Positions 1 to 64,000 of a DNA stretch of 64,000 bases are shown in pieces. A program made the translations under genes and the position numbers. The notes under the pieces were generated by a model, which ran no database searches, had not been told where the DNA came from, and saw only the letters and a program-made list of their open reading frames with translations. The stretch spans positions 1 to 64,000 of the forward strand of contig CAIXXM010000057.1 in assembly GCA_903923395.1 (NCBI GenBank), written 5' to 3'. Each line of letters starts with the position of its first letter. The first letter of the stretch is position 1. Source of the DNA: an uncultured Acidobacteriia bacterium (GTDB lineage: Bacteria; Acidobacteriota; Terriglobia; Bryobacterales; Bryobacteraceae).

Positions 1-20
1 CTTGGATACACTCTGTCATA

Positions 21-93
21 GCAAAGGCCGTTCTCCTCTCTGACTCAACTCGTTCTAGACAAACCAGTTATGCCAGATCAGACGGCCTTTTGC
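21..93. repeat. Long imperfect inverted repeat in the gene-free left edge
   Basis: Bases 1-286 hold no open frame I can support. Within them GCAAAGGCCGT (21-31) pairs with ACGGCCTTTTGC (82-93) with a single bulged T. Smaller nested complements lie inside: TCTGA/TCAGA and AACT/AGTT. This could be a folded transcript end, a small RNA or the remains of a small mobile element. I recognise no family. Bases 94-286 contain two copies of GAATTCCGG but nothing I can name. Confidence 0.3.
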
Positions 94-286
94 CTAATAT
101 TGGTGAGAATTCCGGGCTAGCCGAACATCCTGGCCTCGGACGGCCGTTTAAGTCGCCTAGCTCTGGTATCAGGCGCTTCGAATTCCGGCGTCATATCATC
201 TTCTATCGGGAGTAACCCGGACGTATCGTTGTCGTCCGTATCCTCCACGATAGGATGCTGCCAGACTCCAAATTCATAGAGTAATC

Positions 287-2821
287 TTATTTCCCTGCCC
301 TTCCAGTTACAGGCGAATCATAGATCGCATTGAACAGAAGTTTGTAAGTTCCATGCGACTGTCCACGCCACTGTGGCCGGAAGCCGAATAGATAGACCTT
401 CCCATAACCAAGGAACGCTTCCACCTCCGCGGCCTTGCCTTGAATCTTCTCTGGATGAAGAAGATAGCCACTCGCCAATGGATTGCGCTCCTTCGAATAG
501 GCTGCCAGTACATTACCCTTAAAGCCGGGCTTGGTTTCAAAAGCCGGACCGCGCTCAAAGAAGCCCACGGGTGTTTTTGCCATGCCCCAAATTCCGGGAT
601 GCGAAGCTTCCGGAATTTCCACTTTCAAGAGTGACCCGGAGCAAAAAAACTCCTCAGACCTTACGCCGCCGAGAATATTTGTAACTGGCAGCGAGAAGGC
701 ATCGATCACCGCGGAACTGGAGTTATTCAAAGCAATCAGCGTCCCGCCTGCCATGACGAATTCCCGCAGTGCTTCGAAGCCTTGTTCGCCCAATCCACCG
801 GCGAATTCCCCTGGCACCGAGCCGGGGATGAAGCCTTCCCGCAACTGGTTGGCGCGCATGTCCGGCAGAATGATGGTGTCAAACATCTCTTTCAGATGGC
901 CTGCCTTGATATCTGCGTTGCGAAGAGTAATCGGAGCAAAACCATAGTTTTCGAGAATCCACCGGGTCCAACCCTCATCAATCGCGGGGGACCAGGGGCG
1001 GTACAGTCCAGTGCGCGGTTTCGCGGTCGCCATAAGATTCTCCGGAGCCTTCTCCAGCGCTACGGCACTCACACCATATTTCTTTGCAATTGCAGCCACC
1101 CGGTTCTTATCCAGTCCACTAACGATGACCGAGCCGTCCACCGGTGCGAAACCTGCCTTGCCACCGGCATCCAGCGCGGCATTCAGCACCTGGAAGGTGG
1201 CATTGGCATCATGCTTGAAGGAGAACACTGTGCCGTTTCCTTCCACGTTTGCGGCGGGAACGACAATCTTATCGATCCGCTTCAATCCCGCCCGTTGTTC
1301 GGCGGTAACTTCATTCAACACAGCATCGGTCTCCACGCCCATCTGCAGCGGCAGCGTCCAGCCGGAAACATCGTAAGGTAGCTGCGGAGGACCGTTCGGC
1401 GACTGCCGCAAATCCGGCCACACCTGCGCTTCAAACAAATCCTTCACCAGTGGAGAGAAAGGTTGATCCATCAGCACCACCCAAGAGCCTGCCGGATAAT
1501 CGCGGCCGTTGGCATGGAATGCCTTCGATGCCTGATGCACTTCCAGGCCATTGATCAATAACTTCTCCACTAACTGTGTTGCAGTGGGAAGGTCATGCTG
1601 CGCAGCTGAGATCACATAGGCATACGGAGGCTCTTTCTTGAACTTTGCAATGTTATCCCGCGCTGCCTGATACCGGTTGTAGAGTAACTGTTCCCGGTAC
1701 TTTGCCGCCGTATCCAGTACGGACATGGAACCGCCCAGCATGTAGCGTACGGCATCGGAAAGATGCCACCAGCCGCCCTTCCATGGGCTGCTGTAAAAGA
1801 CCTCGGACTTCAGGCTTTGACGTTCCTTGGGAAATTCCTCAATCGTGTAAAAGTGAGGCGTCGCGTACCGGTAGAGAGCCGTTTCCGTGAAGAACGAAAT
1901 ACTGTTGCGGAAGATGTGTGTGAAATCCAGGAAGCCCGGATACCAGTTATCGAAGCCTGTCTTCTGGATTGCACCCGGCATATCATGCTCATCCAGATAA
2001 GCCGCCATGTTGGTGCCGATCACGTTCAACCAGCGGGCCATCAGCGGGTGGATATTGGAAGAAATCGGCTCCACGAATGGAGGGATGAAGATCCGGGCCG
2101 GGAATGGCGCCACCTGGTGGTGACAGTAGAAGATCACGGGGTCCCATTCCAACTCCGTGCGGGTCACAATTTGTGACTCCTTCATGTTATTCATGTAACC
2201 GTCGCGGTTGTTGTCATGCCCCACATATTCCTGATAAAGATCAGGCAGCGGACTGACCTCATAAGGCGTCCCCACATTTCTGCGGTACCAGTTACTGACT
2301 TCGTTCTGGCCATCTGGATTTAGCGTGGGCCAGAGCATGAGGATTACATTGTCGAGAATGGCATCCACTTCGGGGTCACCCTTCGAGGAAACCAGCTTCC
2401 AGGCCAGGGCAATCGACTGCTGCGCTCCGGCAACTTCCGTTGAGTGCAGGCCGCCATCAATGTGTACAATCGCTTTGCCTTCACGCGCCAGTGCGTGGGC
2501 CTGCTCATCCGTTAAACCGCGCCCTTGTGCCAGGCGGCGGGAGATGTCCTTGTAACTATCGAGTTTCGCCAGGTTCTTCGGTGACGAAATCACCGCGATT
2601 TCCCAATCGACCCCGCGTGTTGTCTTGCCGACGTTGAGGATCTTTACGCGGTCAGACGCCGCAGCGAGCTTCTGGAAATAGGCACGGCTTTCATCATAGG
2701 TGGCGAGATAAAAGTCATCTCCCGGTTTGTGCCCCAGAACCGATTCCGGCGATGGAAGGCTCTGCGCGGAAAGCACGAGTACATTTGTAATTACGACCGT
2801 GAGCAGAAGAAGAAATCGCAT
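287..2821 (-). CDS. Exported M14-family zinc carboxypeptidase-like protein
   Basis: 844 residues beginning with a hydrophobic Sec signal ending near residue 20 (VLSAQ). The M14 zinc-binding signature HxxE is present as H126-S-T-E129 in GGLHSTEVAG. It is followed by the substrate-binding-type stretch NPDGQNEVSNWYRRN (about 168-182) and a His pair near 234-235 that may supply the third zinc ligand. The C-terminal half has a glutamine-amidotransferase-like feel (DTIILPDMRANQ, GGTLIALNNSS), as in other long M14 proteins of Acidobacteria and Bacteroidota. The predicted role is periplasmic or secreted peptide processing. It lies 71 bases downstream of the lut operon on the same strand and is probably separate from it. 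Family assignment is firm; substrate is unknown. Confidence 0.85.
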   Translation of the reverse strand: MRFLLLLTVVITNVLVLSAQSLPSPESVLGHKPGDDFYLATYDESRAYFQKLAAASDRVKILNVGKTTRGVDWEIAVISSPKNLAKLDSYKDISRRLAQGRGLTDEQAHALAREGKAIVHIDGGLHSTEVAGAQQSIALAWKLVSSKGDPEVDAILDNVILMLWPTLNPDGQNEVSNWYRRNVGTPYEVSPLPDLYQEYVGHDNNRDGYMNNMKESQIVTRTELEWDPVIFYCHHQVAPFPARIFIPPFVEPISSNIHPLMARWLNVIGTNMAAYLDEHDMPGAIQKTGFDNWYPGFLDFTHIFRNSISFFTETALYRYATPHFYTIEEFPKERQSLKSEVFYSSPWKGGWWHLSDAVRYMLGGSMSVLDTAAKYREQLLYNRYQAARDNIAKFKKEPPYAYVISAAQHDLPTATQLVEKLLINGLEVHQASKAFHANGRDYPAGSWVVLMDQPFSPLVKDLFEAQVWPDLRQSPNGPPQLPYDVSGWTLPLQMGVETDAVLNEVTAEQRAGLKRIDKIVVPAANVEGNGTVFSFKHDANATFQVLNAALDAGGKAGFAPVDGSVIVSGLDKNRVAAIAKKYGVSAVALEKAPENLMATAKPRTGLYRPWSPAIDEGWTRWILENYGFAPITLRNADIKAGHLKEMFDTIILPDMRANQLREGFIPGSVPGEFAGGLGEQGFEALREFVMAGGTLIALNNSSSAVIDAFSLPVTNILGGVRSEEFFCSGSLLKVEIPEASHPGIWGMAKTPVGFFERGPAFETKPGFKGNVLAAYSKERNPLASGYLLHPEKIQGKAAEVEAFLGYGKVYLFGFRPQWRGQSHGTYKLLFNAIYDSPVTGRAGK

Positions 2822-2892
2822 TGAGATAGATGGTACCGAAACACCACTCGCGATCCCATGCCCTGTTGTTCAGCCTACCGGAAGTGCCCGGC

Positions 2893-3531
2893 TCAATCGA
2901 CAACGACGACGTGAATCTCACCCGGTCCATGTACGCCGCGCACGAGTAACTGCTCGATATCCGCGGTGCGGCTTGGTCCTGTGATGAGCACCATGGAACT
3001 GGAGATGTCAGACGGCTTGGGGACGAGCATGTACAACTCGTCGAGTCCGGACAGGATGCGCTCAGCAGGGACGATCGCGATATGGACGGGCGGCAACAGG
3101 GACACCAGGCGCGCTTCGTTTAGAGAGGAAATCATCACCAGCGAACCCGTATCCGCGAGCGCATAAGTAGCGGAACTGATGCCAAAGTCTGTAACCGCGC
3201 AGGCTTCACGGAGGGCTGCTTCTTCAGTAAAGCCGCATTGGACACCCGGCAGCGTCGAAATACCGGCCTCTTTGAGGAAGGGCTCATTGGAGGCGACCGC
3301 CGACTTCCCTGCGATCACACCAGCAACATACTCCCGGGCTTCTGCCATGGAACTGGCATGCAGGGTCTTCCCTGCCAGGGCTGCAACTTTGGACAACAGA
3401 GAGTCCACTTTCGCGGCGCGGTCCACCTTCGGGATGACGAGGCGGACAGGCGGTGGCGGAGGAGGCGGTGTTCCGGTCTCACGCTTGAGGCTGGTCCGGA
3501 TCTCTTTCAGCATTGCTTCGCGTGAGGTCAT
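2893..3531 (-). CDS. lutC: Lactate utilization protein C (LUD domain)
   Basis: About 212 residues of the LUD/DUF162 family, the third component of the LutABC L-lactate oxidation complex. Core landmarks are DFGISSATYALADTGSLV and the C-terminal VLITGPSRTADIEQ...GVHGPGEIHV, which are typical of LutC. I start it at the ATG of MTSREAML because this overlaps the lutB stop by one base (TGATG). A start seven codons upstream is open but less likely. A run of seven prolines (residues about 22-28) separates the N-terminal helix from the LUD core. It is the last gene of the lutA-lutB-lutC order on the minus strand. Confidence 0.9.
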   Translation of the reverse strand: MTSREAMLKEIRTSLKRETGTPPPPPPPVRLVIPKVDRAAKVDSLLSKVAALAGKTLHASSMAEAREYVAGVIAGKSAVASNEPFLKEAGISTLPGVQCGFTEEAALREACAVTDFGISSATYALADTGSLVMISSLNEARLVSLLPPVHIAIVPAERILSGLDELYMLVPKPSDISSSMVLITGPSRTADIEQLLVRGVHGPGEIHVVVVD

Positions 3532-4958
3532 CAGCCTTTGCGCTCCTTCCACATGGTACGGAAACTCTTGGGTGCCACAGGGGCCAGGTCGCGTTCACTC
3601 AGCCATTCCTGCAACGGGCCAAGCTTCATGAAGCCGGGCACTTTCGCCATGCCGTTCGCCTGCTTGCCCATGGGATTGAACGTACCAGCGAGACCGGTCA
3701 GCCGGCGCCACAACTTGGGACGTGAGGCGATGTAAGCAAAGACCTGGAACGCGGCCCGCTCCAACTGGTTGGAGGCAACTTCCTTTTCCTTCTCCTTGGC
3801 ATCCGCGCGCAGTTCGAGCAAGACCTTCGGGATATCAATCTTGACGGGGCAGACTTCTCCGCAAGCACCGCAAAGGCTGGACGCGAACGCCAGCTTCGGC
3901 TGGTTCTCCACGCCATGGAACTGGGGCGTGATGATGGCGCCGATGGGTCCTGAGTAAACCCAGGGGAAGCTGTGGCCTCCGATCTTCCGGTATACCGGGC
4001 AGTGATTCAGGCAGGCACCGCAGCGGATGCAGAACAGACTTTCGCGCTTGCTCTCATTGGCCAGCACCTTGGTGCGTCCGTTATCGAGCAGAATGACGTG
4101 GAATTCCTCGGGTCCATCCACCTCATTTTCGCGGCGGACACTAGAGAGGAACGAGGTGTACACCGTCAGCGGCTGACCCGTGGCACTGCGGCCGAGTACC
4201 TTCAGCATGGTGGCGAGGTCCTGGGCGCGCGGAATGATCTTTTCAATGCCTGCAACGGCGATGTGGACTTTGGGGGCAGTGGTGGAAAGGCGGGCGTTCC
4301 CTTCGTTTTCCACCAGCACGACAGCACCGGAATCGGCCACAAGAAAATTCGCGCCACTGATACCGATCCCTGCTTCGAGGAACTTGTCCCGCATGATATT
4401 GCGTGCGATTTTGGTCTGCTTCTCAATGACCACCTCGCGTTCCAAACCGAGATGTTTCGTGAAGATATCGGCCACATCGTAGCGGGTCAGATGCAAAGCG
4501 GGGGCCACGATGTGATACGGCTTTTCGTGGTTGAGCTGCAGGATGTATTCGCCCAGATCGCTCTCAACGCTTTCCAGGCCATGGTGTTCCAGGCGTTCAT
4601 TGAGTTCGATCTCTTCGGTCGCCATCGACTTCGATTTGATGATGGTGCCGGTCTTGCGCCGCTTGGCGATGCTCAGCACAACATCGGCGACTTCCTGACC
4701 GTCACGGCACCAGTGGACGACACCGCCGCGGGCTTGGACATTGCGTTCAAACTCTTCCAGATAGTAATCGAGGTGGTTGATGGCATGGCGCTTGATCTCA
4801 TGCGCCTGCTGGCGGAGTTCCTGATAGTCCGGCAGAACATCGTCCGCGACAACCTTCTTGCGGTTTTCCATCAGCCGGCCGGTGGCTTTGTAGATCGCCA
4901 ACTGGAGCCGGGAATCGCCCAGAGTGGAGTGGATTTTTTCGTCGAATACCGTTGTCAT
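3531..4958 (-). CDS. lutB: Lactate utilization iron-sulfur protein LutB
   Basis: 475 residues, the family's usual length. An N-terminal LUD domain (about 70-300, with GANFLVADSGAVVLVENEGN) precedes two 4Fe-4S sets: C310, C313, C316, C320 (CIRCGACLNHC) and C363, C366, C370 (CGACGEVC). By family knowledge LutABC oxidises L-lactate to pyruvate in the cytoplasm without a flavin LldD. The start at 4958 lies 18 bases after the lutA stop, and the lutC start overlaps its stop, so the three are one transcript. No dedicated LutR or lactate permease is adjacent. Confidence 0.95.
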   Translation of the reverse strand: MTTVFDEKIHSTLGDSRLQLAIYKATGRLMENRKKVVADDVLPDYQELRQQAHEIKRHAINHLDYYLEEFERNVQARGGVVHWCRDGQEVADVVLSIAKRRKTGTIIKSKSMATEEIELNERLEHHGLESVESDLGEYILQLNHEKPYHIVAPALHLTRYDVADIFTKHLGLEREVVIEKQTKIARNIMRDKFLEAGIGISGANFLVADSGAVVLVENEGNARLSTTAPKVHIAVAGIEKIIPRAQDLATMLKVLGRSATGQPLTVYTSFLSSVRRENEVDGPEEFHVILLDNGRTKVLANESKRESLFCIRCGACLNHCPVYRKIGGHSFPWVYSGPIGAIITPQFHGVENQPKLAFASSLCGACGEVCPVKIDIPKVLLELRADAKEKEKEVASNQLERAAFQVFAYIASRPKLWRRLTGLAGTFNPMGKQANGMAKVPGFMKLGPLQEWLSERDLAPVAPKSFRTMWKERKG

Positions 4959-4976
4959 GAAAGACCTCTTGTTGCT

Positions 4977-5702
4977 CTAACGGCTTGCCAGAATTTCGGC
5001 CAGGTGTTTGGTTTTGATGGGGAGTCCGGCTCGGCTGATGGCGCCCTGGATTTGCATCAGGCAGCTGCAGTCCACTGCGGCGACGGTGTCAGCGCCACTG
5101 CGGACGATGGAATCCAGTTTGGTTCGGACCATGTGACCGGAGAGCTCTGCGAATTTGACGGAAAACGTACCGCCGAAGCCACAACATTCCTCGCAGGTAT
5201 CGTGCTCACGAAGTTCCAGGCCTTTGACGTTGGCGAGCATGCGGCGGGGGCCGTCTTTCACTTTGAGGTCGCGCAGTCCGTGGCAAGCGTCGTGGAAGGT
5301 GACCACACCGTCGTAATTTGCACCGAAGTCCTCCACTTTCGCTACGTCCGTGAGGAATTTCGAAAACTCGTAGACGCGGTGGGAGAGTTCCTCGGCCTCG
5401 TGATATTCGGGGGAATCTTTCGGGAAGAGGTCGTGGTAGTGGTGCGAAATCATGGAGGTGCAGGAACCGGAGGGAACGATAACGTACTCGGCACCTTTCA
5501 GGACCTTCATGGTGTGCAGCGCGACGGTGCGCGCCTCATCACGGTAGCCGGTGTTGAAGGCGGGCTGCCCGCAACAGGTCTGCGCCTCCGGAAAATCCAC
5601 CTCATACCCAAGCTGTTCCAGCACCGAAGCCATCGCCATGCCCGCATTGGGAAACAGCTGGTCCACGATGCAGGTCACGAATATCGTTACCCGCTTTGCC
5701 AT
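4977..5702 (-). CDS. lutA: Lactate utilization protein LutA (cysteine-rich CCG domains)
   Basis: 241 residues with two cysteine-rich repeats of the CCG type (DUF224): CGQPAFNTG in the first half, then HDACHGLRDLKV and CEECCGFGGTFSVK in the second. These motifs ligate Fe-S or related cofactors in LutA and GlpC/HdrB-type subunits. First gene of the lutABC operon. The upstream 169 bases to the divergent epimerase gene presumably hold both promoters, but I see no clear operator there. Confidence 0.95.
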   Translation of the reverse strand: MAKRVTIFVTCIVDQLFPNAGMAMASVLEQLGYEVDFPEAQTCCGQPAFNTGYRDEARTVALHTMKVLKGAEYVIVPSGSCTSMISHHYHDLFPKDSPEYHEAEELSHRVYEFSKFLTDVAKVEDFGANYDGVVTFHDACHGLRDLKVKDGPRRMLANVKGLELREHDTCEECCGFGGTFSVKFAELSGHMVRTKLDSIVRSGADTVAAVDCSCLMQIQGAISRAGLPIKTKHLAEILASR

Positions 5703-5871
5703 AAGAAGCCTCAGTTTAACAGGATGCCGGAAATGGCTGGAAACGTTGGGAAATTCGTGGCTGTGGAGACGATGGGGAGAGCGTGCGGAAAGCTACAAAT
5801 TGGACGACAGCAGGCGGGAATCGAAAGCGAACGGGTTACTTCGAGAGGACTGGGATAAAGTGAGATGCACC

Positions 5872-6900
5872 ATGCGCCCCGCTGCCCTGCTGCTTATACT
5901 TCCCTTGATGGCTCAATCCGCCTCTTACACCGCACAGCGTATCGCCGATCACGGTATGGAAACCGTCCGGCTTACTGATTCCGCCCATGCCACGGAAGTT
6001 TCCATCGTGCCCTCGATCGGCAACATGGCCTACTCCATGAAGATCCACGGAAAGGATATCCTGTATTTTCCATTCCACGACCTTACCGGATTGCGGGACA
6101 AGCCGACCCTTTGCGGCGTCCCGTTCCTGGCACCTTGGGCCAACCGCATCGCAGGCATGGAGTTCTGGGCCAACGGAAAGAAATACTTTCTCAACGGTGA
6201 AGTGGGCTCCCTGCGCAAGGACGGGAATGGAAATCCGATTCACGGGGTGTTGAATCACTCGCCGTATTGGGAAATAGTCCGGGTACAAGCCGATGAGCAG
6301 GGCGCGAGTGTCACTTCGAAGCTTGAATTTTGGCAACATCCCGAACTGATGGCCCAGTGGCCTTTCGCCCATGAGTATGAGATGACCTACCGTTTGGCGA
6401 ACGGAACTCTGCAGGTAGAGACCGTAGTGCGGAACAAATCGACCGAAGCAATGCCGGTCTCGATCGGCTACCACCCCTACTTCACGCTGCCGGAAGTGCC
6501 TCGTGATGAATGGGTGGCGCACCTCTCCGCGACGAAATCCGTCCTCATGGACAGCAAGCTGGTGGCAACAGGCGAACTGCAGGATCTCGTGATGCGCGAT
6601 ATTCCCATTGCGACCCATCCGCTGGATAACGGATTCACCGGCCTGGTGGGAGGTGACGATGGCAACGCGGAGTTTTCCGTCACTGGCCGGGAACGCAAAA
6701 TCAGCGTGATCTACGGACCAAAGTACACCGTTGCCGTGGCCTACGCCCCGCCGGGCAAGGATTTCATTTGCTTTGAGCCGATGACGGCCGTCACCAACGG
6801 CGTCAATCTGTTCCACGAAGGGAAATATCCGGCGCTGCAAAGCGTGGCAGCGGGGGCGGAATGGCGGGAGAGCTTCTGGGTGAAGGTCAGCGGGTTTTAG
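5872..6900 (+). CDS. Exported aldose 1-epimerase family protein
   Basis: 342 residues from the ATG at 5872, which is followed by a short signal peptide (LLLILPLMAQSA). The frame stays open for 107 codons upstream, but those codons do not resemble the family. Galactose-mutarotase features are GVPFLAPWANRIAG, PIHGVLNHSPYW and GYHPYF, holding the expected catalytic and substrate-binding His residues, and a late acidic ICFEPMTAVTNGVN. The enzyme interconverts alpha and beta anomers of free sugars; export suggests action on sugars released outside the cytoplasm. Its stop overlaps the end of the convergent vapC-like gene by four bases. Confidence 0.85.
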   Translation: MRPAALLLILPLMAQSASYTAQRIADHGMETVRLTDSAHATEVSIVPSIGNMAYSMKIHGKDILYFPFHDLTGLRDKPTLCGVPFLAPWANRIAGMEFWANGKKYFLNGEVGSLRKDGNGNPIHGVLNHSPYWEIVRVQADEQGASVTSKLEFWQHPELMAQWPFAHEYEMTYRLANGTLQVETVVRNKSTEAMPVSIGYHPYFTLPEVPRDEWVAHLSATKSVLMDSKLVATGELQDLVMRDIPIATHPLDNGFTGLVGGDDGNAEFSVTGRERKISVIYGPKYTVAVAYAPPGKDFICFEPMTAVTNGVNLFHEGKYPALQSVAAGAEWRESFWVKVSGF

Positions 6901-7298
6901 TTAGAGGGAATCGCGGGGTGAATGTCCGTCTCTGCGAAATCGTTGCCCTTGAATAGGAGCGGCTCTCCGGACTCTTTCGCGAGAGCATACGAAAAGCAGT
7001 CGCCGTAATTCAATTTCGCGCGGTGTCCGCTGCCGCGCCCGTAATCACGGTAGGCCTCGCGGGCAATCCTGGCATGTTTTTCCGTCACCGGTACGATCTC
7101 AATTCCCGCCTTCGCAATGAGGTCATCAAACCGTCGTTTCGAAACGGGATTTCTATCTCCCTCAATCACGATTGATGCCTCGAGATAATTTGCCGCAGAA
7201 ATTCTTCGAACCGGCGACATCTCTATTGCCTCCGCGTACCTATGGCGGTCTGGCTCCGCACGCAGAATTGCGACGAGTGCCGAGGTGTCGATGATCAT
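6897..7298 (-). CDS. vapC: PIN-domain toxin, VapC family
   Basis: 133 residues, standard VapC length. The acidic residues expected for the PIN nuclease centre are visible: D4 (MIIDTSA), E40 (NYLEASIV), D100 ([11 protein letters not shown]) and D120 ([11 protein letters not shown]). VapC toxins cut RNA, commonly tRNA or rRNA, and are held inactive by VapB. The start codon overlaps the antitoxin stop by four bases (ATGA), so translation is coupled. The actual RNA target cannot be told from sequence. Confidence 0.9.
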
Positions 7299-7549
7299 TT
7301 AGGAAGTCCCAGTTCGTCGTAGAGCAGGTCGCCATGGTCCACGGACAGATATGGCTGCTTCATGTGGCGCGCGCAGTCTTCCCCGATCGCCACCAATTCA
7401 CTGGCCAGGCCGGGCTTGTTGGTTCGCTGCATGCGTTCCAGTTTTTCCCGCAAAGAGATCAAAATTGCCGCGGTGAGAGTTTCGCCGGTAAGGGCGGCAA
7501 CTTCCTGGGCCAGCCGTTGGGCTTCCGGATTCTTGATATTCATCGCCAT
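7295..7549 (-). CDS. vapB: VapB-type antitoxin (Rv0623/Psk-like)
   Basis: 84 residues. The N-terminal half ([20 protein letters not shown]) matches the ribbon-helix-helix-like DNA-binding region of the Psk/Rv0623 VapB group. The C-terminal half ([14 protein letters not shown]) is the usual toxin-binding tail. The start at 7549 has an AAGGG ribosome-binding site six bases upstream. The gene precedes vapC with a 4-base overlap. A perfect inverted repeat lies 10 bases upstream of the start and is the likely autoregulatory operator. Confidence 0.88.
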
Positions 7550-7559
7550 CGTCTACCCT

Positions 7560-7579
7560 TATACCACCAAAATGGTATA
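7560..7579. promoter_or_regulatory. Candidate VapB operator: 7-bp perfect inverted repeat
   Basis: TATACCA (7560-7566), spacer CCAAAA, TGGTATA (7573-7579). It sits between the antitoxin start (7549) and the stop of the upstream MFS gene (7583), where an autorepressing VapB or VapBC complex would bind. The site is seen directly; the binding partner is inferred from family behaviour. Confidence 0.65.
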
Positions 7580-7582
7580 CGG

Positions 7583-8839
7583 CTACACCCTGGTCCCCTG
7601 CTCTGCCAGTAACTGCCTTGCCGCGGGACGGATCGTGGGCCAGGCCACCGCCAGCCCGATACCACCTGCCAGGCAAATCACAGCGCCCAGACTGATCGTG
7701 TCCGGCGTCCCGATGCGGTCCGCCAAAAAACCGGCTGACATCGAACCCAGCGGCACCATCCCCATCAGCATCATCGAATAGACGCTCATCACGCGCCCGC
7801 GCAAACGGTCGGGAACCATGGATTGCACCATGGAATTCGTCGTCCCCAACTGCATCATCATCGCGAAGCCCCCCAGGAAAAGCAGCACGACGGCTGGCCA
7901 GAGGGACCGCGAAAATGCGAATCCGATCAGCGTGAGCGCGAAGGCCATGCAGGCGATGGAGATCCAGCGCCCGAAACCGGCAACAGTCGCTCTGCTGGCA
8001 ATGAACAGCGCCCCTACCACCGCTCCCGCGCCAATGGCACCCATCAAAATCCCCAGCCCCTGCGCGCCTTCATGCAGGACCTGATCCGCGAAGATCGGCA
8101 TCAGCACGGTGTAGGGAGTCCCGGCAAAACTAACCAGTCCCAGCAACAGCAGCAGAGACCGGATGGGGGAGGACTGCGCCACGTAAAGAAACCCTTCGCG
8201 GATGGTTTCCCACGCCGGTGGCGGGTCTTTCGGCGGAATCCACTCCTCCAGCTTCATGCAGAGCAGCCCGGCAATCACGGCGATGTAGCTCACGGCATTC
8301 AGCGTGAAACACCACCCTTCGCCGATCTGGGAAACCAGAATCCCGGCAATCGCGGGACCCACAATTCGCGCCCCGTTGAACATGGCGGAGTTCAGGGCAA
8401 TCGCATTCACCATGTCCTCCCGGCCCACCATTTCCACCAGAAAGGATTGCCGCGCGGGAACGTCAAATGCATTCACTATGCCCAACAGGACTGAAATGAC
8501 GAAGACTTCAGGAATAGTCACGCGGTTCGTGAGCGTGAGCCAGGCAATCAACCCGGCCAGCAGCATGGAGAGAGTTTGGGTGCAGACCACAACCCGGTGC
8601 CGGCTGAAACGGTCCGCCGCCAGGCCCCCGATGGGCGACAAAATACACATGGGGATCTGGCCGGCAAACCCGATCAGCCCCAGCATTTTCGCCGAACCCG
8701 TCAACCGGTAAACCAGCCACGCCTGGGCAACGTTTTGCATCCAGGTTCCGGTGAGGGAAATCAGCTGTCCGAAGAAAAACAGTTGGAAATTCCGGTGCCG
8801 CAGCGCCCTCAGCGGATTCCCCGTGCGCGACTCCGTCAT
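7583..8839 (-). CDS. MFS transporter, EntS/MFS_3-like exporter
   Basis: 418 residues with about 12 hydrophobic segments. The N-terminus (LRHRNFQLFFFGQLISLTGTWMQNVAQAWLVYRLTG) is highly typical of the MFS_3 / enterobactin-exporter-like group, and the loop GGLAADRFSRHRVVV matches the MFS motif A between helices 2 and 3. A second half with DRLRGRVMSVYSMM is also standard. The likely role is proton-driven efflux across the inner membrane; substrate unknown. Divergent from the DHH gene; no regulator is next to it. Confidence 0.85.
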   Translation of the reverse strand: MTESRTGNPLRALRHRNFQLFFFGQLISLTGTWMQNVAQAWLVYRLTGSAKMLGLIGFAGQIPMCILSPIGGLAADRFSRHRVVVCTQTLSMLLAGLIAWLTLTNRVTIPEVFVISVLLGIVNAFDVPARQSFLVEMVGREDMVNAIALNSAMFNGARIVGPAIAGILVSQIGEGWCFTLNAVSYIAVIAGLLCMKLEEWIPPKDPPPAWETIREGFLYVAQSSPIRSLLLLLGLVSFAGTPYTVLMPIFADQVLHEGAQGLGILMGAIGAGAVVGALFIASRATVAGFGRWISIACMAFALTLIGFAFSRSLWPAVVLLFLGGFAMMMQLGTTNSMVQSMVPDRLRGRVMSVYSMMLMGMVPLGSMSAGFLADRIGTPDTISLGAVICLAGGIGLAVAWPTIRPAARQLLAEQGTRV

Positions 8840-8916
8840 ACATTTTCATGCTACCAGTTGCATTTCTTCCAACATTCAGCCATCATTGGAGGTTTTCCGG
8901 TCACTTACCCTCATCC

Positions 8917-9870
8917 ATGCGGATTCGAGTCCTCTACCACGACCACTGTTTCGACGGAGCCGCATCGGCGGCCTTCTTCAGCCGTTTCATCGGCGGGTCA
9001 GTCCATCCCGGCGCGGAATTCGCCTACACTGGCATGGCTCACCGGGCCAGCCAGATCTTCGAAGACAGTCTTTTTGACGGCGATGAAAATGCCATCGTCG
9101 ATTTCAAGTACTCCAATAACCCCAATCTGACCTGGTGGTTTGACCATCACCAGAGCGCCTTCCTGACCCAGGACGATGCCCGCCACTACGAGGCACACAA
9201 GACGGAGCGGAAGATGTTTGACCCGTCATACAAGTCCTGCACGACTTATATCCGGGACGTGGCGCGCGACCGCTGGGGTTTCCATGCCCCGGACCTCGAA
9301 GATCTGGTCTATTGGGCCAACATCATTGACGGTGCCCTCTACCCCGACGCCAAGACCGCCGTGGACCTGGGCGCGCCGGCCATGAAACTCGTGCTCGTAA
9401 TTGAAAGCTCGAAGGGTTCTGACACGGTACAGAAGATCATCGGCATGATGCAGCGTATGCCGCTCGCCGATATCATTGCCGACCCCGGCATTCAGGAGAT
9501 CTTCCGGCCCCTCTATGAGCGCCACCTCCGTTCCATCAAAGTCATCGGCGACCACGCCACGCAACAGGGCGGCGTGATTACTTTCGATCTCACCGGACAC
9601 GACATGGAGGGTTACAACAAGTTCGTGCCCTACTATCTACATCCGGAAGGCATTTACACCGTGGCCGTGAGTCCGTCCTCCTTCCGTACGAAGATCTCGG
9701 TTGGGTCGAACCCCTGGGCGAAAGAGGAACCGACGCACAATCTGGCATCGATCTGTGAGCGCTACGGCGGCGGAGGACACCCGCGCGTCGGCGCGATCAG
9801 TCTGGAACCCGGCCAAGTGGACGAAGCGCGCCGGATCGCGGCGGAGATCGCGGCGGAATTGAAGGCCTAA
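8917..9870 (+). CDS. DHH-family phosphoesterase
   Basis: 317 residues if started at the ATG at 8917 (MRIRVLYHDHCFDG); an open extension to 8848 is not family-like. The metal-binding motifs of the DHH superfamily are present: HDHCFDGAAS near the N-terminus and WWFDHHQS. A C-terminal DHHA1-type glycine-rich motif, GGGGHPRVGA, follows. Relatives hydrolyse oligoribonucleotides (NrnA-like), cyclic dinucleotide products or other phosphodiesters. I cannot decide which, because the N-terminal acidic motif is written HDHCFDG rather than the usual DxD form. It ends two bases before the next gene and is probably co-transcribed with it. Confidence 0.8.
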   Translation: MRIRVLYHDHCFDGAASAAFFSRFIGGSVHPGAEFAYTGMAHRASQIFEDSLFDGDENAIVDFKYSNNPNLTWWFDHHQSAFLTQDDARHYEAHKTERKMFDPSYKSCTTYIRDVARDRWGFHAPDLEDLVYWANIIDGALYPDAKTAVDLGAPAMKLVLVIESSKGSDTVQKIIGMMQRMPLADIIADPGIQEIFRPLYERHLRSIKVIGDHATQQGGVITFDLTGHDMEGYNKFVPYYLHPEGIYTVAVSPSSFRTKISVGSNPWAKEEPTHNLASICERYGGGGHPRVGAISLEPGQVDEARRIAAEIAAELKA

Positions 9871-9872
9871 CG

Positions 9873-10907
9873 TTGATTCTGCCCGCTGCAACGCTCGAAG
9901 CCTGGGCGGCGAAAGTCCTCCTCGCCGCCGGTGTGAAAGAGGAATATTCGAAGCTGGTCGCGGAATCCCTGGTGGAGTGCAGCCTTCGCGGCGTGGATTC
10001 GCACGGCATCCAGCTTCTGGTCAATTACCTCGACCAGATTTACTTCAAAGACATTGACCCGGATGCCACAGGGGAAATCGTGACCGAAGCCGGTGCGATG
10101 CTCCTTTACGATGCAAGAAATGGCCTGGGACAGGTGATCGCCGAAACCTGCTGCGGGCATGCCATACGGCTTGCCAAAGAATATGGCATCGGCATGGTCA
10201 CGGCAAGGGAGTCAAACCACTTCGGCGCTGCGGCGTACTGGGCACAGCGGATGTCCGCAGCCGATATGGTCGGCCTGGTGGTTTGCAACGCGTCGCCCAT
10301 TGTTCCGCCGTGGCAGTCAAAAGAGCCCCGCTTTGGCACCAATCCAATTTGCATGGCTGTACCCAACGGGCAAGAAGCGCCCTGGCTGCTGGATATGGCC
10401 ACAACCACCGTGGCAGCGGGGAAAATTTTCAAAGCGCAAATGAACGACTTCCCCGAAATCCCGGCGGGCTGGGCAATGGATTCCGAAGGTGTACCCACGA
10501 CGCAAACGGAATTAGCCTACAAGGGTTTGCTGATGCCACTGGGCGGCTACAAGGGCTCAGGCCTCGCCTTCATGGTGGAAGTTCTGACCGGCGTGCTGGG
10601 CGGCGGCGGCATGAGCACGGACCTCGGTGGTATCCGCTTCCGGGGCAAGCCGCTTCGGGTGACCCAAACATTTCTCGCCATCGACGTGCTTCGTATCCAA
10701 CCCGAGTTCCGCGGGCGCATGGATTGGCTGATTCAACACGTCAAGAATGCCGCGCCAGCCAAGGGCTATGACGAAGTGCTGGTCGCGAACGAGCCGGAAC
10801 TGCGCAGCAAAGCTGAAAGGCTTGCCAACGGCGTTCCCATTCCCGATGGCACCTGGGAGTTACTGCTGAAGAACGCCGCGCGGGTCGGAGTGGACGCTCC
10901 GGTTTAA
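9873..10907 (+). CDS. LDH2/MDH2-family NAD(P)-dependent oxidoreductase
   Basis: 344 residues of the malate/L-sulfolactate/ureidoglycolate dehydrogenase family, unrelated to classical LDH. Key stretches are LRGVDSHGIQLL (catalytic His region), PRFGTNPICMAVP and GGYKGSGLAFMVEVLTG. The start is a TTG at 9873 with GAAGG eight bases upstream, inside the end of the preceding gene. The substrate, a 2-hydroxy acid, is not determinable from motifs alone. The 3' end meets the convergent ankyrin gene with a four-base overlap. Confidence 0.85.
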   Translation: MILPAATLEAWAAKVLLAAGVKEEYSKLVAESLVECSLRGVDSHGIQLLVNYLDQIYFKDIDPDATGEIVTEAGAMLLYDARNGLGQVIAETCCGHAIRLAKEYGIGMVTARESNHFGAAAYWAQRMSAADMVGLVVCNASPIVPPWQSKEPRFGTNPICMAVPNGQEAPWLLDMATTTVAAGKIFKAQMNDFPEIPAGWAMDSEGVPTTQTELAYKGLLMPLGGYKGSGLAFMVEVLTGVLGGGGMSTDLGGIRFRGKPLRVTQTFLAIDVLRIQPEFRGRMDWLIQHVKNAAPAKGYDEVLVANEPELRSKAERLANGVPIPDGTWELLLKNAARVGVDAPV

Positions 10908-11605
10908 GGCAGCGGCTCGCCCAGCAGATGCGCCGCCATGCTGCTTTTCCAACCCTGCGCCTGCGATTGCCGGATGCGGTGGATGCCGTAGCCGAGCTTG
11001 ATCAATACGCTGCCCGGGCGTTCATGCCAGCTGGCCCACGTGATCGGCGAATCGCCGTTGGCGTCCTTCTCGTCCACACGCGCTCCGGCGTCGAGTAACA
11101 TCTGGATCGCCTCCTCGGTGCCATAAGCGGCCGCCCGATGCAGTGGCGTCTCGCCCTTCGTCCGGCAGTCCCGCATAAACGCACCGGTTTCCCTGCCTGG
11201 GATCGTCTTGCGGTTCGGATCCGCGCCATTTTGCAAGAGCACCTTGACGACGAGGTCATAGTGCGGACTGTTCGATTTTGACAACGCCGAATGAAGCAGT
11301 GTCTCGCCGGTTTCCGGATCAGCACCTTCGGGATCAGCGCCATTTTCCATCAGAAACTGCGCCAGCCTCCAATACCCGTGATAGCAGGCGGCGTTGAGGC
11401 CCAGGTCGTTGCCCAAATCCCGCAGGGAAGCCCCGCGCTCGACCAATAAACGGACAGCTGTGACATCCCCAAAGTAGGAACACCAGAGGATGAGCGGCTT
11501 TCCATCCGGAGCAGGCGTATGGGCCGTACCGCCCGCTGCAAAAAGATCAAGAATCTGATCGGTGCGACCGTTAACGATGCGGTAAAGCAGGCTGTCTTGT
11601 GTCAT
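10904..11605 (-). CDS. Ankyrin-repeat protein
   Basis: 233 residues made of about five ankyrin repeats, visible as GKPLILWCSYFGDVTAVRLL, GETLLHSALSK...VVKVLLQNGADPN and GETPLHRAAAYGTEEAIQML, then DANGDSPITWASWHE. No signal peptide is seen, so it is probably cytoplasmic and acts in protein-protein contact. It starts only 12 bases from the start codon of the divergent TPR gene, so the two promoters must overlap each other's coding sequences. Partner unknown. Confidence 0.85.
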   Translation of the reverse strand: MTQDSLLYRIVNGRTDQILDLFAAGGTAHTPAPDGKPLILWCSYFGDVTAVRLLVERGASLRDLGNDLGLNAACYHGYWRLAQFLMENGADPEGADPETGETLLHSALSKSNSPHYDLVVKVLLQNGADPNRKTIPGRETGAFMRDCRTKGETPLHRAAAYGTEEAIQMLLDAGARVDEKDANGDSPITWASWHERPGSVLIKLGYGIHRIRQSQAQGWKSSMAAHLLGEPLP

Positions 11606-11617
11606 AATCCTACGCTG

Positions 11618-12514
11618 ATGACGATAGCAAAGTTCTCCGTATTGAATTTGCTCGCTGCCATGGTCTTATTCGCGCAGCCGCAACAGGGGCAACCCGAATT
11701 CGCAAGGCGCGGCATGCAATTGCTGCGCGACGGCAAACTGGCCGAAGCCGAGGCGCTGTACAAAGCTGAGTTGGCGAAGACGCCCGATTCCTCTCCGGCC
11801 AACAGCGCCATGGGAAATCTGATGGACCTGTTGGGCAAATCAGGGGAAGCGAAGAGGTTTTTCGCCAAGGCCATCGAGACCGCGCCCACGCCGGCAGCGA
11901 AGGCGGCCGCACAGCGCTCCATGGCGATGTCCTATGCGTTCGACAATGATTGCGCCAACACGGTGAAGTACGAACGCATGGTTTATAACTACTGGGTTAC
12001 TGAGAAGAATTACTACCAGCAGGGCGAAATGCTCACCGAAGCGGCTCGCGTTTGTATTGAAGCCGGTAAGTTCGATGAAGCAGAGAAGCTTTACAAGGAA
12101 GGCTATGAAATCGGCATCCACGAACCGGAACGCCTAACTCTATGGAAGTTCCGGCTGGAACATGCACTGGGTCGACTTGCTGCCCGGCGCGGGGACAAAG
12201 CGGAAGCGATGAAACACGTTGCCGCAGCCAAGGCCGTACTCGACAGCGACGTGGAAATGGCGAAACAGCAGGCGGTATTTTATCCCTACCTCACCGGCTA
12301 CGTGGCACTGTTTACGGGGGACGCAAAAACAGCAGTCGGAGACCTGGAAAAAGCGAACACTGCCGATCCGTTCATCCAGTGCCTGACGGCGCAGGCCTAC
12401 GAGAAGCTCGGCGAAAAAGACAAGGCCATGGAGTTATACAAGAAGGCTGCCACGACCACCGCGCATAACCCGCCAGCGGCTTATGCCAAGTGGTTTACCG
12501 CGAAGAAGCTTTAA
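11618..12514 (+). CDS. Exported tetratricopeptide-repeat protein
   Basis: 298 residues from the ATG at 11618 (MTIAKFSVLNLLAAMVLFAQ), which gives a clean Sec signal; the longer frame starting at 11519 would run antisense through the ankyrin gene. TPR-type helical repeats include AEALYKAELAKTPDSSPANSA, AEKLYKEGYEIG and a last repeat KLGEKDKAMELYKKA. Likely periplasmic scaffold. Its last 20 bases overlap the end of the convergent beta-propeller gene. Confidence 0.78.
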   Translation: MTIAKFSVLNLLAAMVLFAQPQQGQPEFARRGMQLLRDGKLAEAEALYKAELAKTPDSSPANSAMGNLMDLLGKSGEAKRFFAKAIETAPTPAAKAAAQRSMAMSYAFDNDCANTVKYERMVYNYWVTEKNYYQQGEMLTEAARVCIEAGKFDEAEKLYKEGYEIGIHEPERLTLWKFRLEHALGRLAARRGDKAEAMKHVAAAKAVLDSDVEMAKQQAVFYPYLTGYVALFTGDAKTAVGDLEKANTADPFIQCLTAQAYEKLGEKDKAMELYKKAATTTAHNPPAAYAKWFTAKKL

Positions 12515-13775
12515 GGCGGAAAACCTTATTGCTGTAACATCTTCCGCTGGCCCCGCCGATCACATAGAAATCGCCGTCGACCACCGCCGCCGCTCCCCAC
12601 GCCAGGTCGCGCGGCAGCCGGGGACCTTCGCGGAATTTTCCCGATGCCGGATCATAGAGGGTTGTCTGGGTGCCGGAGGGAATGTCCCGCCCTCCGGCCA
12701 TCCAGATATCGCCGCGAAAGCCAGCAATTTGCGCCGAGCGCGGCACTGCCTGCATTTTGATCACGGCCCATTTTCCGCCCTGCGGATCAAACACAGCGAG
12801 ACCAGTATCGGGGATGATGACGTACAGGTTCGTCCCTAAAGATGTCCCAGCTATATTGGTGCGCCCGCGGGGTGGGTCCGGCTCCGTGCGCCAGCTTGTC
12901 TCTCCTGCCCCGATGCTGAACATACGCAGCGTTCCACCCATGGGCGCACCAACCGCATAGATCCTGCCGTTGATATGCTGCGCGACAACCATCTCAAGCG
13001 GCACAGGCAGGGGCGGGCCGGGTTCGATGGCATGTGTGACGGGATCAAACACCTCCACGGTATTCAGATCATGCGCCACCCATTCGGCATCACGGCGGGA
13101 GCCCGCAATGATCCATATCTTTCCCGCCAGATAAGATGTTCCGTTGTAATATCTGGGCGCGGATAACTTCCCCACCGTTTCTATCCTGCCCTTCCAAAGT
13201 GAATAGATTCCGTCGAAGATATGTCGTGTGGCAGGATAGCCCCATTCAGCGGTTTGTCCTCCCGCAAACCAGAACTTTCCATCCAACACGTCACCGGAAA
13301 GATCGTGATTGGCCCCCGGCAGCAAACCAGTTACTTCCCATTGCCTCTCCCATTGGGCGTATTGCGTGGCAGCCTTCGGGTCCGTATCCAGTTCGATGGC
13401 TTCCGGCAACACCAGTACCCGGCCCGAAGGAGCTTTGCGAAGTTGAGTGACCGCAGCGTGCAAGACACTGGAGAAATCCAGCCAGCCCCGGTCCACCGCA
13501 CGGGGATCCAGAGCATGCAGGGACTTCCCGCCGCCCACCCAGACGACGCCAAAGTCATCCACGGCGACAACTGTCAAACCACTCTGGTGAACATCCAGTA
13601 ACTTACCGGGGGATTGCGCGGGCTCCACAAACAAAGCTCCGCCGCACACATGCCAGCGGTTGTCGTAGTTATCCACGACAGCAGTGGCACAGTCCGGCGG
13701 AGCACTGAGCAGTATCAGAGGGAGAGACAGGATGCCTGTAACAACCGCGAGCTTCACGATTGCCACAGGATACAC
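12495..13775 (-). CDS. Exported Kelch-like beta-propeller protein
   Basis: 426 residues with a signal peptide (VVTGILSLPLILLSA). Repeated blades of the Kelch type are seen in LAGKIWIIAGSRRDAEW, INGRIYAVGAPMGG, FRGDIWMAGGRD and VDGDFYVIGGASG. The start is GTG at 13775, one base after the stop of the S53 protease gene. Internal GTG codons at positions 4 and 7 of this frame are alternatives. It is likely co-transcribed with the protease and may bind polymers or sugars outside the cell; the ligand is unknown. Confidence 0.75.
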   Translation of the reverse strand: MYPVAIVKLAVVTGILSLPLILLSAPPDCATAVVDNYDNRWHVCGGALFVEPAQSPGKLLDVHQSGLTVVAVDDFGVVWVGGGKSLHALDPRAVDRGWLDFSSVLHAAVTQLRKAPSGRVLVLPEAIELDTDPKAATQYAQWERQWEVTGLLPGANHDLSGDVLDGKFWFAGGQTAEWGYPATRHIFDGIYSLWKGRIETVGKLSAPRYYNGTSYLAGKIWIIAGSRRDAEWVAHDLNTVEVFDPVTHAIEPGPPLPVPLEMVVAQHINGRIYAVGAPMGGTLRMFSIGAGETSWRTEPDPPRGRTNIAGTSLGTNLYVIIPDTGLAVFDPQGGKWAVIKMQAVPRSAQIAGFRGDIWMAGGRDIPSGTQTTLYDPASGKFREGPRLPRDLAWGAAAVVDGDFYVIGGASGRCYSNKVFRLKASSR

Positions 13776-13776
13776 C

Positions 13777-16700
13777 CTACTGCACTGTGAACTTCACCTG
13801 GTTCGAAGCAGTCCCGCCGTTGGTGAACTGCATCGTCCACGTTTGTGCGGTCTTGCCCAAAGACATCACGATTTGGACTTGGGTGGAAGACACCACGTTC
13901 ACCGAAGTAATGGAAGCCCCATCGACCGAAGCCGATGCGAACAACTCCACGTGGAGCCCTTGTTTGAACCCAGTCCCCGTGACGGTCATTGTCTGCGCCG
14001 TGGTCGAGGCCGGGAAGGGATTTGGCGAGACCGAGGTGATGGTCATCGCCACCGTTGTGGCTGCCGCGGTAACTGTCAGCGTGGCAGAGTTGGAACTCTG
14101 TCCCGCCGAGTTGACCACGGTGACTCCCCAGGTCTGTGCTGTGGTGCCAACATCCACCAGCACCACGAGCTTCGTCGATTGCAACACAGTCACTTGCGGG
14201 AAGCCCGAGTAAGTGACAGCAGAACCGGAGGCAGGCGTCAGGACAACCTTGGAACTGTTACTGAAGCCCGTGCCGTTTATCGTGAGGAACTGCTGCTGGT
14301 TGGAGGCTGTTAGCGATGTGGGGTTGAGGCTCGTTACCGTGGGAACAGACACGGCACTGGGCGCGGTGACCTGCAAGGTGAGATTGTTCGACGGCGAACC
14401 CGTGGGGTTCGAAACACTTACTGTCCAGTTCTGCGCTGTCGTGCCAACAGTGACCGACGCCGTCAGCCTTGTGGACGAAACGAAGTTCGCCGCATAGACC
14501 ACGGCGGCAGCTCCAGGAGCTGTCAGAGAAACCTTGGCACCGGTGACAAAGCCTGTGCCATTGATGGTCAGTGTCTGCGCTGCCGCAGAACCGGCCAAGG
14601 GATTTGGCGTCAGGCTGGTAATTGCCAGCGCAGCACTAGCCGCATTCACTTGCAGGGACGCCGTGTTCGATACGCCGCCATCCGGATTGGTCACGGTAAC
14701 GTCCAATGCACGGGCCGTGGTGCCAACACTTACCGAAGCAGTAAGTTGAGTGGCGGAGACGTAGGTGGCATTCAGTGTTGTATTCCCAACCGTCAACTTC
14801 GCGCCGGAGACAAACCCTGTGCCGGTGACCGTCAGCGTTTGCGCTTGATTGGAACCGGTGATGGGGTTCGGGCTCAAAGTGGTAATCGCCGGTGCCACAA
14901 CCACCTTTATGGAGGTTGCAGCGGAGGATTGACCATCGGGATTGGTGACCACGACAGAGTAAGTCGTCGCAGCCGTTCCCACTGTGATTGCTGCCGTCAG
15001 TTTCAAGGAAGATACGAAAGTGGAGACAACCGTAACAGCAGTTCCAGACGTGGGCGTCAGTACCACCTTCGCTCCCGTCTGAAATCCCGTGCCAAGGATA
15101 GTCACATTTTGCGGAGATGCGGATGCCGGAATCGGATTGGGCGTCAGGCTGGAGACCACCGGCGCTGCTGCTTTCACGCCAGAGGAAGCCGGCCAGTTCA
15201 TCACCAGGTTATAGGCATCCACACTGCCCAGGCCGGTCGCAAGATCGTAACCAGGGCCAGCACTGAACCCTGCCATGACTCCAGTGGTGGCACCACTCGC
15301 AACGGTGCAGTTCGGACTGCCGGAAACACAGGGAACCGCATTTGTGCCGGTTGTGATGTCGTGGAATGCAGAGGGATACTTCGCGGCCAGGGTGTACAGC
15401 ACAGGAGCTGCATTTCCCGAAGGCCCTTTCGCCTGCTGATTGGCCAGAGCCAGGATACCCGCGAATGCCGGAGCGCCCGCACTGGTTCCGCCCACACCAG
15501 TCGTGGAGCCATTCTGCAAGATGATATACGCATCGTGACCCGCGCCGGAGAGTGACACGTCAGGCAGATAGCGGTGATGTCCGGACGTAGTGCCCGGATC
15601 CAGCGTGGGAACACCTGTGCCGGTCTGCCAGGACGGTGTGGCATAGACCGAACTGTAGCCGCCCGCGCCCGCCCACAATCCATTGCCGGAAGCACCCGAC
15701 GCAGTATAGGCACTTTCATTCCAAACAACTTCAGGGATATAACCCAATGCGCTGGCTCCATTGGCATCATTGGAAGCAGCCCAGTAAGTGGCCGCGTTCG
15801 TACCTTCGTTAAACTGCGTACCGCCAACAGCCACATTGTAAGGTGTGGACGCAGTTCCACTGACCGCAAAGCCACCGCTGGCGGGCTTTGTCGTGTTCGA
15901 TCCATTCCGGCCAGTGGATGTTGGCACATCGCAACCAGCGGAACCGCTGTCACCGGCAGCGACCACAACCGAAATCCCCTGCGCCGCCGCCTGCTGCCAG
16001 AGAGAATTGAACAGTGCAAGCTGGGTTGATCCCATCTGCGATTCGCACAAGCCAAAGCTGTAACTCATCACAGGCGCTACATTGTGGTTCACGATGTATT
16101 GAGAAGAGAGTACGTCGCCGCCAGTAGCCCGTGTGCTGCCCGAAACAACAAAGGCAATCGCGGCACCCTTTGCCACAGCGCCGGACCACTCAACATCCAG
16201 CAATGCTTCAGTCGCCTCCGAAGAACTTACCACCCCAGGGTCATTGCCATTCAAGATCACCTGCGTGTTATTGCCGGTAAGTCCAAATTTGGACCGGAAG
16301 GAAGTAACATCGCTCATGTTAATGTTCGTACGGCCGACGATGGCAATGGTTTGGCCAGTGCCGTCCGTGCCGTTCTTCCACAGTGGTGCCACGTTGTAGA
16401 TTGCCGCGAAATCATAGGGAGACAGTGCGTGTCCACCGCCTGTCAGGTTTGTTGCGGGGGAAGTCCGATGCAACACCGACGCGTGAAAATCATGCAGCGA
16501 TGCCACACCACCCACGACATCTGCCAGTGCATCCGGTATGGAAATCTCCGTGGCATTGGCGATATGTTTCGCGCCATTCACGGTGTAAGTATGTATCTCG
16601 GTTGCGAAGGCCTGTTCCACTTGCGCGACAGTACCGGAGAACTCAATACTGCGCCGTCCAGCAGCCACTTCACCGACCGTAAAGCCCTGCTGGTTCAACC

Positions 16701-17076
16701 AGTCAGTAAGTGCGGCCACATCATCATCAGAAGCACCGAACTGTGCGCCAAACTGCTCTGGGGTGAGGAACTGATGATACTGCGGAGAAGTGGGGTCCTG
16801 TTGCGCGGCGAGCAGGGCATCGAGTGCGGCCTGCTGTTCCGCCGTTGCCTTCAGCACAAGTTGCATGCGTTCCATCGCCAGGTCCGCGGAAGCCCTGCCG
16901 GTATCACTGGCGGCAACTGCCTGGGGATGAATGGTGCCGGAGAGGACGGTGCGGCTGGCAGGGTCGATACTCCGGTTGATTCTCTTGGTCTGTGCCGGAA
17001 GTTGTCCGGCGAACAAGGCCGTGATCAGAAACAGGAAAAGACTGTGGGAAACGCGCCCGGTTAGGCGTTTGATCAT
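13777..17076 (-). CDS. Secreted sedolisin/kumamolisin-type (S53) serine protease with five IPT domains
   Basis: About 1,099 residues from the ATG at 17076, chosen because GGAG lies eight bases upstream and a signal peptide follows (LFLFLITALFAGQLPAQ). A pro-domain (about residues 45-190: MQLVLKATAEQQAALDALL, YHQFLTPEQFGAQFG) precedes the catalytic domain. Catalytic Glu and Asp are E290 and D294 (EALLD), the oxyanion Asp is D376 (AAGDSGS) and the nucleophile Ser is S532 (GGTSAGAPAFAG). The C-terminal half holds five IPT/TIG immunoglobulin-like repeats of about 85-90 residues, each beginning SLTPNP or similar and containing GTGF. S53 enzymes act at acid pH outside the cell, and the IPT tail probably mediates adhesion or spacing. 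The 5' leader contains a GC-rich hairpin. Confidence 0.92.
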   Translation of the reverse strand: MIKRLTGRVSHSLFLFLITALFAGQLPAQTKRINRSIDPASRTVLSGTIHPQAVAASDTGRASADLAMERMQLVLKATAEQQAALDALLAAQQDPTSPQYHQFLTPEQFGAQFGASDDDVAALTDWLNQQGFTVGEVAAGRRSIEFSGTVAQVEQAFATEIHTYTVNGAKHIANATEISIPDALADVVGGVASLHDFHASVLHRTSPATNLTGGGHALSPYDFAAIYNVAPLWKNGTDGTGQTIAIVGRTNINMSDVTSFRSKFGLTGNNTQVILNGNDPGVVSSSEATEALLDVEWSGAVAKGAAIAFVVSGSTRATGGDVLSSQYIVNHNVAPVMSYSFGLCESQMGSTQLALFNSLWQQAAAQGISVVVAAGDSGSAGCDVPTSTGRNGSNTTKPASGGFAVSGTASTPYNVAVGGTQFNEGTNAATYWAASNDANGASALGYIPEVVWNESAYTASGASGNGLWAGAGGYSSVYATPSWQTGTGVPTLDPGTTSGHHRYLPDVSLSGAGHDAYIILQNGSTTGVGGTSAGAPAFAGILALANQQAKGPSGNAAPVLYTLAAKYPSAFHDITTGTNAVPCVSGSPNCTVASGATTGVMAGFSAGPGYDLATGLGSVDAYNLVMNWPASSGVKAAAPVVSSLTPNPIPASASPQNVTILGTGFQTGAKVVLTPTSGTAVTVVSTFVSSLKLTAAITVGTAATTYSVVVTNPDGQSSAATSIKVVVAPAITTLSPNPITGSNQAQTLTVTGTGFVSGAKLTVGNTTLNATYVSATQLTASVSVGTTARALDVTVTNPDGGVSNTASLQVNAASAALAITSLTPNPLAGSAAAQTLTINGTGFVTGAKVSLTAPGAAAVVYAANFVSSTRLTASVTVGTTAQNWTVSVSNPTGSPSNNLTLQVTAPSAVSVPTVTSLNPTSLTASNQQQFLTINGTGFSNSSKVVLTPASGSAVTYSGFPQVTVLQSTKLVVLVDVGTTAQTWGVTVVNSAGQSSNSATLTVTAAATTVAMTITSVSPNPFPASTTAQTMTVTGTGFKQGLHVELFASASVDGASITSVNVVSSTQVQIVMSLGKTAQTWTMQFTNGGTASNQVKFTVQ

Positions 17077-17098
17077 GTTACGCTCCATTACTACTACA

Positions 17099-17132
17099 CC
17101 CGCACGACAGTTACCGTTGATACACGTGCGGG
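17099..17132 (-). promoter_or_regulatory. Leader hairpin before the S53 protease gene
   Basis: CCCGCACG (17099-17106) and CGTGCGGG (17125-17132) form a perfect 8-bp stem with an 18-base loop, ending 23 bases upstream of the protease start at 17076. No T-run follows in the sense direction, so it looks like an mRNA leader structure or a protein-binding dyad, not a terminator. Confidence 0.4.
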
Positions 17133-17221
17133 CTGGCAAAGTTGCGAAAAGATGATACTTACCGGGCAATGATCAAGCTTTGTTAACATTTGAAACGCTA
17201 ACTTCAGCCGGCACGTAGCAC

Positions 17222-17974
17222 TTAGATCGTGGCAAGAAAGAACGTCCGCGCATAGCCGCAAGGTCCCTTCATGCCCACGTCCGCGGCATCCATGAAACTG
17301 ACGCTCTTGAAACCGGCATCGAGCAGCGTCTGGTGCACATCGCCCAGGTCATGGAAGGTTTGGCGCACGGTGAAATCCCGCCTCGTCCAAAGTTTCCCTG
17401 CGGCTGGTTCGAACACGGTGAATTCGCACGTCGCCTGCTTCGTTGCACTGTCATACGAAGACCGCGTAGCGGCAACGTGATCGGAATCCACGATGGCCTC
17501 AGTGGTGTTCCAGTAGAGCTCAAACGCCTCTTCACGGTTGAGATCGAACAGGAATGAGCCTTTGGGCTTGAGATGCTTGCGGATGCACTCAAATGCCATC
17601 CGCAGACCTTTCAGATCCGGCACATGATTAAGGCTTTCGAAAATAGAGTACGCGGCGTGGAACTTCCGGCCCAGGTCAAAGTCCCTTACATCGGCCACCG
17701 TGAACGGCACGGACGGCGCATTCTGTTTTGCGAATCGGATCATTTCGCCCGATGCATCCAACCCGGCAACATCAAAGCCTTCCAGCGCCACTTGCGCGGT
17801 GAATTGTCCGGTCCCGCAGCAAACATCCAATACACTGCTGCCGTTCTTCACCCGCGAAAGCAGCAGCCTGTTTACCAGGGGCCTCGCCTCCGCACGGTAA
17901 TCCCCACCCCAATTTCGGTTATAGGTGGGAGCAAAAGGATCGTATTCGTTATTGATTTGGATGGACGGGTTCAC
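17222..17974 (-). CDS. Class I SAM-dependent methyltransferase
   Basis: About 250 residues. Motif I is VLDVCCGTGQF, followed by VAGLDASGEMI (acidic end of strand 2) and VPFTVADVRDFDLG, the standard Methyltransf_25/11 layout. The exact start is unclear: a GTG at 17974 with GGGA upstream is used here, but ATG codons at 18001 and 18013 are open. In every case the gene overlaps the end of the B12-binding radical SAM gene by at least 26 bases, so the two are translationally linked. Substrate unknown; the pairing suggests it modifies the same product. Confidence 0.82.
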   Translation of the reverse strand: MNPSIQINNEYDPFAPTYNRNWGGDYRAEARPLVNRLLLSRVKNGSSVLDVCCGTGQFTAQVALEGFDVAGLDASGEMIRFAKQNAPSVPFTVADVRDFDLGRKFHAAYSIFESLNHVPDLKGLRMAFECIRKHLKPKGSFLFDLNREEAFELYWNTTEAIVDSDHVAATRSSYDSATKQATCEFTVFEPAAGKLWTRRDFTVRQTFHDLGDVHQTLLDAGFKSVSFMDAADVGMKGPCGYARTFFLATI

Positions 17975-19520
17975 AGTTTTCCCAAGTGTAGCCGGGTGCA
18001 TTCGACAGCACATAAGCCGGCATGGCCAGTTCCGGCATTGGCTTTGCTTTGAAGAGAAACACCAGCGGCTTCATCAACTGCCGCGTAGCCCAATTGGATT
18101 TCCTCTTCCTGGCACTGTCCGTTGAAATACCCGTCTTCGCATACATCTGCCGGTAAAGCCAAGAAATCAGCACGAAGGCAAGCCGGCCTTTGAGGTTGTT
18201 CTTGATGCAGGCCGAACGGCCCCAGATCGCGGACAAACCATAAAAGCGGTCCCAAACTCCCTGGGTGCGGTTCTGAATCTCCTCCGCACCCATGGTGGGA
18301 TGCGGCGTGAACATTTTGGGACGGATGGCAGCAGGAATCAGCCAGTAACGGCTGATCGGGGTGCCTTCCACAAACACGGGATTCGCATCCTGGCCCTTTT
18401 CCCACTTGCCGAAGTCCACCGTGCCGGGGAAGGGAGTCATCATTACGAACTGTGCAAATGTAACGCCTGCCTCCAATGCAAGCGATGCGGTGGCCTCAAA
18501 CGTATCGGCACGGTCACTCGGCAGGCCGAAGATGAACGATCCCAAAACATGCACCCCGCGTTCGCGGAAGATCTGTAACTGCCGGACCAGACCTTCGCCG
18601 GAATAGTTGAAGTCCTTGAAAACATGCTTCAAGCCTGCTGCGGTCACTGCCTCCACTCCTACCAGTGCGCCCTTGATATTCGCCTTTCGCATAGCATCGA
18701 GGAAGTCCGTATCCTCCGCGGCCTCCATCGTGATCTGGGTGAAGAAAACCATATCGCGGGGCAGTGCGGCCAACCTCTCCATTAACAGAAAGCGCTCCGC
18801 GCGCACAGCTTCCAACTCTGTCACCTTCTCTGCATTGTTCTGCCGCCTCGCCAGTGCCAGATCTGTCAGCGTGACCGGATAAAAATTGTCATCCGCCAGC
18901 GCGATGAAACGGAACCCCATCCGCCGGAGTTCGATAATCTCCCGGATGACGCCATCGGAAGTCCTCTGTCGGGGTTTCTGCCCATCGGTGCGCCAGACCG
19001 AGCAGAACGAACAATGTTTGGCGCAACCCCGCACTGTTTGTACGGAAGCCCACATATAGCTTTTCCCGGGCATCAAATCCCAACGGGCAGGCAGGAAAAG
19101 GTCGGCCTCAATCCGTCCGCCGTCGTAGAGCCTTTGCGGTGAACCTTCCACGCAATCATGAAGAACGTCTCCCCAAACCACATCACCATCGCCTTTGACA
19201 ACAGCATCAGCGGCACCAAGCAGCTGACATTCTTCCGGATAAAGTGATGCATGAATCCCGCCATAAACGACCCTGGCTCCTGCCGCGTGAGCCAGCTGGC
19301 CTACTTCATACCCGCGCAATGCGTTCCCGGTATGAATGCCAATCCCAACAACATCTCCGCTTCGGAAGGCACCTGGCGCAAGATGCTCCAGCGTCTCGTC
19401 GCAGATTACCGGGTCGCCGAATTCCACCGGCGTGGCCGCTGCCAGCACGTAAAGCCAGCGTGGTGTAATCACCGCCGCGCCGAAAGACATATCACTGGGG
19501 TTGACGAGATGCACGCGCAT
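17949..19520 (-). CDS. B12-binding-domain radical SAM protein
   Basis: 523 residues from the ATG at 19520 (MRVHLVNPSD). A longer frame to 19637 has no family-like residues. The N-terminal region (SGDVVGIGIHTGNALRGYEV...GARVVYGGIHASLYPEE) is a cobalamin-binding Rossmann-like domain. The radical SAM cluster motif is CAKHCSFC (CxxxCxxC). Further along, GALVGVEAVTAAGLKHVFKDFN and VHVLGSFIFGLPSD are typical of the Elp3/MiaB-like barrel. Such proteins methylate or rearrange unactivated carbons, often in lipid or natural-product pathways (hopanoid-type enzymes are close in layout). Product unknown. Confidence 0.88.
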   Translation of the reverse strand: MRVHLVNPSDMSFGAAVITPRWLYVLAAATPVEFGDPVICDETLEHLAPGAFRSGDVVGIGIHTGNALRGYEVGQLAHAAGARVVYGGIHASLYPEECQLLGAADAVVKGDGDVVWGDVLHDCVEGSPQRLYDGGRIEADLFLPARWDLMPGKSYMWASVQTVRGCAKHCSFCSVWRTDGQKPRQRTSDGVIREIIELRRMGFRFIALADDNFYPVTLTDLALARRQNNAEKVTELEAVRAERFLLMERLAALPRDMVFFTQITMEAAEDTDFLDAMRKANIKGALVGVEAVTAAGLKHVFKDFNYSGEGLVRQLQIFRERGVHVLGSFIFGLPSDRADTFEATASLALEAGVTFAQFVMMTPFPGTVDFGKWEKGQDANPVFVEGTPISRYWLIPAAIRPKMFTPHPTMGAEEIQNRTQGVWDRFYGLSAIWGRSACIKNNLKGRLAFVLISWLYRQMYAKTGISTDSARKRKSNWATRQLMKPLVFLFKAKPMPELAMPAYVLSNAPGYTWENCEPVHPNQ

Positions 19521-19732
19521 CCCTTCAGGGATCTGGCGGGCAGCGCGGCTCGCAGATGAGGGACGGACGCGAATGAGGTCCAAACGGTTTCCTTGGGAGG
19601 TCTGACAGCATGCCGGTTGGCGGCGGGAGACCTGCAATCAGGCACAACAGCAGGAACGCCTCAGGATAGCAACAAAACGGGACGCGGAAAGGCTCATCCG
19701 CCGGGATGCGATTATAGGAACAGCCATTCGCC

Positions 19733-20065
19733 ATGACCATTTCTCCGCCCCAGACACATACCGCCGGTGACGCGATTGGCGAACACGGAGAAGCGCCGCT
19801 CTATCGGGTTGTTCTGCTGGATGACGATGATCACAGCTACGATTACGTCATAGAAATGCTGCAAAAGATCTTTATTTTCAGCTTCGAACAGGCTCTTCGC
19901 CATGCGCAGGAAGTCGATACCACCGGTCGCACTCCGCTGATCGTCTGCGAGTTGCCGGAAGCCGAATTTGCCCGCGACCAGATTCACGCCTACGGAGCCG
20001 ACTGGCGAATGCCCCGTTCCAAAGGGTCCATGTCCGCAGTGATCGAACCGGTAACCCGCGAATAA
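19733..20065 (+). CDS. clpS: ATP-dependent Clp protease adaptor ClpS
   Basis: 110 residues. After a disordered N-terminus the ClpS core begins at [26 protein letters not shown], with the acidic DDxxH region that reads N-degron residues, and ends with [14 protein letters not shown]. ClpS delivers N-end-rule substrates to ClpA-ClpP or ClpC-ClpP. No clpA or clpC lies in the window. The 212-base gap upstream, divergent from the radical SAM gene, presumably holds its promoter. Confidence 0.88.
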
Positions 20066-20094
20066 ACGCACATTCACTGGGTTACGATAGGATT

Positions 20095-21030
20095 GTGAAA
20101 CTTTGTGTCGCACTCTTCGCAGTGCTTTCCATGACGAGCGCATTTGCGCAGACGCCGCCGCCCCCTCCCGGTGTTCCCACTCCCGGTGTGGCCGCGCCCA
20201 AGCCGGTTGACCCGAACAAAGTCGTCCTGCAGATCGGTGACGAATCCCTCACGGCCGCGCAATACGAAGACTTGGTCAACGCACTGCCGGATCAATACCA
20301 GCAGTACGCCCGCGGTGCCGGCAAACGGCAGTTTGCGGAAAACATCATCCAGTTGAAACTGCTGTCGAAGGAAGCGGAAAAGCGGAAGCTGGACCAGTCC
20401 CCCAAGGTGAAGGGCCAACTCGATTTCCAGAAGCAAAACATTCTGGCGCAGGTGATGTTCCAGGAAATGCAGAACACCGTCAAGGTGGATGACGCCTCCG
20501 TTGCGAAGTACTACGAAGAACACAAGAACGAATACGAAGGTGTGAAGGCAAGCCACATCCTGATCCGGATGCAAGGAGCTCCCATGCCAGCCGCGGAAGG
20601 CAAAAAGGAACTCACGGAAGCCGAAGCGCTCGCCAAGGCCACCGAGATCCGCAAGAAGATTGTTGCCGGGGAAGATTTCGGCAAGCTGGCCAAGGCAGAA
20701 TCGGATGACACACAGAGCGGCGCGCAGGGCGGCGATCTCGGTTCCTTCAAGCGCGGCATGATGGTGCCTCCTTTTGAAGAAGCTGCCTTCTCTATGAAGG
20801 TTGGCGAAATCAGCCAGCCCGTGAAGACCCCGTTTGGCTTCCACATCATCCGCGTGGACGCCAAGGAAAACAAGACCCTCGCCGAAGCCAAGCCGGAAAT
20901 CGAAAAGAAGATTCGGCCGGAGATCGCGCGCAAAGAGATTGAATCCATGACGAAGTCCGCCAAGGTGACTATCGATGATGGCTTCTTTGGACCTGCCATG
21001 CCGACAATGCCGGCTGGTGCCCCCAAGTAG
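20095..21030 (+). CDS. Periplasmic peptidyl-prolyl isomerase (parvulin/SurA-like)
   Basis: 311 residues, GTG start at 20095, signal peptide [20 protein letters not shown] proline-rich linker leads to a SurA_N-like helical region ([16 protein letters not shown]...[18 protein letters not shown]). A parvulin domain follows (about 165-280: [47 protein letters not shown]). It should assist folding of exported and outer-membrane proteins, fitting a TonB receptor gene nearby. A strong terminator hairpin follows the stop. Confidence 0.88.
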
Positions 21031-21058
21031 TCTTAGAAAATAATCCCGCTGTTCCCCG

Positions 21059-21098
21059 TGCGCCATGCAGATAATAGTTCTGCATGGCGCATCTTTTT
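21059..21098 (+). terminator. Rho-independent terminator overlapping the next start codon
   Basis: A 13-bp perfect stem (21059-21071 with 21079-21091), 7-base loop TAATAGT, then TCTTTTT. It stands 28 bases after the parvulin stop. The ATG of the DUF72 gene (21084) falls inside the right arm, so terminator and start share sequence. Confidence 0.8.
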
Positions 21099-21815
21099 GC
21101 AGGCACTTCCGGTTTCGCTTACCCCTCCTGGAAACCCGCGTTCTATCCCGCGGGACTTCCCTCCAAGCGCTTTCTCGAGCACTACGCCACGCGGCTGAAC
21201 AGCGTGGAGGCGAATTACACCTTCCGGCGCCTGATGACAAAGACCGTGGCCGAAAACTGGTGCAACACCACACCCGCGGACTTCCAGTTTGGTTGCAAAG
21301 CGCATATGCGGCTCACACACATGCTCAAAATGCAGGGGGCTGAGGAGTTCACTGAAATATTCCTGAAATCCCTCGAACCACTGCGGGCAGCACGCCGGCT
21401 CGGCCCCGTGCTGTTCCAGTTCCCCGCGACATTCAAGCCGGATCCAATCCGCCTGGAAGCCTATCTGCCGCTGCTGCCGAAAGACATCCGCTTCGCCTTT
21501 GAGTTCCGCCACGCGGCCTGGCTAAACGAGAACGTTTTTGGAATCCTCCGCGAGCACAACGTAGCCGTTTGCTTCGCGGAATCAGACAAGCTCGAAACTC
21601 CAAAAGTACTTACCGCGGACTTCACCTACTTCCGGCTTCGCAAGGCCGAATATGACGACGCAGCCCGCGAGGCGATCCGCGTCAAAGTGCAGAACATTCT
21701 GGATGGAGGCACGGATGTCTACGTCTACTTCAAGCACGAAGATGACCCGCTGGGTGCCATTTATGCCGAGCAGTTACTGGGGGCTGTGAAGCAGACGCCG
21801 GACAGCGGACATTAG
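21084..21815 (+). CDS. DUF72 family protein (YecE-like)
   Basis: 243 residues with the DUF72 signature right at the start (FAGTSGFAYPSWKPAFYPAGLP), then ANYTFRRLMT, LGPVLFQFPATFK and the closing VYVYFKHEDDP. The fold is a TIM-like barrel of unknown biochemical role, sometimes linked to Fe-S or nucleic acid metabolism. No ribosome-binding site is visible. The start codon is inside the terminator-like stem, so a transcript beginning upstream would bury it; a leaderless or internally initiated message is likely. Confidence 0.82.
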   Translation: MAHLFAGTSGFAYPSWKPAFYPAGLPSKRFLEHYATRLNSVEANYTFRRLMTKTVAENWCNTTPADFQFGCKAHMRLTHMLKMQGAEEFTEIFLKSLEPLRAARRLGPVLFQFPATFKPDPIRLEAYLPLLPKDIRFAFEFRHAAWLNENVFGILREHNVAVCFAESDKLETPKVLTADFTYFRLRKAEYDDAAREAIRVKVQNILDGGTDVYVYFKHEDDPLGAIYAEQLLGAVKQTPDSGH

Positions 21816-21821
21816 GCAACG

Positions 21822-21833
21822 ACAAACGTTTGT
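21822..21833. promoter_or_regulatory. Perfect 12-bp palindrome upstream of the TonB receptor gene
   Basis: ACAAACGTTTGT, 36 bases before the receptor start. A central CG flanked by A/T-rich half sites resembles LacI-family operators, which often control sugar-linked TonB receptors. No LacI-type gene is in the window, so the binding protein is a guess. Confidence 0.4.
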
Positions 21834-21869
21834 GATAGCCTCAGGGTAAAGCTTCCCAGAGGTTATTCC

Positions 21870-24800
21870 ATGAAGAATTCAGACCGTTTGACGCGGCTGC
21901 CGGCATTGCTTGCCGCCATCGCAGCAGTAGTATCCCTTTGTGCCTCAGCACATGCACAATCGATGTTCGGTCGTATTTCCGGCACAGTCACGGACGCATC
22001 GTCCGCCGCGGTTTCCGGAGCGAAAGTCACCGTCACCAACACAGAAACACAATCGCTGCGAACGCTCACGACCGATGACCGCGGCTTCTTCGTTGCGGAG
22101 AACCTGTCCATCGGCCCGTACTCTGTCGCCATCGATCACCCCGGCTTCAAGCGGGTTTCGCAAAGCGGCTTCACGGTCACCGCTGACGGTCGTGTCACCG
22201 CGGATTTCATTCTTCAGGTCGGCGACACCAGCCAAAGCATCGAAGTCAGCGCTTCACAGGTGGAGCAGTTGAATACGGTCTCTGGCGAAATCGCCCATGT
22301 GGTGGACCGCCAGCAGATTGACAACCTCTCGCTGAACGGCCGCAATTACATGGAACTGTTGTCCTTGGTTCCCGGTGCCGTGGTCACTAATCCTGATTCC
22401 TTCAGCGTCATGACCACCCTGAGCGCCACCAATCAAGCCGTCAACGGCCACCGCACAAACTCCAACAACATGACCGTCGATGGTCTCAACAACCTCGACG
22501 GCGGTGCCAACGGGAGCCTCATCAACAACATCTCGCCGGACTTCACGCAGGAAGTGAAGATCCAGACCTCCAACTTCTCTTCCGAATACGGACGTTCCGC
22601 CGGTGCGGCTTTCAACGTTGTCACACGCAACGGCACAAACCAGTTCCATGGCATGGGAATTGAGTACTTCCGCAATGACAAGCTCGATGCCAGAAACTTC
22701 TTTGCTGCCGACAAGACCCCGCTGCGATTCAATGATTTCGGCTGGAGCCTCGGCGGCCCCATCAAGAAGAACAAGATCTTCTTCTTCGCCGGTGAGGAAT
22801 GGAAGAAATTGCGCCAGCAGAGCGCCCCTGTCCGGGAGACTCTTCCCGATACCGCGATCCTGTCCGGTAACTTCGCAGGCTCAGGAAAGACGGTGCTGCT
22901 GCCCGGCACCAAGACGCCTTATCCCGGTAACATCATCCCTGCCTCACAGATCACGCCCGACGGCATCGCGATCGCGAACGTATATAAGTTCGGTATCTCC
23001 CAGGCTTCTTCATTTACAGATGCCAACGTTGCCAACAATGCCACGTTCCAGACGCCGAATCCGCTCGATTACCGCGAAGATATCGTGCGCCTGGATTACA
23101 AGATCAGTGACAAACACAGCCTCTATGGCCGCTGGGTGGATGATCAAAACTCCATCTACCTCGCCTATGGGCCCTCCACCACAACCGGCACTTATCTGCC
23201 CGTGCCAGCGGAGATTCGCAGCCGCCCGGCACGCAGCGCTCTGGTTTCGGAAACCTGGCTCATCTCCTCGAATCTCATCAACGAATTCCATGCCGGTGCC
23301 AGTTGGAACGGTCAGCGCTACATCAATCAGGGCAATGCCTGGGAGCGCTCCACTTATGGCTTCAAATACCAAACCGTCTATAGCGGCGTGGGGGCCTGGG
23401 CGGGCGGCATCCCTTCAGTCAACGTGCAGAATTTCGCGCAGTGGAAGGGCCCGGACCAGACCCTGAGTTCGCCCACTACGAACATCGAAGTGTCAGACAC
23501 GGTCTCGATCGTGAAGGGCCAGCATTCGATCCGTACCGGCGTCCAAATTCTGCGTAATCGCAAAGATCAGAACGGGCGGTCCGCGTATAACGGCGCCATC
23601 GTCTATAACACCAGCGGTAACCCCAACACCACCGGTTATGCGATTGCCGATGCCCTGACGGGTTACTTCCAGACTTACACCGAAGCAGCATACGACCCGG
23701 TTGGCCATTACCGTTACACCGAACCCGGTGCTTTCGTGGATGACTCCTGGAAGGTTTCCCGCAAGCTGACCATCAATCTCGGCGTGCGTTGGGAATACAT
23801 GATGGCGATGTACTCCGCTGCTGACAATCTCGCCAACTTCGTGCCGTCTCTCTACAACCCGGCCACCGCGGTGAAGATCAACTCGAGCGGCCAGGTGATC
23901 GCCGGTTCGGGCAACATTTATGACGGACTGCAACGTGTCGCCAGCGGCGTGAATCCCTCTTTGGCGTATCTGGTACCCAACGCGAATAACCCGGCAATCG
24001 TTGCTGTCCCCGCAGGTGGTCCGCGCGGACTCTACCCGAATCACAATACCTTTTCACCCCGCGTTGGTTTCGCCTATGCGCTCGATGAGAAAACCGTGAT
24101 CCGCGGCGGCTTCGGACTCTACTATGACCGCATTCAGGGCAATCCGACTTTCTATACCCTGAACAATCCCCCGTATGTCGGCAGCACGCAGTTCCAATAC
24201 GGCAACCTTTCGAACATCGCTGGCGGGGCAACGGTCAATGCACCCTGGGGAACGCTGCAGACGATTGATCCGAATCTGAAGGTGCCGTACTCCGAACAGT
24301 TCAGCCTTTCGATTCAGCGCCAGTTACCATGGAAGATCTTCAGTGAAACCGCATATGTCGGCAGCCTGGGCCGTCATCTTCTGACGGAACCGGATATCAA
24401 CCAGCCGACCTGGGCAGCACTCGGTGCCGCGGCATCCACCACCAACATCAACACCCTTCGGCCGTATGCCGGTTATTCGACGATCCAGCAATTCCAGAGC
24501 GTGGGCAACTCGAACTACCACAGCTTGCAGTTGAAGGCTTCGCGCCGTGCCGGTGCCGTGATGTTCACCGCCTCCTACACCTTCGCGAAGAACCTCTGCG
24601 ACGCACCTTCCGATACGCAGAATGACTTTAACGTCTACAACCGCAAGGCCGTCTATGGTCCCTGTTATTCGTCGAACTCCGGAGCCAGTGTGGACGTGCG
24701 GCACGCCTTCGTCAGCACAGTGACCTATGATCTGCCCGGACTAAAGGGCCGCCCCGCTTACCTCCGCATGCCGTTTGGCGGCTGGCAGTTGAGCGCCATC

Positions 24801-25217
24801 AGCCGTCTGCAATCCGGTTTCTACTTCACCATCATCGGCAGTACGCCGATCCTTGGTACCCGCGTGGCAGACTACCTGGGCGGCAATGTGATTCTCCCCA
24901 ACCCCGGTCCGAATGCTTACATCAACCCAGCTGCGTTTGCCGTCGCTCCGCAAAATCGCTTCGGCAGCTCCGGCACGGGCAATGTGGAAGGTCCTGGACT
25001 ACAGTTGAATAACTTCTCGGTCACCCGGTTTTTCCGTGCCGGCCAGGATGGCAAGTACACGCTGCGGTTCCGTGCGGACTTCAACAACATCTTCAACCAC
25101 ACGAACTTCCAACCGTTTGCTTCCGGTTCACTCACCGTAGGCAACTCTTCTTTTGGAACACTCACCAGTGCCTATCCGGCCCGGGCGATCCAGTTGGGTT
25201 TGAAGCTGACATTCTGA
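21870..25217 (+). CDS. Oar-like TonB-dependent outer-membrane receptor with carboxypeptidase-regulatory-like domain
   Basis: 1,115 residues. Signal peptide to about residue 30 (SLCASAHAQ), then a CarboxypepD_reg-like domain (MFGRISGTVTDASSAAVSGA...GPYSVAIDHPGFK). A plug region follows (QQIDNLSLNGRNYMELLSLVPG, VDGLNNLDGG) and a long beta-barrel ending in the aromatic terminus QLGLKLTF, the signal for barrel insertion. Acidobacteria carry many such paralogs for uptake or secretion of large organic substrates. AGAGG precedes the ATG. It is monocistronic: a terminator follows and a candidate operator palindrome precedes it. The transported ligand is unknown. Confidence 0.9.
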   Translation: MKNSDRLTRLPALLAAIAAVVSLCASAHAQSMFGRISGTVTDASSAAVSGAKVTVTNTETQSLRTLTTDDRGFFVAENLSIGPYSVAIDHPGFKRVSQSGFTVTADGRVTADFILQVGDTSQSIEVSASQVEQLNTVSGEIAHVVDRQQIDNLSLNGRNYMELLSLVPGAVVTNPDSFSVMTTLSATNQAVNGHRTNSNNMTVDGLNNLDGGANGSLINNISPDFTQEVKIQTSNFSSEYGRSAGAAFNVVTRNGTNQFHGMGIEYFRNDKLDARNFFAADKTPLRFNDFGWSLGGPIKKNKIFFFAGEEWKKLRQQSAPVRETLPDTAILSGNFAGSGKTVLLPGTKTPYPGNIIPASQITPDGIAIANVYKFGISQASSFTDANVANNATFQTPNPLDYREDIVRLDYKISDKHSLYGRWVDDQNSIYLAYGPSTTTGTYLPVPAEIRSRPARSALVSETWLISSNLINEFHAGASWNGQRYINQGNAWERSTYGFKYQTVYSGVGAWAGGIPSVNVQNFAQWKGPDQTLSSPTTNIEVSDTVSIVKGQHSIRTGVQILRNRKDQNGRSAYNGAIVYNTSGNPNTTGYAIADALTGYFQTYTEAAYDPVGHYRYTEPGAFVDDSWKVSRKLTINLGVRWEYMMAMYSAADNLANFVPSLYNPATAVKINSSGQVIAGSGNIYDGLQRVASGVNPSLAYLVPNANNPAIVAVPAGGPRGLYPNHNTFSPRVGFAYALDEKTVIRGGFGLYYDRIQGNPTFYTLNNPPYVGSTQFQYGNLSNIAGGATVNAPWGTLQTIDPNLKVPYSEQFSLSIQRQLPWKIFSETAYVGSLGRHLLTEPDINQPTWAALGAAASTTNINTLRPYAGYSTIQQFQSVGNSNYHSLQLKASRRAGAVMFTASYTFAKNLCDAPSDTQNDFNVYNRKAVYGPCYSSNSGASVDVRHAFVSTVTYDLPGLKGRPAYLRMPFGGWQLSAISRLQSGFYFTIIGSTPILGTRVADYLGGNVILPNPGPNAYINPAAFAVAPQNRFGSSGTGNVEGPGLQLNNFSVTRFFRAGQDGKYTLRFRADFNNIFNHTNFQPFASGSLTVGNSSFGTLTSAYPARAIQLGLKLTF

Positions 25218-25241
25218 GCGCGATGGTTGCAGTGAAAGAGG

Positions 25242-25271
25242 GGGCATCCGGTGACGGGTGCCCTTTTTTTT
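25242..25271 (+). terminator. Rho-independent terminator after the TonB receptor gene
   Basis: GGGCATCC (25242-25249), loop GGTGAC, GGGTGCCC (25256-25263): 8-bp stem with one T-G pair, followed by eight T. Located 24 bases after the receptor stop. Confidence 0.85.
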
Positions 25272-25334
25272 GGTGTATGCGCTGTGGCAGGGCCGGTGAA
25301 ATAGTTCTGGACAAGCCCGATCAGTAAGCTGTAT

Positions 25335-25356
25335 CTTACGGTAAGTGAGTTCTTAC
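25335..25356. promoter_or_regulatory. Candidate ArsR-family operator overlapping the regulator's start
   Basis: CTTAC (25335-25339), G, GTAAG (25341-25345), TGAGTT, CTTAC (25352-25356). The three alternating half sites give two overlapping dyads that cover the GTG start of the ArsR gene, the usual place for autorepression. Confidence 0.45.
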
Positions 25357-25656
25357 GAAGATCGACAGTTGGACGCCTTAGGCGACCCCACACGCCGGGC
25401 CATTCTCGAACGCTTGCGCAACGGGCCGCTGCCTGTTGGGTCCCTGGCCGAGGGGTTCCCGATCAGCCGTCCTGCCATCTCACAGCATTTGCGCATTTTG
25501 AAAGAGGCGCAGTTGGTCATGGACCACGCGCAGGGGACGCGTCGATACTACGCCATCGATCCTGCCGGGTTCGCCGCGGCCCGCCATTATCTCGACCTCT
25601 TTTGGGCTCACGCGCTGCACGCATTTCAACAACAAGTGGAGAGTCAAGAAGAATGA
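25345..25656 (+). CDS. ArsR-family winged-helix transcriptional repressor
   Basis: 103 residues, GTG start. The helix-turn-helix region is LDALGDPTRRAILERL...VGSLAEGFPISRPAISQHLRILKEAQLV, with the beta-wing GTRRYYAIDP. No metal-binding cysteine pair (ELCVCDL-type) is present. It belongs to the non-metal ArsR group that is typically paired with SRPBCC/AHSA1 proteins, as here. The stop overlaps the AHSA1 start (ATGA). Confidence 0.9.
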   Translation: MSSYEDRQLDALGDPTRRAILERLRNGPLPVGSLAEGFPISRPAISQHLRILKEAQLVMDHAQGTRRYYAIDPAGFAAARHYLDLFWAHALHAFQQQVESQEE

Positions 25657-26123
25657 ATCCGCTGGAACCGGTCCGCAAAAGTATTGTGGTGAAGGCATCG
25701 CAAGAGAAGGCTTTCCGTGTATTCACAACAGGGATCGACAGTTGGTGGCCACGAACACACCACATCGGCAAGTCCCCTATGAAGCGGGTCTTGATCGCGG
25801 AACACACTGGCGGTCGCTGCTATACCGAACAGGAAGATGGCAGCGAATGCGATTGGGGTACGGTTCTGGCATGGGAACCGCCCGTGCGCCTGGCCTTTGC
25901 CTGGCAGGTTACCGCGAAATGGGAATATGAACCGGAGCTCAGTCGCTGCACGGAAGTGGAGGTGCGCTTCACCGTGTTGGGCGAACGCTTGACCAGAGTG
26001 GACCTCGAACACCGCGGCTTTGAGCGGTTGGGTGAGGCGGCGCCATTTGTCCGGGCCGGATTCGACAGTCTGAATGCGTGGCAGGGAATGCTGGAAGGCT
26101 ACCGGGTACAAACAGAGGAATAA
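25653..26123 (+). CDS. SRPBCC/AHSA1 (Aha1-like START-fold) protein
   Basis: 156 residues from the ATG at 25653 that overlaps the ArsR stop by four bases. The SRPBCC pattern is clear: KSIVVKASQEKAFRVFTTGIDSWWP, then GSECDWGTVLAWEPPVRLAFAW, then STLGER-type strands and a C-terminal helix (FDSLNAWQGMLEGY). These domains bind hydrophobic small molecules. Pairing with an ArsR regulator suggests a small-molecule responsive cassette; the ligand is unknown. Confidence 0.85.
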   Translation: MNPLEPVRKSIVVKASQEKAFRVFTTGIDSWWPRTHHIGKSPMKRVLIAEHTGGRCYTEQEDGSECDWGTVLAWEPPVRLAFAWQVTAKWEYEPELSRCTEVEVRFTVLGERLTRVDLEHRGFERLGEAAPFVRAGFDSLNAWQGMLEGYRVQTEE

Positions 26124-26128
26124 TTCAA

Positions 26129-26563
26129 ATGAAAGCGAAATACTTTTTCCGGACAGCCAGCATCTTTTTCGTGCTCTTTGCGGCGGGGCATACCTATGGC
26201 TTCCTCAACTTCCGTCCGCCCACGCCAGAGGCCCTGGCTGTATACCGCTCCATGCAGGATGTTTCCTTCCGTGTTGGCAGCGCCAACTTCAGCTATGGCG
26301 GCTTCTATCAGGGCTTTGGGCTCTACATCACGGTGTACCTGCTCTTCTCCGCAGTGCTGGCCTGGCAGTTAGGCGCGCAAGACCGTCGGATGCAGAGCAT
26401 GGGTTGGACGCTGTTCGTGGTGCAACTCACCGGTGCCGCGCTGTCCTGGAAGTACTTCGGCGCAGGCCCGCTCATCTTCTCCACAATCGTTGCGGTCTGT
26501 CTGGGCTGCGGAGCTTACTTGCTGGGCAGCATGGAGCCGAACCAGGCCCGCAAGACTTCATAG
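26129..26563 (+). CDS. Small four-helix membrane protein
   Basis: 144 residues from the ATG at 26129, six bases after the AHSA1 stop. Four hydrophobic segments are visible: FFRTASIFFVLFAAGHTYGF, YGGFYQGFGLYITVYLLFSA, MGWTLFVVQLTGAALSWKYF and LIFSTIVAVCLGCGAYLLG. I recognise no named family, but similar small membrane proteins often follow ArsR/AHSA1 pairs. Its last 49 bases overlap the end of the convergent split serine hydrolase gene. Confidence 0.7.
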   Translation: MKAKYFFRTASIFFVLFAAGHTYGFLNFRPPTPEALAVYRSMQDVSFRVGSANFSYGGFYQGFGLYITVYLLFSAVLAWQLGAQDRRMQSMGWTLFVVQLTGAALSWKYFGAGPLIFSTIVAVCLGCGAYLLGSMEPNQARKTS

Positions 26564-27615
26564 CCCGGGCCCTTCTTTGAGTAACTGTTGAAGAGGTCAG
26601 CCTTCTCTGTATTGGCGATGATGACGATGGACGCATTCCTGCCCGGCAGCAGAAGAGACAACAGGCGGGTGCTTCCGATATCCCCCTGGCGTTCCACAAC
26701 ATGAACCGGAGGCTTGCATACCTCTGCATCCCAAGCCCAGGAACCGAGCGCTTCGCCATACAATGTGGGGTCGGCCCGGAACATGGCTTCCGTCGCCTCC
26801 GCCTAAAGGAGCTTGTGGTTGAGCAATGCCTCGTTCCACTTCGCGACATCCATAGCGTTGCCAAGCAGTCCACCCGCAGCGCTGTAAGCAGCAGGGTTCT
26901 GAAAAAGATCAGGCTGGCCGTTCTCTTGATAGCCGGCAGCGGTTACTGGAGCCCTTGCCGGGTCACCGGGTGCCAGCACCCAGCTCTTCAGGCCAAGGGG
27001 ACGGATCACACGCTCTTCCAGCAGTACCCCGTAAGTCTTGCCGGTGAGCGACTCCAGGACCGCACCGAGAATGATGTAATCGCAATTGTTGTATTCGAAC
27101 TGCAGACCCGGAGCACGCTTCGGTTTCGCTGCGCAGAAGCCAAGCGCATTTTCCGTCACGTCCGCGGCTGCCGGACCAGTGCGCAGATAAAACGGGGGAA
27201 CCCGATCTTCCGGTCCGTCAGACGGGTTCTGCAGACCCGAGAAGTGGATCAGCAGTTGGCGAACCGTAACCGCCGCAACTTCAAGTGGCAAGTGGGCAAG
27301 ATACCTCCCCACCGGTTGCTCCAGGTCAACTCGCCCAGCCGAGACCTCCTGCATCACCAATAATGCCGTCACCTGCTTGGTAAGTGACCCCAGACGGAAT
27401 ACCGTGGCAGGAGTATTGGGAACCTTCTTTTCACGGTTCGACATACCGGCTGCGTATTGGAGGACAGTTGCGCCGTCAGCAGTGATGACGGCAACTCCAT
27501 CAAAGGTTCCCGCTGCATGTGCGGCTTTAAAGATCGCTTCGAACTTGGCAGGGTCCGGCGTTTGGGAACTGGCAACATGGGCTGTCAGGAGGCATACTGC
27601 AATGGTTCGAAACAT
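26515..27615 (-). pseudogene. Serine beta-lactamase-like hydrolase interrupted by an in-frame amber codon
   Basis: The first 270 codons encode a signal peptide and a class C beta-lactamase/DD-peptidase-like domain with the S77-L-T-K80 active-site motif (GSLTKQ) and Y175-N-N (FEYNNCDY). The frame then meets TAG at 26803-26805 (after NHKLL). It continues without any shift as AEATEAMFRADPTLYGEALG to the true family C-terminus (GDIGSTRLLSLLLPG, NASIVIIANTEKADLF), ending at 26515. Only the one codon breaks an otherwise intact reading of about 366 residues. A recent nonsense mutation, a base-calling error or read-through are all possible. The part lost includes the C-terminal strand that closes the active site. 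Confidence 0.8.
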
Positions 27616-27652
27616 GAACTCTTGGGATGCAGCGCCGGGAAGAAACGAACTC

Positions 27653-28723
27653 TTATTTCACGGCAATCAGCACAGTATTGGAGGTATTCCCTCCGGCTGT
27701 GACTGATACAGGAAGCGCACCCTTGCCGGCGAGCGTACCCGAAAGTGGCAGCACAAACTGCGCCAGGCCCGGCGTGCCGCCTTGTGGTCCGGCATAGGTC
27801 AACGGGACGACATTCCCGCCGATGTTCGCGGTGCCGCTGGAGGCCAGGGTTGGGTTATTCCCATACAACGTCAGATAGACGGTGTCGTCCGCGGCGCTGA
27901 TATCGACAGGGAGCGGGATGGTGCCCTGGGCGGAGTCCTGATTGATCTCTTCGTAAGTCGTCTGGCCGTTGTGGACGCGGGTGATGTAGCCGAGCGCAAG
28001 CCCCGCCGGGTTCGCGGTGAACAGGAGCGGCTGCGGCGTAGTGGCCAATTGCGCTTCCGAATACACGGTCTTGATGTTGAGGTCAGGGACGGTATTCCAC
28101 TTCTTCACATAACCCTTTGGCGCCTGGGCGGTGTAGCGGAGGATCAGGGTGTTATCGAGCAGAAGGTCATGACTCCAGATGAAGCTGGCCCCATTGAAAT
28201 CTGCGGCGTTATAGGTGCCATCGGGTCTCACCTCATCTACCGTAAACGTGGTTGCCTGGTCCCAGGCGCTGTCATCAAACTCAGGCGTAAACCAGTTGGG
28301 AGGAATGGGAATGTACTGTACGACTGGTTTGTTGATATCCGAGTTTAGAGGACCAATAAAGAATGCCTTGGCCTTCCACTTCGCACTTGTCACCGTGCCG
28401 TCCCCGAGCTTCAGGATGAAGCCGCCATCGCCGATATGGTTGCCGTATTCGAGACCGGTGTTTGGATCGGCATTGTCCTTTGCAAGCACGGCGATGGTCA
28501 TTGGATAATCCGGCAGGATGTTGACCGTAATTTCGTTGTGCGGCAGGAAGTCAATGGATTGGGTGGCTACCAATTTGCCGTTGATGAAGATCATGCACCA
28601 GTTGTCGCAATAGAACGACATCGGGATGATATCGGCATTCCCGGGCTTGTTGATTACCGTTGGGCCCTGCGCAGAAAGGAACACGGGCAGGAAAGCAAGA
28701 AAAAGACACGCGGTCAATCGCAT
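27653..28723 (-). CDS. Secreted protein with a C-terminal TIGR03437-like domain
   Basis: 356 residues with a signal peptide (LFLAFLPVFLSAQG). The N-terminal two-thirds looks like a beta-rich, possibly carbohydrate-binding fold with many Trp residues (PIPPNWFTPEFDDSAWDQ, FIWSHDLLLDN). The C-terminus (VYLTLYGNN...LASSGTANIGGNVVPLTYAGPQGG, GLAQFVLPLSGTLAG) resembles the TIGR03437 domain abundant in Solibacter relatives. Function unknown. Confidence 0.65.
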   Translation of the reverse strand: MRLTACLFLAFLPVFLSAQGPTVINKPGNADIIPMSFYCDNWCMIFINGKLVATQSIDFLPHNEITVNILPDYPMTIAVLAKDNADPNTGLEYGNHIGDGGFILKLGDGTVTSAKWKAKAFFIGPLNSDINKPVVQYIPIPPNWFTPEFDDSAWDQATTFTVDEVRPDGTYNAADFNGASFIWSHDLLLDNTLILRYTAQAPKGYVKKWNTVPDLNIKTVYSEAQLATTPQPLLFTANPAGLALGYITRVHNGQTTYEEINQDSAQGTIPLPVDISAADDTVYLTLYGNNPTLASSGTANIGGNVVPLTYAGPQGGTPGLAQFVLPLSGTLAGKGALPVSVTAGGNTSNTVLIAVK

Positions 28724-28765
28724 GCCAAGAGTATGGTCTGCAAATTTGAGCGGAAGATGGACTCT

Positions 28766-29254
28766 TTAGAACGCGGCTTTGATTTCCGCGACTTGCGCGG
28801 CGCCGGGTTTGCCGTGGAAACGCCACTTGAGCGCGCCGTTAGCATCCACAATGACCAGATAGGCATCATCCGGCGATTTGGGATCGAAACCAACGGCTTG
28901 CTTCAACTGGCTTTCGCCCTTGACAAAAATAAAGAACCGGTCATGCCCTTCCTTGGGAATGGAGCGCTTCATGCCTCCCATGATCATGGGGCGGATCAAG
29001 CGCGGGGCTTCTTCCAGAACAGCTGCGGAGTAGAAGCGGAAGTCCTTGCCAAAATCCTGCAGCAATTCCCTGCCCCAAGCCTCGGATGCCTTTTGGGATG
29101 CCTGTGAGAAGCCGAGGATAAGGAGCGTCGGTTTGCCGGAGAAAGCGCTGGGCACAGTCAGCTTTTTATCGGTCAGTGTCTGCGCTTCCACGCTGGGAAA
29201 CTGTTGAGCGGCAGCGGCGCATGCTGCTGCCAGTAAGAGGGCGAGAGTCTTCAT
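28766..29254 (-). CDS. Exported thioredoxin-fold protein without CXXC
   Basis: 162 residues. After a short signal peptide (LLLAAACAAAAQQ) the order SVEAQTLTDKKLTVPSAFSGKPTLLILGFSQASQ then LVIVDANGALKWRFHGKPG is that of the redoxin/ATP10-like fold. The usual CXXC pair is absent: the mature part contains no cysteine at all, so thiol redox chemistry is excluded. Its start overlaps the end of zapA by four bases, so it is translated with the cell-division gene. Role unknown. Confidence 0.65.
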   Translation of the reverse strand: MKTLALLLAAACAAAAQQFPSVEAQTLTDKKLTVPSAFSGKPTLLILGFSQASQKASEAWGRELLQDFGKDFRFYSAAVLEEAPRLIRPMIMGGMKRSIPKEGHDRFFIFVKGESQLKQAVGFDPKSPDDAYLVIVDANGALKWRFHGKPGAAQVAEIKAAF

Positions 29255-29529
29255 GCTTGGTCTAATGCGGCGCCAAGGAGGCTGGCGATTTTTTCTGATT
29301 TCTCTTCATATTGCTTCAACTTCCGCTCGGCGGATCGCAACTGGTCCGCCATGTGCAGACATGCGAGTACAGCCACGCGCGTGGAATCGCCGGAGGACGT
29401 GCGCCCTGCGATGGACACCATCAGTTCATCCACCTGACTGGCAGTCTCCAGCACTTCACGCGGGTCACCATCGGCGAGCAGCGAGTAGGACTGATTGAAG
29501 ATATGAACACGGACTGGCTGCTTGGACAT
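29251..29529 (-). CDS. zapA: Cell-division protein ZapA
   Basis: 92 residues. The N-terminal ZapA globular core (PVRVHIFNQSYSLLADGDPREVLETASQVDELM) is followed by a C-terminal coiled coil (MADQLRSAERKLKQYEEKSEKIASLL). ZapA binds FtsZ and bundles protofilaments at mid-cell. It sits after a small coiled-coil gene and the ribosomal L35/L20 genes, an order common near zapA, though pheS and pheT usually stand in between and are absent here. Confidence 0.88.
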   Translation of the reverse strand: MSKQPVRVHIFNQSYSLLADGDPREVLETASQVDELMVSIAGRTSSGDSTRVAVLACLHMADQLRSAERKLKQYEEKSEKIASLLGAALDQA

Positions 29530-29592
29530 GAAAAGGAAAAGGACAGCGTTGGTACGCTGTCCTCATTGTACGGCGGTTTGTTACAGAAAGGG

Positions 29593-29871
29593 TTAAGAGT
29601 CGAGGGTATCGATATGGCCGAGGAGCTTTTCGATGCGGCCACGAACCACCTTGCGCTCGTCCTGCAGCGTTTCGAGTTCGCCGGTGAGGCGGAGGTTCTG
29701 GGCAGTGGCATCTTCGAGCGCCGCTTTGGTTTCGGCCAACTCCGCCAGCGCGCTCTGCTTTTCCACGCGCAGACGCAGCACCAGTTCGACGGTCTGCTGA
29801 ATGCGTTCTTCGAGATGACCTAGGGAATCAACGTCCAATTGGGGAGTGGTGGGAGACATGTCGGAACTCAT
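29593..29871 (-). CDS. Small coiled-coil protein, ZapB-like
   Basis: 92 residues from the ATG at 29871; a second ATG at 29859 is possible, and the frame stays open upstream without family features. Nearly the whole chain is heptad-rich helix (LGHLEERIQQTVELVLRLRV through LRLTGELETLQDERKVVRGRIEKLLGHID). The position directly before zapA and the size suggest a ZapB-like partner of the division ring; the sequence alone does not prove it. Confidence 0.65.
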   Translation of the reverse strand: MSSDMSPTTPQLDVDSLGHLEERIQQTVELVLRLRVEKQSALAELAETKAALEDATAQNLRLTGELETLQDERKVVRGRIEKLLGHIDTLDS

Positions 29872-29944
29872 TCTACTTGGGGGCAAAGACTGCACGGGAG
29901 CTTCCTCCGCGGGGAACGCGAAGAGAAGCTTCGTGGGGTTCTGA

Positions 29945-30316
29945 TTACTTAGCTGCCGCCGTGTCAAGCGCTGCCTTCGCGCGGGCTGCGATGAGCGCGA
30001 ACTGCGAAGCATCTGCCGTGGCGGTTTGGGCGAGCACTTTCCGGTCCAGATCAATACCGGCCAGCTTCAAGCCATGCATGAACTTGCTGTAAGACATGCC
30101 ATGGTTGCGGGCAGAGGCACCGATGCGGACGATCCAAAGAGACCGGAATTCACGCTTTTTGAGCTTGCGGCCTTTGTATGCAAACTTGAGGGCGCGCTCG
30201 ACAGCTTCCTGTGCTGCGCGGTGCAGTTTGCTCTTGGTAAGAAAATAACCTGACGCGCGTTGTAACGTTTTTGCGCGATTTGCGCGGCGTTTAGTACCGC
30301 GTTTTACTCTGGGCAC
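29945..30316 (-). CDS. rplT: 50S ribosomal protein L20
   Basis: 123 residues with the full L20 pattern: [53 protein letters not shown]-type core and [16 protein letters not shown]. It is an early-assembly protein binding 23S rRNA. It follows rpmI with a 120-base gap that may hold an L20-responsive leader, though I could not identify the pseudoknot. infC is not upstream. Confidence 0.97.
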
Positions 30317-30436
30317 GTTTTTCTCCTGTGTTTAGAATGTCCCTGATCCGGTTTCCGGGGGGGACGGCTTGGTGATGAGTCAGGCACGTGCGTGTGGCCA
30401 GCTCATGCACCGGGTACAACTCGATCCCGCTGCTGT

Positions 30437-30631
30437 TTAGTAGGGGATCATCCGCTGCAGCTTCGCCTGATCCGCATCATCAGCGACAACAGACTTGTGC
30501 AGCTTGTTCTTGCGCTTGCGCGGCTTGGACGTAAGAATGTGGCGCGCGAATGCGTGCTGGCGAACCACTTTCCCTGTCCCGGTCTTTTTGAACCGTTTGG
30601 ACGCGCCTTTGTGTGTCTTTAGTTTGGGCAT
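30437..30631 (-). CDS. rpmI: 50S ribosomal protein L35
   Basis: 64 residues, [20 protein letters not shown] then [18 protein letters not shown], the standard L35. The usual infC partner is missing directly upstream; the preceding gene is the molybdenum hydroxylase large subunit, ending 48 bases away on the same strand. Confidence 0.97.
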
Positions 30632-30679
30632 GGCAGTCTTTCGGGGGAAAATATCAGTCTAACACAGAACTTGTAACTA

Positions 30680-33007
30680 TCACACTCCGGCGGCTTTAAG
30701 TGCTGCCCGCACCCGGTCCGCACGGAATGGAACGCGCCGGATTCGGACTCCCGTCGCATCAAAGACCGCATTCCCCAACGCCGCCATCATTGGCTTCAGC
30801 GTCGCCTCGCCCGCCCCGTAAGGGGGCAGATCCGGCCGGTTGGGATTCGGATCGCCATTCACCAGCACGATCTCCACACTTTCCGGCACATCGGCATGTC
30901 TCAGAGAAGGGTGAGAGAACCAATCCTTGCTGGTCACCTTTTCTGTATCGAACTGCACTTCCTCATGCAGCGCACGGCTGAGCCCGTGGAGCGTCCCGCA
31001 TTCCACCGTGTAGCGCAAGTTTTGCGGGTTCACCACCAGCCCACAATCATGAGCACAAACAATCCGCTTGGCCCAAACATGCCCCGTCTTGCGGTTCACT
31101 TCCACTTCCACAATTTGCACGGCAACCGTCATGCCCCGGAAGGAATATGCAATCCCGCGTCCCGTCAAAATATCGCCTTTGGCAATGCGGTTCGGCGAAG
31201 GTCTTTGCTCCCAGCCATACTTCGCGCCCGCAGCCTGCAAACAGGCAATGGAACGCGCCCGCAGGAAACCGCTGTCGTCGCTGGTGCTTCCCCGCAGCAA
31301 TTTCAGGCGGAATTCCAGCGGGTCAGCTTTCGCCGCAGCGGCCAGTTCATCGATGAATGACTCTGTTCCGAATGTTGGCTGCAGACCGTTCGGGTCCCGC
31401 AGGTTCCCGGTACGGAGAGGCGTTTCCCAAAGCAGCGGCAGCCCCACCACATCTACGGACATCTTGCGGTTCGGAATCGCATACATGTCGGACGGCAGTG
31501 ACGAGCTTCCCGTGGCCGGATTGGCGCGGCGAACTCCCATCAATTGCGCGATCAGCACCGTATCCGGTTCGTTGTAGCCCAAATGGTTGGCATCACACGA
31601 GCGCGCATGATAATCGTAAGCCGACAGATTCCCCGCGGCATCGAGTGCGCCCCGCATCTTCACCACAAACGCCGGACCTTTGGCATCCCACGCGGTCTCC
31701 TCATCGCGCATCCACTGCATGCGGACCGGACGTCCCAACTCCTTCGCAATCCAGGCCGCTTCGCAAGCAGCATCTTCGGCGGCGGAACGCCCGAAGCCCT
31801 GCGGCCCTTGCATGTAAACCACACGCACGCGGTCATTGGGCATGCCCAGAAATGCTGCCACACAGCGCCGCATGCCATACGACTTCATGTCATTCGAATA
31901 CACGGTCATCTGCCCATTCGAAGGATCAGCCATGGCATGTGCGCCGGCAAAGGCCGTATGTCCCTGATAGGGGACTTCGTACTCGGCCTCCAACAGTTTC
32001 GCCGCACCAGCAAAAGCGGCTTCGGGATTTCCGGCTACCACAGGCTTCGGCGCAGACACAGGCTTGGCCGCACGCATGTACTTGTAGAGATCTTCCGAAG
32101 AAGGGAACGGTGCCGTTGCCGGTTTTTCCCACGTCGTCTTCAGGGCACGGGCTGCGCGAACCGCCTGCTCTTCGCGCTCACAGACCACCGCGACGTAGTT
32201 GCCCTTGTTCATGACCTTGACGAAGCCCGGCAAATTCCTCACCGTGGATTCATCAATGCCAGTGAGCTTCGCCCCTACATAGGGCGGCTTCACATTCCGG
32301 GCATGGACCATCCCCGGCAGCCTCACGTCCACAGCCCACTTCAGCGAACCATCGACCTTGGCCGGGATATCATCCCTATGCGGCGATTGGCCCGTATACT
32401 TCAGCTCCGGCACCAGCTTGGTCTTGGCCTTGCCCGTCACCGCGTTGATGTTGTTGCCCGTGAGCGTGACGTTGAACTTCTTACCGGCAATCAGTTCTCC
32501 GTAGGTGACCCGCTTCGACGCATCTCCCTTGACCGTAATCACGGCGTCGCGCACGGTCAGTTGATCCGCGGGAACACCCAACTTCGTCGACGCCATCTCC
32601 AGCAGCACCCGCCGCGCTTCCGCAGCGACCCGGCGCATCGGCCAGGCATCCCGCTCCAACGCCGTGGAGCCGCCGGAACCAACCTGATCCACAGTGATAT
32701 CGGTGCTGCCCATAATACAGGTGGTCTTCTCAAAGGCGATATCCAGTTCATCGGACATCAACTGCCGGAATGCGGTTCCCGTTCCCTGGCCGGGGTCCGT
32801 TTTACCGACAGAAAAGGTCGCAGTGTTGTCCGCATGAATCACGATCCAGGAATCGAGCTGACGAAAGTCGACATCCGGATACGGGCCAGAAGTTTGCGCT
32901 TCGGCCTCTTCCAGCCAGCCACCGAAGCTGACCGCCAGCAGGCCGGCAGTGCGCAGGAAATCTCTGCGGTGGAGCGTGAGTGCATCTTCAATCTTGCGTG
33001 GAATCAT
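30680..33007 (-). CDS. Molybdenum hydroxylase large subunit (xanthine dehydrogenase family, IorB-like)
   Basis: About 775 residues from the ATG at 33007, which overlaps the small-subunit stop by four bases and gives a twin-arginine signal (LHRRDFLRTAGLLAVSFGG). The layout is that of the isoquinoline 1-oxidoreductase type, with the molybdopterin-cytosine-dinucleotide domains. Landmarks are DFRQLDSWIVIHADNTATFSV-type opening, TDPGQGTGTAFRQLMSDELD, YMQGPQGFGRSAAEDAACEA and the C-terminal PYGAGEATLKPM. It should hydroxylate an N-heterocycle or oxidise an aldehyde in the periplasm, passing electrons to its 2Fe-2S partner. No FAD subunit and no XdhC-type maturation gene are adjacent. Confidence 0.88.
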   Translation of the reverse strand: MIPRKIEDALTLHRRDFLRTAGLLAVSFGGWLEEAEAQTSGPYPDVDFRQLDSWIVIHADNTATFSVGKTDPGQGTGTAFRQLMSDELDIAFEKTTCIMGSTDITVDQVGSGGSTALERDAWPMRRVAAEARRVLLEMASTKLGVPADQLTVRDAVITVKGDASKRVTYGELIAGKKFNVTLTGNNINAVTGKAKTKLVPELKYTGQSPHRDDIPAKVDGSLKWAVDVRLPGMVHARNVKPPYVGAKLTGIDESTVRNLPGFVKVMNKGNYVAVVCEREEQAVRAARALKTTWEKPATAPFPSSEDLYKYMRAAKPVSAPKPVVAGNPEAAFAGAAKLLEAEYEVPYQGHTAFAGAHAMADPSNGQMTVYSNDMKSYGMRRCVAAFLGMPNDRVRVVYMQGPQGFGRSAAEDAACEAAWIAKELGRPVRMQWMRDEETAWDAKGPAFVVKMRGALDAAGNLSAYDYHARSCDANHLGYNEPDTVLIAQLMGVRRANPATGSSSLPSDMYAIPNRKMSVDVVGLPLLWETPLRTGNLRDPNGLQPTFGTESFIDELAAAAKADPLEFRLKLLRGSTSDDSGFLRARSIACLQAAGAKYGWEQRPSPNRIAKGDILTGRGIAYSFRGMTVAVQIVEVEVNRKTGHVWAKRIVCAHDCGLVVNPQNLRYTVECGTLHGLSRALHEEVQFDTEKVTSKDWFSHPSLRHADVPESVEIVLVNGDPNPNRPDLPPYGAGEATLKPMMAALGNAVFDATGVRIRRVPFRADRVRAALKAAGV

Positions 33008-33477
33008 GCCGCCCCCCCGGACATCTTCTTCGCCGCACGCTTGATGGCAGTTTGAATCCGGTAATAACTCATACAACGGCAAAGCGTGTTGTTCATGCCC
33101 TCGCGAATCTGGGCATCCGTGGGATTCGGCGTCTTATCGAGCATGGCCTTCGCGGTCAGAATCTGCCCGTTCTGACAGAAGCCACATTGGGGAACCTGCT
33201 CATCAATCCACGCCTGTTGCAATGGGTGGAGTTTCCCGTTCTGTGCCAATCCCTCCAGCGTTGTGATTTCGCCTCTGGCTGCGGAAGCCGGCAGGATGCA
33301 GGAACGGACGGCCTCCCCGTTGATGAGGACTGTGCAAGCGCCACACTGGCCCATTCCGCAACCGAACTTCGGCCCCTGCAGATGGAGATCATTGCGCAGC
33401 ACGTACAGCAACGGCGTCGATGGTTCCACATCCACGGTTTGCGGGTGGCGGTTGACCTTCAAATCAATCTTGCTCAT
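33004..33477 (-). CDS. Molybdenum hydroxylase 2Fe-2S small subunit (IorA-like)
   Basis: 157 residues with both [2Fe-2S] sets: the ferredoxin-type CGMGQCGACTVLINGEAVRSC split as C-x4-C-x2-C, and the helical CGFCQNGQ...NTLCRCMSYYRI. It lacks its own signal peptide and is presumably exported in complex with the Tat-tagged large subunit, which it overlaps by four bases. It shuttles electrons from the molybdenum centre to an unknown acceptor, probably a cytochrome. Confidence 0.93.
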   Translation of the reverse strand: MSKIDLKVNRHPQTVDVEPSTPLLYVLRNDLHLQGPKFGCGMGQCGACTVLINGEAVRSCILPASAARGEITTLEGLAQNGKLHPLQQAWIDEQVPQCGFCQNGQILTAKAMLDKTPNPTDAQIREGMNNTLCRCMSYYRIQTAIKRAAKKMSGGAA

Positions 33478-33512
33478 CGGCGCGCAGCTCCTTGCTTACG
33501 GGTGATAAGTTT

Positions 33513-33995
33513 TTAGCGTTTGTATCCGATCATCCGCAGGAAGTCATGCCTCGCGGCCGTCTGCGTTGCATCTTCCACACCTTTGGGTGAAGCTCCGTCG
33601 ATGACACCCAGGATGCCCCTGCCCTGCTCTGTCTCCGCGACCACGACCTGCACGGGGTTCGCGGTTGCACAGAAGATATTGACGAGTTCCGGCACTTGCC
33701 GGACAGCCCGCAAGACGTGAATCGGGAAAGCATTCCGCATCACGATGGCAAACATGTGACCGGCCGCGACATCTGAGCAGATCCCCACAGCCGCTTCCAC
33801 CAGTTCCGGATCATTGCCGTCTTTCCGTGTGAGGCAGGGGCCGGAGGCTTCATTGAATGCGACGCCGAACTTGGTCTGCGGCACGGAATTGACCATGGCT
33901 TCGTAGAGATCTTCCACGGTCTTGATGAAATGGCTCTGGCCGACAACGATATTCGTATCGGCCGGGAAACGGAGCGCAACCGTTGTGAGCGTCAT
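33513..33995 (-). CDS. Adenosine-specific kinase family protein (PF04008)
   Basis: 160 residues matching the archaeal-type adenosine-specific kinase family along its length: NIVVGQSHFIKTVEDLYEAM, VPQTKFGVAFNEASGPCLTR, DVAAGHMFAIVMRNAFPIHV and VNIFCATANPVQVVVAE. One archaeal member binds and phosphorylates adenosine; bacterial members are barely studied. The start overlaps the end of the upstream thiol-protein gene by four bases (ATGA). Confidence 0.85.
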   Translation of the reverse strand: MTLTTVALRFPADTNIVVGQSHFIKTVEDLYEAMVNSVPQTKFGVAFNEASGPCLTRKDGNDPELVEAAVGICSDVAAGHMFAIVMRNAFPIHVLRAVRQVPELVNIFCATANPVQVVVAETEQGRGILGVIDGASPKGVEDATQTAARHDFLRMIGYKR

Positions 33996-34543
33996 TCTGA
34001 CTTCGCGCTCTTCTTTGCGGACGACACCACGGCAGGCTTCAGCAGCTTGTCGATTTCGGCCCGGATGTTCGCTTCCTCCGTGGCATTGTCCAGGAACTTC
34101 TCATCCCCGATCACCTGCTTGCGGATCATGCCCGTCTTGTCGATGAAGACGAGAATCGGCACATAATAGGGTTCGCTCGGCGACCATTGCAGAAACGAGG
34201 TAACCGCGAGCTCGTTGCTGTAACCGCAGGGGAATGCGATCTGAAATTGCTTGTTGAAGGCATCAGATCTCATCACATCACCCTCATTGAAGACCGCGCC
34301 CAGAACTTGCACACCCTTGGCCGAGTAGTCCTTCGAGATCTTGTTCAGCAAGCCCGCGGTGTGCTGGCAATGCGAACAAGTCGCATACATCAGCGCGAGC
34401 ACGACCGGCTTGCCACGATACGCAGAGAGCAGCAATTGCTCACCGCTGGTCTTTTGAATGACAAACTCCGCTGCTTTGCGGGGAACGACCGGGGCAGCAG
34501 TCAGCAGTCCGGCCAGAATGAGGAGTCCAACGAGCTTCTTCAT
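33992..34543 (-). CDS. Exported thioredoxin-like protein with CSHC motif (TlpA/redoxin type)
   Basis: 183 residues from the ATG at 34543, picked for GGGAG five bases upstream and the signal peptide (LVGLLILAGLLTAAP). The AhpC/TSA-like core has LSAYRGKPVVLALMYATCSHCQH, so the catalytic pair is C-S-H-C. A C-terminal Lys-rich tail (SSAKKSAKSE) is unusual. Likely a periplasmic thiol oxidoreductase in the same operon as MauE-like and DsbA-like genes. Confidence 0.82.
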   Translation of the reverse strand: MKKLVGLLILAGLLTAAPVVPRKAAEFVIQKTSGEQLLLSAYRGKPVVLALMYATCSHCQHTAGLLNKISKDYSAKGVQVLGAVFNEGDVMRSDAFNKQFQIAFPCGYSNELAVTSFLQWSPSEPYYVPILVFIDKTGMIRKQVIGDEKFLDNATEEANIRAEIDKLLKPAVVSSAKKSAKSE

Positions 34544-34615
34544 AACTTCTCCCAGTTTACGCGATGCAGGTCGCATAGAGGCAGCGAAAGAACAGCTCAC
34601 CAGCGCCAGGTCGAG

Positions 34616-35044
34616 TTACCCATTTACCGGAGACGGCTTCGGTTTGAGAAACGCGAAGACCGTCACCGCGAGAGATAGCGCCAGCAGCGTGCCATCGCGC
34701 ACCAGCGTCTTCGGCCCCAGCGCTTCCCCGGGCCCGAAACAGCCGCAATCAATCTGCAGGCCAATCGCAAAAGAGCGCACCATCAACACGAAGAAAAAGC
34801 CCAGCAGTCCAGTGCAGACCAGTCCCACCCAGCGCAGCCACAAGCCGGAAAGTAACAGCAAACCAAGCAGCAATTCAAACCACGGCAATGTACGCGCGAT
34901 CGGCTCAATCAGGTTCAATGGAACCACCTGATACGAGTTGATGGAAACAGCGAAAACCAGCCACGGGGCATTCAGTTTCGTGTAAGCCGCGTAGAGGAAA
35001 ACGATGCCGAGGATCAGACGCCCCGCAAGAAGTGCGCGCTTCAT
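34616..35044 (-). CDS. MauE/DoxX-family membrane protein
   Basis: 142 residues, four hydrophobic segments (GRLILGIVFLYAAYTKL, LPWFELLLGLLLLSGLWLRW, LVCTGLLGFFFVLMVRSFAIG and LLALSLAVTVFAFLK). The MauE hallmark IDCGCFGPGE lies after the third. MauE proteins are needed for disulfide-rich periplasmic enzyme maturation, and the DsbA-like gene just upstream (its stop codon abuts this start as TAAATG) fits that. Confidence 0.85.
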   Translation of the reverse strand: MKRALLAGRLILGIVFLYAAYTKLNAPWLVFAVSINSYQVVPLNLIEPIARTLPWFELLLGLLLLSGLWLRWVGLVCTGLLGFFFVLMVRSFAIGLQIDCGCFGPGEALGPKTLVRDGTLLALSLAVTVFAFLKPKPSPVNG

Positions 35045-35686
35045 TTACTTGGCGAGCTTCATGTCCAGGTACTGCTTGAGCAACTGGAACGGTGTATTCC
35101 CGCCGATCTGCTCGCGCTTGCCCTTATAGACGATTTCGAGCGTCGGGGTCTGGTTCACTGCATCCCGCTGTCCCTGCGCCACATCGGCCGTTGCGCCTTC
35201 ATCGATTTTTGTGTCCGCCACCAGCGCCCGCAACTTCTGCATTTCACCCGGAGGCAGAACCTTGGCAATCGCACCATCCAGGTTGCCATTCTGCGACCAT
35301 TCCATCTGCGTCTTGAAGATCTGCTCCGACACCAGATCATAGCGGCCCATGGTCCCGGCGCAATTCGCCCACTTCGCGGCCTGTCTGGAGAACTTGTGCA
35401 TGGGCAGCGGGAAATCCCGGTGGATGAGCTTCGCCTTGCCGGTCTTCACATACTCTTCCATCAATTTCGGAAGGGTGTCGAGAAACATCACACGGCAGGA
35501 AGGGCACTCGTAATCCGTGTAGAGTTCCAGGGTCAGAGGCGCGGTGGGCGAGCCATATGTCTTAAACTTCTGGTCCCCGTAAGAAAACGCGGCCTTCTTG
35601 GGTTCCACAGGCTTGGGGTCCGCAGGCGCGGCAATCATGATGGAAGCAGCCGCGAGCGCGGCGGTGAGGAGCAGTGCGGTACGCAT
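35045..35686 (-). CDS. DsbA-family periplasmic thiol oxidoreductase
   Basis: 213 residues from the ATG at 35686 (signal peptide LLLTAALAAASIMIAAP). The Thioredoxin_4/DsbA-like fold shows SPTAPLTLELYTDYECPSCRVMF with the C-P-S-C active site, then HRDFPLPMHKFSRQAAKWAN and the cis-Pro region VNQTPTLEIVYKGKR. It likely forms disulfides in exported proteins. First gene of a block running on the minus strand through MauE-like, TlpA-like and adenosine kinase genes. Confidence 0.88.
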   Translation of the reverse strand: MRTALLLTAALAAASIMIAAPADPKPVEPKKAAFSYGDQKFKTYGSPTAPLTLELYTDYECPSCRVMFLDTLPKLMEEYVKTGKAKLIHRDFPLPMHKFSRQAAKWANCAGTMGRYDLVSEQIFKTQMEWSQNGNLDGAIAKVLPPGEMQKLRALVADTKIDEGATADVAQGQRDAVNQTPTLEIVYKGKREQIGGNTPFQLLKQYLDMKLAK

Positions 35687-35763
35687 CACTCCTATTATGG
35701 ACACATCCGGCTGCGCCGTGGAAAACACTGGCAGCGGCAGCGACTGACTCCTATCATGAACAT

Positions 35764-38055
35764 ATGAACGATGCCGCGCTGCTCGACCACATCGCAAAGC
35801 AGCCCAAGGGCCGGACCAGCCTCAAACACCTCTTCAAAGAACTCCGGGTCAAAGGGGATGAGCGCCAGGCCGTGGAAGAAGCGCTGGAGCGACTCACGGA
35901 AACCGGCGACATCATCGCTCTCCGCAATGGTCACTTTGAAGCCACCGCCGCCAGCCGGGAATTCGTGGTTGGCCGCGTCACGCTTCATCGCGATGGCTAC
36001 GGCTTTCTGGTTCCTGACCGTCCTGTTCCCGGCATGAAAGGCGATGTCTTTCTCGGACGGGATTCCATCCGTGGTGCCATGCATGGCGACCGCGCCATCG
36101 CCCGCATCATCTTCTTCACGGGGCGTGACGGCCGCGCGGAAGGCGAGATCTTCCGCATCCTGCGCCGCGCGCATCCCACGGTCGTCGGTGAATTCCGCAT
36201 CACGCGCAGAGGTTTCCGCGTCGTCCCCTTTGATGAACGCATGCGCGACTGGGTCGAAATCCCGGAAGAGTTCGCCATTCCCCCGGCAACCGCGCAACAC
36301 GACCGCATCGGAACCAGCGCGATTGAGATCCATGACCCGCAGGATCTTGACGGCATGATCGTCAACGCCGAAGTGCTCGATTATGGGGACGACGGCGAGG
36401 GTCCTGTGGGCCGGGTCATCGAAGTGCTCGGGCATCCAGACGACTTCGGGATCGATGTCGAAATCATCATCCGCAAATTCCACATTCCGCACCGCTTCCC
36501 GGACGATGTAATCGCGCAGGCAAAAGCGGTACCCGGCTCCATCTCAGACGAGGAATTGCAGGACCGCCGCGACTTCCGCGGCCTGCCCATCGTCACCATC
36601 GACGGCGAAACAGCCCGGGACTTCGACGACGCCGTTCTGGTAGACCGGCTTCCGAACGGCCACTACGCACTGCAAGTCCACATCGCCGACGTCAGTCATT
36701 ACATCCAGCCCGGCACACCCATCGACAAAGAAGCGCGGCTGCGCGGCACCAGCGTCTACTTTCCTGACCGCGCCGTACCCATGCTGCCTTTTGAACTCTC
36801 GACCGATATCTGTTCTCTGAAACCGCAGGTCGACCGGTTGGTGGTCTCCGCCCTCATCGAATTCGACCGCCAGGGTGACCCTGTCCAATACGAATTCTGC
36901 CGTGGCGTCATCCGCAGTGCCGAACGGATGACTTACACGAACGTGCATAAGATCCTGGAGGGCGACGCCGAACAAAGGGAGCGTTACGCGCCTCTGGTGG
37001 AACGCTTCGAATTGATGCAGGAACTGGCCCAAATCCTAACCCGGAAGCGCTACCGGCGCGGCTCCATTGATTTTGATTTGCCCGAACCAGTGATTGAGTT
37101 CGACGCCGAAGGGGCCATGACCGGCGTTTCCCGCGGCCCGCGCACCATGGCCAACCGCATCATTGAAGAGTTCATGCTGGCGGCGAATGAAGCCGTGGCC
37201 AGCCATCTCGATGCCACGGGGCATGCCTCGGTCTACCGCATCCACGAGCAGCCCGACCCCAAGCGCGTGCTTGAATTCGAAGATGTAGCGGCGCAATTCG
37301 GTTATTCGCTCGGCGAAGGTCCTGTGCCCGTCATCAAGCACCGCGTGAAAGAACGCAAGGCGCACGGGCGCGTGGAATACAAAGAAATCATCACGCCGGG
37401 GGAAATGAAGATTGCCTCGAAGGGCTATCAGAAACTGGTGGCGAAGATCGAAGGCAAGCCGGAAGAACGCATCCTCAGCTATCTCATGCTGCGGTCGCTG
37501 AAACAGGCCCGCTACAGCGAACGCAACACCGGCCACTTTGCGCTCGCAGCCACCCACTATACCCACTTCACGTCGCCCATCCGCCGCTATCCTGACCTCA
37601 TCATCCACCGGCTGCTGACCGCCTCTCTTGCCGGTAAGACTTACTCGACGGAGACGGAACTGAAGATGATCTCCGAAGAGTGTTCCACCACGGAACGCAT
37701 TGCCGCGGAAGCCGAACGTGAACTCGTGGAATGGAAGAAAGCCAAGTTCATGGAGGAACGCGTGGGTGAGCGTTTCGAAGGCATGATCATCAGCACCGCG
37801 AAGTACGGCATGTTTGTAGAATTGGCTGACCTGTTCGTGGAAGGCCTGGTGCCCATTGATACGTTGCCTGACGATCAATACATGTATCAGGAGAAGGTGC
37901 GTAAGATCGTCGGCCACAGGACCAAGCGCGAATTCTCCATCGGTGACCGCATCGAAGTTACGCTGGACCGCGTGGACCCCATCGAGCGCAAGCTGCAATT
38001 CTCCCTGTGGGAGCCGCGCCAACCGGGCAAGAAGAAGAATAAGTACCGGCAATGA
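35764..38055 (+). CDS. rnr: Ribonuclease R
   Basis: 763 residues from the ATG at 35764. Cold-shock domains come first (VGRVTLHRDGYGFLVPDRPV). The RNB catalytic domain starts near residue 260, with ETARDFDDAVLVDRL carrying the Mg-binding aspartates and HIADVSHYIQPGTPIDKEA. An S1 domain follows from about residue 670 (GERFEGMIISTAKYGMFVEL). It is a 3'-5' exoribonuclease able to degrade structured RNA and needed for rRNA quality control. The short divergent gap to the DsbA-like gene (35687-35763) must carry both promoters. Confidence 0.96.
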   Translation: MNDAALLDHIAKQPKGRTSLKHLFKELRVKGDERQAVEEALERLTETGDIIALRNGHFEATAASREFVVGRVTLHRDGYGFLVPDRPVPGMKGDVFLGRDSIRGAMHGDRAIARIIFFTGRDGRAEGEIFRILRRAHPTVVGEFRITRRGFRVVPFDERMRDWVEIPEEFAIPPATAQHDRIGTSAIEIHDPQDLDGMIVNAEVLDYGDDGEGPVGRVIEVLGHPDDFGIDVEIIIRKFHIPHRFPDDVIAQAKAVPGSISDEELQDRRDFRGLPIVTIDGETARDFDDAVLVDRLPNGHYALQVHIADVSHYIQPGTPIDKEARLRGTSVYFPDRAVPMLPFELSTDICSLKPQVDRLVVSALIEFDRQGDPVQYEFCRGVIRSAERMTYTNVHKILEGDAEQRERYAPLVERFELMQELAQILTRKRYRRGSIDFDLPEPVIEFDAEGAMTGVSRGPRTMANRIIEEFMLAANEAVASHLDATGHASVYRIHEQPDPKRVLEFEDVAAQFGYSLGEGPVPVIKHRVKERKAHGRVEYKEIITPGEMKIASKGYQKLVAKIEGKPEERILSYLMLRSLKQARYSERNTGHFALAATHYTHFTSPIRRYPDLIIHRLLTASLAGKTYSTETELKMISEECSTTERIAAEAERELVEWKKAKFMEERVGERFEGMIISTAKYGMFVELADLFVEGLVPIDTLPDDQYMYQEKVRKIVGHRTKREFSIGDRIEVTLDRVDPIERKLQFSLWEPRQPGKKKNKYRQ

Positions 38056-38411
38056 AGCAACTGGAGCGGCGCATCCTGCGGGAGGATTCGAAACCCAATG
38101 ACGTCCGCGATGCGGCTTTCCGTCGCGTCATCCGGTCGATTCCAAAGGGGAAAGTCTCGACTTATGGCGCTGTGGCAGCCGCCGCCGGTTATCCCCTGCA
38201 CCACAGGGCCGTGGCGCGCCTGCTGCGTATGTCCCCTGCCGGCAGTTTGCCCTGGCAGCGGATCTTAGGTGCAGGTGGCGAGATAAAGGTCCCGTTTGAA
38301 GGAGCCGCAGAGCAACGTTTGTTGCTCACCATGGAGGGTGTTACTTTCCACGGCCGGCGCGTGGATATGAAGAAACATGAGCACCAGTTCAAGACCTGGG
38401 AACTGGAGTGA
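38052..38411 (+). CDS. Alkyltransferase-like protein (MGMT fold, Cys replaced by Trp)
   Basis: 119 residues of the Ogt/MGMT C-terminal domain, including FRRVIRSIPKGKVSTYGAVA with the helix-turn-helix and Tyr that flips alkylguanine. Where MGMT has PCHR the protein has P67-W68-Q69-R70, so the alkyl-accepting cysteine is gone. That is the hallmark of ATL proteins, which bind O6-alkylguanine and hand the lesion to nucleotide excision repair. The start overlaps the rnr stop by four bases. Confidence 0.9.
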   Translation: MKQLERRILREDSKPNDVRDAAFRRVIRSIPKGKVSTYGAVAAAAGYPLHHRAVARLLRMSPAGSLPWQRILGAGGEIKVPFEGAAEQRLLLTMEGVTFHGRRVDMKKHEHQFKTWELE

Positions 38412-38412
38412 C

Positions 38413-39057
38413 TTATAACTTCTTGCCGCGCTTGGCGAGCAGCCATCCCAGCAAAACCACGCCACCTGCGCATGCTGCTTCCACGGCGAGGGTGATTTCA
38501 TGGGAGATATGGAAGTCCGCCAGAATCATTTCTCCGCCGACTTGCCCCAGAATCGCGGCCCCCAGATAGATGATGACCGGAAAACGGTCCATGAGCCGGG
38601 ATACGATGTCACTGGTAAAGACGACGAACGTGATACTCAGGGCCAGGCCGAAGATCAGCAGGCGCAAGTCCCCTTTGGACGCGGCCGCCACGGCCAGGAT
38701 GTTATCGAGGGACATGGTGATATCCGCCACCAGAATCAACCAAACCGCCTGCCACAAAGTGGTTGCTGTTTTTCCGGGCTGCAGATGTTCGGCCGCATCG
38801 GCAAGTAACTTCACCGCGATCCAAAGCACCATAGCTCCGCCCACCAGCCGCAGATAGGGTAAGCCAAGCAACTTCGCGGCGAAGAACGTCAAGATGATTC
38901 GCAGCAGAACGGCCACGCCGGCTCCGGCGATGATGCCCTGCCTCCGCTGCGCTGGTGGCAAGCCGCGTACAGCCATCGCGATGAGCACCGCATTGTCCCC
39001 GGCGAGCAGGACATCCACCAGCACTACTTTCAAGCCGCGCACCAGAAAATCAATCAT
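38413..39057 (-). CDS. TerC-family membrane protein (YjbE-like)
   Basis: 214 residues, about seven hydrophobic segments, with the TerC motifs LVDVLLAGDNAVLIAMA and VADITMSLDNILAVAA, each carrying acidic residues inside a membrane helix. Family members export manganese or support metal loading of exported proteins. Start overlaps the folC stop by four bases; it is the last gene of accD-folC-terC. Confidence 0.9.
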   Translation of the reverse strand: MIDFLVRGLKVVLVDVLLAGDNAVLIAMAVRGLPPAQRRQGIIAGAGVAVLLRIILTFFAAKLLGLPYLRLVGGAMVLWIAVKLLADAAEHLQPGKTATTLWQAVWLILVADITMSLDNILAVAAASKGDLRLLIFGLALSITFVVFTSDIVSRLMDRFPVIIYLGAAILGQVGGEMILADFHISHEITLAVEAACAGGVVLLGWLLAKRGKKL

Positions 39058-40304
39058 GCGAAGATCTCCAAGGCTTCCCCTGCAAGGTAAAGCGAACCGG
39101 TGATGAACGTGGTCATGGGAGTTTCCGCCGCAAGGTCCAGGGCTTCGCGAAGATTCGCCGTTACGCGGATAGACGGATGATCGAGAGTTTCCAGCAGTGC
39201 TTCCGGATGCACCGCTCTCGGCTGCTTCGGAGCAGTCAGGATGACTTCCGCCGCCAGGGGGAAAAGTGTATTGGTGACCTCTTCCACGGCTTTATCCCGC
39301 ATGGCCCCGAAGATGATCCGCACCGGGCTCGAATGAAAGAATTCCTGAATGTATGCCGCCAAAGCCCGCGCGCCCGCCGGATTGTGGGCACCATCCACAA
39401 TGACCCGCGGCGCAGACTGCAACTCCTGCAAACGCCCGGGCCACTTCGCCAGGGCAATTCCCTCCCGGATTTGCACCGGACTGAGACCGAACAGTTCCAA
39501 AGCTGTTGCCGCCGTACGCGCATTGTCCACCTGATGAGCGCCGGCCAGCGGACAAAATAGTTCCACGCCATCGAGCACAAAATGCGTGCCCCTGGCGTCC
39601 GCCCGCACCTTCTCAACGGAACGCTGCCCCGCCCGCGAAACTGGACAGCCCAGGAGTTCCGCCCTGGCCCCCAGCACCGCAAGTGCTTCCGGGCGCTGCG
39701 AAGAGAACACCGCCGGAACGCCGGTCTTGAGAATCCCCGCCTTTTCGCCCGCAATACTTTCGATACTCGACCCCAGGAATGCCTCGTGGTCAAAGTCAAC
39801 AGGCGTGATGACGGAAATCTCCGGCACCACAACATTCGTGGCGTCCAGCCTGCCGCCTAAACCGGTTTCGAGTACCACAACATCCACAGCCGCTTCGGCG
39901 AAAATCAAAAACGCCATCGCGGTGACGGTCTCAAAGAACGAAGGGTGATTGTCAATCACACCTTCCGCCAGCAATTCCTCCGCGGCGGCGTGAACGTTGT
40001 CAAAAGCTCCTGTCCAGATCTCCTCCGCAACGGGTTTGCCGTTGATCTGAATGCGCTCGGTGGGAGAGACCAAATGCGGCGAAGTATACAGGCCCGTGTG
40101 ATAGCCCGCGTGCACCAAAGCAGCCGAGATCATGGCACAGGTCGAGCCCTTGCCATTCGTCCCGGCGACGTGAATGAACTTGGTTTTGGTCTGTGGAGAG
40201 CCAAGCCAGCGAAGCAACAGCCGGATCCGCTCAAGGTCCCACTTGACCGTCTTGAGTTCCGGTCCCAGCTGAAATAGATACTGGACGGACTCAGCGAAGG
40301 TCAT
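39054..40304 (-). CDS. folC: Bifunctional folylpolyglutamate/dihydrofolate synthase
   Basis: 416 residues of the Mur-ligase family. P-loop HVAGTNGKGSTCAMI (about residues 44-58), then SPHLVSPTERIQING, VVVLETGLGGRLDATNVV, DHEAFLG and the C-terminal VDGAHNPAGARAL. It adds glutamate to folates (and may make dihydrofolate). The adjacent accD upstream is a widespread bacterial order; start overlaps the accD stop by four bases. Confidence 0.96.
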   Translation of the reverse strand: MTFAESVQYLFQLGPELKTVKWDLERIRLLLRWLGSPQTKTKFIHVAGTNGKGSTCAMISAALVHAGYHTGLYTSPHLVSPTERIQINGKPVAEEIWTGAFDNVHAAAEELLAEGVIDNHPSFFETVTAMAFLIFAEAAVDVVVLETGLGGRLDATNVVVPEISVITPVDFDHEAFLGSSIESIAGEKAGILKTGVPAVFSSQRPEALAVLGARAELLGCPVSRAGQRSVEKVRADARGTHFVLDGVELFCPLAGAHQVDNARTAATALELFGLSPVQIREGIALAKWPGRLQELQSAPRVIVDGAHNPAGARALAAYIQEFFHSSPVRIIFGAMRDKAVEEVTNTLFPLAAEVILTAPKQPRAVHPEALLETLDHPSIRVTANLREALDLAAETPMTTFITGSLYLAGEALEIFA

Positions 40305-41179
40305 GCAGCGGCGGCTTCGACCGGCCCGACAAGCAATTCAAACATGTTCGCCAGATAGGCCCGCATTTCCCCGCGCTGCACCACCGCATCCAGCATGCCG
40401 TGCTTCAGCAGGAACTCACTGCGCTGGAAGCCTTCGGGCAATTTCTGGCGGATGGTCTGTTCGATAACACGCGGCCCCGCGAAACCAATCAAGGCGCCGG
40501 GTTCGGCGATATTCAAATCGCCCAGCATCGCAAAGCTCGCTGTGACGCCGCCGGTTGTGGGATCGGTCAGCACGCTCACATACGGCACACGCGCCTCATC
40601 CAAACGCATCAAGGCTGCGGAGATTTTCGCCATCTGCATCAGGCTGACGGCCCCCTCCTGCATGCGCGCGCCACCGGAGGCGGAAACAACGATCAACGGT
40701 GCCTGATCCGCAATCGCGCGTTCCACCGCCCTCGTGATCTTTTCTCCAACCACGGCACCCATGCTGCCGCCGATGAACTTCGGCTCCATGGCGCAGATGT
40801 GTACTTTTCTACCCAGGAGCAACCCCGTACCGGAAATCAGAGCATCCCGCAACCCGGTAGCGGCCTGCATGAGTTCCAACCGCTCGGCGTAAGGCTTGCT
40901 GTCCACAAACTTCAGCGGATCAGACGACGCGAGTTCCTTGTCATGTTCCTCGTAAACCCCGTCATCGAAAAGGTACGCCAGGCGGGTTCGGGCATCAATG
41001 CGGAAGTGATAGCTGCACTTGGAGCACACGTTGAACGTCGCTTCCAAGTCTTTCTTCCAGATGATCTCCCTGCAGCCATCGCATTTGATCCACAACCCTT
41101 CGGTGCGGACCGTGCGCTCGGAGGAATCCTCTGCCGTCGGCTTCTGTTTGTCTTCGGTGCTGCGTTTGAACCAGGCCAT
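40301..41179 (-). CDS. accD: Acetyl-CoA carboxylase carboxyltransferase subunit beta
   Basis: 292 residues. The zinc ribbon near the N-terminus is C-x2-C (CDGC) and C-x2-C (CSKC) in WIKCDGCREIIWKKDLEATF. The crotonase-like core has SASGGARMQEGAVSLMQMAK, VLTDPTTGGVTASFAMLGD and FAGPRVIEQTIRQKLPEGFQ. It forms the carboxyltransferase with AccA, making malonyl-CoA. First gene of the accD-folC-terC operon. Confidence 0.97.
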   Translation of the reverse strand: MAWFKRSTEDKQKPTAEDSSERTVRTEGLWIKCDGCREIIWKKDLEATFNVCSKCSYHFRIDARTRLAYLFDDGVYEEHDKELASSDPLKFVDSKPYAERLELMQAATGLRDALISGTGLLLGRKVHICAMEPKFIGGSMGAVVGEKITRAVERAIADQAPLIVVSASGGARMQEGAVSLMQMAKISAALMRLDEARVPYVSVLTDPTTGGVTASFAMLGDLNIAEPGALIGFAGPRVIEQTIRQKLPEGFQRSEFLLKHGMLDAVVQRGEMRAYLANMFELLVGPVEAAAA

Positions 41180-41229
41180 GAGTGAGTGAAGTTCCCATTG
41201 TATCGGAACGGGCCGTACACTAACGGTTT

Positions 41230-41718
41230 ATGCCGAGTGTTGAGATTGTCCGCGCCACAGTGGAACACGTTCCCGTCATCTTTGAAATGATCCAGGGCCT
41301 TGCCGAGTATGAAAAACTCGCTCACATGGTCAGCGCCACGGAAGAGGGTCTGCGCAAAACTCTCTTTGGGGACCGCCCGGCTGCTGAAGTCCTGCTGGCG
41401 CGGGCGGATGGCGTCTGGGCTGGCTTTTGCCTTTTCTTCCAGAACTACTCGACCTTCCTCGGCAAACCCGGTCTCTATCTGGAAGATCTTTTCGTGAAGC
41501 CGGAATTCCGCGGACAAGGCATCGGCTTCGTCCTGCTGCAGGAATTGGCGAAGTCGGCTGTGGCACGGGAATGCGGCCGGGTGGAATGGTCCGTTCTGGA
41601 TTGGAACGAACCCTCCATCGAGTTCTACAAAAAGCTGGGTGCAGTGCCCATGGATGAGTGGACCACCTACCGGCTTACTGGTGAGGCGCTGCTGCGCCTG
41701 TCGAGGGTGCAGCCGTAG
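41230..41718 (+). CDS. GNAT-family N-acetyltransferase (SSAT/diamine-like)
   Basis: 162 residues with the acetyl-CoA loop VKPEFRGQGIGFVLLQELAK and the later VEWSVLDWNEPSIEFYKKLGA, an arrangement close to spermidine/spermine and thialysine acetyltransferases. Divergent from accD by 50 bases. Its last 44 bases overlap the end of the convergent cytochrome/monooxygenase gene. Confidence 0.88.
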   Translation: MPSVEIVRATVEHVPVIFEMIQGLAEYEKLAHMVSATEEGLRKTLFGDRPAAEVLLARADGVWAGFCLFFQNYSTFLGKPGLYLEDLFVKPEFRGQGIGFVLLQELAKSAVARECGRVEWSVLDWNEPSIEFYKKLGAVPMDEWTTYRLTGEALLRLSRVQP

Positions 41719-43042
41719 ACTTGGCATCGATATATTCGATCCAGCCATCCATCATTTCGCTCTCACTAGCCTCGCCCCAGCGTATGTTCCGTGTGGGGTC
41801 GGGGTTCGTGGGGTTATTCTTTGAGTTATCGAACTTGGCAGTGATTTTCAGCCGCGTTCCTTTGGGAAGATACACGGGGTCCGCCGTCCGGTAAGTAATC
41901 TGCCAGTTGAAGTTATACTCCGGCACGTATAGCACCGTAGAAGTGTGGCCATCCGGATAAGTCAACTCCATCTTCATGGACTTGCCGCGCAGATGCATAT
42001 GCGGAGTCAGGCTGGTGATCAACATATCCTTCTGGAACGTGTGGCATTCAGTGACTTCATGCTCGGTTGCACCAGCCGGAATCATGAACATGTGGTTCGA
42101 AAGATCGATCCGTCTTGCAATGGTGCGGGGCGGCTCCTTCGCGAAGATCAGCCCGACAGAAGTAATATCGGTTTCCGGCTTGCCGCTGCGGGCGTAATGG
42201 ATCGAAAAGTTGAGCTTCGAACCGGCCTTCACCAAACGCGCCGTTCCTTCGGGATAGACATCCGGTTCGCGGCCCGGCAGATAGGAGCTCAGCAAGCTGC
42301 CGAGATCCGACTTCACCGTACCGGGGAAGACGGCATTGTCATCCACCGCGCAACCATCATTGATGACGGGCGCTTCCGGCCGCACCACCAGCAAATTGTC
42401 TGACTTCACCTTGGTCCAGGCGGCGAACTCTTTCACGGGATCATGCACAGGGGCCGACTTCGGCTTGGCCACGGCATTGGGATCTGGCGGATCCACAACG
42501 AACACGTGCGCATGGTGCACCACCTTGCGGTTCCCGGGCCGCAGTTCCGCACTGATCACCCAGCGGTCTTCGGTAAAGTTTGTGGGGACCGTGATCTGGC
42601 GGTATTCATCCGAACCAGCCGGACCGTCAATCTTCACCTCAGTAATGTTGAACACTGCATCCGGCTTGCCCGCGTGCCAGCCTTCCTGGAACACAGGCAT
42701 TTTGGGCATGTCTTTCGGATTGCCTTCCGGCTTGCCACCATCCACCCAGGCCTTGACGGTTGCGACTTGCGCCGCAGAGAGGCTCGGGTCATTCGACCAT
42801 TTGCCAACATGAGGATCTGCCTTCCATGGCGGCATCTTGCGCGTCGCCACGGCTTCCTTGATCGCCGCCGCCCAGGGCTTCGCCTCCTGATACGTCATGA
42901 GGGACATCGGGGCAATGTCGTTCGAATGGTGACAGGACGCGCAATGCTTGTAGAGAATCGGTGCCACGTCATGTGAAAACGTGGGCACGGCTCCCGGGAG
43001 CATCGCAGCAAGGCAGAGTGTGAGCAAAGCAGAGCGCAGCAT
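41675..43042 (-). CDS. Exported cytochrome c / copper type II monooxygenase-like fusion
   Basis: 455 residues. After the signal peptide a cytochrome c domain carries C34-A-S-C37-H38 with the axial-Met-type region ATRKMPPWKAD. The rest resembles the ascorbate-dependent copper monooxygenases (PHM/DBM type): VVHHAHVFVVDP supplies the His pair of the first copper site, HEVTECHTFQKD and LTPHMHLRGKSMKME the second. The fusion is common in Acidobacteria and Planctomycetota. Heme could replace ascorbate as electron donor; substrate unknown. Confidence 0.85.
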   Translation of the reverse strand: MLRSALLTLCLAAMLPGAVPTFSHDVAPILYKHCASCHHSNDIAPMSLMTYQEAKPWAAAIKEAVATRKMPPWKADPHVGKWSNDPSLSAAQVATVKAWVDGGKPEGNPKDMPKMPVFQEGWHAGKPDAVFNITEVKIDGPAGSDEYRQITVPTNFTEDRWVISAELRPGNRKVVHHAHVFVVDPPDPNAVAKPKSAPVHDPVKEFAAWTKVKSDNLLVVRPEAPVINDGCAVDDNAVFPGTVKSDLGSLLSSYLPGREPDVYPEGTARLVKAGSKLNFSIHYARSGKPETDITSVGLIFAKEPPRTIARRIDLSNHMFMIPAGATEHEVTECHTFQKDMLITSLTPHMHLRGKSMKMELTYPDGHTSTVLYVPEYNFNWQITYRTADPVYLPKGTRLKITAKFDNSKNNPTNPDPTRNIRWGEASESEMMDGWIEYIDAKSTAAPSTGAAAPHQ

Positions 43043-43066
43043 ATCGCCCTGTATTATTTCAGAATT

Positions 43067-43486
43067 TCAGCGCTGGTAGGGATGGTTTCGAAGAATCGTG
43101 AAGGCGCGGTAGATCTGTTCAGCCAATACAGCCCTCGCCAGCTCGTGCGGCAGGGTCATGGGACCGAGAGACAACAGAAGATCCGCCCTGGAGCGCCAGC
43201 TTTCTGGGAGTCCGTCATGACCACCGATCAGGAAAACCAAATCGTGCCCGTGCATCTCCGCCGTACTGAAGAGTTTGGAAAATGCAGTCGAGTCCAGCAG
43301 CTTCCCGGGTGGATCCAGAGCGATCTTTCGGGCAGTGGGGTGCTTCTCCCAGGGATCAAACCGCTCCGGGCGCACTTCCGCCATAACGGAAGGCGTAAAA
43401 CGGGCGGCGCGATCCATGTAGTCCTGCGCCAAGCCATTGGCGTTGGCATCCTTGGGACGGCCAATGAAGTAGAGAAAGATCTTCAC
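43067..43486 (-). CDS. rlmH: 23S rRNA (pseudouridine-1915-N3)-methyltransferase RlmH
   Basis: 139 residues of the SPOUT-class RlmH family, with LVFLIGGHDGLPESW (SAM-binding) and the family's ending ARAVLAEQIYRAFTILRNHPY. It methylates helix 69 of 23S rRNA after subunit joining. The start overlaps the rsfS stop by four bases (rsfS-rlmH is a typical pair). Confidence 0.95.
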   Translation of the reverse strand: MKIFLYFIGRPKDANANGLAQDYMDRAARFTPSVMAEVRPERFDPWEKHPTARKIALDPPGKLLDSTAFSKLFSTAEMHGHDLVFLIGGHDGLPESWRSRADLLLSLGPMTLPHELARAVLAEQIYRAFTILRNHPYQR

Positions 43487-43863
43487 TCAGCAGGGATATC
43501 TACGGGTGTTGCCTGCTTCCAGAGCCGGTCCAGGTCATAGTAGCCGCGGCCCTTGACGGAGAAGATGTGGACAATGAAATCCGCATAATCCATCAGGATC
43601 CATTCCGCGGGGTCATAGCCCTCCACCGAAATGGGGCGTTCGCCGCGCAGTTTCATCATGCGCAGCACTTCGTCACTGATTGCCTGGTTCTGCTTTGAGT
43701 TCGAGCCGGTGCAGATGATGAAGTAATCCGTGAAAGAGGTTACCGGGCGCAGGTCCAGAACCTTGATGTCAGTACCCTGCTTTTCCTGCACTGCGCGGAC
43801 CGCCGTGAGCCAGTTGGGTTCAAGAATCTCTTCCTGCTCCAGCTCGGAATCCATCTGATCCAC
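43483..43863 (-). CDS. rsfS: Ribosomal silencing factor RsfS
   Basis: 126 residues, with KVLDLRPVTSFTDYFIICTGSNSKQNQAISDEV and WILMDYADFIVHIFSVKGRGYYDLDRLW, the defining parts of RsfS/YbeB. It binds L14 and blocks 30S-50S joining in stationary phase. The frame begins with a GTG at 43863; an ATG at 43854 is an equally good start. Confidence 0.94.
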   Translation of the reverse strand: MDQMDSELEQEEILEPNWLTAVRAVQEKQGTDIKVLDLRPVTSFTDYFIICTGSNSKQNQAISDEVLRMMKLRGERPISVEGYDPAEWILMDYADFIVHIFSVKGRGYYDLDRLWKQATPVDIPAE

Positions 43864-43928
43864 TGTCGTTTCGTTCGTTAATTCTATTGCTTCCAGAACC
43901 TTGCCTCTGTACTTATCGTACTATAAAG

Positions 43929-44825
43929 ATGGCAGTGTTCTTTCGAATCTTACTCCCCGCCGTGCTGGCCGTCTGGTGCAGCTTCGGGCAAACCACTTCT
44001 CCAACTCCACCCGCATCCACCGTTCTGGCACCAGATCCGGATGACCCAGCGGTGGTGCGCGCCCGCACCTATCTGGAACGGGTGAAGGATCTGGTTGCCA
44101 CCGGCGCATTGCCGCGCATGCGACTGCAAAAGGCTGAGGAAGATCTTCAGGATGCCCTGGATACGTCTTTACTGCGCCAAACTTTATACAGCACGGACCT
44201 CACCGTGGAACAGACTGACCGCATGATCGCCGTTGCGGAACGGATGGTCTACCGGCGGACGCGCGCACTCGATGACGTGCGGGCTCTTGTTGCCTCCGGT
44301 GTCATGTCACGCGCCGAAGCAGATGTCTCCGCCGCAGATCTCGACCGCGCCCAGAAGGAATTGCAGTGGGCCCGCGCCCGCGCACAGTTGGTGGCACAGC
44401 TTGCCGAATCCGTTCGTTTGCAGCAGAACATCGCCAACATGGAACTGCAGGTGGAACAGCACCCGGACTGGATCGTGAATGGTCTGGTGGAGAAATTCCC
44501 CGGCACCGGTTCATTCACGGCTTCGGACTTCCAAAAGGTGGAAATCGCCTTCATGGAGAAGTTCGCGAGACCCCTTCCGATCAGCGCCAATGGCGATACG
44601 GCCCTGCACCGGTCCATGGGTTTCGATCACCGCGGGCGGGTGGATGTGGCTCTGAATCCAGATCAACCGGAAGGTTCGTGGCTCCGGCAGTATCTGACGT
44701 CCCACAAACTCCCCTACTTTGCCTTCCGTGGAGCCATTGCGGGCAAGGCGACTGGCGCACATATTCACCTGGGCCCGCAGAGCACGAAATTCGCAGCCGC
44801 ACCGGAAACCGCAGCGGGGAAATAA
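43929..44825 (+). CDS. Exported coiled-coil protein with M15-like C-terminal domain
   Basis: 298 residues from the ATG at 43929, giving a signal peptide (ILLPAVLAVWCSFGQ). The middle (about 45-190) is long helical coil (RLQKAEEDLQDALDT, SAADLDRAQKELQWARAR). The C-terminal part has SMGFDHRGRVDVALNP and KATGAHIHLGPQS, whose His/Asp spacing recalls peptidase M15 zinc sites (HxxGxxxD and a late HxH). That suggests a peptidoglycan-directed role, but it is an inference; no classical EWWH motif is seen. Confidence 0.6.
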   Translation: MAVFFRILLPAVLAVWCSFGQTTSPTPPASTVLAPDPDDPAVVRARTYLERVKDLVATGALPRMRLQKAEEDLQDALDTSLLRQTLYSTDLTVEQTDRMIAVAERMVYRRTRALDDVRALVASGVMSRAEADVSAADLDRAQKELQWARARAQLVAQLAESVRLQQNIANMELQVEQHPDWIVNGLVEKFPGTGSFTASDFQKVEIAFMEKFARPLPISANGDTALHRSMGFDHRGRVDVALNPDQPEGSWLRQYLTSHKLPYFAFRGAIAGKATGAHIHLGPQSTKFAAAPETAAGK

Positions 44826-44851
44826 TCCGGCGGACACCGTTGCCCGCCGGA
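44826..44851. terminator. Bidirectional terminator candidate between convergent genes
   Basis: TCCGGCGG (44826-44833), 10-base loop, CCGCCGGA (44844-44851). It follows the stop of the coiled-coil gene directly and lies 10 bases before the stop of the convergent amidase gene. T-rich flanks are short (TTATTT on the minus-strand side). Confidence 0.55.
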
Positions 44852-44860
44852 AACCATGCA

Positions 44861-46576
44861 TCAGGATTGCAGTGCTGGCCGCATCTTGTGCCATTCGGTT
44901 GCCTGCTCATAGGCATAGGCCACACGCATGCAAGCACCTTCTTCGAACAGTCTGCTGGTAAACAGAAGGCCCTGCGGCAGCCCTTCCACAAAACCGCACG
45001 GCACAACAGATTGCGGATGACCGGTTAGGTTTGTCGCAGTAAGGGTACCGCTCTGCGTGGGCGAAACCAGTGCATCCCACTGGCCCATGAACTGAGCCAT
45101 CTTCTGCATGAAGATGGTGCGGGCCCGCTGAGCGCGGATGTATTCCACGGCGGGAATGGTCCGGGCGGTGCGGAAGGAATTGGGCCAGTCGCCGGGCGTT
45201 TGTCCCTTGAGTTTGTCGATGCCGTGGTCGCGGGTCAAATCGTCAAAGGCAGCAGCCGCTTCGGCGGAGAGCACGAGACGGATCTGTTGGTACGGATAGT
45301 CAGGCAGTTGCACGGGTTCGAGCTTCGCACCCTGCTTCCGGAGCACGTCAAGCGCCGCATCGTAGAGCTTCTTTTGGGGCTCACGCGCATTGGCGAATTC
45401 CGATTCAAAGTACCCGATCTTCATGGAGGCGAGAGGCTGCGCGGGGTCCCAGTTGAGCGGTGTATCGAGGAGCGTAAGATCCTTGCCATCGGGTCCGGCG
45501 ATCGCTTTGAGCACTTCGGCGCAATCCGCGATGCTGCGGCAGATCGGACCAGGCTTGTCCATGGTCCAACTCAGTGCCATCGCCCCGTAGCGGCTCACGC
45601 GCCCGAAGCTGGGGCGCACGCCGGCCACACCGCATGCCGTCGAAGGGCTGATGATGGAGCCGAGAGTCTCCGTGCCGATGGAGAAGCCAACCAAGCCCGC
45701 GGCGGTGGCGGAACCGGAACCGGCAGAGGAACCGCTGGAGGTGCGCTCATAATTCCAGGGCGTCTTCGTCATGCCATTAAACCAGAGTCCACCTTGCGCA
45801 AGAGCACCCATGGAGAGTTTTGCGACCAGCACGGCACCGGCATCACGGAGTTTTTCCACAACCGTAGCGTCATACGTGGCGACGCGGTCCATGTAAGGTT
45901 CGGCGCCCCATGTGGTCTTGATGCCCTTGGTGTCAAAGAGATCTTTCGCGCCATAGGGCACGCCGTGCAGCGGACCTTTGTACTTCCCTGCCCGGATTTC
46001 AGCCGACGCTTTCGAGGCCTGCTCCAGCGCCAGATCTTCCGTCAACGTGATGACGTTGAGCAGCTTGGGGGAATAGGTCTTCAAGCGTTCGAGATAAAGC
46101 TTGGTAAGTTCCGTGGAGGTGATCTTCTTTGCTTTGAGGAGCGCACCTAGCTGAAGAGCCGTGGAGAACGGCAATTCCTCAGGCTTTAGCGAGATATCCT
46201 TCACGGCAGGAGCCACCTGCTTGAATTTCGAAGGGCCTTTCGGAGCGGGGTGGCCCGGCACGATGGGGGAAAAGAGGTCCGCCGGAGGGGTGTCGAGGGG
46301 GATGTCTATCTTGCGGAGGCCTTCGTAATTGACAAGCTGGCGGTTGACGCCCGGCAGTGCCATTTCGAGCTCAGCGTCTTTGAATTCCAGGCCGAGCACG
46401 GCAAGTGCGGCCTTCAGTTGTTCTTTGGAAATCCGCTGCGGCACCTGCTCCCTGCCCTGCCCGCGCTGCTGTGGTCTGGGAGTGGCTGGAGGATTCTGCG
46501 CCTGTGCGGCGGGAAGTGCCGAAAGCACGGGGATGAGTTTGGCGAGAGTACGCCGGGAGAGTTGATTCTGGCCCAT
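44861..46576 (-). CDS. Exported amidase-signature enzyme
   Basis: 571 residues. The amidase-signature triad is visible: Lys in GVPYGAKDLFDTKG, cis-Ser and nucleophile Ser in RTSSGSSAGSGSATAAGLVG, with FSIGTETLGSI after it. The first 30 residues (NQLSRRTLAKLIPVLSALPAAQA) look like a twin-arginine signal. A Gln/Pro/Arg-rich linker (about 28-50) follows. It is longer than GatA and probably hydrolyses small amides in the periplasm. The start codon lies in the loop of a 15-bp hairpin, with no clear ribosome-binding site. Confidence 0.85.
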   Translation of the reverse strand: MGQNQLSRRTLAKLIPVLSALPAAQAQNPPATPRPQQRGQGREQVPQRISKEQLKAALAVLGLEFKDAELEMALPGVNRQLVNYEGLRKIDIPLDTPPADLFSPIVPGHPAPKGPSKFKQVAPAVKDISLKPEELPFSTALQLGALLKAKKITSTELTKLYLERLKTYSPKLLNVITLTEDLALEQASKASAEIRAGKYKGPLHGVPYGAKDLFDTKGIKTTWGAEPYMDRVATYDATVVEKLRDAGAVLVAKLSMGALAQGGLWFNGMTKTPWNYERTSSGSSAGSGSATAAGLVGFSIGTETLGSIISPSTACGVAGVRPSFGRVSRYGAMALSWTMDKPGPICRSIADCAEVLKAIAGPDGKDLTLLDTPLNWDPAQPLASMKIGYFESEFANAREPQKKLYDAALDVLRKQGAKLEPVQLPDYPYQQIRLVLSAEAAAAFDDLTRDHGIDKLKGQTPGDWPNSFRTARTIPAVEYIRAQRARTIFMQKMAQFMGQWDALVSPTQSGTLTATNLTGHPQSVVPCGFVEGLPQGLLFTSRLFEEGACMRVAYAYEQATEWHKMRPALQS

Positions 46577-46610
46577 GATTGTTGCAAGGGTAGCAAATCA
46601 ACTCTCCCGG
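46553..46610. repeat. 15-bp perfect inverted repeat enclosing the amidase start codon
   Basis: CCGGGAGAGTTGATT (46553-46567) and AATCAACTCTCCCGG (46596-46610), 28-base loop. The amidase ATG (46574-46576) is in the loop, and one arm encodes the start of its twin-arginine signal. Between the amidase and alginate-lyase-like genes. Confidence 0.8.
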
Positions 46611-46635
46611 GGTCCTGGAGACGAACACCCGGCGG

Positions 46636-47811
46636 TCAGACCCAGAGAACCGGCTGGCGGATGAAGAAATTGCGGATGACCTCATCGACGGTGGAATCGG
46701 CAGGCAGTTTCTTCCAAAGCGCGATCCAGTCTTCATGCCCCAGTGCGAGGCCACCAAACAGCAGTGCGGATTGCCGCATCGGCCACTGCTCGTAATACAT
46801 GACGTCAGGCTTCTTGGGCCAAGAGTTCTTATCGGCGATGAAGGGTGCCATAAAGGCGACGGCTTTCTCCATGCCGCGGCCGTCCGGCAAAGTGAAATGC
46901 CACAGCGAGTGCAACTGGGCCAAAGTGGACATGGCTTCCAGATTGAAGAGCGAATAACCGTAAGGCTTGGTGCGCGCCATTTCCAGAGGGAAACTGCCAT
47001 CGGCTGCTTGCTGGCCGGGAATATGGATCTTCGTGAAGCGGTCTTTTGTGAATTCCAGAGTGGTCTGGTCACCGGTGAGTTTGGCGAACGCTGCCACCTG
47101 CATCGTCCAGCAAGTTGCGTGATTGTTCTTGGTATCGCGCTCCTGCTTGCCGTTATCGCTGTTCATCATCCAGGCGGTGTAGTCAGAAAACCATTTCCGG
47201 ACAGCCGCGGCATCGGCCTTGCTCAACGCGCCACTCGATTCGAGAAATGGGACAGCCTGGGCGACTTCCACCAGATGGATGGTGTCTATGATTCCCGTGC
47301 CGCGGCCTGTGTAACGGCCTGAGATCGCCTGCGCAAATTGCAGGTTCGGATTCATGCGCGTTTCGGCATCCACAAACCAGGCGCGCAGGAATTCCACGGC
47401 TTTGTTGCCATAGTTCTTTTTCCCGGAAATCTTAGCCGCAGCGGTCAACGCGGGCATCTGCACGCTGAACTTCATGAGAGCTTTGCGGTGCTCCACGAAG
47501 TTATCCGGGTTGGTCATGCCGTCGCGCTGGACGTAGGGAGCCTTGGGATCTTTCGGATCCGGCCACCAGTAATCCCCTTCGCTGAAGAAATCATGTTTGC
47601 CGCCCGCGCTGCGTGGAGAACTGGAGGCCGTGACTGTTTCCGGCCGGCCGCCCTTTACGTAGAGATCCGCGGCGCCAAGGACACGCTTCTTTTCCAGTGC
47701 TGCCAGTTCTTGTGCCGTAAGTTTCTGCGCGGGGCTTCCTGCGGCGGACGATGCCGCGCCAACAAGGGCGGCAGTGAGAAAGGTTCTTCGGTCCAAGCGT
47801 GAGATTTCCAT
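46636..47811 (-). CDS. Tat-exported alginate lyase family protein (PF05426-like)
   Basis: 391 residues. The twin-arginine signal is LDRRTFLTAALVGAASSAAG. The alpha/alpha-barrel pattern of the alginate lyase family is seen in YWWPDPKDPKAPYVQRDGMT, FSVQMPALTAAAKISGKKNYG and KNNHATCWTMQVAAFAKLTG (His/Trp of the active region), then ARTKPYGYSLFNLEAM. It likely cleaves uronate-containing polysaccharide by elimination, fitting a polymer-degrading soil lifestyle. Substrate specificity cannot be read directly. Confidence 0.85.
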   Translation of the reverse strand: MEISRLDRRTFLTAALVGAASSAAGSPAQKLTAQELAALEKKRVLGAADLYVKGGRPETVTASSSPRSAGGKHDFFSEGDYWWPDPKDPKAPYVQRDGMTNPDNFVEHRKALMKFSVQMPALTAAAKISGKKNYGNKAVEFLRAWFVDAETRMNPNLQFAQAISGRYTGRGTGIIDTIHLVEVAQAVPFLESSGALSKADAAAVRKWFSDYTAWMMNSDNGKQERDTKNNHATCWTMQVAAFAKLTGDQTTLEFTKDRFTKIHIPGQQAADGSFPLEMARTKPYGYSLFNLEAMSTLAQLHSLWHFTLPDGRGMEKAVAFMAPFIADKNSWPKKPDVMYYEQWPMRQSALLFGGLALGHEDWIALWKKLPADSTVDEVIRNFFIRQPVLWV

Positions 47812-47932
47812 GGCTCTTCAGATTCTAAGCCACCCTTCCGTGCCAAGGAATGACCCCGAATACGTCTTTTTCAGCATTAATCCGAAGGGATCGCCGTAAA
47901 TACCCGGTAAATTTCGTAGATAATCATAGTTT

Positions 47933-49096
47933 GTGATTGAGCCTGCAGGGTCCGCGCCACCGCGCTGGACCTTGATCCGAGGCGCCCGGCAAGTGATTAC
48001 ACTGCAAGGGCCTCCCGGTCCGCGATCTGGCCGGAGCATGAGCGAAATTGGAGTGATCCGCGGCGGCGCGCTGTTGCTGCACGGAGAACGCATTGAGGCG
48101 GTCGGTCCGGCGTCACGGATTGAAAACCTTGCAGGCGCGCGCCACGCCGATGAAGTCGATGCAGCAGGCGGTATCGTAATGCCGGGTTTTGTGGATACGG
48201 AGGCCTCGATTTCGCCCGCAGCCTGTTGCGGCGGGGCACACAGACTCAGAGTTTCTTCCCACCGCAAACTGTCCGGCGAAGGCTTGACCCTGCTGCGGCA
48301 ATATGCGAGCTATGGCACCACCTTCACGGGACTGGCTGCGCGCTCCGCCGGTGATGCCAGAATGTCCGCGAAACTCTTGAAGGTCCAGGGTTCGCTGGAA
48401 CACACGGCGACGAGAATCCGGGATATTGCAATTCTGCCGGAGGATTGGGCGGGCGTTGGCGAGTCATGGTTCCGGAATCTCAAGGCACGGTTTCATGCCG
48501 GGATGATTGAGGTCACGCTGGAACCGCACCATGGTGCCGCGGAGTTGCGGACACTAAGTCATATCTCCTCCATGGCAGCTGACGAAGGGATTTCGATCCG
48601 GTTTCTGGTCCACGGACGGTTGCGGCCGGAGACCCTGCGACACGCAGTTTCCTCGATGCCGGTTGCCATCTCAGACCACGGGGCGGAGGAGTTGTTGAAG
48701 GCCTCTGAATTCACGCAGCCCAGTTCGGTCCTGAGCTTCACGGCCTCATCGCATGTTGCCGCCCGGCCGGAGATCATACGCCTGCTGCTCAACAGAAGCT
48801 GCGCGCTTTCTTTCTCCTGCGGCCAAACAAACATGCAGGATGCGCTGTTCTCCGCAAGAACTCACTTCGGACTATCAGCAGAAGAGGCCATAACCGCAGC
48901 CACTTACAACGGGGCTTGCGGCCTGGACGCGGCGGGAACCACCGGCTCACTCGAACCGGGTAAGTTCGCGGACCTGATCATACTGGCGGTGCCCGATTAC
49001 CGCGACACCGGTCTGCGAATTGGTGCTTCCGACGTCACACTCTCCATGCGCGGCGGCATGACCGTCTTTGAACGGGTGCCATTAAATCCCGATTAA
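47933..49096 (+). CDS. Imidazolonepropionase-like amidohydrolase relative lacking metal ligands
   Basis: 387 residues from a GTG at 47933. The N-terminal beta-sandwich (LIRGARQVITLQGPPGPRSG, LLLHGERIEAVGPASRIENL, GGIVMPGFVDTE) and C-terminus (LEPGKFADLIIL) match HutI-type amidohydrolases. The metal-binding HxH that should follow GFVD is replaced by TEASIS. The later metal Asp region, normally ATDxNPG, reads SFSCGQTNMQD. It probably has no hydrolase activity. It could be a decaying gene or a repurposed binding protein; the frame is intact, which argues for selection. Confidence 0.75.
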   Translation: MIEPAGSAPPRWTLIRGARQVITLQGPPGPRSGRSMSEIGVIRGGALLLHGERIEAVGPASRIENLAGARHADEVDAAGGIVMPGFVDTEASISPAACCGGAHRLRVSSHRKLSGEGLTLLRQYASYGTTFTGLAARSAGDARMSAKLLKVQGSLEHTATRIRDIAILPEDWAGVGESWFRNLKARFHAGMIEVTLEPHHGAAELRTLSHISSMAADEGISIRFLVHGRLRPETLRHAVSSMPVAISDHGAEELLKASEFTQPSSVLSFTASSHVAARPEIIRLLLNRSCALSFSCGQTNMQDALFSARTHFGLSAEEAITAATYNGACGLDAAGTTGSLEPGKFADLIILAVPDYRDTGLRIGASDVTLSMRGGMTVFERVPLNPD

Positions 49097-49143
49097 CAGC
49101 GGCAACGAACCGGGTCTTCTTCCGTCACAATCGAGCAGAGGTG

Positions 49144-49542
49144 ATGAACGATATGTCCCGACTTCTTACCGCAGTTCTGATGATTGGCAGCCTTGCCGGC
49201 AGCAGCGCGTTCGCCCAATACGGCCCGTCCACTTATGACCGTGCGCCACGGCGTGACCGCGCTCTGTTTGACCGCACCCGCATGGATTTGGACCGCGCTG
49301 CGTCCTATCCATACTCCTCACGTGCGGACCGCAAGCGGTTCGATGAAGCACGGCGCGAATTGTTTGATTTCTCCAGCCGCTTTGACCAGGGGCGATATGA
49401 GCGGAAGGAATTGGATCAAGCCATCAACCGGTTGCAGAAAGTGGTGGATATGAATTCGCTCGACGGGCGCGACCGCGCGGCGCTGGCCGAAGACGTGAGA
49501 ATGATGCGCGATTTCCGGAATTACCATTCGCAGCGGTATTAA
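49144..49542 (+). CDS. Small exported Arg/Asp-rich protein
   Basis: About 132 residues. Signal peptide LLTAVLMIGSLAGSSAFAQ, then a charged, helical region (FDRTRMDLDRAASY, DRKRFDEARRELFDFSSRFDQGRYERKELDQAINRLQKVV). Starts at 49141 (GTG), 49144 and 49153 (ATG) are all possible. I recognise no family. It ends seven bases before the convergent NHL gene. Confidence 0.65.
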   Translation: MNDMSRLLTAVLMIGSLAGSSAFAQYGPSTYDRAPRRDRALFDRTRMDLDRAASYPYSSRADRKRFDEARRELFDFSSRFDQGRYERKELDQAINRLQKVVDMNSLDGRDRAALAEDVRMMRDFRNYHSQRY

Positions 49543-49549
49543 AGCGACG

Positions 49550-50581
49550 CTACTTCACCATGCGGATCCGGTGTGCTTCACTGTCTCCGATGTAGAGCAC
49601 ACCGTCTTTCGACACAAAGACGCCATGGGGCCGGTTCATCGCGCAGCCTCTGGGGTCAGCACCGCCGACGGAATCATCGCCGCCGTCGCCTGGTCCGTCG
49701 CCGCGTTTCCCGCTGCCTGCGACCGTGCTGATAATGCCTGTAGTGCCATCCACGCGGCGAATGACGTGATTCTCAGTGTCCGCGAGATAGTACGAACCAT
49801 CGGGACCGAAAGAAATTCCCTTGGGACCGTTGAGCGTGGCATTCAGAGCAGGACCGCCATCACCCGCAAGGCCCTTCTGCCCGGTGCCAGCCACTCGGGT
49901 CATGGCTCCTGATTTCGGATCGACACGCATCACCACATTGCCTTCGCGCAGCACCAGATAGAGATCCCCCTTGGCATCGAAAGCCAGCGCGCGGGGACCC
50001 TTCAGAGATTGCCCATCGCCCCCCAGCCAGGTCTCGATCTTTCCGGTTTGCAAATCGACACGGCGAACGCGGTTGTTGCCGATGTCGCAGATAAGCAGAC
50101 GGCCTTCGCGGTCGAACGCAATCGAATGCGGCTGCTTGAATTGCGCCTTCAGCGCCGGGCCGCCATCACCGGAAAAGCCTGCGGTGCCATTGCCGGCGAC
50201 GGTGGTAATGATGCCGGTCTTTGCGTCCACGCGCCGCACGACGTGGCTCGGCATATCCACAACGAAGAGATTGCCGGCTTTATCGAATTGCACTTCATAC
50301 GGCTGATCCATCATGGCTTTCGCTGCCGGACCGCCATCGCCGGCATTCCCCTTGGTGCCGTTGCCCGCAAAAGTGGTCACGGCACGGGTCTTCAAATCGA
50401 TCCGGCGCACCACGTGGTTGTCGATGTCGCAGAAGTAGATTGCCCCGTCCGGCCCCATCGTGAGGCCATAGGGATTATTGACATGAGATGTATCAAAACC
50501 CGGCGCACCCATGCCAATCAGGGTCGAAATCGATTGTGCCTGTAAACAACCGGCGAGCAGAAGATAGCTGAGGAACTTCAT
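49550..50581 (-). CDS. Exported NHL-repeat beta-propeller protein at the end of the hydrogenase operon
   Basis: 343 residues from the ATG at 50581 (signal peptide FLSYLLLAGCLQAQS). At least five NHL repeats are seen as MGPDGAIYFCDIDNHVVRRI, FDKAGNLFVVDMPSHVVRRV, FDREGRLLICDIGNNRVRRV, FGPDGSYYLADTENHVIRRV and VSKDGVLYIGDSEAHRIRMV. Each carries GNGTxGxxGDGGPA-type loops. It begins 10 bases after the hypF stop on the same strand, so co-transcription is likely. No known hydrogenase role for such propellers is established; it may sit beside the periplasmic enzyme. Confidence 0.82.
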   Translation of the reverse strand: MKFLSYLLLAGCLQAQSISTLIGMGAPGFDTSHVNNPYGLTMGPDGAIYFCDIDNHVVRRIDLKTRAVTTFAGNGTKGNAGDGGPAAKAMMDQPYEVQFDKAGNLFVVDMPSHVVRRVDAKTGIITTVAGNGTAGFSGDGGPALKAQFKQPHSIAFDREGRLLICDIGNNRVRRVDLQTGKIETWLGGDGQSLKGPRALAFDAKGDLYLVLREGNVVMRVDPKSGAMTRVAGTGQKGLAGDGGPALNATLNGPKGISFGPDGSYYLADTENHVIRRVDGTTGIISTVAGSGKRGDGPGDGGDDSVGGADPRGCAMNRPHGVFVSKDGVLYIGDSEAHRIRMVK

Positions 50582-50591
50582 CGGAGAAAGT

Positions 50592-52805
50592 TTATCGCGG
50601 CACAGACAAAAGTTCGCTCGCGATGAGCGCCTGCCCCAAAGCAAGCCCGCCATCGTTGGTGGGAACGCGCTGGTGATGATAGACCGTAAAACCGGCGCTG
50701 CGGAGCGACTCCACCGTCAGACCGAGCAGGCGGAGATTCTGAAAACAGCCGCCCGAGAGGCAGACGCGCTCCAACTGGGAATGAGAACGAATTCGCTGGC
50801 AGGCTTGCAGAATCACATCAGCCATCGTGTTGTGAAATCTGCCGGCAATGACGGCTGCCGGGGTTCCGCTATGCAAGTCCACGGTGATAGCGCTGATAAC
50901 TGTTCTGAGGTCCGCCTGAAAAGGATTTCCATCGTGGATAGTAAACGGATAACGTCCCTCTGTATCCGCAGCCAGCATCTCGAGTTCGATTGCGGCCTGC
51001 CCTTCATAGGTTGTCTGCTGCCGAACATTGAGCACGGAAGCCACCGCGTCAAAGAGTCTGCCACACGAGGAGGTATCTACGCACTGCAAACCTTTGTCGA
51101 GCATCTGCCCGACGATGCGAAGATCCTTCGGTGCTGCCAGGGCGGGCGCGAAATCCACACCGGCATCGCGGCAATAAGCGAGAGCGCTGCGCCAGGGTTG
51201 TCGGACTGCGGCGTCACCACCGGCCAGCGGCACATAGCGGAGATGTCCATAGCGTTCGTAACCGGCGAAGTCAGAGACCAGGAATTCACCGCCCCAGATC
51301 CTGCCGTCCGTTCCATAGCCTGTGCCGTCCATCGCGACGCCGATGACTTTGCCTTCCAAGCCATTGTCGGCCATGCAGGCAGCAATGTGGGCATGATGGT
51401 GCTGGATGCCAATCGCGGGCAGGCCAGATTCCCGCAAGGCGAACTGCGTACTGAGATAGCGCGGGTGTAAGTCGTGCGCAACTGCCACCGGACTTACCCG
51501 GAAAAACCGCTGTAAATGGCTTAACGTTTCCCGGAAGAACTCCATGGTTTCCAGATTCTCCAAATCACCGATGTGCTGGCTGAGAATAGCGTAACGGCCC
51601 TTGGTCAAACAAAACGTATTCTTCAACTCGCCGCCACAAGCCAATATTTCTCTGGCGGGATGGTGTAATTCGATAGGTTCGGGTGCATAGCCACGGCTGC
51701 GGCGGACAGGATATGGCTTGCCTGCAAAGATCTGCATCACGGAATCATCCACACGCGTGCGGATCTCGCGATTGTGGAAGATGAAGTGGTCCGCGACATC
51801 ATGGAGCCTCAGTTCCGCTTCGGCGTTCCGGCTCACGATCGGCTCCTCGCTGAGATTGCCGCTGGTCATCACCAGAGCAGGCAGGGTTTCATCGAAGAGC
51901 AGATGATGCAACGGCGTGTAGGGCAACATCACGCCCAGTCGCGACTGGTTCGGTGCCACTGCGGGTGCGATCCGCGCTTCCGCCTTCTTGCGCAGCAAGA
52001 CGATCGGTTTCCGTGAGCCTTCAAGCAGTGCCTGTTCCGCTTCTACGATCTCACATAACTCCCGTGCCACCGCCAGATCGCGAACCATGACGGCAAATGC
52101 TTTCCCGCTCCGGCGCTTACGTTCGCGGAGTGTCTCCACGGCCCGGATGTTCGTGGCATCGCAAACCAGGTGAAAGCCACCCAACCCGCGGATGGCCAGG
52201 ATCAAGCCAGACTGCAGCAACAGCCGTATCTCAACCGGATCTTCCGAAAGCGAGGGTCCACAATCTGGACAGGCATTCGGTTCCGCATGAAAGCGCCTGT
52301 GTCCGGGGTCTTCATATTCGGCCTGGCAAGCGGGGCACATCTTGAACTCCGCCATGGTCGTCTTCGCCCGGTCATAAGGAACATCCCGAATAATGCTGTA
52401 GCGCGGACCGCAGTTCGTGCAATTTGTAAATGGATAGAGGTAGCGGCGGTTGGAGGGATCGAGAAACTCCGCCGTGCACTCTGGACAAGTTGCGATATCC
52501 GGCGGGACCAGAGAGAACTGTCCTTCGCCACCGACGCTTTCGCGAATATGAAAGGCATGTTCGCGCGTGGCAGGCAGTTCTGCGACCGATATCCGGTCAA
52601 TGCGCGCCAACGGTGGTAATTGGGATTGTAAGGCGTAAAGAAACGCCTCCACTGCTTCTCCCTCTGCCTCAATGACAACGCCGTCCGGGGAGTTCAAGAC
52701 CCAGCCGAAGATACCGAATTGCGCCGCGAGCCGGTAGACATAGGGACGGAAGCCAACACCCTGCACCACACCCTGGATTTCGATCCGCCTCCGGAGAGCG
52801 ATCAA
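50592..52805 (-). CDS. hypF: Carbamoyltransferase HypF
   Basis: 737 residues. Domains in order: acylphosphatase (QGVVQGVGFRPYVYRLA), double zinc finger (CPEC, CTNC, CPAC, CPDC), YrdC-like and the Kae1-like carbamoyltransferase with LHPRYLSTQFA and IQHHHAHIAACMADN, DGTGYGTDGRIWGGEF. HypF makes a thiocyanate on HypE for the CN ligands of the [NiFe] site. The start is a TTG that overlaps the stop of the upstream HypC-like/cNMP gene (TTGA). Confidence 0.96.
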   Translation of the reverse strand: MIALRRRIEIQGVVQGVGFRPYVYRLAAQFGIFGWVLNSPDGVVIEAEGEAVEAFLYALQSQLPPLARIDRISVAELPATREHAFHIRESVGGEGQFSLVPPDIATCPECTAEFLDPSNRRYLYPFTNCTNCGPRYSIIRDVPYDRAKTTMAEFKMCPACQAEYEDPGHRRFHAEPNACPDCGPSLSEDPVEIRLLLQSGLILAIRGLGGFHLVCDATNIRAVETLRERKRRSGKAFAVMVRDLAVARELCEIVEAEQALLEGSRKPIVLLRKKAEARIAPAVAPNQSRLGVMLPYTPLHHLLFDETLPALVMTSGNLSEEPIVSRNAEAELRLHDVADHFIFHNREIRTRVDDSVMQIFAGKPYPVRRSRGYAPEPIELHHPAREILACGGELKNTFCLTKGRYAILSQHIGDLENLETMEFFRETLSHLQRFFRVSPVAVAHDLHPRYLSTQFALRESGLPAIGIQHHHAHIAACMADNGLEGKVIGVAMDGTGYGTDGRIWGGEFLVSDFAGYERYGHLRYVPLAGGDAAVRQPWRSALAYCRDAGVDFAPALAAPKDLRIVGQMLDKGLQCVDTSSCGRLFDAVASVLNVRQQTTYEGQAAIELEMLAADTEGRYPFTIHDGNPFQADLRTVISAITVDLHSGTPAAVIAGRFHNTMADVILQACQRIRSHSQLERVCLSGGCFQNLRLLGLTVESLRSAGFTVYHHQRVPTNDGGLALGQALIASELLSVPR

Positions 52806-53470
52806 TGCAGACCAGCCAGCCTCAGGCGAACGGCATCCAGACGCCCGGTTACTAACTCCAGCAACCGCTTGGTCAAAGCGTAACCCAGTTCGTTATCCTG
52901 CTCACACAGTGCCCGCAACGGTGCGCCCGGAAAGGCCAGAGTCGCTACTCCACTGAGCGCCCGTGCCTGGAAGTGGGTGGTGGCATCACTGGTTAATGCT
53001 GACCAGCCGAGAGCGTCGCCGGTCCTCAGGATCGTGATCTGAACCGGCTGCGCCACTGTATCTTCTTCGAGGAGAATATCGCCCGCTACAATCAGATGCA
53101 AATACTTCGACTTCTCGCCGGAATGGAAGATCACGGCCCCGCTGCCGAAAAACTTCTCTTCCACCAATGGCAATAACTTGCGCAACTGGCGGCTGTCGAG
53201 TTCACTTAGGATCCGGTAAGGTCCCTGCAAGTGAGGCGCAACCGGCTCTGCTGGAATCATCTGACTTACGAAGGACTCCTCCAGCGTTTCATCCGTGCTT
53301 ACCAAATCAGTCGCAAACCCAGCATGAAAGCGAACCTTGTTCCCAATCGCCGCCTCCGGCACGAGGTTCAGATAGACTGGCCTGCGCCGCCCATGAAATT
53401 CCACGATGCCAATACGGTCTGAGCCTTCGTCGTAAATCTCCACTACCTTGCCGGTTAGTGACACACTCAT
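52802..53470 (-). CDS. HypC-like domain fused to a cyclic-nucleotide-binding-type domain
   Basis: 222 residues from the ATG at 53470, which overlaps the protease stop by four bases. The first 55 residues align clearly with the true HypC of the same operon (GKVVEI, VEFHGRRR, VPEAAIGNKV, HAGFA), but the essential Cys2 is Ser and Pro6 is Thr. From about residue 85 a CRP-like sensor domain follows (LDSRQLRKLLPLVEEKFFG, SKYLHLIVAGDILLEED, ILRTGDALGWSALT), with no DNA-binding helix-turn-helix after it. It therefore cannot carry the Fe(CN)2CO unit through Cys2. It may act as a ligand-controlled scaffold or brake in maturation. Sequence-level call is firm; role is inference. Confidence 0.85.
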   Translation of the reverse strand: MSVSLTGKVVEIYDEGSDRIGIVEFHGRRRPVYLNLVPEAAIGNKVRFHAGFATDLVSTDETLEESFVSQMIPAEPVAPHLQGPYRILSELDSRQLRKLLPLVEEKFFGSGAVIFHSGEKSKYLHLIVAGDILLEEDTVAQPVQITILRTGDALGWSALTSDATTHFQARALSGVATLAFPGAPLRALCEQDNELGYALTKRLLELVTGRLDAVRLRLAGLH

Positions 53471-53937
53471 ACGGAACACTCCTGCCAGATTTCGAGTTGT
53501 TGCAGCACCACTTTTACCATGGGTTGCAAGGCGGCCTGCACGGCCGGGGTAAGATCCACGCCCCATTCGGTCGATTCCGGTTGCACGCCGATGACGATCA
53601 TCTCCGGCGGCATCCCGCCAATCAGTTCAGACGCAATCATCAGGTCTGCGAAACCCAATTGGTGGACACTGGCTTTTCCCGGTATGCCGCGCAGCGCCTT
53701 GCCCTCAAACCGCATCACGGTACCAGGCTTTTCACCGGTATCTACAGCGTCTATCACGATGAGGCGCTCCGCGCCGGAAAGATGCGGCAGCAGAGACAAG
53801 CCCTGCGTGCCGCCATCCACCAGCGAAACTCCTGCTGGAACGCGGGGATCAAGTTCCATGGCGCGGATGGCATGGACCCCCACCCCATCATCACTGTGCA
53901 CCAAATTCCCGAGCCCCAGCACCACCGTACCGTTCAC
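53467..53937 (-). CDS. hyaD: [NiFe] hydrogenase maturation protease
   Basis: 156 residues, GTG start in a 4-base overlap with hyaC. The family signatures are VLGLGNLVHSDDGVGVHAI (nickel-sensing Glu/Asp region), DGGTQGLSLLPHL and IDAVDTGEKPGTV, plus the His in VHQLGFADLM. It cuts the C-terminal peptide off the large subunit after nickel insertion; the substrate (DPCLACAVH/VIDAQG) is encoded two genes upstream. Confidence 0.95.
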   Translation of the reverse strand: MNGTVVLGLGNLVHSDDGVGVHAIRAMELDPRVPAGVSLVDGGTQGLSLLPHLSGAERLIVIDAVDTGEKPGTVMRFEGKALRGIPGKASVHQLGFADLMIASELIGGMPPEMIVIGVQPESTEWGVDLTPAVQAALQPMVKVVLQQLEIWQECSV

Positions 53938-54689
53938 TTGGCTACTCCTCTTCCCCTGGAAGTAAGAATCGCCTTGTGGTCATCTTCCTCCAACTCATCC
54001 ACCGGAATGACTTTGTACCCGGTAAAGATACTATCCACCAGACCACGACGCTCTGTTCGCGATACCAACAGGCAGATATGGACATGGAAGATACCGAAAC
54101 TGATGAAGACAAACATCAGCAGGTAATGTGTCAACCGCATGTTCTGCACTCCCATGAACCTCGGAATCCAACTCACGAAGATACCCAGCACCGGATTGTG
54201 CAACAGCCAGTTGAACATCGCGAGTCCGGTAAGAATCTCTACCAGGACCAGACAGTAGAGGCCGAGATACATCATCGCTGCCAGTGCATTGTGACCAACC
54301 TTGGCAATCGGCGTCGGGCGCAGGAATAGATAGAAGCGGATCATCTGCCACATCTCCTGCCAGGCATCCTTGCGCAGAGGCAGCATGGCACGCCACCGGA
54401 CCCATCTGTCGCCGGCAAACAGCAAGTAGAACCGCAGCAGAAACAACGCCAGAAGGACCATCCCACAAACCTCATGGACGAAACGGAAGGTACCCATCAA
54501 GAACGGAGTCCTGGTCTGTCCCACGATGTAGGGGTCATGAATGTAATAGCCGGTGAGAGACATGAGGGCGATCGAAATCACCAGCCCCCAATGCACCAGG
54601 CGCAAAGGATACTGCCAGACATACACCGCGATCGCGGTGCCGACACGCATGCGGGCATGACGGTCGATCTTCATCGTTGCGGATTGCAT
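53934..54689 (-). CDS. hyaC: Hydrogenase b-type cytochrome subunit
   Basis: 251 residues from the ATG at 54689 with AAGGAG upstream. Four membrane segments, with heme-ligating histidines in LRLVHWGLVISIALMSLTG, FVHEVCGMVLLALF and RLTHYLLMFVFISFGIFHVH. It anchors the small/large subunit pair to the inner membrane and passes electrons to quinone. Signature TGYYIHDPYIV is typical of HyaC/HupC. Confidence 0.94.
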   Translation of the reverse strand: MQSATMKIDRHARMRVGTAIAVYVWQYPLRLVHWGLVISIALMSLTGYYIHDPYIVGQTRTPFLMGTFRFVHEVCGMVLLALFLLRFYLLFAGDRWVRWRAMLPLRKDAWQEMWQMIRFYLFLRPTPIAKVGHNALAAMMYLGLYCLVLVEILTGLAMFNWLLHNPVLGIFVSWIPRFMGVQNMRLTHYLLMFVFISFGIFHVHICLLVSRTERRGLVDSIFTGYKVIPVDELEEDDHKAILTSRGRGVAK

Positions 54690-54702
54690 GGCGTCTCCTT
54701 GT

Positions 54703-56415
54703 TTAGCTGATTCTTGGAATCGTGTATTCCCGGCCCTGCGCGTCAATCACATGCACGGCACAGGCCAGACAGGGGTCGAAGGAATGGATGGTGCGCATGA
54801 TTTCAAGAGGCCGTTTCGGGTCAGCCACAGGTGTGTTGAGCAGCGAGGCATCATAGGCACCTTTCAAGCCCTGTGCATCCCTTGGCCCGGCATTCCACGT
54901 GGTGGGCACAACGGCCTGGTAATTCACAATCTTCTTGTTGCCAATCTCAATCCAGTGGCCAAGCGCGCCGCGCGGAGCTTCATGCCAGCCATAACCATGC
55001 GCCGATGCGGGCCAGGAATCCGGTTCCCAACGGACGGGATTAAAGATCGCGACCTTGCCGTGCGCCAGGTTGGAACCGAGTTGATCCACCCAGCCCTCCA
55101 TCTCAGCGGCCATGATGTTACTTTCCAGCGCCCGCGCAGCAATCCGTCCCAGCGTGGAGAACAACACGGAGGGCCCGGCATTCAGGGCTTTCAACGCAGC
55201 ATTCACAGATGCTCTGATCTTGGGCGAACCGGCGGCATAGCCAACGACCATGCGCGCCAGCGGACCCACTTCCATGGGCTTGCCGTCATATCGGGGAGCC
55301 TTCAGCCACGAATACTTCTTATCCACATCGAGATGCTCGAAGGGCGCTTTGGGTCCGCTGTATTTCGGATTGGTTTCCCCAACGGAGGGATGCAGTCCAT
55401 TGGTGTCTCCTCCCGAATAGTCATACCAGCTATGGGCCACGGATTCCGTAATCTTGGAGGGATCCACGGGAAGCACCTTCGAAATATCCCGCCCCATGAC
55501 GATGCCGCGCGGGAACAGAAACGTCTTCGGATCATTCTGGTTGCCGGACGAGTAATCGCCGTAGCAGAGGAAGTTACCCAGACCTTCGCCGCGTCCAAAC
55601 CAATCCTTGTAGTAAGGGGCCACGGCCATCACATCGGGAATATAGTAATCCTCGACGAACTTCTTGGCACCGCGCACCAGATCGCGAATGAAGTCAATGC
55701 GCTCAGGAGTAATTGTGGCCGCCGGTTCATTGGGGTCCATGGCAGTCGCCATCCCGCCCACCAGGAAGGATTGCGGGTGGGGATTCTTGCCTCCCAGTAC
55801 CGCATGAATCCGGATGAAGTCCTTCTGCCACTCCAGAGCTTCCAGATAGTGAGCTACCGCGAGCAGATTCACTTCAGGCGGCAACACATAGGCCGGATGT
55901 CCCCAGTAACCACTGGCGAAGAGACTCAATTGTCCGCTGTCGACCACTCCCTGCACCCGCTTTTGAATGCCGCGGAAGTAAGTGGCGCTGGACTTTTCAG
56001 CGTTCGAGATCGACTGCGCGATCTGCGATGTTTTGACGGGGTCCGCTTTGAGGGCCGAGGCTACGTCCACCCAGTCCAGCGCATGCAGATGATAGAAATG
56101 CACCACGTGATCGTGCAGCATCTGCGCGCCGGCAATGAGATTGCGGATGATCCGTGCATTCTCCGGCACCTCGATCTGCAGGGCATCTTCCACAGCCCTA
56201 ACACTGGCAATGGCGTGCACCATGGTGCAAACACCGCAGATGCGCTGCGCCCAGATCCACGCTTCCCTGGGATCGCGCCCTTTCAGGATCATCTCAATGC
56301 CGCGGAACATTGTGCCGGAACTCCAGGCATCAGTCAGCTTGCCGCCCTCAAGATTTGCTTCTATGCGTAAGTGGCCTTCAATGCGGCTTACGGGATCGAC
56401 AACCATGCGCGCCAT
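54703..56415 (-). CDS. hyaB: [NiFe] hydrogenase large subunit, group 1
   Basis: 570 residues. N-terminal nickel motif QRICGVCTMVHAIASVRAVED and C-terminal DPCLACAVH complete the four cysteines of the Ni-Fe centre. The opening SRIEGHLRIEANLEGGKL and GTMFRGIEMILKGRDPREAW mark a group 1 membrane-bound uptake enzyme. The 15-residue tail after the terminal His (VIDAQGREYTIPRIS) is the peptide removed by HyaD. It is translated right behind hyaA (gap of one base). Confidence 0.97.
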   Translation of the reverse strand: MARMVVDPVSRIEGHLRIEANLEGGKLTDAWSSGTMFRGIEMILKGRDPREAWIWAQRICGVCTMVHAIASVRAVEDALQIEVPENARIIRNLIAGAQMLHDHVVHFYHLHALDWVDVASALKADPVKTSQIAQSISNAEKSSATYFRGIQKRVQGVVDSGQLSLFASGYWGHPAYVLPPEVNLLAVAHYLEALEWQKDFIRIHAVLGGKNPHPQSFLVGGMATAMDPNEPAATITPERIDFIRDLVRGAKKFVEDYYIPDVMAVAPYYKDWFGRGEGLGNFLCYGDYSSGNQNDPKTFLFPRGIVMGRDISKVLPVDPSKITESVAHSWYDYSGGDTNGLHPSVGETNPKYSGPKAPFEHLDVDKKYSWLKAPRYDGKPMEVGPLARMVVGYAAGSPKIRASVNAALKALNAGPSVLFSTLGRIAARALESNIMAAEMEGWVDQLGSNLAHGKVAIFNPVRWEPDSWPASAHGYGWHEAPRGALGHWIEIGNKKIVNYQAVVPTTWNAGPRDAQGLKGAYDASLLNTPVADPKRPLEIMRTIHSFDPCLACAVHVIDAQGREYTIPRIS

Positions 56416-56416
56416 G

Positions 56417-57520
56417 TCAGTTTTCCTTTCCTGTTTGCGAAACGTTGGCCGAAGTTACCGGCGCGGGTTGGATCATCTGGATCAGCCCATGGACTGTTAC
56501 ACCGGCCAGCACGGCACCAGTAAGTCCCAGGCCGATGTTTGTGGCCGAGGTTTCCACACCAAACCCCGGAACATTTGGCAGCCGCTGATAGAAGGGCGAC
56601 ATGTTATCCCAGAAACGCGGCGAAGCGCAGGCGATGCAGCCATGACCCGCGCGAATCGGCCAACTGGTGTGGTCATTCCATTGCGCCACCGGACAATTGA
56701 AGGTCGCTTCCGGCCCCTTGCAACCCATCTTGTAAAGACACCAGCCTTTGCGATGTCCATCATCGCCCCACTCCGTCACGAAGCGGCCGGCATCGTAATG
56801 CGCCCTGCGCTCACATTGGTCATGAATCACGCGGCCATAAGCGAAGAGCGGGCGGTTGTACTGATCCAGGTCCGGCAGATCATGGAAGGTAAGATAGTGA
56901 ACCAGCACTGCCGCCGTGTTCACCGGATTATGCGGGCAACCGGCCATGTTAATCACCTTGATGCCGGGAACAGCCTCATGGACACCGAGAGCTCCGGTCG
57001 GATTGGGTTTCGCCCGCACCAGACCACCATCAAAGGCGCAGGCACCCACGGCAATCGTGGCGGCTGCATTGCTGCAAACCTGCGTCGCGATGTCGAGCGC
57101 CGTGCGGCCCCCTATTGTGCAGTACATGCCGTCTTCCGACATGGGAATCGACCCTTCCACAACGACCAGATACTTGCCCTTTTCCTCTTTCGCCACGCGG
57201 TCCAGAATCTTATTCGCCGAATCACCGGAACCGGCCATGATGACTTCGTGGTACTCCCACGAAAGCAAGTCCAGCACCACGTCTGCCACGCTGGGATGGC
57301 TCGAACGAAGCATGGATTCTGAGCACCCTGTACAGTCCTGAAACTGTAGCCAGACCAGAATAGGTTTCTTGGCTTGTGTGACTGCCGCCATGGTCTTGGC
57401 GAGATAGCGGTCCGGCAGAGCCAGGGTACCTAGCATCGCGGAACAGAACTTTACTAACTGGCGGCGCGTCACGCCACGGCTTGCAAGCGCTTCGCCAACA
57501 CTCGTGTCAGGTCTTAACAT
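56417..57520 (-). CDS. hyaA: [NiFe] hydrogenase small subunit with Tat signal
   Basis: 367 residues. Twin-arginine signal VTRRQLVKFCSAMLG, then the proximal cluster motif DCTGCSESML, VGACAF, distal-cluster HDQCERRAHYDAG and GWCLYKMGCKGP / CPVAQWN / GHGCIACASPRFWD. A C-terminal membrane helix (NIGLGLTGAVLAGVTVHGLI) anchors it. The proximal motif is C-T-G-C, so the extra cysteine of O2-tolerant group 1d enzymes (C-T-C-C) is absent. Start overlaps hypB by seven bases. Confidence 0.96.
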   Translation of the reverse strand: MLRPDTSVGEALASRGVTRRQLVKFCSAMLGTLALPDRYLAKTMAAVTQAKKPILVWLQFQDCTGCSESMLRSSHPSVADVVLDLLSWEYHEVIMAGSGDSANKILDRVAKEEKGKYLVVVEGSIPMSEDGMYCTIGGRTALDIATQVCSNAAATIAVGACAFDGGLVRAKPNPTGALGVHEAVPGIKVINMAGCPHNPVNTAAVLVHYLTFHDLPDLDQYNRPLFAYGRVIHDQCERRAHYDAGRFVTEWGDDGHRKGWCLYKMGCKGPEATFNCPVAQWNDHTSWPIRAGHGCIACASPRFWDNMSPFYQRLPNVPGFGVETSATNIGLGLTGAVLAGVTVHGLIQMIQPAPVTSANVSQTGKEN

Positions 57521-58215
57521 GCCATCACCTTCCTTACTTCTGCTATCGCCGAATCACAACACTCACGTTTGGTCTCCATCCGGGAAGCCAGCCACGCGAG
57601 CCACTGCCCGAAACCGGCACCCGTCGTGGCGGAGGTCTCGACAATCTCAATCAGAGGGTTGACCGCTCTGGCGTATTGCTTCGCCATTTCCAACTGGAAT
57701 GGCACATAAGGAAGCAGGTCTGTCTTGGTCAGAATCATCAACTCGGCTTTGCGGAAAATGCCGGGATATTTGAGGGGCTTATCTTCGCCTTCCGCAACGC
57801 TGAGGATGACAACCTTGCCATCTTCCCCAAGGTCATAACTGGTGGGGCAAACCAGGTTGCCGATATTCTCAATGAGAAGTAAGTCGAGTTCTGCAAGCGG
57901 CCAATCCGCCACATGCTTTTCGACCATGCGCGCATCCAGATGGCAGGCGCCGCCTGTACAGATCTGCTTCACCGGGAAACCGTATTTCGCCAGACGGATC
58001 GCATCATTCTCGGTCTGGATATCGCCGGTAAGCAGAGCGATCCGCAAATCATGCGGGAGCAATTCCAAGGTCTTTTCGAGGAACGCGGTCTTACCCGCAC
58101 CCGGTGAACCGATGAAGTTCAGGGACAATGTCCCGCTTTCCATCAGGCCTTCACGCAACCTTGCGGCCACGCGGTCATTTTCAGAGAGAACTCTACCTTC
58201 CAACGCCACACGCAT
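57514..58215 (-). CDS. hypB: Hydrogenase nickel-insertion GTPase HypB
   Basis: 233 residues. P-loop NFIGSPGAGKTAFLEKT, LTGDIQTENDAIRLA, metal site CTGGACHLDARM, then LLLIENIGNLVCP and TKTDLLPY. The N-terminal CxxCGC and His-rich stretches of some HypB are absent, so there is no nickel store. The interplay with HypA is probably altered because the HypA partner lacks its zinc domain. Confidence 0.95.
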   Translation of the reverse strand: MRVALEGRVLSENDRVAARLREGLMESGTLSLNFIGSPGAGKTAFLEKTLELLPHDLRIALLTGDIQTENDAIRLAKYGFPVKQICTGGACHLDARMVEKHVADWPLAELDLLLIENIGNLVCPTSYDLGEDGKVVILSVAEGEDKPLKYPGIFRKAELMILTKTDLLPYVPFQLEMAKQYARAVNPLIEIVETSATTGAGFGQWLAWLASRMETKRECCDSAIAEVRKVMAC

Positions 58216-58231
58216 TAGTCAATCTCCCGTT

Positions 58232-58480
58232 CTATATCTCTTCCAGTTCCAACGCAGAAAAATCCAGCTCGTCGCCTGCTGCTGGCTGGACATCCAGCTC
58301 CAAAGGCTCCCAGGTGGTACCTTTCACCATCGAGTCAAAACAGAAATGAAGGGACTCACGATCCACACCGGCCAGGTTCCCGATCTTCACGGAGACCTTG
58401 ACCGCACGGCGGCCGGGATAGCGAAGCAGCTCTTTATCCACCGCTTGAAGAATCGAATCGGCCACACCCATCTCATGCAT
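58232..58480 (-). CDS. hypA: Truncated-type HypA without zinc-ribbon domain
   Basis: 82 residues against the usual 113-118. The N-terminal part keeps the nickel-binding MHE start (MHEMGVADSILQAV), KVSVKIGNLAGVDRESLHFCF and the end SALELEEI. The cysteine-rich zinc loop (two CxxC pairs) that should stand between LELDVQPA and GDELDFSALELEE is missing. No frameshift or room for a hidden exon is seen: hypB begins 16 bases after it. An internal deletion of about 35-45 residues best explains this. Confidence 0.85.
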   Translation of the reverse strand: MHEMGVADSILQAVDKELLRYPGRRAVKVSVKIGNLAGVDRESLHFCFDSMVKGTTWEPLELDVQPAAGDELDFSALELEEI

Positions 58481-58483
58481 AAG

Positions 58484-59545
58484 TCAACAAATCCTCGGTA
58501 ACTGGTCCCCGGGCAACAAATCCACAATTCGCGTGGAACCGAATGATGTACGAACCGTCACCATTCCCGGCGCTCCATCCTTGACCACGCCAATTACGGC
58601 GGCTTCGTGTCCCAGTGGATGATTGCGGATGGCTGCGAGCACATACTCAGCACTCTCCGGCGACACAATTGCAGTCAATTTGCCCTCATTGGCGACATAC
58701 AACGGATCCAGCCCCAAGAGTTCACAGGCGCCGCGCACTTCCTCATGCACAGGAATCCGCCGCTCCTCGATTTCGATACTGACGCCTGATTGTGCCGCGA
58801 TTTCATTGAGGGCGCTCGACAACCCGCCACGTGTGGGGTCCCGCATGCACCTGATCCCGCTGCTGACATCCAGCATCGCGGCCACCATGCCGTGCAGTGC
58901 GGCGGAGTCACTTACAATGGCAGTTTCAAAATCCAGGCCTTCCCGGCTGGCAAGAATCGCCGTGCCATGATCGCCAATGGACCCGCTCAGAATGACCACA
59001 TCTCCCGGCTTCGCGCGGCATGCCGAAAGGGCGACACCGGGGCGAACCAGGCCGATGCCAGTGGTGTTGATATAAACACCGTCGCCTTTACCGCGTTCAA
59101 CGACCTTGGTATCTCCGGTGACGATGCTTACTCCCGCAGCCGCAGCAGCATCGGCCATGGAAGTGGCTATCTTCTGCAGTAGCGCCAGCGGAAAACCTTC
59201 TTCGAGAATGAAGCCTGCGCTGAGAAACAGTGGTGTGGCCCCGCCCATGGCGAGATCATTGACCGTGCCATGCACCGCCAGCGATCCGATGTTCCCTCCC
59301 GGGAAGAACAGCGGCTTTACCACAAAGGAATCCGTGGTGAATGCGATGTTTGAGCCGCCTATCTTGAGCAGCGCCTGGTCATCGAGCCGGTTCAGTGTGG
59401 GATTACTGAAGAGTGGCAGGAACACATCGCGCAACAGGTTGGCACTTAGCCACCCCCCGCCGCCATGGCCGAGGACGATCTTATCGTGCGAAGTTACCGG
59501 CGCGGGGCACGAGAATGCAAATGGATCCAGGAGCGTCTCAGACAT
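58484..59545 (-). CDS. hypE: Hydrogenase maturation dehydratase HypE
   Basis: 353 residues from the ATG at 59545, which overlaps hypD by eight bases. AIR-synthase fold: [25 protein letters not shown]-type [34 protein letters not shown] and [15 protein letters not shown]. It ends with the required C-terminal PRIC whose Cys takes the carbamoyl group and is dehydrated to thiocyanate. Confidence 0.96.
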
Positions 59546-60626
59546 AGCGTTTGTACTGGTGCCAGGCGGCACAAGCTCCTTCCGAGGAAACCATGGGCGC
59601 TCCAAGCGGCGTCATGGGTGTACAGCGTTTGCCAAACGCCGGGCAATCGACTGGCTTTTGCAGGCCTTGCAGGACGAGAGCACTGATGCATTCGCGCGGT
59701 TCCTGCACACTGAGTGGGGTAAGGCCAAAGACCCGCTCGGCGTTATGTGCCGCATACTCTTCGCGAAGTTCCAGACCGCTGTTGGGAATCTCACCGATGC
59801 CCCGCCACTTACGGTCCGCAACACGGAAAACATCCCGAAGCATGTGCTGTGCGGCGCGGTTGCCTTCGCGGTCCAGATAGCGTGAATATTGGTTCTCCAC
59901 GACAGACCGGCCTTCTTCCAGCTGCGCCACCAGTAAGAGAATGGCTTCCAGCAGGTCAACCGGTTCGAAGCCTCCCACGACGATGGGCACATGAAACTCA
60001 CTGGCCAGAACTTCATACTCCCGGAAGCCCATGATGGTGCACACGTGGCCGGGAGCAATGAAGCCTTGCACCCTGCTGACTGGCGATTCAAGGATCATCC
60101 GCATGGCGGGCGGCACCAGAACATGTGATGCGAGCATACTGAAGTTACTCAACCCTTCGCGCTTTGCCTGCCACACAGCCATCGCATTGGCTGGAGCCGT
60201 TGTTTCAAACCCCACGGCAAAGAACACGACTTGACGCCTTGGGTTGTCCCTGGCAATCTTCAGCGCATCCATGGGCGAGTAAACAATGCGTACATTAGCG
60301 CCGTTCGCTCTGGCTGCAAACAGGTCAGATTGCGAGCCCGGCACGCGTAACATGTCGCCGTAGGAGGTCAAGATGACATTCGGCAGACCAGCGATCAGGA
60401 CTGCCTGATCGAGTATCTCCAGCGGAGTAACACAAACAGGACAACCTGGACCGTGCACTAACTCCACTTCCTTCGGCAAAAGGTCGCCAATGCCATAGCG
60501 CATCAGCGTATGCGTCTGGCCGCCACATACTTCCATTAGGACACGGGGCTTGGTCACCAGCCGTGCGATGCGGTCCACCAGGGCATACGCGATTTGTGGG
60601 TCGCGGTACTCGTCGATATACTTCAC
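59538..60626 (-). CDS. hypD: Hydrogenase Fe-cyanide assembly scaffold HypD
   Basis: 362 residues. Motifs [55 protein letters not shown] and [14 protein letters not shown] are those of HypD, which binds HypC and builds Fe(CN)2CO; a C-terminal [4Fe-4S] Cys set (CPAFGKRC...[11 protein letters not shown]) is present. GTG start overlaps the hypC stop (GTGA). Confidence 0.96.
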
Positions 60627-60874
60627 CGGGCGAGCCCTTCCTCTTCGAGAGCACCAATCTGTTGCAGATACTGGAAGGTCCGCGCGGCTTCTTCTTTGTC
60701 GATGCGGGAGATCGCAAAGCCCACGTGCACGAGCACGAAATCACCCGCCACGGCCTCTGGAGTGTAGACCAGATTCACGTTCTTTCGAACGCCGCAGAAA
60801 TCCACGTTGGCCGAACGGAAAGCCGGATCATCGCCTACAACATTGAGCACTCTGCCGGGGACTGCAAGGCACAT
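60623..60874 (-). CDS. hypC: Hydrogenase assembly chaperone HypC
   Basis: 83 residues from the ATG at 60874: [12 protein letters not shown] with the essential N-terminal Met-Cys2, then [13 protein letters not shown] and [15 protein letters not shown]-type closing. GAGG lies nine bases upstream. It carries the Fe(CN)2CO unit and hands it to the large subunit. First gene of the hyp-hya operon, right behind a sigma-54 promoter. Longer frames to 61195 would run through the promoter. Confidence 0.96.
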
Positions 60875-60906
60875 GTTTTGGACCTCTGCTTTCGTGTGCC
60901 GAACAT

Positions 60907-60922
60907 TGCAATCGTCGTGCCA
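60907..60922 (-). promoter_or_regulatory. Sigma-54 promoter of the hyp-hya operon (-24/-12)
   Basis: On the minus strand: TGGCACG, four bases (ACGA), TTGCA, an exact match to the sigma-54 (RpoN) consensus with correct GG-GC spacing. Predicted transcription begins about 12 bases downstream near 60896, giving a 22-base leader with GAGG before hypC. Sigma-54 promoters need an ATP-driven activator; none is encoded here. Confidence 0.88.
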
Positions 60923-60977
60923 CGCCAGAAATCCCGTGAAATAAAGGGTTTCTATCGGCTGTATCGAAATTTGCCCC

Positions 60978-61013
60978 TGCGCGAAAGCACGCAATCCAGA
61001 GTGCGTTCGCGCA
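60978..61013. promoter_or_regulatory. Candidate enhancer-binding-protein site: 13-bp inverted repeat
   Basis: TGCGCGAAAGCAC (60978-60990), spacer of 10, GTGCGTTCGCGCA (61001-61013), one mismatch. The centre lies about 100 bp upstream of the predicted hypC transcription start, the usual position for sigma-54 activators. It is also 21 bases before the divergent gene at 61035 and could act on it. Confidence 0.6.
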
Positions 61014-61034
61014 AACAGAAGTACACTGTCCCAT

Positions 61035-61517
61035 ATGAGAACTATCTTGCTGGCGATGCTTTTGATCACCGGTCTGTTTGCCCAGGAGACCGACGCCGTC
61101 CAGATCACCGGTGACGTGAAACAACCCTTGACCCTCTCCGCAGCGGACCTGGCAAAGTATCCGAGGGCAACCGTGCGCACCACCAGTAACGGCATGGAAA
61201 CCGTTTATGAAGGTGTCTGGCTGCATGAGGTCTTGAAGAAAGCAGGCGTGCCACAGGGCGGCGAACTTCGCGGAAAAGCGCTGTCCAGCTATGTGCTCGC
61301 CATGGCGCAAGATGGCTACCAGGTACTGTTCTCGCTCGGCGAACTCGATCCCGCTTTCATCGATAACCAAATCCTGCTGGCGGACACTGCCAACGGCAAA
61401 CCGATGTTCGGTGCGCAAGGCCGCTTCCGCCTGGTGGTTCCAAAAGACAAGCCTGGCGCAAGATCCGTCCGCATGCTCACGAAGATTGAGGTGGTGCAAC
61501 TCAGGAAGGCGCAATGA
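61035..61517 (+). CDS. Exported molybdopterin-oxidoreductase-fold protein without Moco cysteine
   Basis: 160 residues. Signal peptide ILLAMLLITGLFAQ, then the sulfite-oxidase-type fold reduced to a small domain: ITGDVKQPLTLSAADLAKYP, YEGVWLHEVLKKAGVP, YVLAMAQDGYQVLFSLGELD, LVVPKDKPGARSVRML. No cysteine is present to bind the molybdenum, so it is probably a ligand-binding member. Stop overlaps the next start by four bases. Confidence 0.8.
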   Translation: MRTILLAMLLITGLFAQETDAVQITGDVKQPLTLSAADLAKYPRATVRTTSNGMETVYEGVWLHEVLKKAGVPQGGELRGKALSSYVLAMAQDGYQVLFSLGELDPAFIDNQILLADTANGKPMFGAQGRFRLVVPKDKPGARSVRMLTKIEVVQLRKAQ

Positions 61518-62593
61518 AAGAGGCGATCCTTTTTGTTGCGGTGACGGCACTGGCCGCCGATTTTGAGTGGAACCTGCCCAAAGGCTTCCCCAAGCCTGTG
61601 GTCCCTGCCGATAATCCCATGAGCGCCGCCAAAGTGGAACTGGGACGCTATCTGTTTTATGACAAGCGGATTTCGGTGAATGGTAAACAATCCTGCGGCT
61701 CATGCCACCGCCAGGAGTTGGCCTTCACGGATGGCCTCGCCCGGGCCGCAGGCACAACCGGCGAGTTACATCCCCGCAGCAGCATGAGCCTGGTGAACGT
61801 GGCGTATGCCCCGACACTCACCTGGGCGAACCCGACACTTACCTCTCTGGAAGAGCAGGCGCTCGGCCCACTGTTGAACACCGCCCCTGTGGAACTTGGC
61901 TTGAAGGGGCGCGAAGAAGTTTTCCTGGGAGAACTGCGCCGTGATCCCGTGTACCAGCAACTCTTCAAGAAAGTCTATCCCGGTACGGCAAACCCATTTA
62001 CGCTTGGCAACGTGACCAAAACACTGGCAGCATTCGAACGTACGATCATTTCCATGCGCTCCCCTTATGACCGTTACCGCTGGGGTGGTGAACCGGATGC
62101 GCTGTCACCCGCGGCGAAGCGTGGAGAGCTGATCTTCTTTTCGAGCGAACGCGGCGGCTGCTTTCAATGTCATGAGGGCTGGAACTTCAGCGAGATCCGC
62201 TACGAAGGCGGACACGATGGCCCGGATGACCGCGCCATGACCGGCGCCTTTCTCAACACCGGTGTATCTCACTATGCAGCGCCGAACCGCGGCATTTATG
62301 AGTTCACCGGGCAACCGCAGGACATTGGCAAATTCCGCGCTCCCACACTGCGGAATATCGAACTCACCGCACCTTACATGCACGATGGAAGCATGGCAAC
62401 CCTGGAAGATGTGATCGCGCACTATGCCGCCGGGGGGAAGTATCCGCACGCGAATCAATCGAAGGTGATCCGGCCGCTCCAGTTGAGCCAGCAGGATCGC
62501 CGCGATTTGATCGAGTTCCTAAAATCACTCACGGACCGCGACATGTTGCGGGACCCGCGCTGGAGTGATCCCTGGGCGGGCAAGCCGCACTAA
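61514..62593 (+). CDS. Di-heme cytochrome c peroxidase family protein (MauG/MbnH-like)
   Basis: 359 residues with a short signal peptide (ILFVAVTALAA). Two heme motifs: CGSCH (SCGSCHRQELAFTDG) and CFQCH (CFQCHEGWNFSE), plus the family's C-terminal APYMHDGSMATLEDVIAHY. It sits in the periplasm and either reduces H2O2 or, as in MauG/MbnH, modifies a partner protein. The four-base overlap with the molybdopterin-fold gene suggests a functional pair. Confidence 0.9.
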   Translation: MKEAILFVAVTALAADFEWNLPKGFPKPVVPADNPMSAAKVELGRYLFYDKRISVNGKQSCGSCHRQELAFTDGLARAAGTTGELHPRSSMSLVNVAYAPTLTWANPTLTSLEEQALGPLLNTAPVELGLKGREEVFLGELRRDPVYQQLFKKVYPGTANPFTLGNVTKTLAAFERTIISMRSPYDRYRWGGEPDALSPAAKRGELIFFSSERGGCFQCHEGWNFSEIRYEGGHDGPDDRAMTGAFLNTGVSHYAAPNRGIYEFTGQPQDIGKFRAPTLRNIELTAPYMHDGSMATLEDVIAHYAAGGKYPHANQSKVIRPLQLSQQDRRDLIEFLKSLTDRDMLRDPRWSDPWAGKPH

Positions 62594-62603
62594 GCGCACC
62601 GTT

Positions 62604-63626
62604 TCAGGCTGGCTGCTGCTGGGTCATGCAATGCAGTGTTCCCAGGCCCCAAACCAGTTCCGTGCAGTTGATGCCAGTTACTACTCTGTCTGGAAAACAC
62701 TCCTGCAGGATATTCAGCGCCACGCGGTCATTCGGATCATTGAACGTGGGCACCAACACCATCCTGTTCGCGACATAAAAATTTGCGTAACTGGCAGGCA
62801 GACGGACACCATCGAAGACCAGAGGCGCGGGCATGGGAAGCTTCACGGCCTTCACGGGGAAAGTCTTGAGAATCTCCCAATTCTCCCGCAAAGGTTCATA
62901 ATTCACTTCGCCTGGATCATCCTCCTGGACAATCACCACCGTCTCCGCATCTGTGAAACGTGCCAGGTCATCCACGTGCCCGTGCGTATCATCTCCCGCG
63001 ATGCCATTCCGCAACCACAACACGCGGTCGAGGCCCAGATAATCCGACATTCTCTGCTCGACCTCGCCGCGGGATAACTCCGGATTTCGCGCTTGAACGG
63101 GGCTCAGCAGACACTCCTCCGTGGTCAGCACCAGGCCCTGCCCGTTGACATCGATACTGCCACCCTCCAGCACCATGCCGGGACGCCAGACTGGCTTCTG
63201 GACCAGATCCGGGATCAATAACCCAGCCGCTTCATCCCTCTGGTGGTTCTCATATTTCGCCCAGCCGTTGAACTGCCATTTCGCGGCAGCCACACTGCCG
63301 GCGGCGTTGCGAATGAAGAGTGGCGCAAAGTCCCTGGCCCAAACACGGTCGGTTTCAACACGGAAGAACTCCACATTCTCCAGCATGCCGCCGCACATCT
63401 GCAGGACTTCCTGCGCCGAAGCCTCGGCCTCTTCATTTTGGATTAGAATCCGGACCTTCTCCACCTGGGAAAGCTTGCGCACAATTTCGCCATACACCCA
63501 GGGGATGGGCGCAAATCGGCCCGGCCAGTCTTCTTCGTTATGAGGCCAGGCAATCCAGGTGGCTTCATGCGGTTCCCACTCGGCGGGCATCCGGTATCCG
63601 AGTTGCTTTGGAGATGCGGTGCTCAC
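62604..63626 (-). CDS. aguA: Agmatine deiminase (peptidyl-arginine deiminase family)
   Basis: 340 residues. AEWEPHEATWIAWPHNEEDW, TDRVWARDFAPLF, GGSIDVNGQGLVLTTEECL and GDDTHGHVDDLARF carry the catalytic Asp/Glu/His. The nucleophilic Cys is in the closing LHCMTQQQ. It turns agmatine into N-carbamoylputrescine. GTG start overlaps the aguB stop (GTGA); the pair completes agmatine-to-putrescine. Confidence 0.93.
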   Translation of the reverse strand: MSTASPKQLGYRMPAEWEPHEATWIAWPHNEEDWPGRFAPIPWVYGEIVRKLSQVEKVRILIQNEEAEASAQEVLQMCGGMLENVEFFRVETDRVWARDFAPLFIRNAAGSVAAAKWQFNGWAKYENHQRDEAAGLLIPDLVQKPVWRPGMVLEGGSIDVNGQGLVLTTEECLLSPVQARNPELSRGEVEQRMSDYLGLDRVLWLRNGIAGDDTHGHVDDLARFTDAETVVIVQEDDPGEVNYEPLRENWEILKTFPVKAVKLPMPAPLVFDGVRLPASYANFYVANRMVLVPTFNDPNDRVALNILQECFPDRVVTGINCTELVWGLGTLHCMTQQQPA

Positions 63627-64000
63627 GCGAGGAACCGGTTCACAATCGGACCGTAAGCGTCAATGCGGCGGTCGCGGAAGAAGGGCCAGTTGCGGCGGAC
63701 CTCCTCCATTTGCGCGGGGTCGCACTCCACCACCAGAATCTCCTCCTGATCGTGCGACGCTTCCGCCAAAACACGTCCAAAGGGATCCGAAACAAACGAT
63801 GCGCCCCAGAACTCCAAGCCACGTTCCGCCGGACCTTCGAAGCCCACGCGGTTTACTGCCGCAACGTAGATTCCATTCGCGATGGCATGTGAGCGCTGCA
63901 TGGTCTTCCAGGCATCATGCTGGGCGGTGCCGAATTCAGCCTTCTCCGCCGGATGCCAGCCGATCGCAGTGGGATAAAACAGAATGTTCGCCCCCTGCAT
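63623..64000 (-). CDS. aguB: N-carbamoylputrescine amidase, 3' part (cut by window edge)
   Basis: 125 residues of the C-terminal half of a nitrilase-family enzyme: ILFYPTAIGWHPAE, QHDAWKTMQRSHAIANGIYV, FWGASFVSDPFGRVLAEAS and NWPFFRDRRIDAYGP. The N-terminal half, with the catalytic Glu, Lys and Cys, lies beyond base 64000. It hydrolyses N-carbamoylputrescine to putrescine, CO2 and ammonia. Confidence 0.92.
   Translation of the reverse strand: MQGANILFYPTAIGWHPAEKAEFGTAQHDAWKTMQRSHAIANGIYVAAVNRVGFEGPAERGLEFWGASFVSDPFGRVLAEASHDQEEILVVECDPAQMEEVRRNWPFFRDRRIDAYGPIVNRFLA

Follow-up and report, generated by a model that had tools for sequence, protein, structure and literature searches.

A HypC-like domain with Ser2 fused to a CNB domain in a group-1 [NiFe] hydrogenase operon hints at an undescribed control of hydrogenase assembly

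The hydrogenase operon of an uncultured Acidobacteriia bacterium contains a gene, here called X, which encodes an N-terminal HypC-like domain with Ser in place of Cys2, followed by a cyclic-nucleotide-binding-type (CNB) domain of the 'GWS' type. Ser2 is present in two genera, in which the two halves occupy a common operon slot, fused in one and split in the other, and the genome of X yielded a single [NiFe] large subunit. The preferred reading, held with somewhat less than even confidence, sees X as an adaptor that serves the group-1 hydrogenase in the cytosol, at the maturation stage, and combines a HypC dock unable to carry iron with a sensor. The HypC-like/CNB module is rare and the function of X is predicted from sequence, but the arrangement hints at a control of hydrogenase assembly that is as yet undescribed.

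The fusion gene and its operon

In the window (the whole stretch of 64,000 nucleotides that was analysed), all genes of the operon lie on the minus strand, as identified from the open reading frame list with NCBIfam and Pfam profiles:

60623-60874, minus strand: HypC, genuine, with Cys2 (MCLAVPG...; PF01455, 86.4 bits)
59538-60626, minus strand: HypD (TIGR00075)
58484-59605, minus strand: HypE (TIGR02124)
58232-58480, minus strand: HypA, short, 82 aa (PF01155, 50.1 bits, positions 1-66 of 112)
57514-58215, minus strand: HypB (TIGR00073)
56417-57520, minus strand: HyaA, small subunit, twin-arginine motif TRRQLVKF near the N-terminus (TIGR00391)
54703-56415, minus strand: HyaB, large subunit (profile match; sole [NiFe] large subunit found in the genome)
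53934-54746, minus strand: HyaC, b-type cytochrome subunit (TIGR02125)
53467-53937, minus strand: HyaD-type maturation protease (TIGR00072, 147.8 bits; overlaps X)
52802-53470, minus strand: X, HypC-like/CNB fusion gene (intact open reading frame, 222 aa; Pfam; stop codon 52802-52804)
50592-52805, minus strand: HypF, carbamoyltransferase (TIGR00143, 796 bits; TTG start overlaps the X stop)

X was an intact open frame of 222 aa with both Pfam domains over their cut-offs, and the translational coupling to the protease and to hypF that the initial annotation had claimed was borne out by 4-nt overlaps at both ends, ATGA between hyaD and X, and TTGA between X and hypF, with the TTG start of hypF within the stop of X. 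The GC3 of X was 0.637, like the 0.627 to 0.683 of ten neighbours, and a foreign insertion as the origin of X was therefore set aside. An origin as the remnant of an inserted NAD-linked hydrogenase was not supported, as the Hox-like genes of G013 and G606 were seen without a CNB gene. In these two genomes the interval from hyaC to hyaD contains the Hox-like genes, labelled by eye, together with an additional protease.

A PF00374 search of the genome of X (G000, 98.46% complete) found a single [NiFe] large subunit, the group-1 HyaB. The TRRQLVKF of HyaA is, by its consensus, a twin-arginine (Tat) motif. Because one large subunit was found and HyaA carries this motif, a cytosolic X should meet the hydrogenase only before export; the earlier proposal that X acts on the hydrogenase at the maturation stage draws its support from this inference. 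No HupK-like gene was recognised among the operon ORFs with profiles for other families, and in the genome PF00374 found HyaB only.

The HypC-like half and its counterpart in another genus

53261-53470, minus strand: HypC-like domain, X residues 1-70 (PF01455, residues 3-64)
53465-53467, minus strand: Ser2 codon, Cys2 in other HypC proteins (by alignment)
53324-53326, minus strand: His49 of HAGFA, aligned with the E. coli HypC/HybG histidine for HypD binding (excerpt of PMC9002611)

The HypC-like nature of the N-terminus, claimed previously, was supported by two measures. PF01455 (HupF_HypC) matched residues 3-64 of X with an E value of 4.4e-10 and 40 bits (Pfam cut-off 28.5), and residues 1-70 aligned with the operon's own HypC with a Smith-Waterman score of 83, where 2000 shuffles gave a mean of 23.1, an s.d. 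of 4.3 and a maximum of 46. The narrower NCBIfam model TIGR00074 gave X 27.6 bits, under its cut-off of 48; the HypC-like protein of G593, a genome from another genus, was also under this cut-off, with 41.3 bits. A model of residues 1-75, examined for the OB-type beta-barrel of HypC chaperones, was poor (pLDDT 62.8), its best Foldseek match being HypC 2z1c (E 0.11, rmsd 11.1) with none at E <= 0.001, and the full-length model, made from a 3-row alignment, was also poor (pLDDT 38.8).

The replacement of Cys2 by Ser likewise held, in an exact alignment column and with Ser2 again in the G593 counterpart. Cys2 was kept in 43 of the 45 distinct HypC proteins of the fetched loci (made unique by residues 21-70), and the two exceptions were X and the G593 protein. 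HypC Pro6 was aligned with Thr in X, while His49-x-Gly-Phe-Ala was retained, as was HVGFA in G593. In excerpts of PMC9002611 and PMC12134894 the C2 of HypC-type chaperones is called essential, and in the former a histidine near position 50 helps HypC/HybG bind HypD. As Cys2 is the Fe(CN)2CO ligand in this chaperone family, the HypC-like domain of X, with Ser2, is not expected to carry that unit, and the presence of a genuine Cys2 HypC in the same operon indicates that X is not its replacement. X resembles the HypC/HybG chaperones (PF01455) in its Pfam score, its His near position 50 with GFA and its hyp operon, but differs from them in Ser2, the CNB fusion, a shorter C-terminal region, the normal HypC alongside it and the TIGR00074 miss.

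In G593 (locus L107) the same operon carries both halves as separate adjacent genes between hyaD and hypF. The G593 HypC-like protein was 48% identical to X residues 1-62 and has a C-terminal stretch that is absent from X. Trees paired X with G593 for the HypC-like parts (99/91) and for the CNB parts (99/68), and Met71-Ile-Pro of X matched VIPEEL at the assumed GTG start of the separate G593 CNB gene. X has the appearance of a fusion product of two genes that G593 retains unjoined. In G593 the HypC-like gene ends in a genuine stop, 13 nt separate it from the assumed GTG start of the CNB gene, and the HypC-like tail is longer than in X; a single frameshift would therefore not yield the fusion, and an assembly or frameshift artefact was set aside.

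When the two-domain architecture was sought beside hya/hyp genes in other genomes, the fusion was found in one genome and the split pair, in the same slot, in G593. Twelve operons of the window type could be read past hyaD, and 2 of them carried the module. Relatives with 84% identical HyaB (G014, G017 and G018) were without the module, which is therefore not required. HypC itself was found in at least 189 of 396 genomes from the phylum by PF01455 scan. A scan of genome contigs by exact short peptides, which may leave out the genome of X itself, found a HypC-only locus alone, and a plasmid search with X gave CNB matches only, none of the 14 records having one place that covered 80% of X; searches with X could miss fusions carrying a very diverged HypC part.

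These features bear on a different account, in which the HypC-like half would be the decaying relic of a hypC duplicate that came from a second operon, with function left to the CNB half at most. Loss of Cys2, the truncated C-terminal region, the patchy presence and the scores of X and G593 under the NCBIfam cut-off would all fit such decay, as would the very long branch of the HypC-like part of X (2.67, against a median of 0.31), although the Cys2-bearing HypC of G606 reaches 2.94. Decay is opposed by reading frames that are open in two genera whose HyaB proteins are about 20% different, by coupling at both ends of X, by a GC3 like that of the neighbours and by retention of H-x-GFA. The G593 HypC-like gene is moreover complete and separate, though nothing obvious forces its retention. 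A relic is considered quite unlikely.

The CNB half and the GWS family

52805-53260, minus strand: CNB ('GWS' type) domain, X residues 71-222 (PF00027)
53003-53005, minus strand: Trp156 of LGWS, in the column of the canonical cNMP phosphate-cassette Glu

PF00027 (cNMP_binding), a CRP-fold domain, matched X residues 106-192 with an E value of 4e-9 and 36.7 bits (cut-off 27.5), and the protein ends shortly past this domain. No HTH was present in X, because a Pfam scan up to E = 1 gave no family beyond PF01455 and PF00027, in agreement with the earlier description of a sensor domain without a DNA-binding helix. That description had also called the sensor cyclic-nucleotide-binding-type, which stands for the fold by profile but not for an ordinary cNMP sensor, given Trp for Glu and membership of a family often encoded in hydrogenase operons. 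The cNMP phosphate-binding cassette is a Glu/Arg element, whereas the corresponding region of X reads LGWS...HFQARA, with the Trp of LGWS in the column of the phosphate-cassette Glu of CRP and canonical cNMP domains. Trp occupied this column in 59 of the 61 members of the GWS-type family; C. necator HoxI has Glu. CRP-like cyclic-nucleotide sensing was therefore set aside, and cAMP or cGMP is unlikely as the ligand. By analogy with C. necator HoxI, a pyridine nucleotide might be guessed. X thus shares the CNB fold with CRP/FNR regulators but differs from them in the missing HTH and in Trp at the Glu position.

The count of 61 covers distinct proteins in the loci that were fetched, and many of the matches listed have no such locus; removal of duplicates and of fragments under 110 aa left 63, from which the multidomain L025 and L079 (over 230 aa) were dropped. 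As stand-alone proteins, 39 of the 61 lay within sulfhydrogenase-like (group 3b) operons, and a further 8, including X and G593, were beside other hydrogenase or hyp genes, the Hyh/Hox labels in these neighbour counts deriving from two loci labelled by eye. For the remaining 14, nothing recognised as a hydrogenase gene lay within the 1.5 kb fetched on either side, some loci being cut by contig ends. The initial annotation had taken homologs common outside any hydrogenase context as evidence against its reading; this left the HypC half untouched and applied in part to the CNB half, through these 14. The group 3b set was backed by ShyA/B/C/D- and HydA/B/G/D-type profile matches, all below the equivalog cut-offs, and the large subunit labelled HoxH matched VhuA best, so that the 'Hox' label is loose.

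In the tree, the CNB parts of X and G593 formed a clade (99/92) with the proteins of G556, G462, G463 and G597, and the CNB half of X was 45-57% identical to the CNB proteins of these five genomes. The G463 gene is placed between HyhB- and HyhG-type genes. To our knowledge, no tested role is described for the GWS-type family in the many group 3b operons. The CNB half of X is the same domain without HTH as in the group 3b proteins, whose gene is named HoxI in PMC12319191. Unlike X, these genes stand alone and their partners are cytosolic NAD(P)-linked enzymes, whereas X is fused to a HypC-like domain and goes with a group-1 enzyme that bears a Tat motif.

A further alternative is that X is a HoxI-like activation subunit whose CNB half performs NADPH-dependent activation, as HoxI does for a cytosolic hydrogenase, the HypC-like half only docking on the large subunit. 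C. necator HoxI, described in an excerpt of PMC3702609 as a homodimer giving the NADPH activation site, is likewise a CNB protein without HTH whose gene follows the protease and precedes hyp genes, and the CNB half of X comes from a family often in hydrogenase operons. However, the diaphorase (HoxFU) on which HoxI is seated is absent from the X operon, export is expected for the mature enzyme, and X has Trp where HoxI has Glu; across 106 residues the two are only 20% identical (E 0.002, which places HoxI 54th among the 58 matched family members). This alternative is judged decidedly improbable. No hydrogenase-derived structure for C. necator HoxI was present among 60 of 89 PDB matches listed.

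A possible role in hydrogenase maturation

Contact of X with HypD, HypE or the large subunit, as proposed in the initial annotation, remains a prediction. Under the adaptor reading, the HypC-like domain of X, which keeps the family pattern and the His49/GFA motif used by HypC proteins to bind HypD, would dock on HypD or pre-HyaB and carry no Fe(CN)2CO for want of Cys2. The GWS-type (HoxI-like) CNB domain would be the sensor of a small ligand, for which a pyridine nucleotide is possible and cAMP improbable. In a complex with HypD, or with pre-HyaB in the manner of HupF with HupL, X might keep the immature subunit waiting, or control its progress, until a ligand or redox state allows the true HypC to deliver Fe(CN)2CO. 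We infer the binding partners, ligand and direction of control. A more specific form, possible but doubtful, is a checkpoint on the delivery of the [NiFe] cofactor that a ligand would gate: the iron-blind dock would sit on HypD or on the HyaB precursor, and the HoxI-like sensor would decide completion of the exported uptake hydrogenase. CNB domains of the GWS family would then act on hydrogenase assembly as well as on finished cytosolic hydrogenases.

The same domain could instead act as a decoy or brake on HypD, competing with HypC through His49 and halting Fe(CN)2CO synthesis in one ligand state of the CNB domain. A pure decoy would need no coupling to the protease and hypF, and HypC paralogs also bind large-subunit precursors. 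Competition would suit the loss of Cys2 with retention of His and GFA in both genera, the histidine near position 50 being a HypD contact (excerpt of PMC9002611). On balance a decoy is unlikely.

The adaptor reading is favoured by the origin of both halves in families tied to hydrogenase loci, by the split pair with Ser2 and HVGFA in the same slot of G593, by the trees that pair the halves, by the genuine HypC of the operon, by the role of the histidine near position 50 in HypD binding, and by the expectation that X meets the enzyme before export. HupF/HoxL, an additional HypC paralog that occurs with aerobic uptake hydrogenases, offers a precedent: like X, it is a second HypC-family gene in its operon and has an extra C-terminal domain, and HupF associates with HupL and shields it when O2 is higher (excerpt of PMC3534401). 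The extra domain of HupF is not described as CNB, however, and HupF goes with HupK. HupF keeps Cys2, which counts against the adaptor reading, as do the 2/12 presence, the relatives without the module, a long HypC-like branch that relaxed constraint would also give, the C-terminal stretch that X lacks relative to G593, the TIGR00074 miss of both proteins, the poor structure models and the weak link to C. necator HoxI, the sole HoxI with a reported function.

If the adaptor reading is true, a sensor that forms part of a HypC-type dock would switch the assembly of a [NiFe] hydrogenase. No such case was found in the literature searched, which was that on HypC, HoxI and CNB. The natural fusion and its split counterpart in another genus tie a HypC-type dock to the CNB family of group 3b operons, and X offers a small protein for asking what the GWS family senses or binds and whether HypC-family roles without iron exist. 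CNB genes at other positions also count in favour of the adaptor reading: in G608, whose operon is of the same type (left out of the 12 operons, its contig ending before hyaD), one lies 156 bp upstream of hypC, which there has Cys2, and in G597 one comes after hypB.

Domain structure and operon context of X

The hydrogenase operon comprises eleven genes, HypC-D-E-A-B-HyaA-B-C-D-X-HypF, with the HypC-like/sensor fusion protein X encoded between the maturation protease gene hyaD and hypF:

53470-52802 of the window, minus strand: X, a 222-aa ORF

The initial annotation had described X as a HypC paralog lacking Cys2, the ligand of Fe(CN)2CO, fused to a CRP-type sensor without a DNA-binding part and translationally coupled to both neighbors, and each of these features was borne out. 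The N-terminal domain matched HupF_HypC above the Pfam cut-off (X fell under that of the narrower NCBIfam HypC model), and aligning residues 1-70 with the HypC encoded in the same operon gave a score of 83, compared with a maximum of 46 in 2000 shuffles. In this alignment, X carried Ser2 at the Cys2 position and Thr6 where HypC has Pro6, and retained His49-Ala-Gly-Phe-Ala. The remainder contained a cNMP-binding domain (CNB) above the Pfam cut-off and no HTH; ATGA is common to hyaD and X, and TTGA to X and hypF. Structure prediction gave a pLDDT of 38.8 for full X and 62.8 for residues 1-75, the top structural match of the latter, HypC 2z1c, being non-significant.

Cys2 was present in 43 of the 45 distinct HypC proteins of the fetched loci, the exceptions being X and HypC', a separate HypC-like protein of genome G593. 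In the literature, C2 of HypC is termed essential (PMC12134894) and binding of HypC and HybG to HypD is aided by a His near position 50 (PMC9002611). An adaptor reading of X is favored, in which X would dock as a HypC does, the docked protein would be unable to carry iron, and the CNB domain would control X; the nearest precedent for such an adaptor is HupF (PMC3534401). That X is a brake on HypD is unlikely. Both halves of X are known families; in the literature searched, where subscription papers were mostly out of reach, neither a HypC-CNB fusion nor a Cys2-less HypC was found.

The window's genome (98.46% complete) contained one [NiFe] large subunit by PF00374, the operon's HyaB. Its nearest solved relatives were group-1 large subunits, led by 3myr and hydrogenase-1. 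G593 (82% complete) contained one [NiFe] large subunit and a partial PF00374 match of weak hydrogenase similarity, probably complex I. Because HyaA begins with a twin-arginine motif and X has none, X should meet the enzyme solely before export, and a role during maturation is proposed chiefly on this ground.

Unfused counterpart and distribution

G593, of a different genus in the same family, has the same operon (HyaB 79-80% identical to the window's), and its hyaD-hypF interval holds a 103-aa HypC-like gene (start MSFTVPG) and a CNB gene, unfused. HypC' also has Ser2 and retains HVGFA. MIPAEP at residue 71 of X aligned with VIPEEL, the assumed GTG start of the G593 CNB gene, and the final portion of HypC' is missing from X. 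The HypC tree paired the HypC-like parts of X and G593 (99/91), with G597 HypC next (95/78), and the CNB tree paired X and G593 (99/68) within a clade of G556, G462, G463 and G597 proteins (99/92). The group-1 operon of G597 is spread over two contigs, one with hypC following hyaD and the other with hypE-hypA-hypB-CNB, so both halves of X may derive from one such operon. The branch of the X HypC part was very long (2.67), which makes the position of this part in the tree uncertain. That X is a relic is also unlikely, slightly more so than a brake.

A two-domain match occurred only in the window's own genome in four overlapping sets that each include it: 1 of 61 relatives (E <= 1e-3), 1 of 396 genomes of the phylum (E <= 1e-6), 1 of 237 of the family (E <= 1e-8) and 1 of 257 of the order (E <= 1e-15). 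Among the 237 family genomes, 13, counting the window's own, encoded a HyaB that shares 73% identity or more with that of the window. The HypC-like/CNB module followed hyaD in 2 of 12 readable operons (the window's and G593); the contig of the thirteenth genome, G608, ends before hyaD. The module was not found after hyaD in G014 and G017, where hyaD runs into hypF; in G018, where ~300 bp without a homologous ORF separate them (L122 10665-10968), an interval that is missing or taken up by the module in other genomes; and in G013 and G606, where hypF follows hyaD and Hox-like genes are inserted upstream. Nor was it found there in G607, G032, G476, G012 or G550. On another G608 contig (C315; L182 794-1234, minus strand), a CNB gene of the GWS type (LGWS in X) precedes a Cys2-bearing hypC by 156 bp; this hypC and its hypD are 73-75% identical to the window's. 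The same two families adjoin there in reversed order.

The insertions between hyaC and hyaD in G013 (L129 1984-8434) and G606 (L131 7133-13582) each consist of genes for an NAD-linked hydrogenase, Hox-like by eye, together with an additional protease gene, yielding a composite two-hydrogenase operon with a group-1 host. In G607, a PIN-domain-like ORF (VapC-like, by eye; L130 7196-7585, minus strand) is located 3' of hyaD in the same orientation.

The sensor family and HoxI

Among 61 CNB proteins, picked by similarity to X rather than randomly, 39 were encoded beside group 3b-type genes, typically as hyhB-CNB-hyhG-hyhS, and eight, X and G593 included, beside other hydrogenase or hyp genes. The remaining 14 had no hydrogenase or hyp gene in the fetched flanks, although for one (G556) a hydrogenase gene set lies ~2 kb away. 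Same-family CNB genes stood apart from recognized hydrogenase genes at L035 and L037-L041. The hyhB-CNB-hyhG-hyhS order is also annotated on a Paraburkholderia plasmid. In the one 3b-type locus profiled (L112), four subunits matched sulfhydrogenase subunits best or near best, all scoring under the equivalog cut-offs.

The group 3b CNB gene is named HoxI in one paper (PMC12319191) and is listed in Rhodococcus equi in another (PMC13332983). C. necator HoxI is described as a diaphorase-bound homodimer acting as the NADPH activation site (PMC3702609), and it is lost from HoxFU during purification (PMC3189943). The C. necator gene follows hoxH and a protease and precedes hypA-hypB-hypF. Against this HoxI, 45 members of the CNB set matched at E < 1e-4 (19-33% identity), and the CNB half of X ranked 54 of 58 (only 20% identity, E 0.002). 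Given this low similarity, HoxI function should not be transferred to X. That X is a HoxI-like activator is unlikely, slightly more so than a relic. Trp occupied the position of the CRP phosphate-cassette Glu in 59 of the 61 family members, unlike C. necator HoxI, which has Glu. A profile search of the PDB found the CNB fold, with 3mdp the best match across most of the domain.

At several loci, genes for universal stress proteins occur close to a hydrogenase operon or a CNB gene (L107 5560-6426; L112 13993-14823; L146, L147). HypA of the window (58232-58480, minus strand) is short, at 82 aa; its match to the Pfam HypA model is confined to positions 1-66 of 112, and it scores 37.2 bits with TIGR00100 (cut-off 88.1). 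The missing part is the one that carries the zinc site. Short HypA is typical of this operon type, occurring also at L107 14416-14673 and L122 5535-5777. At 62604-64000 of the window (minus strand) lie adjacent, overlapping ORFs that by eye are agmatine deiminase-like and nitrilase-type amidase-like.
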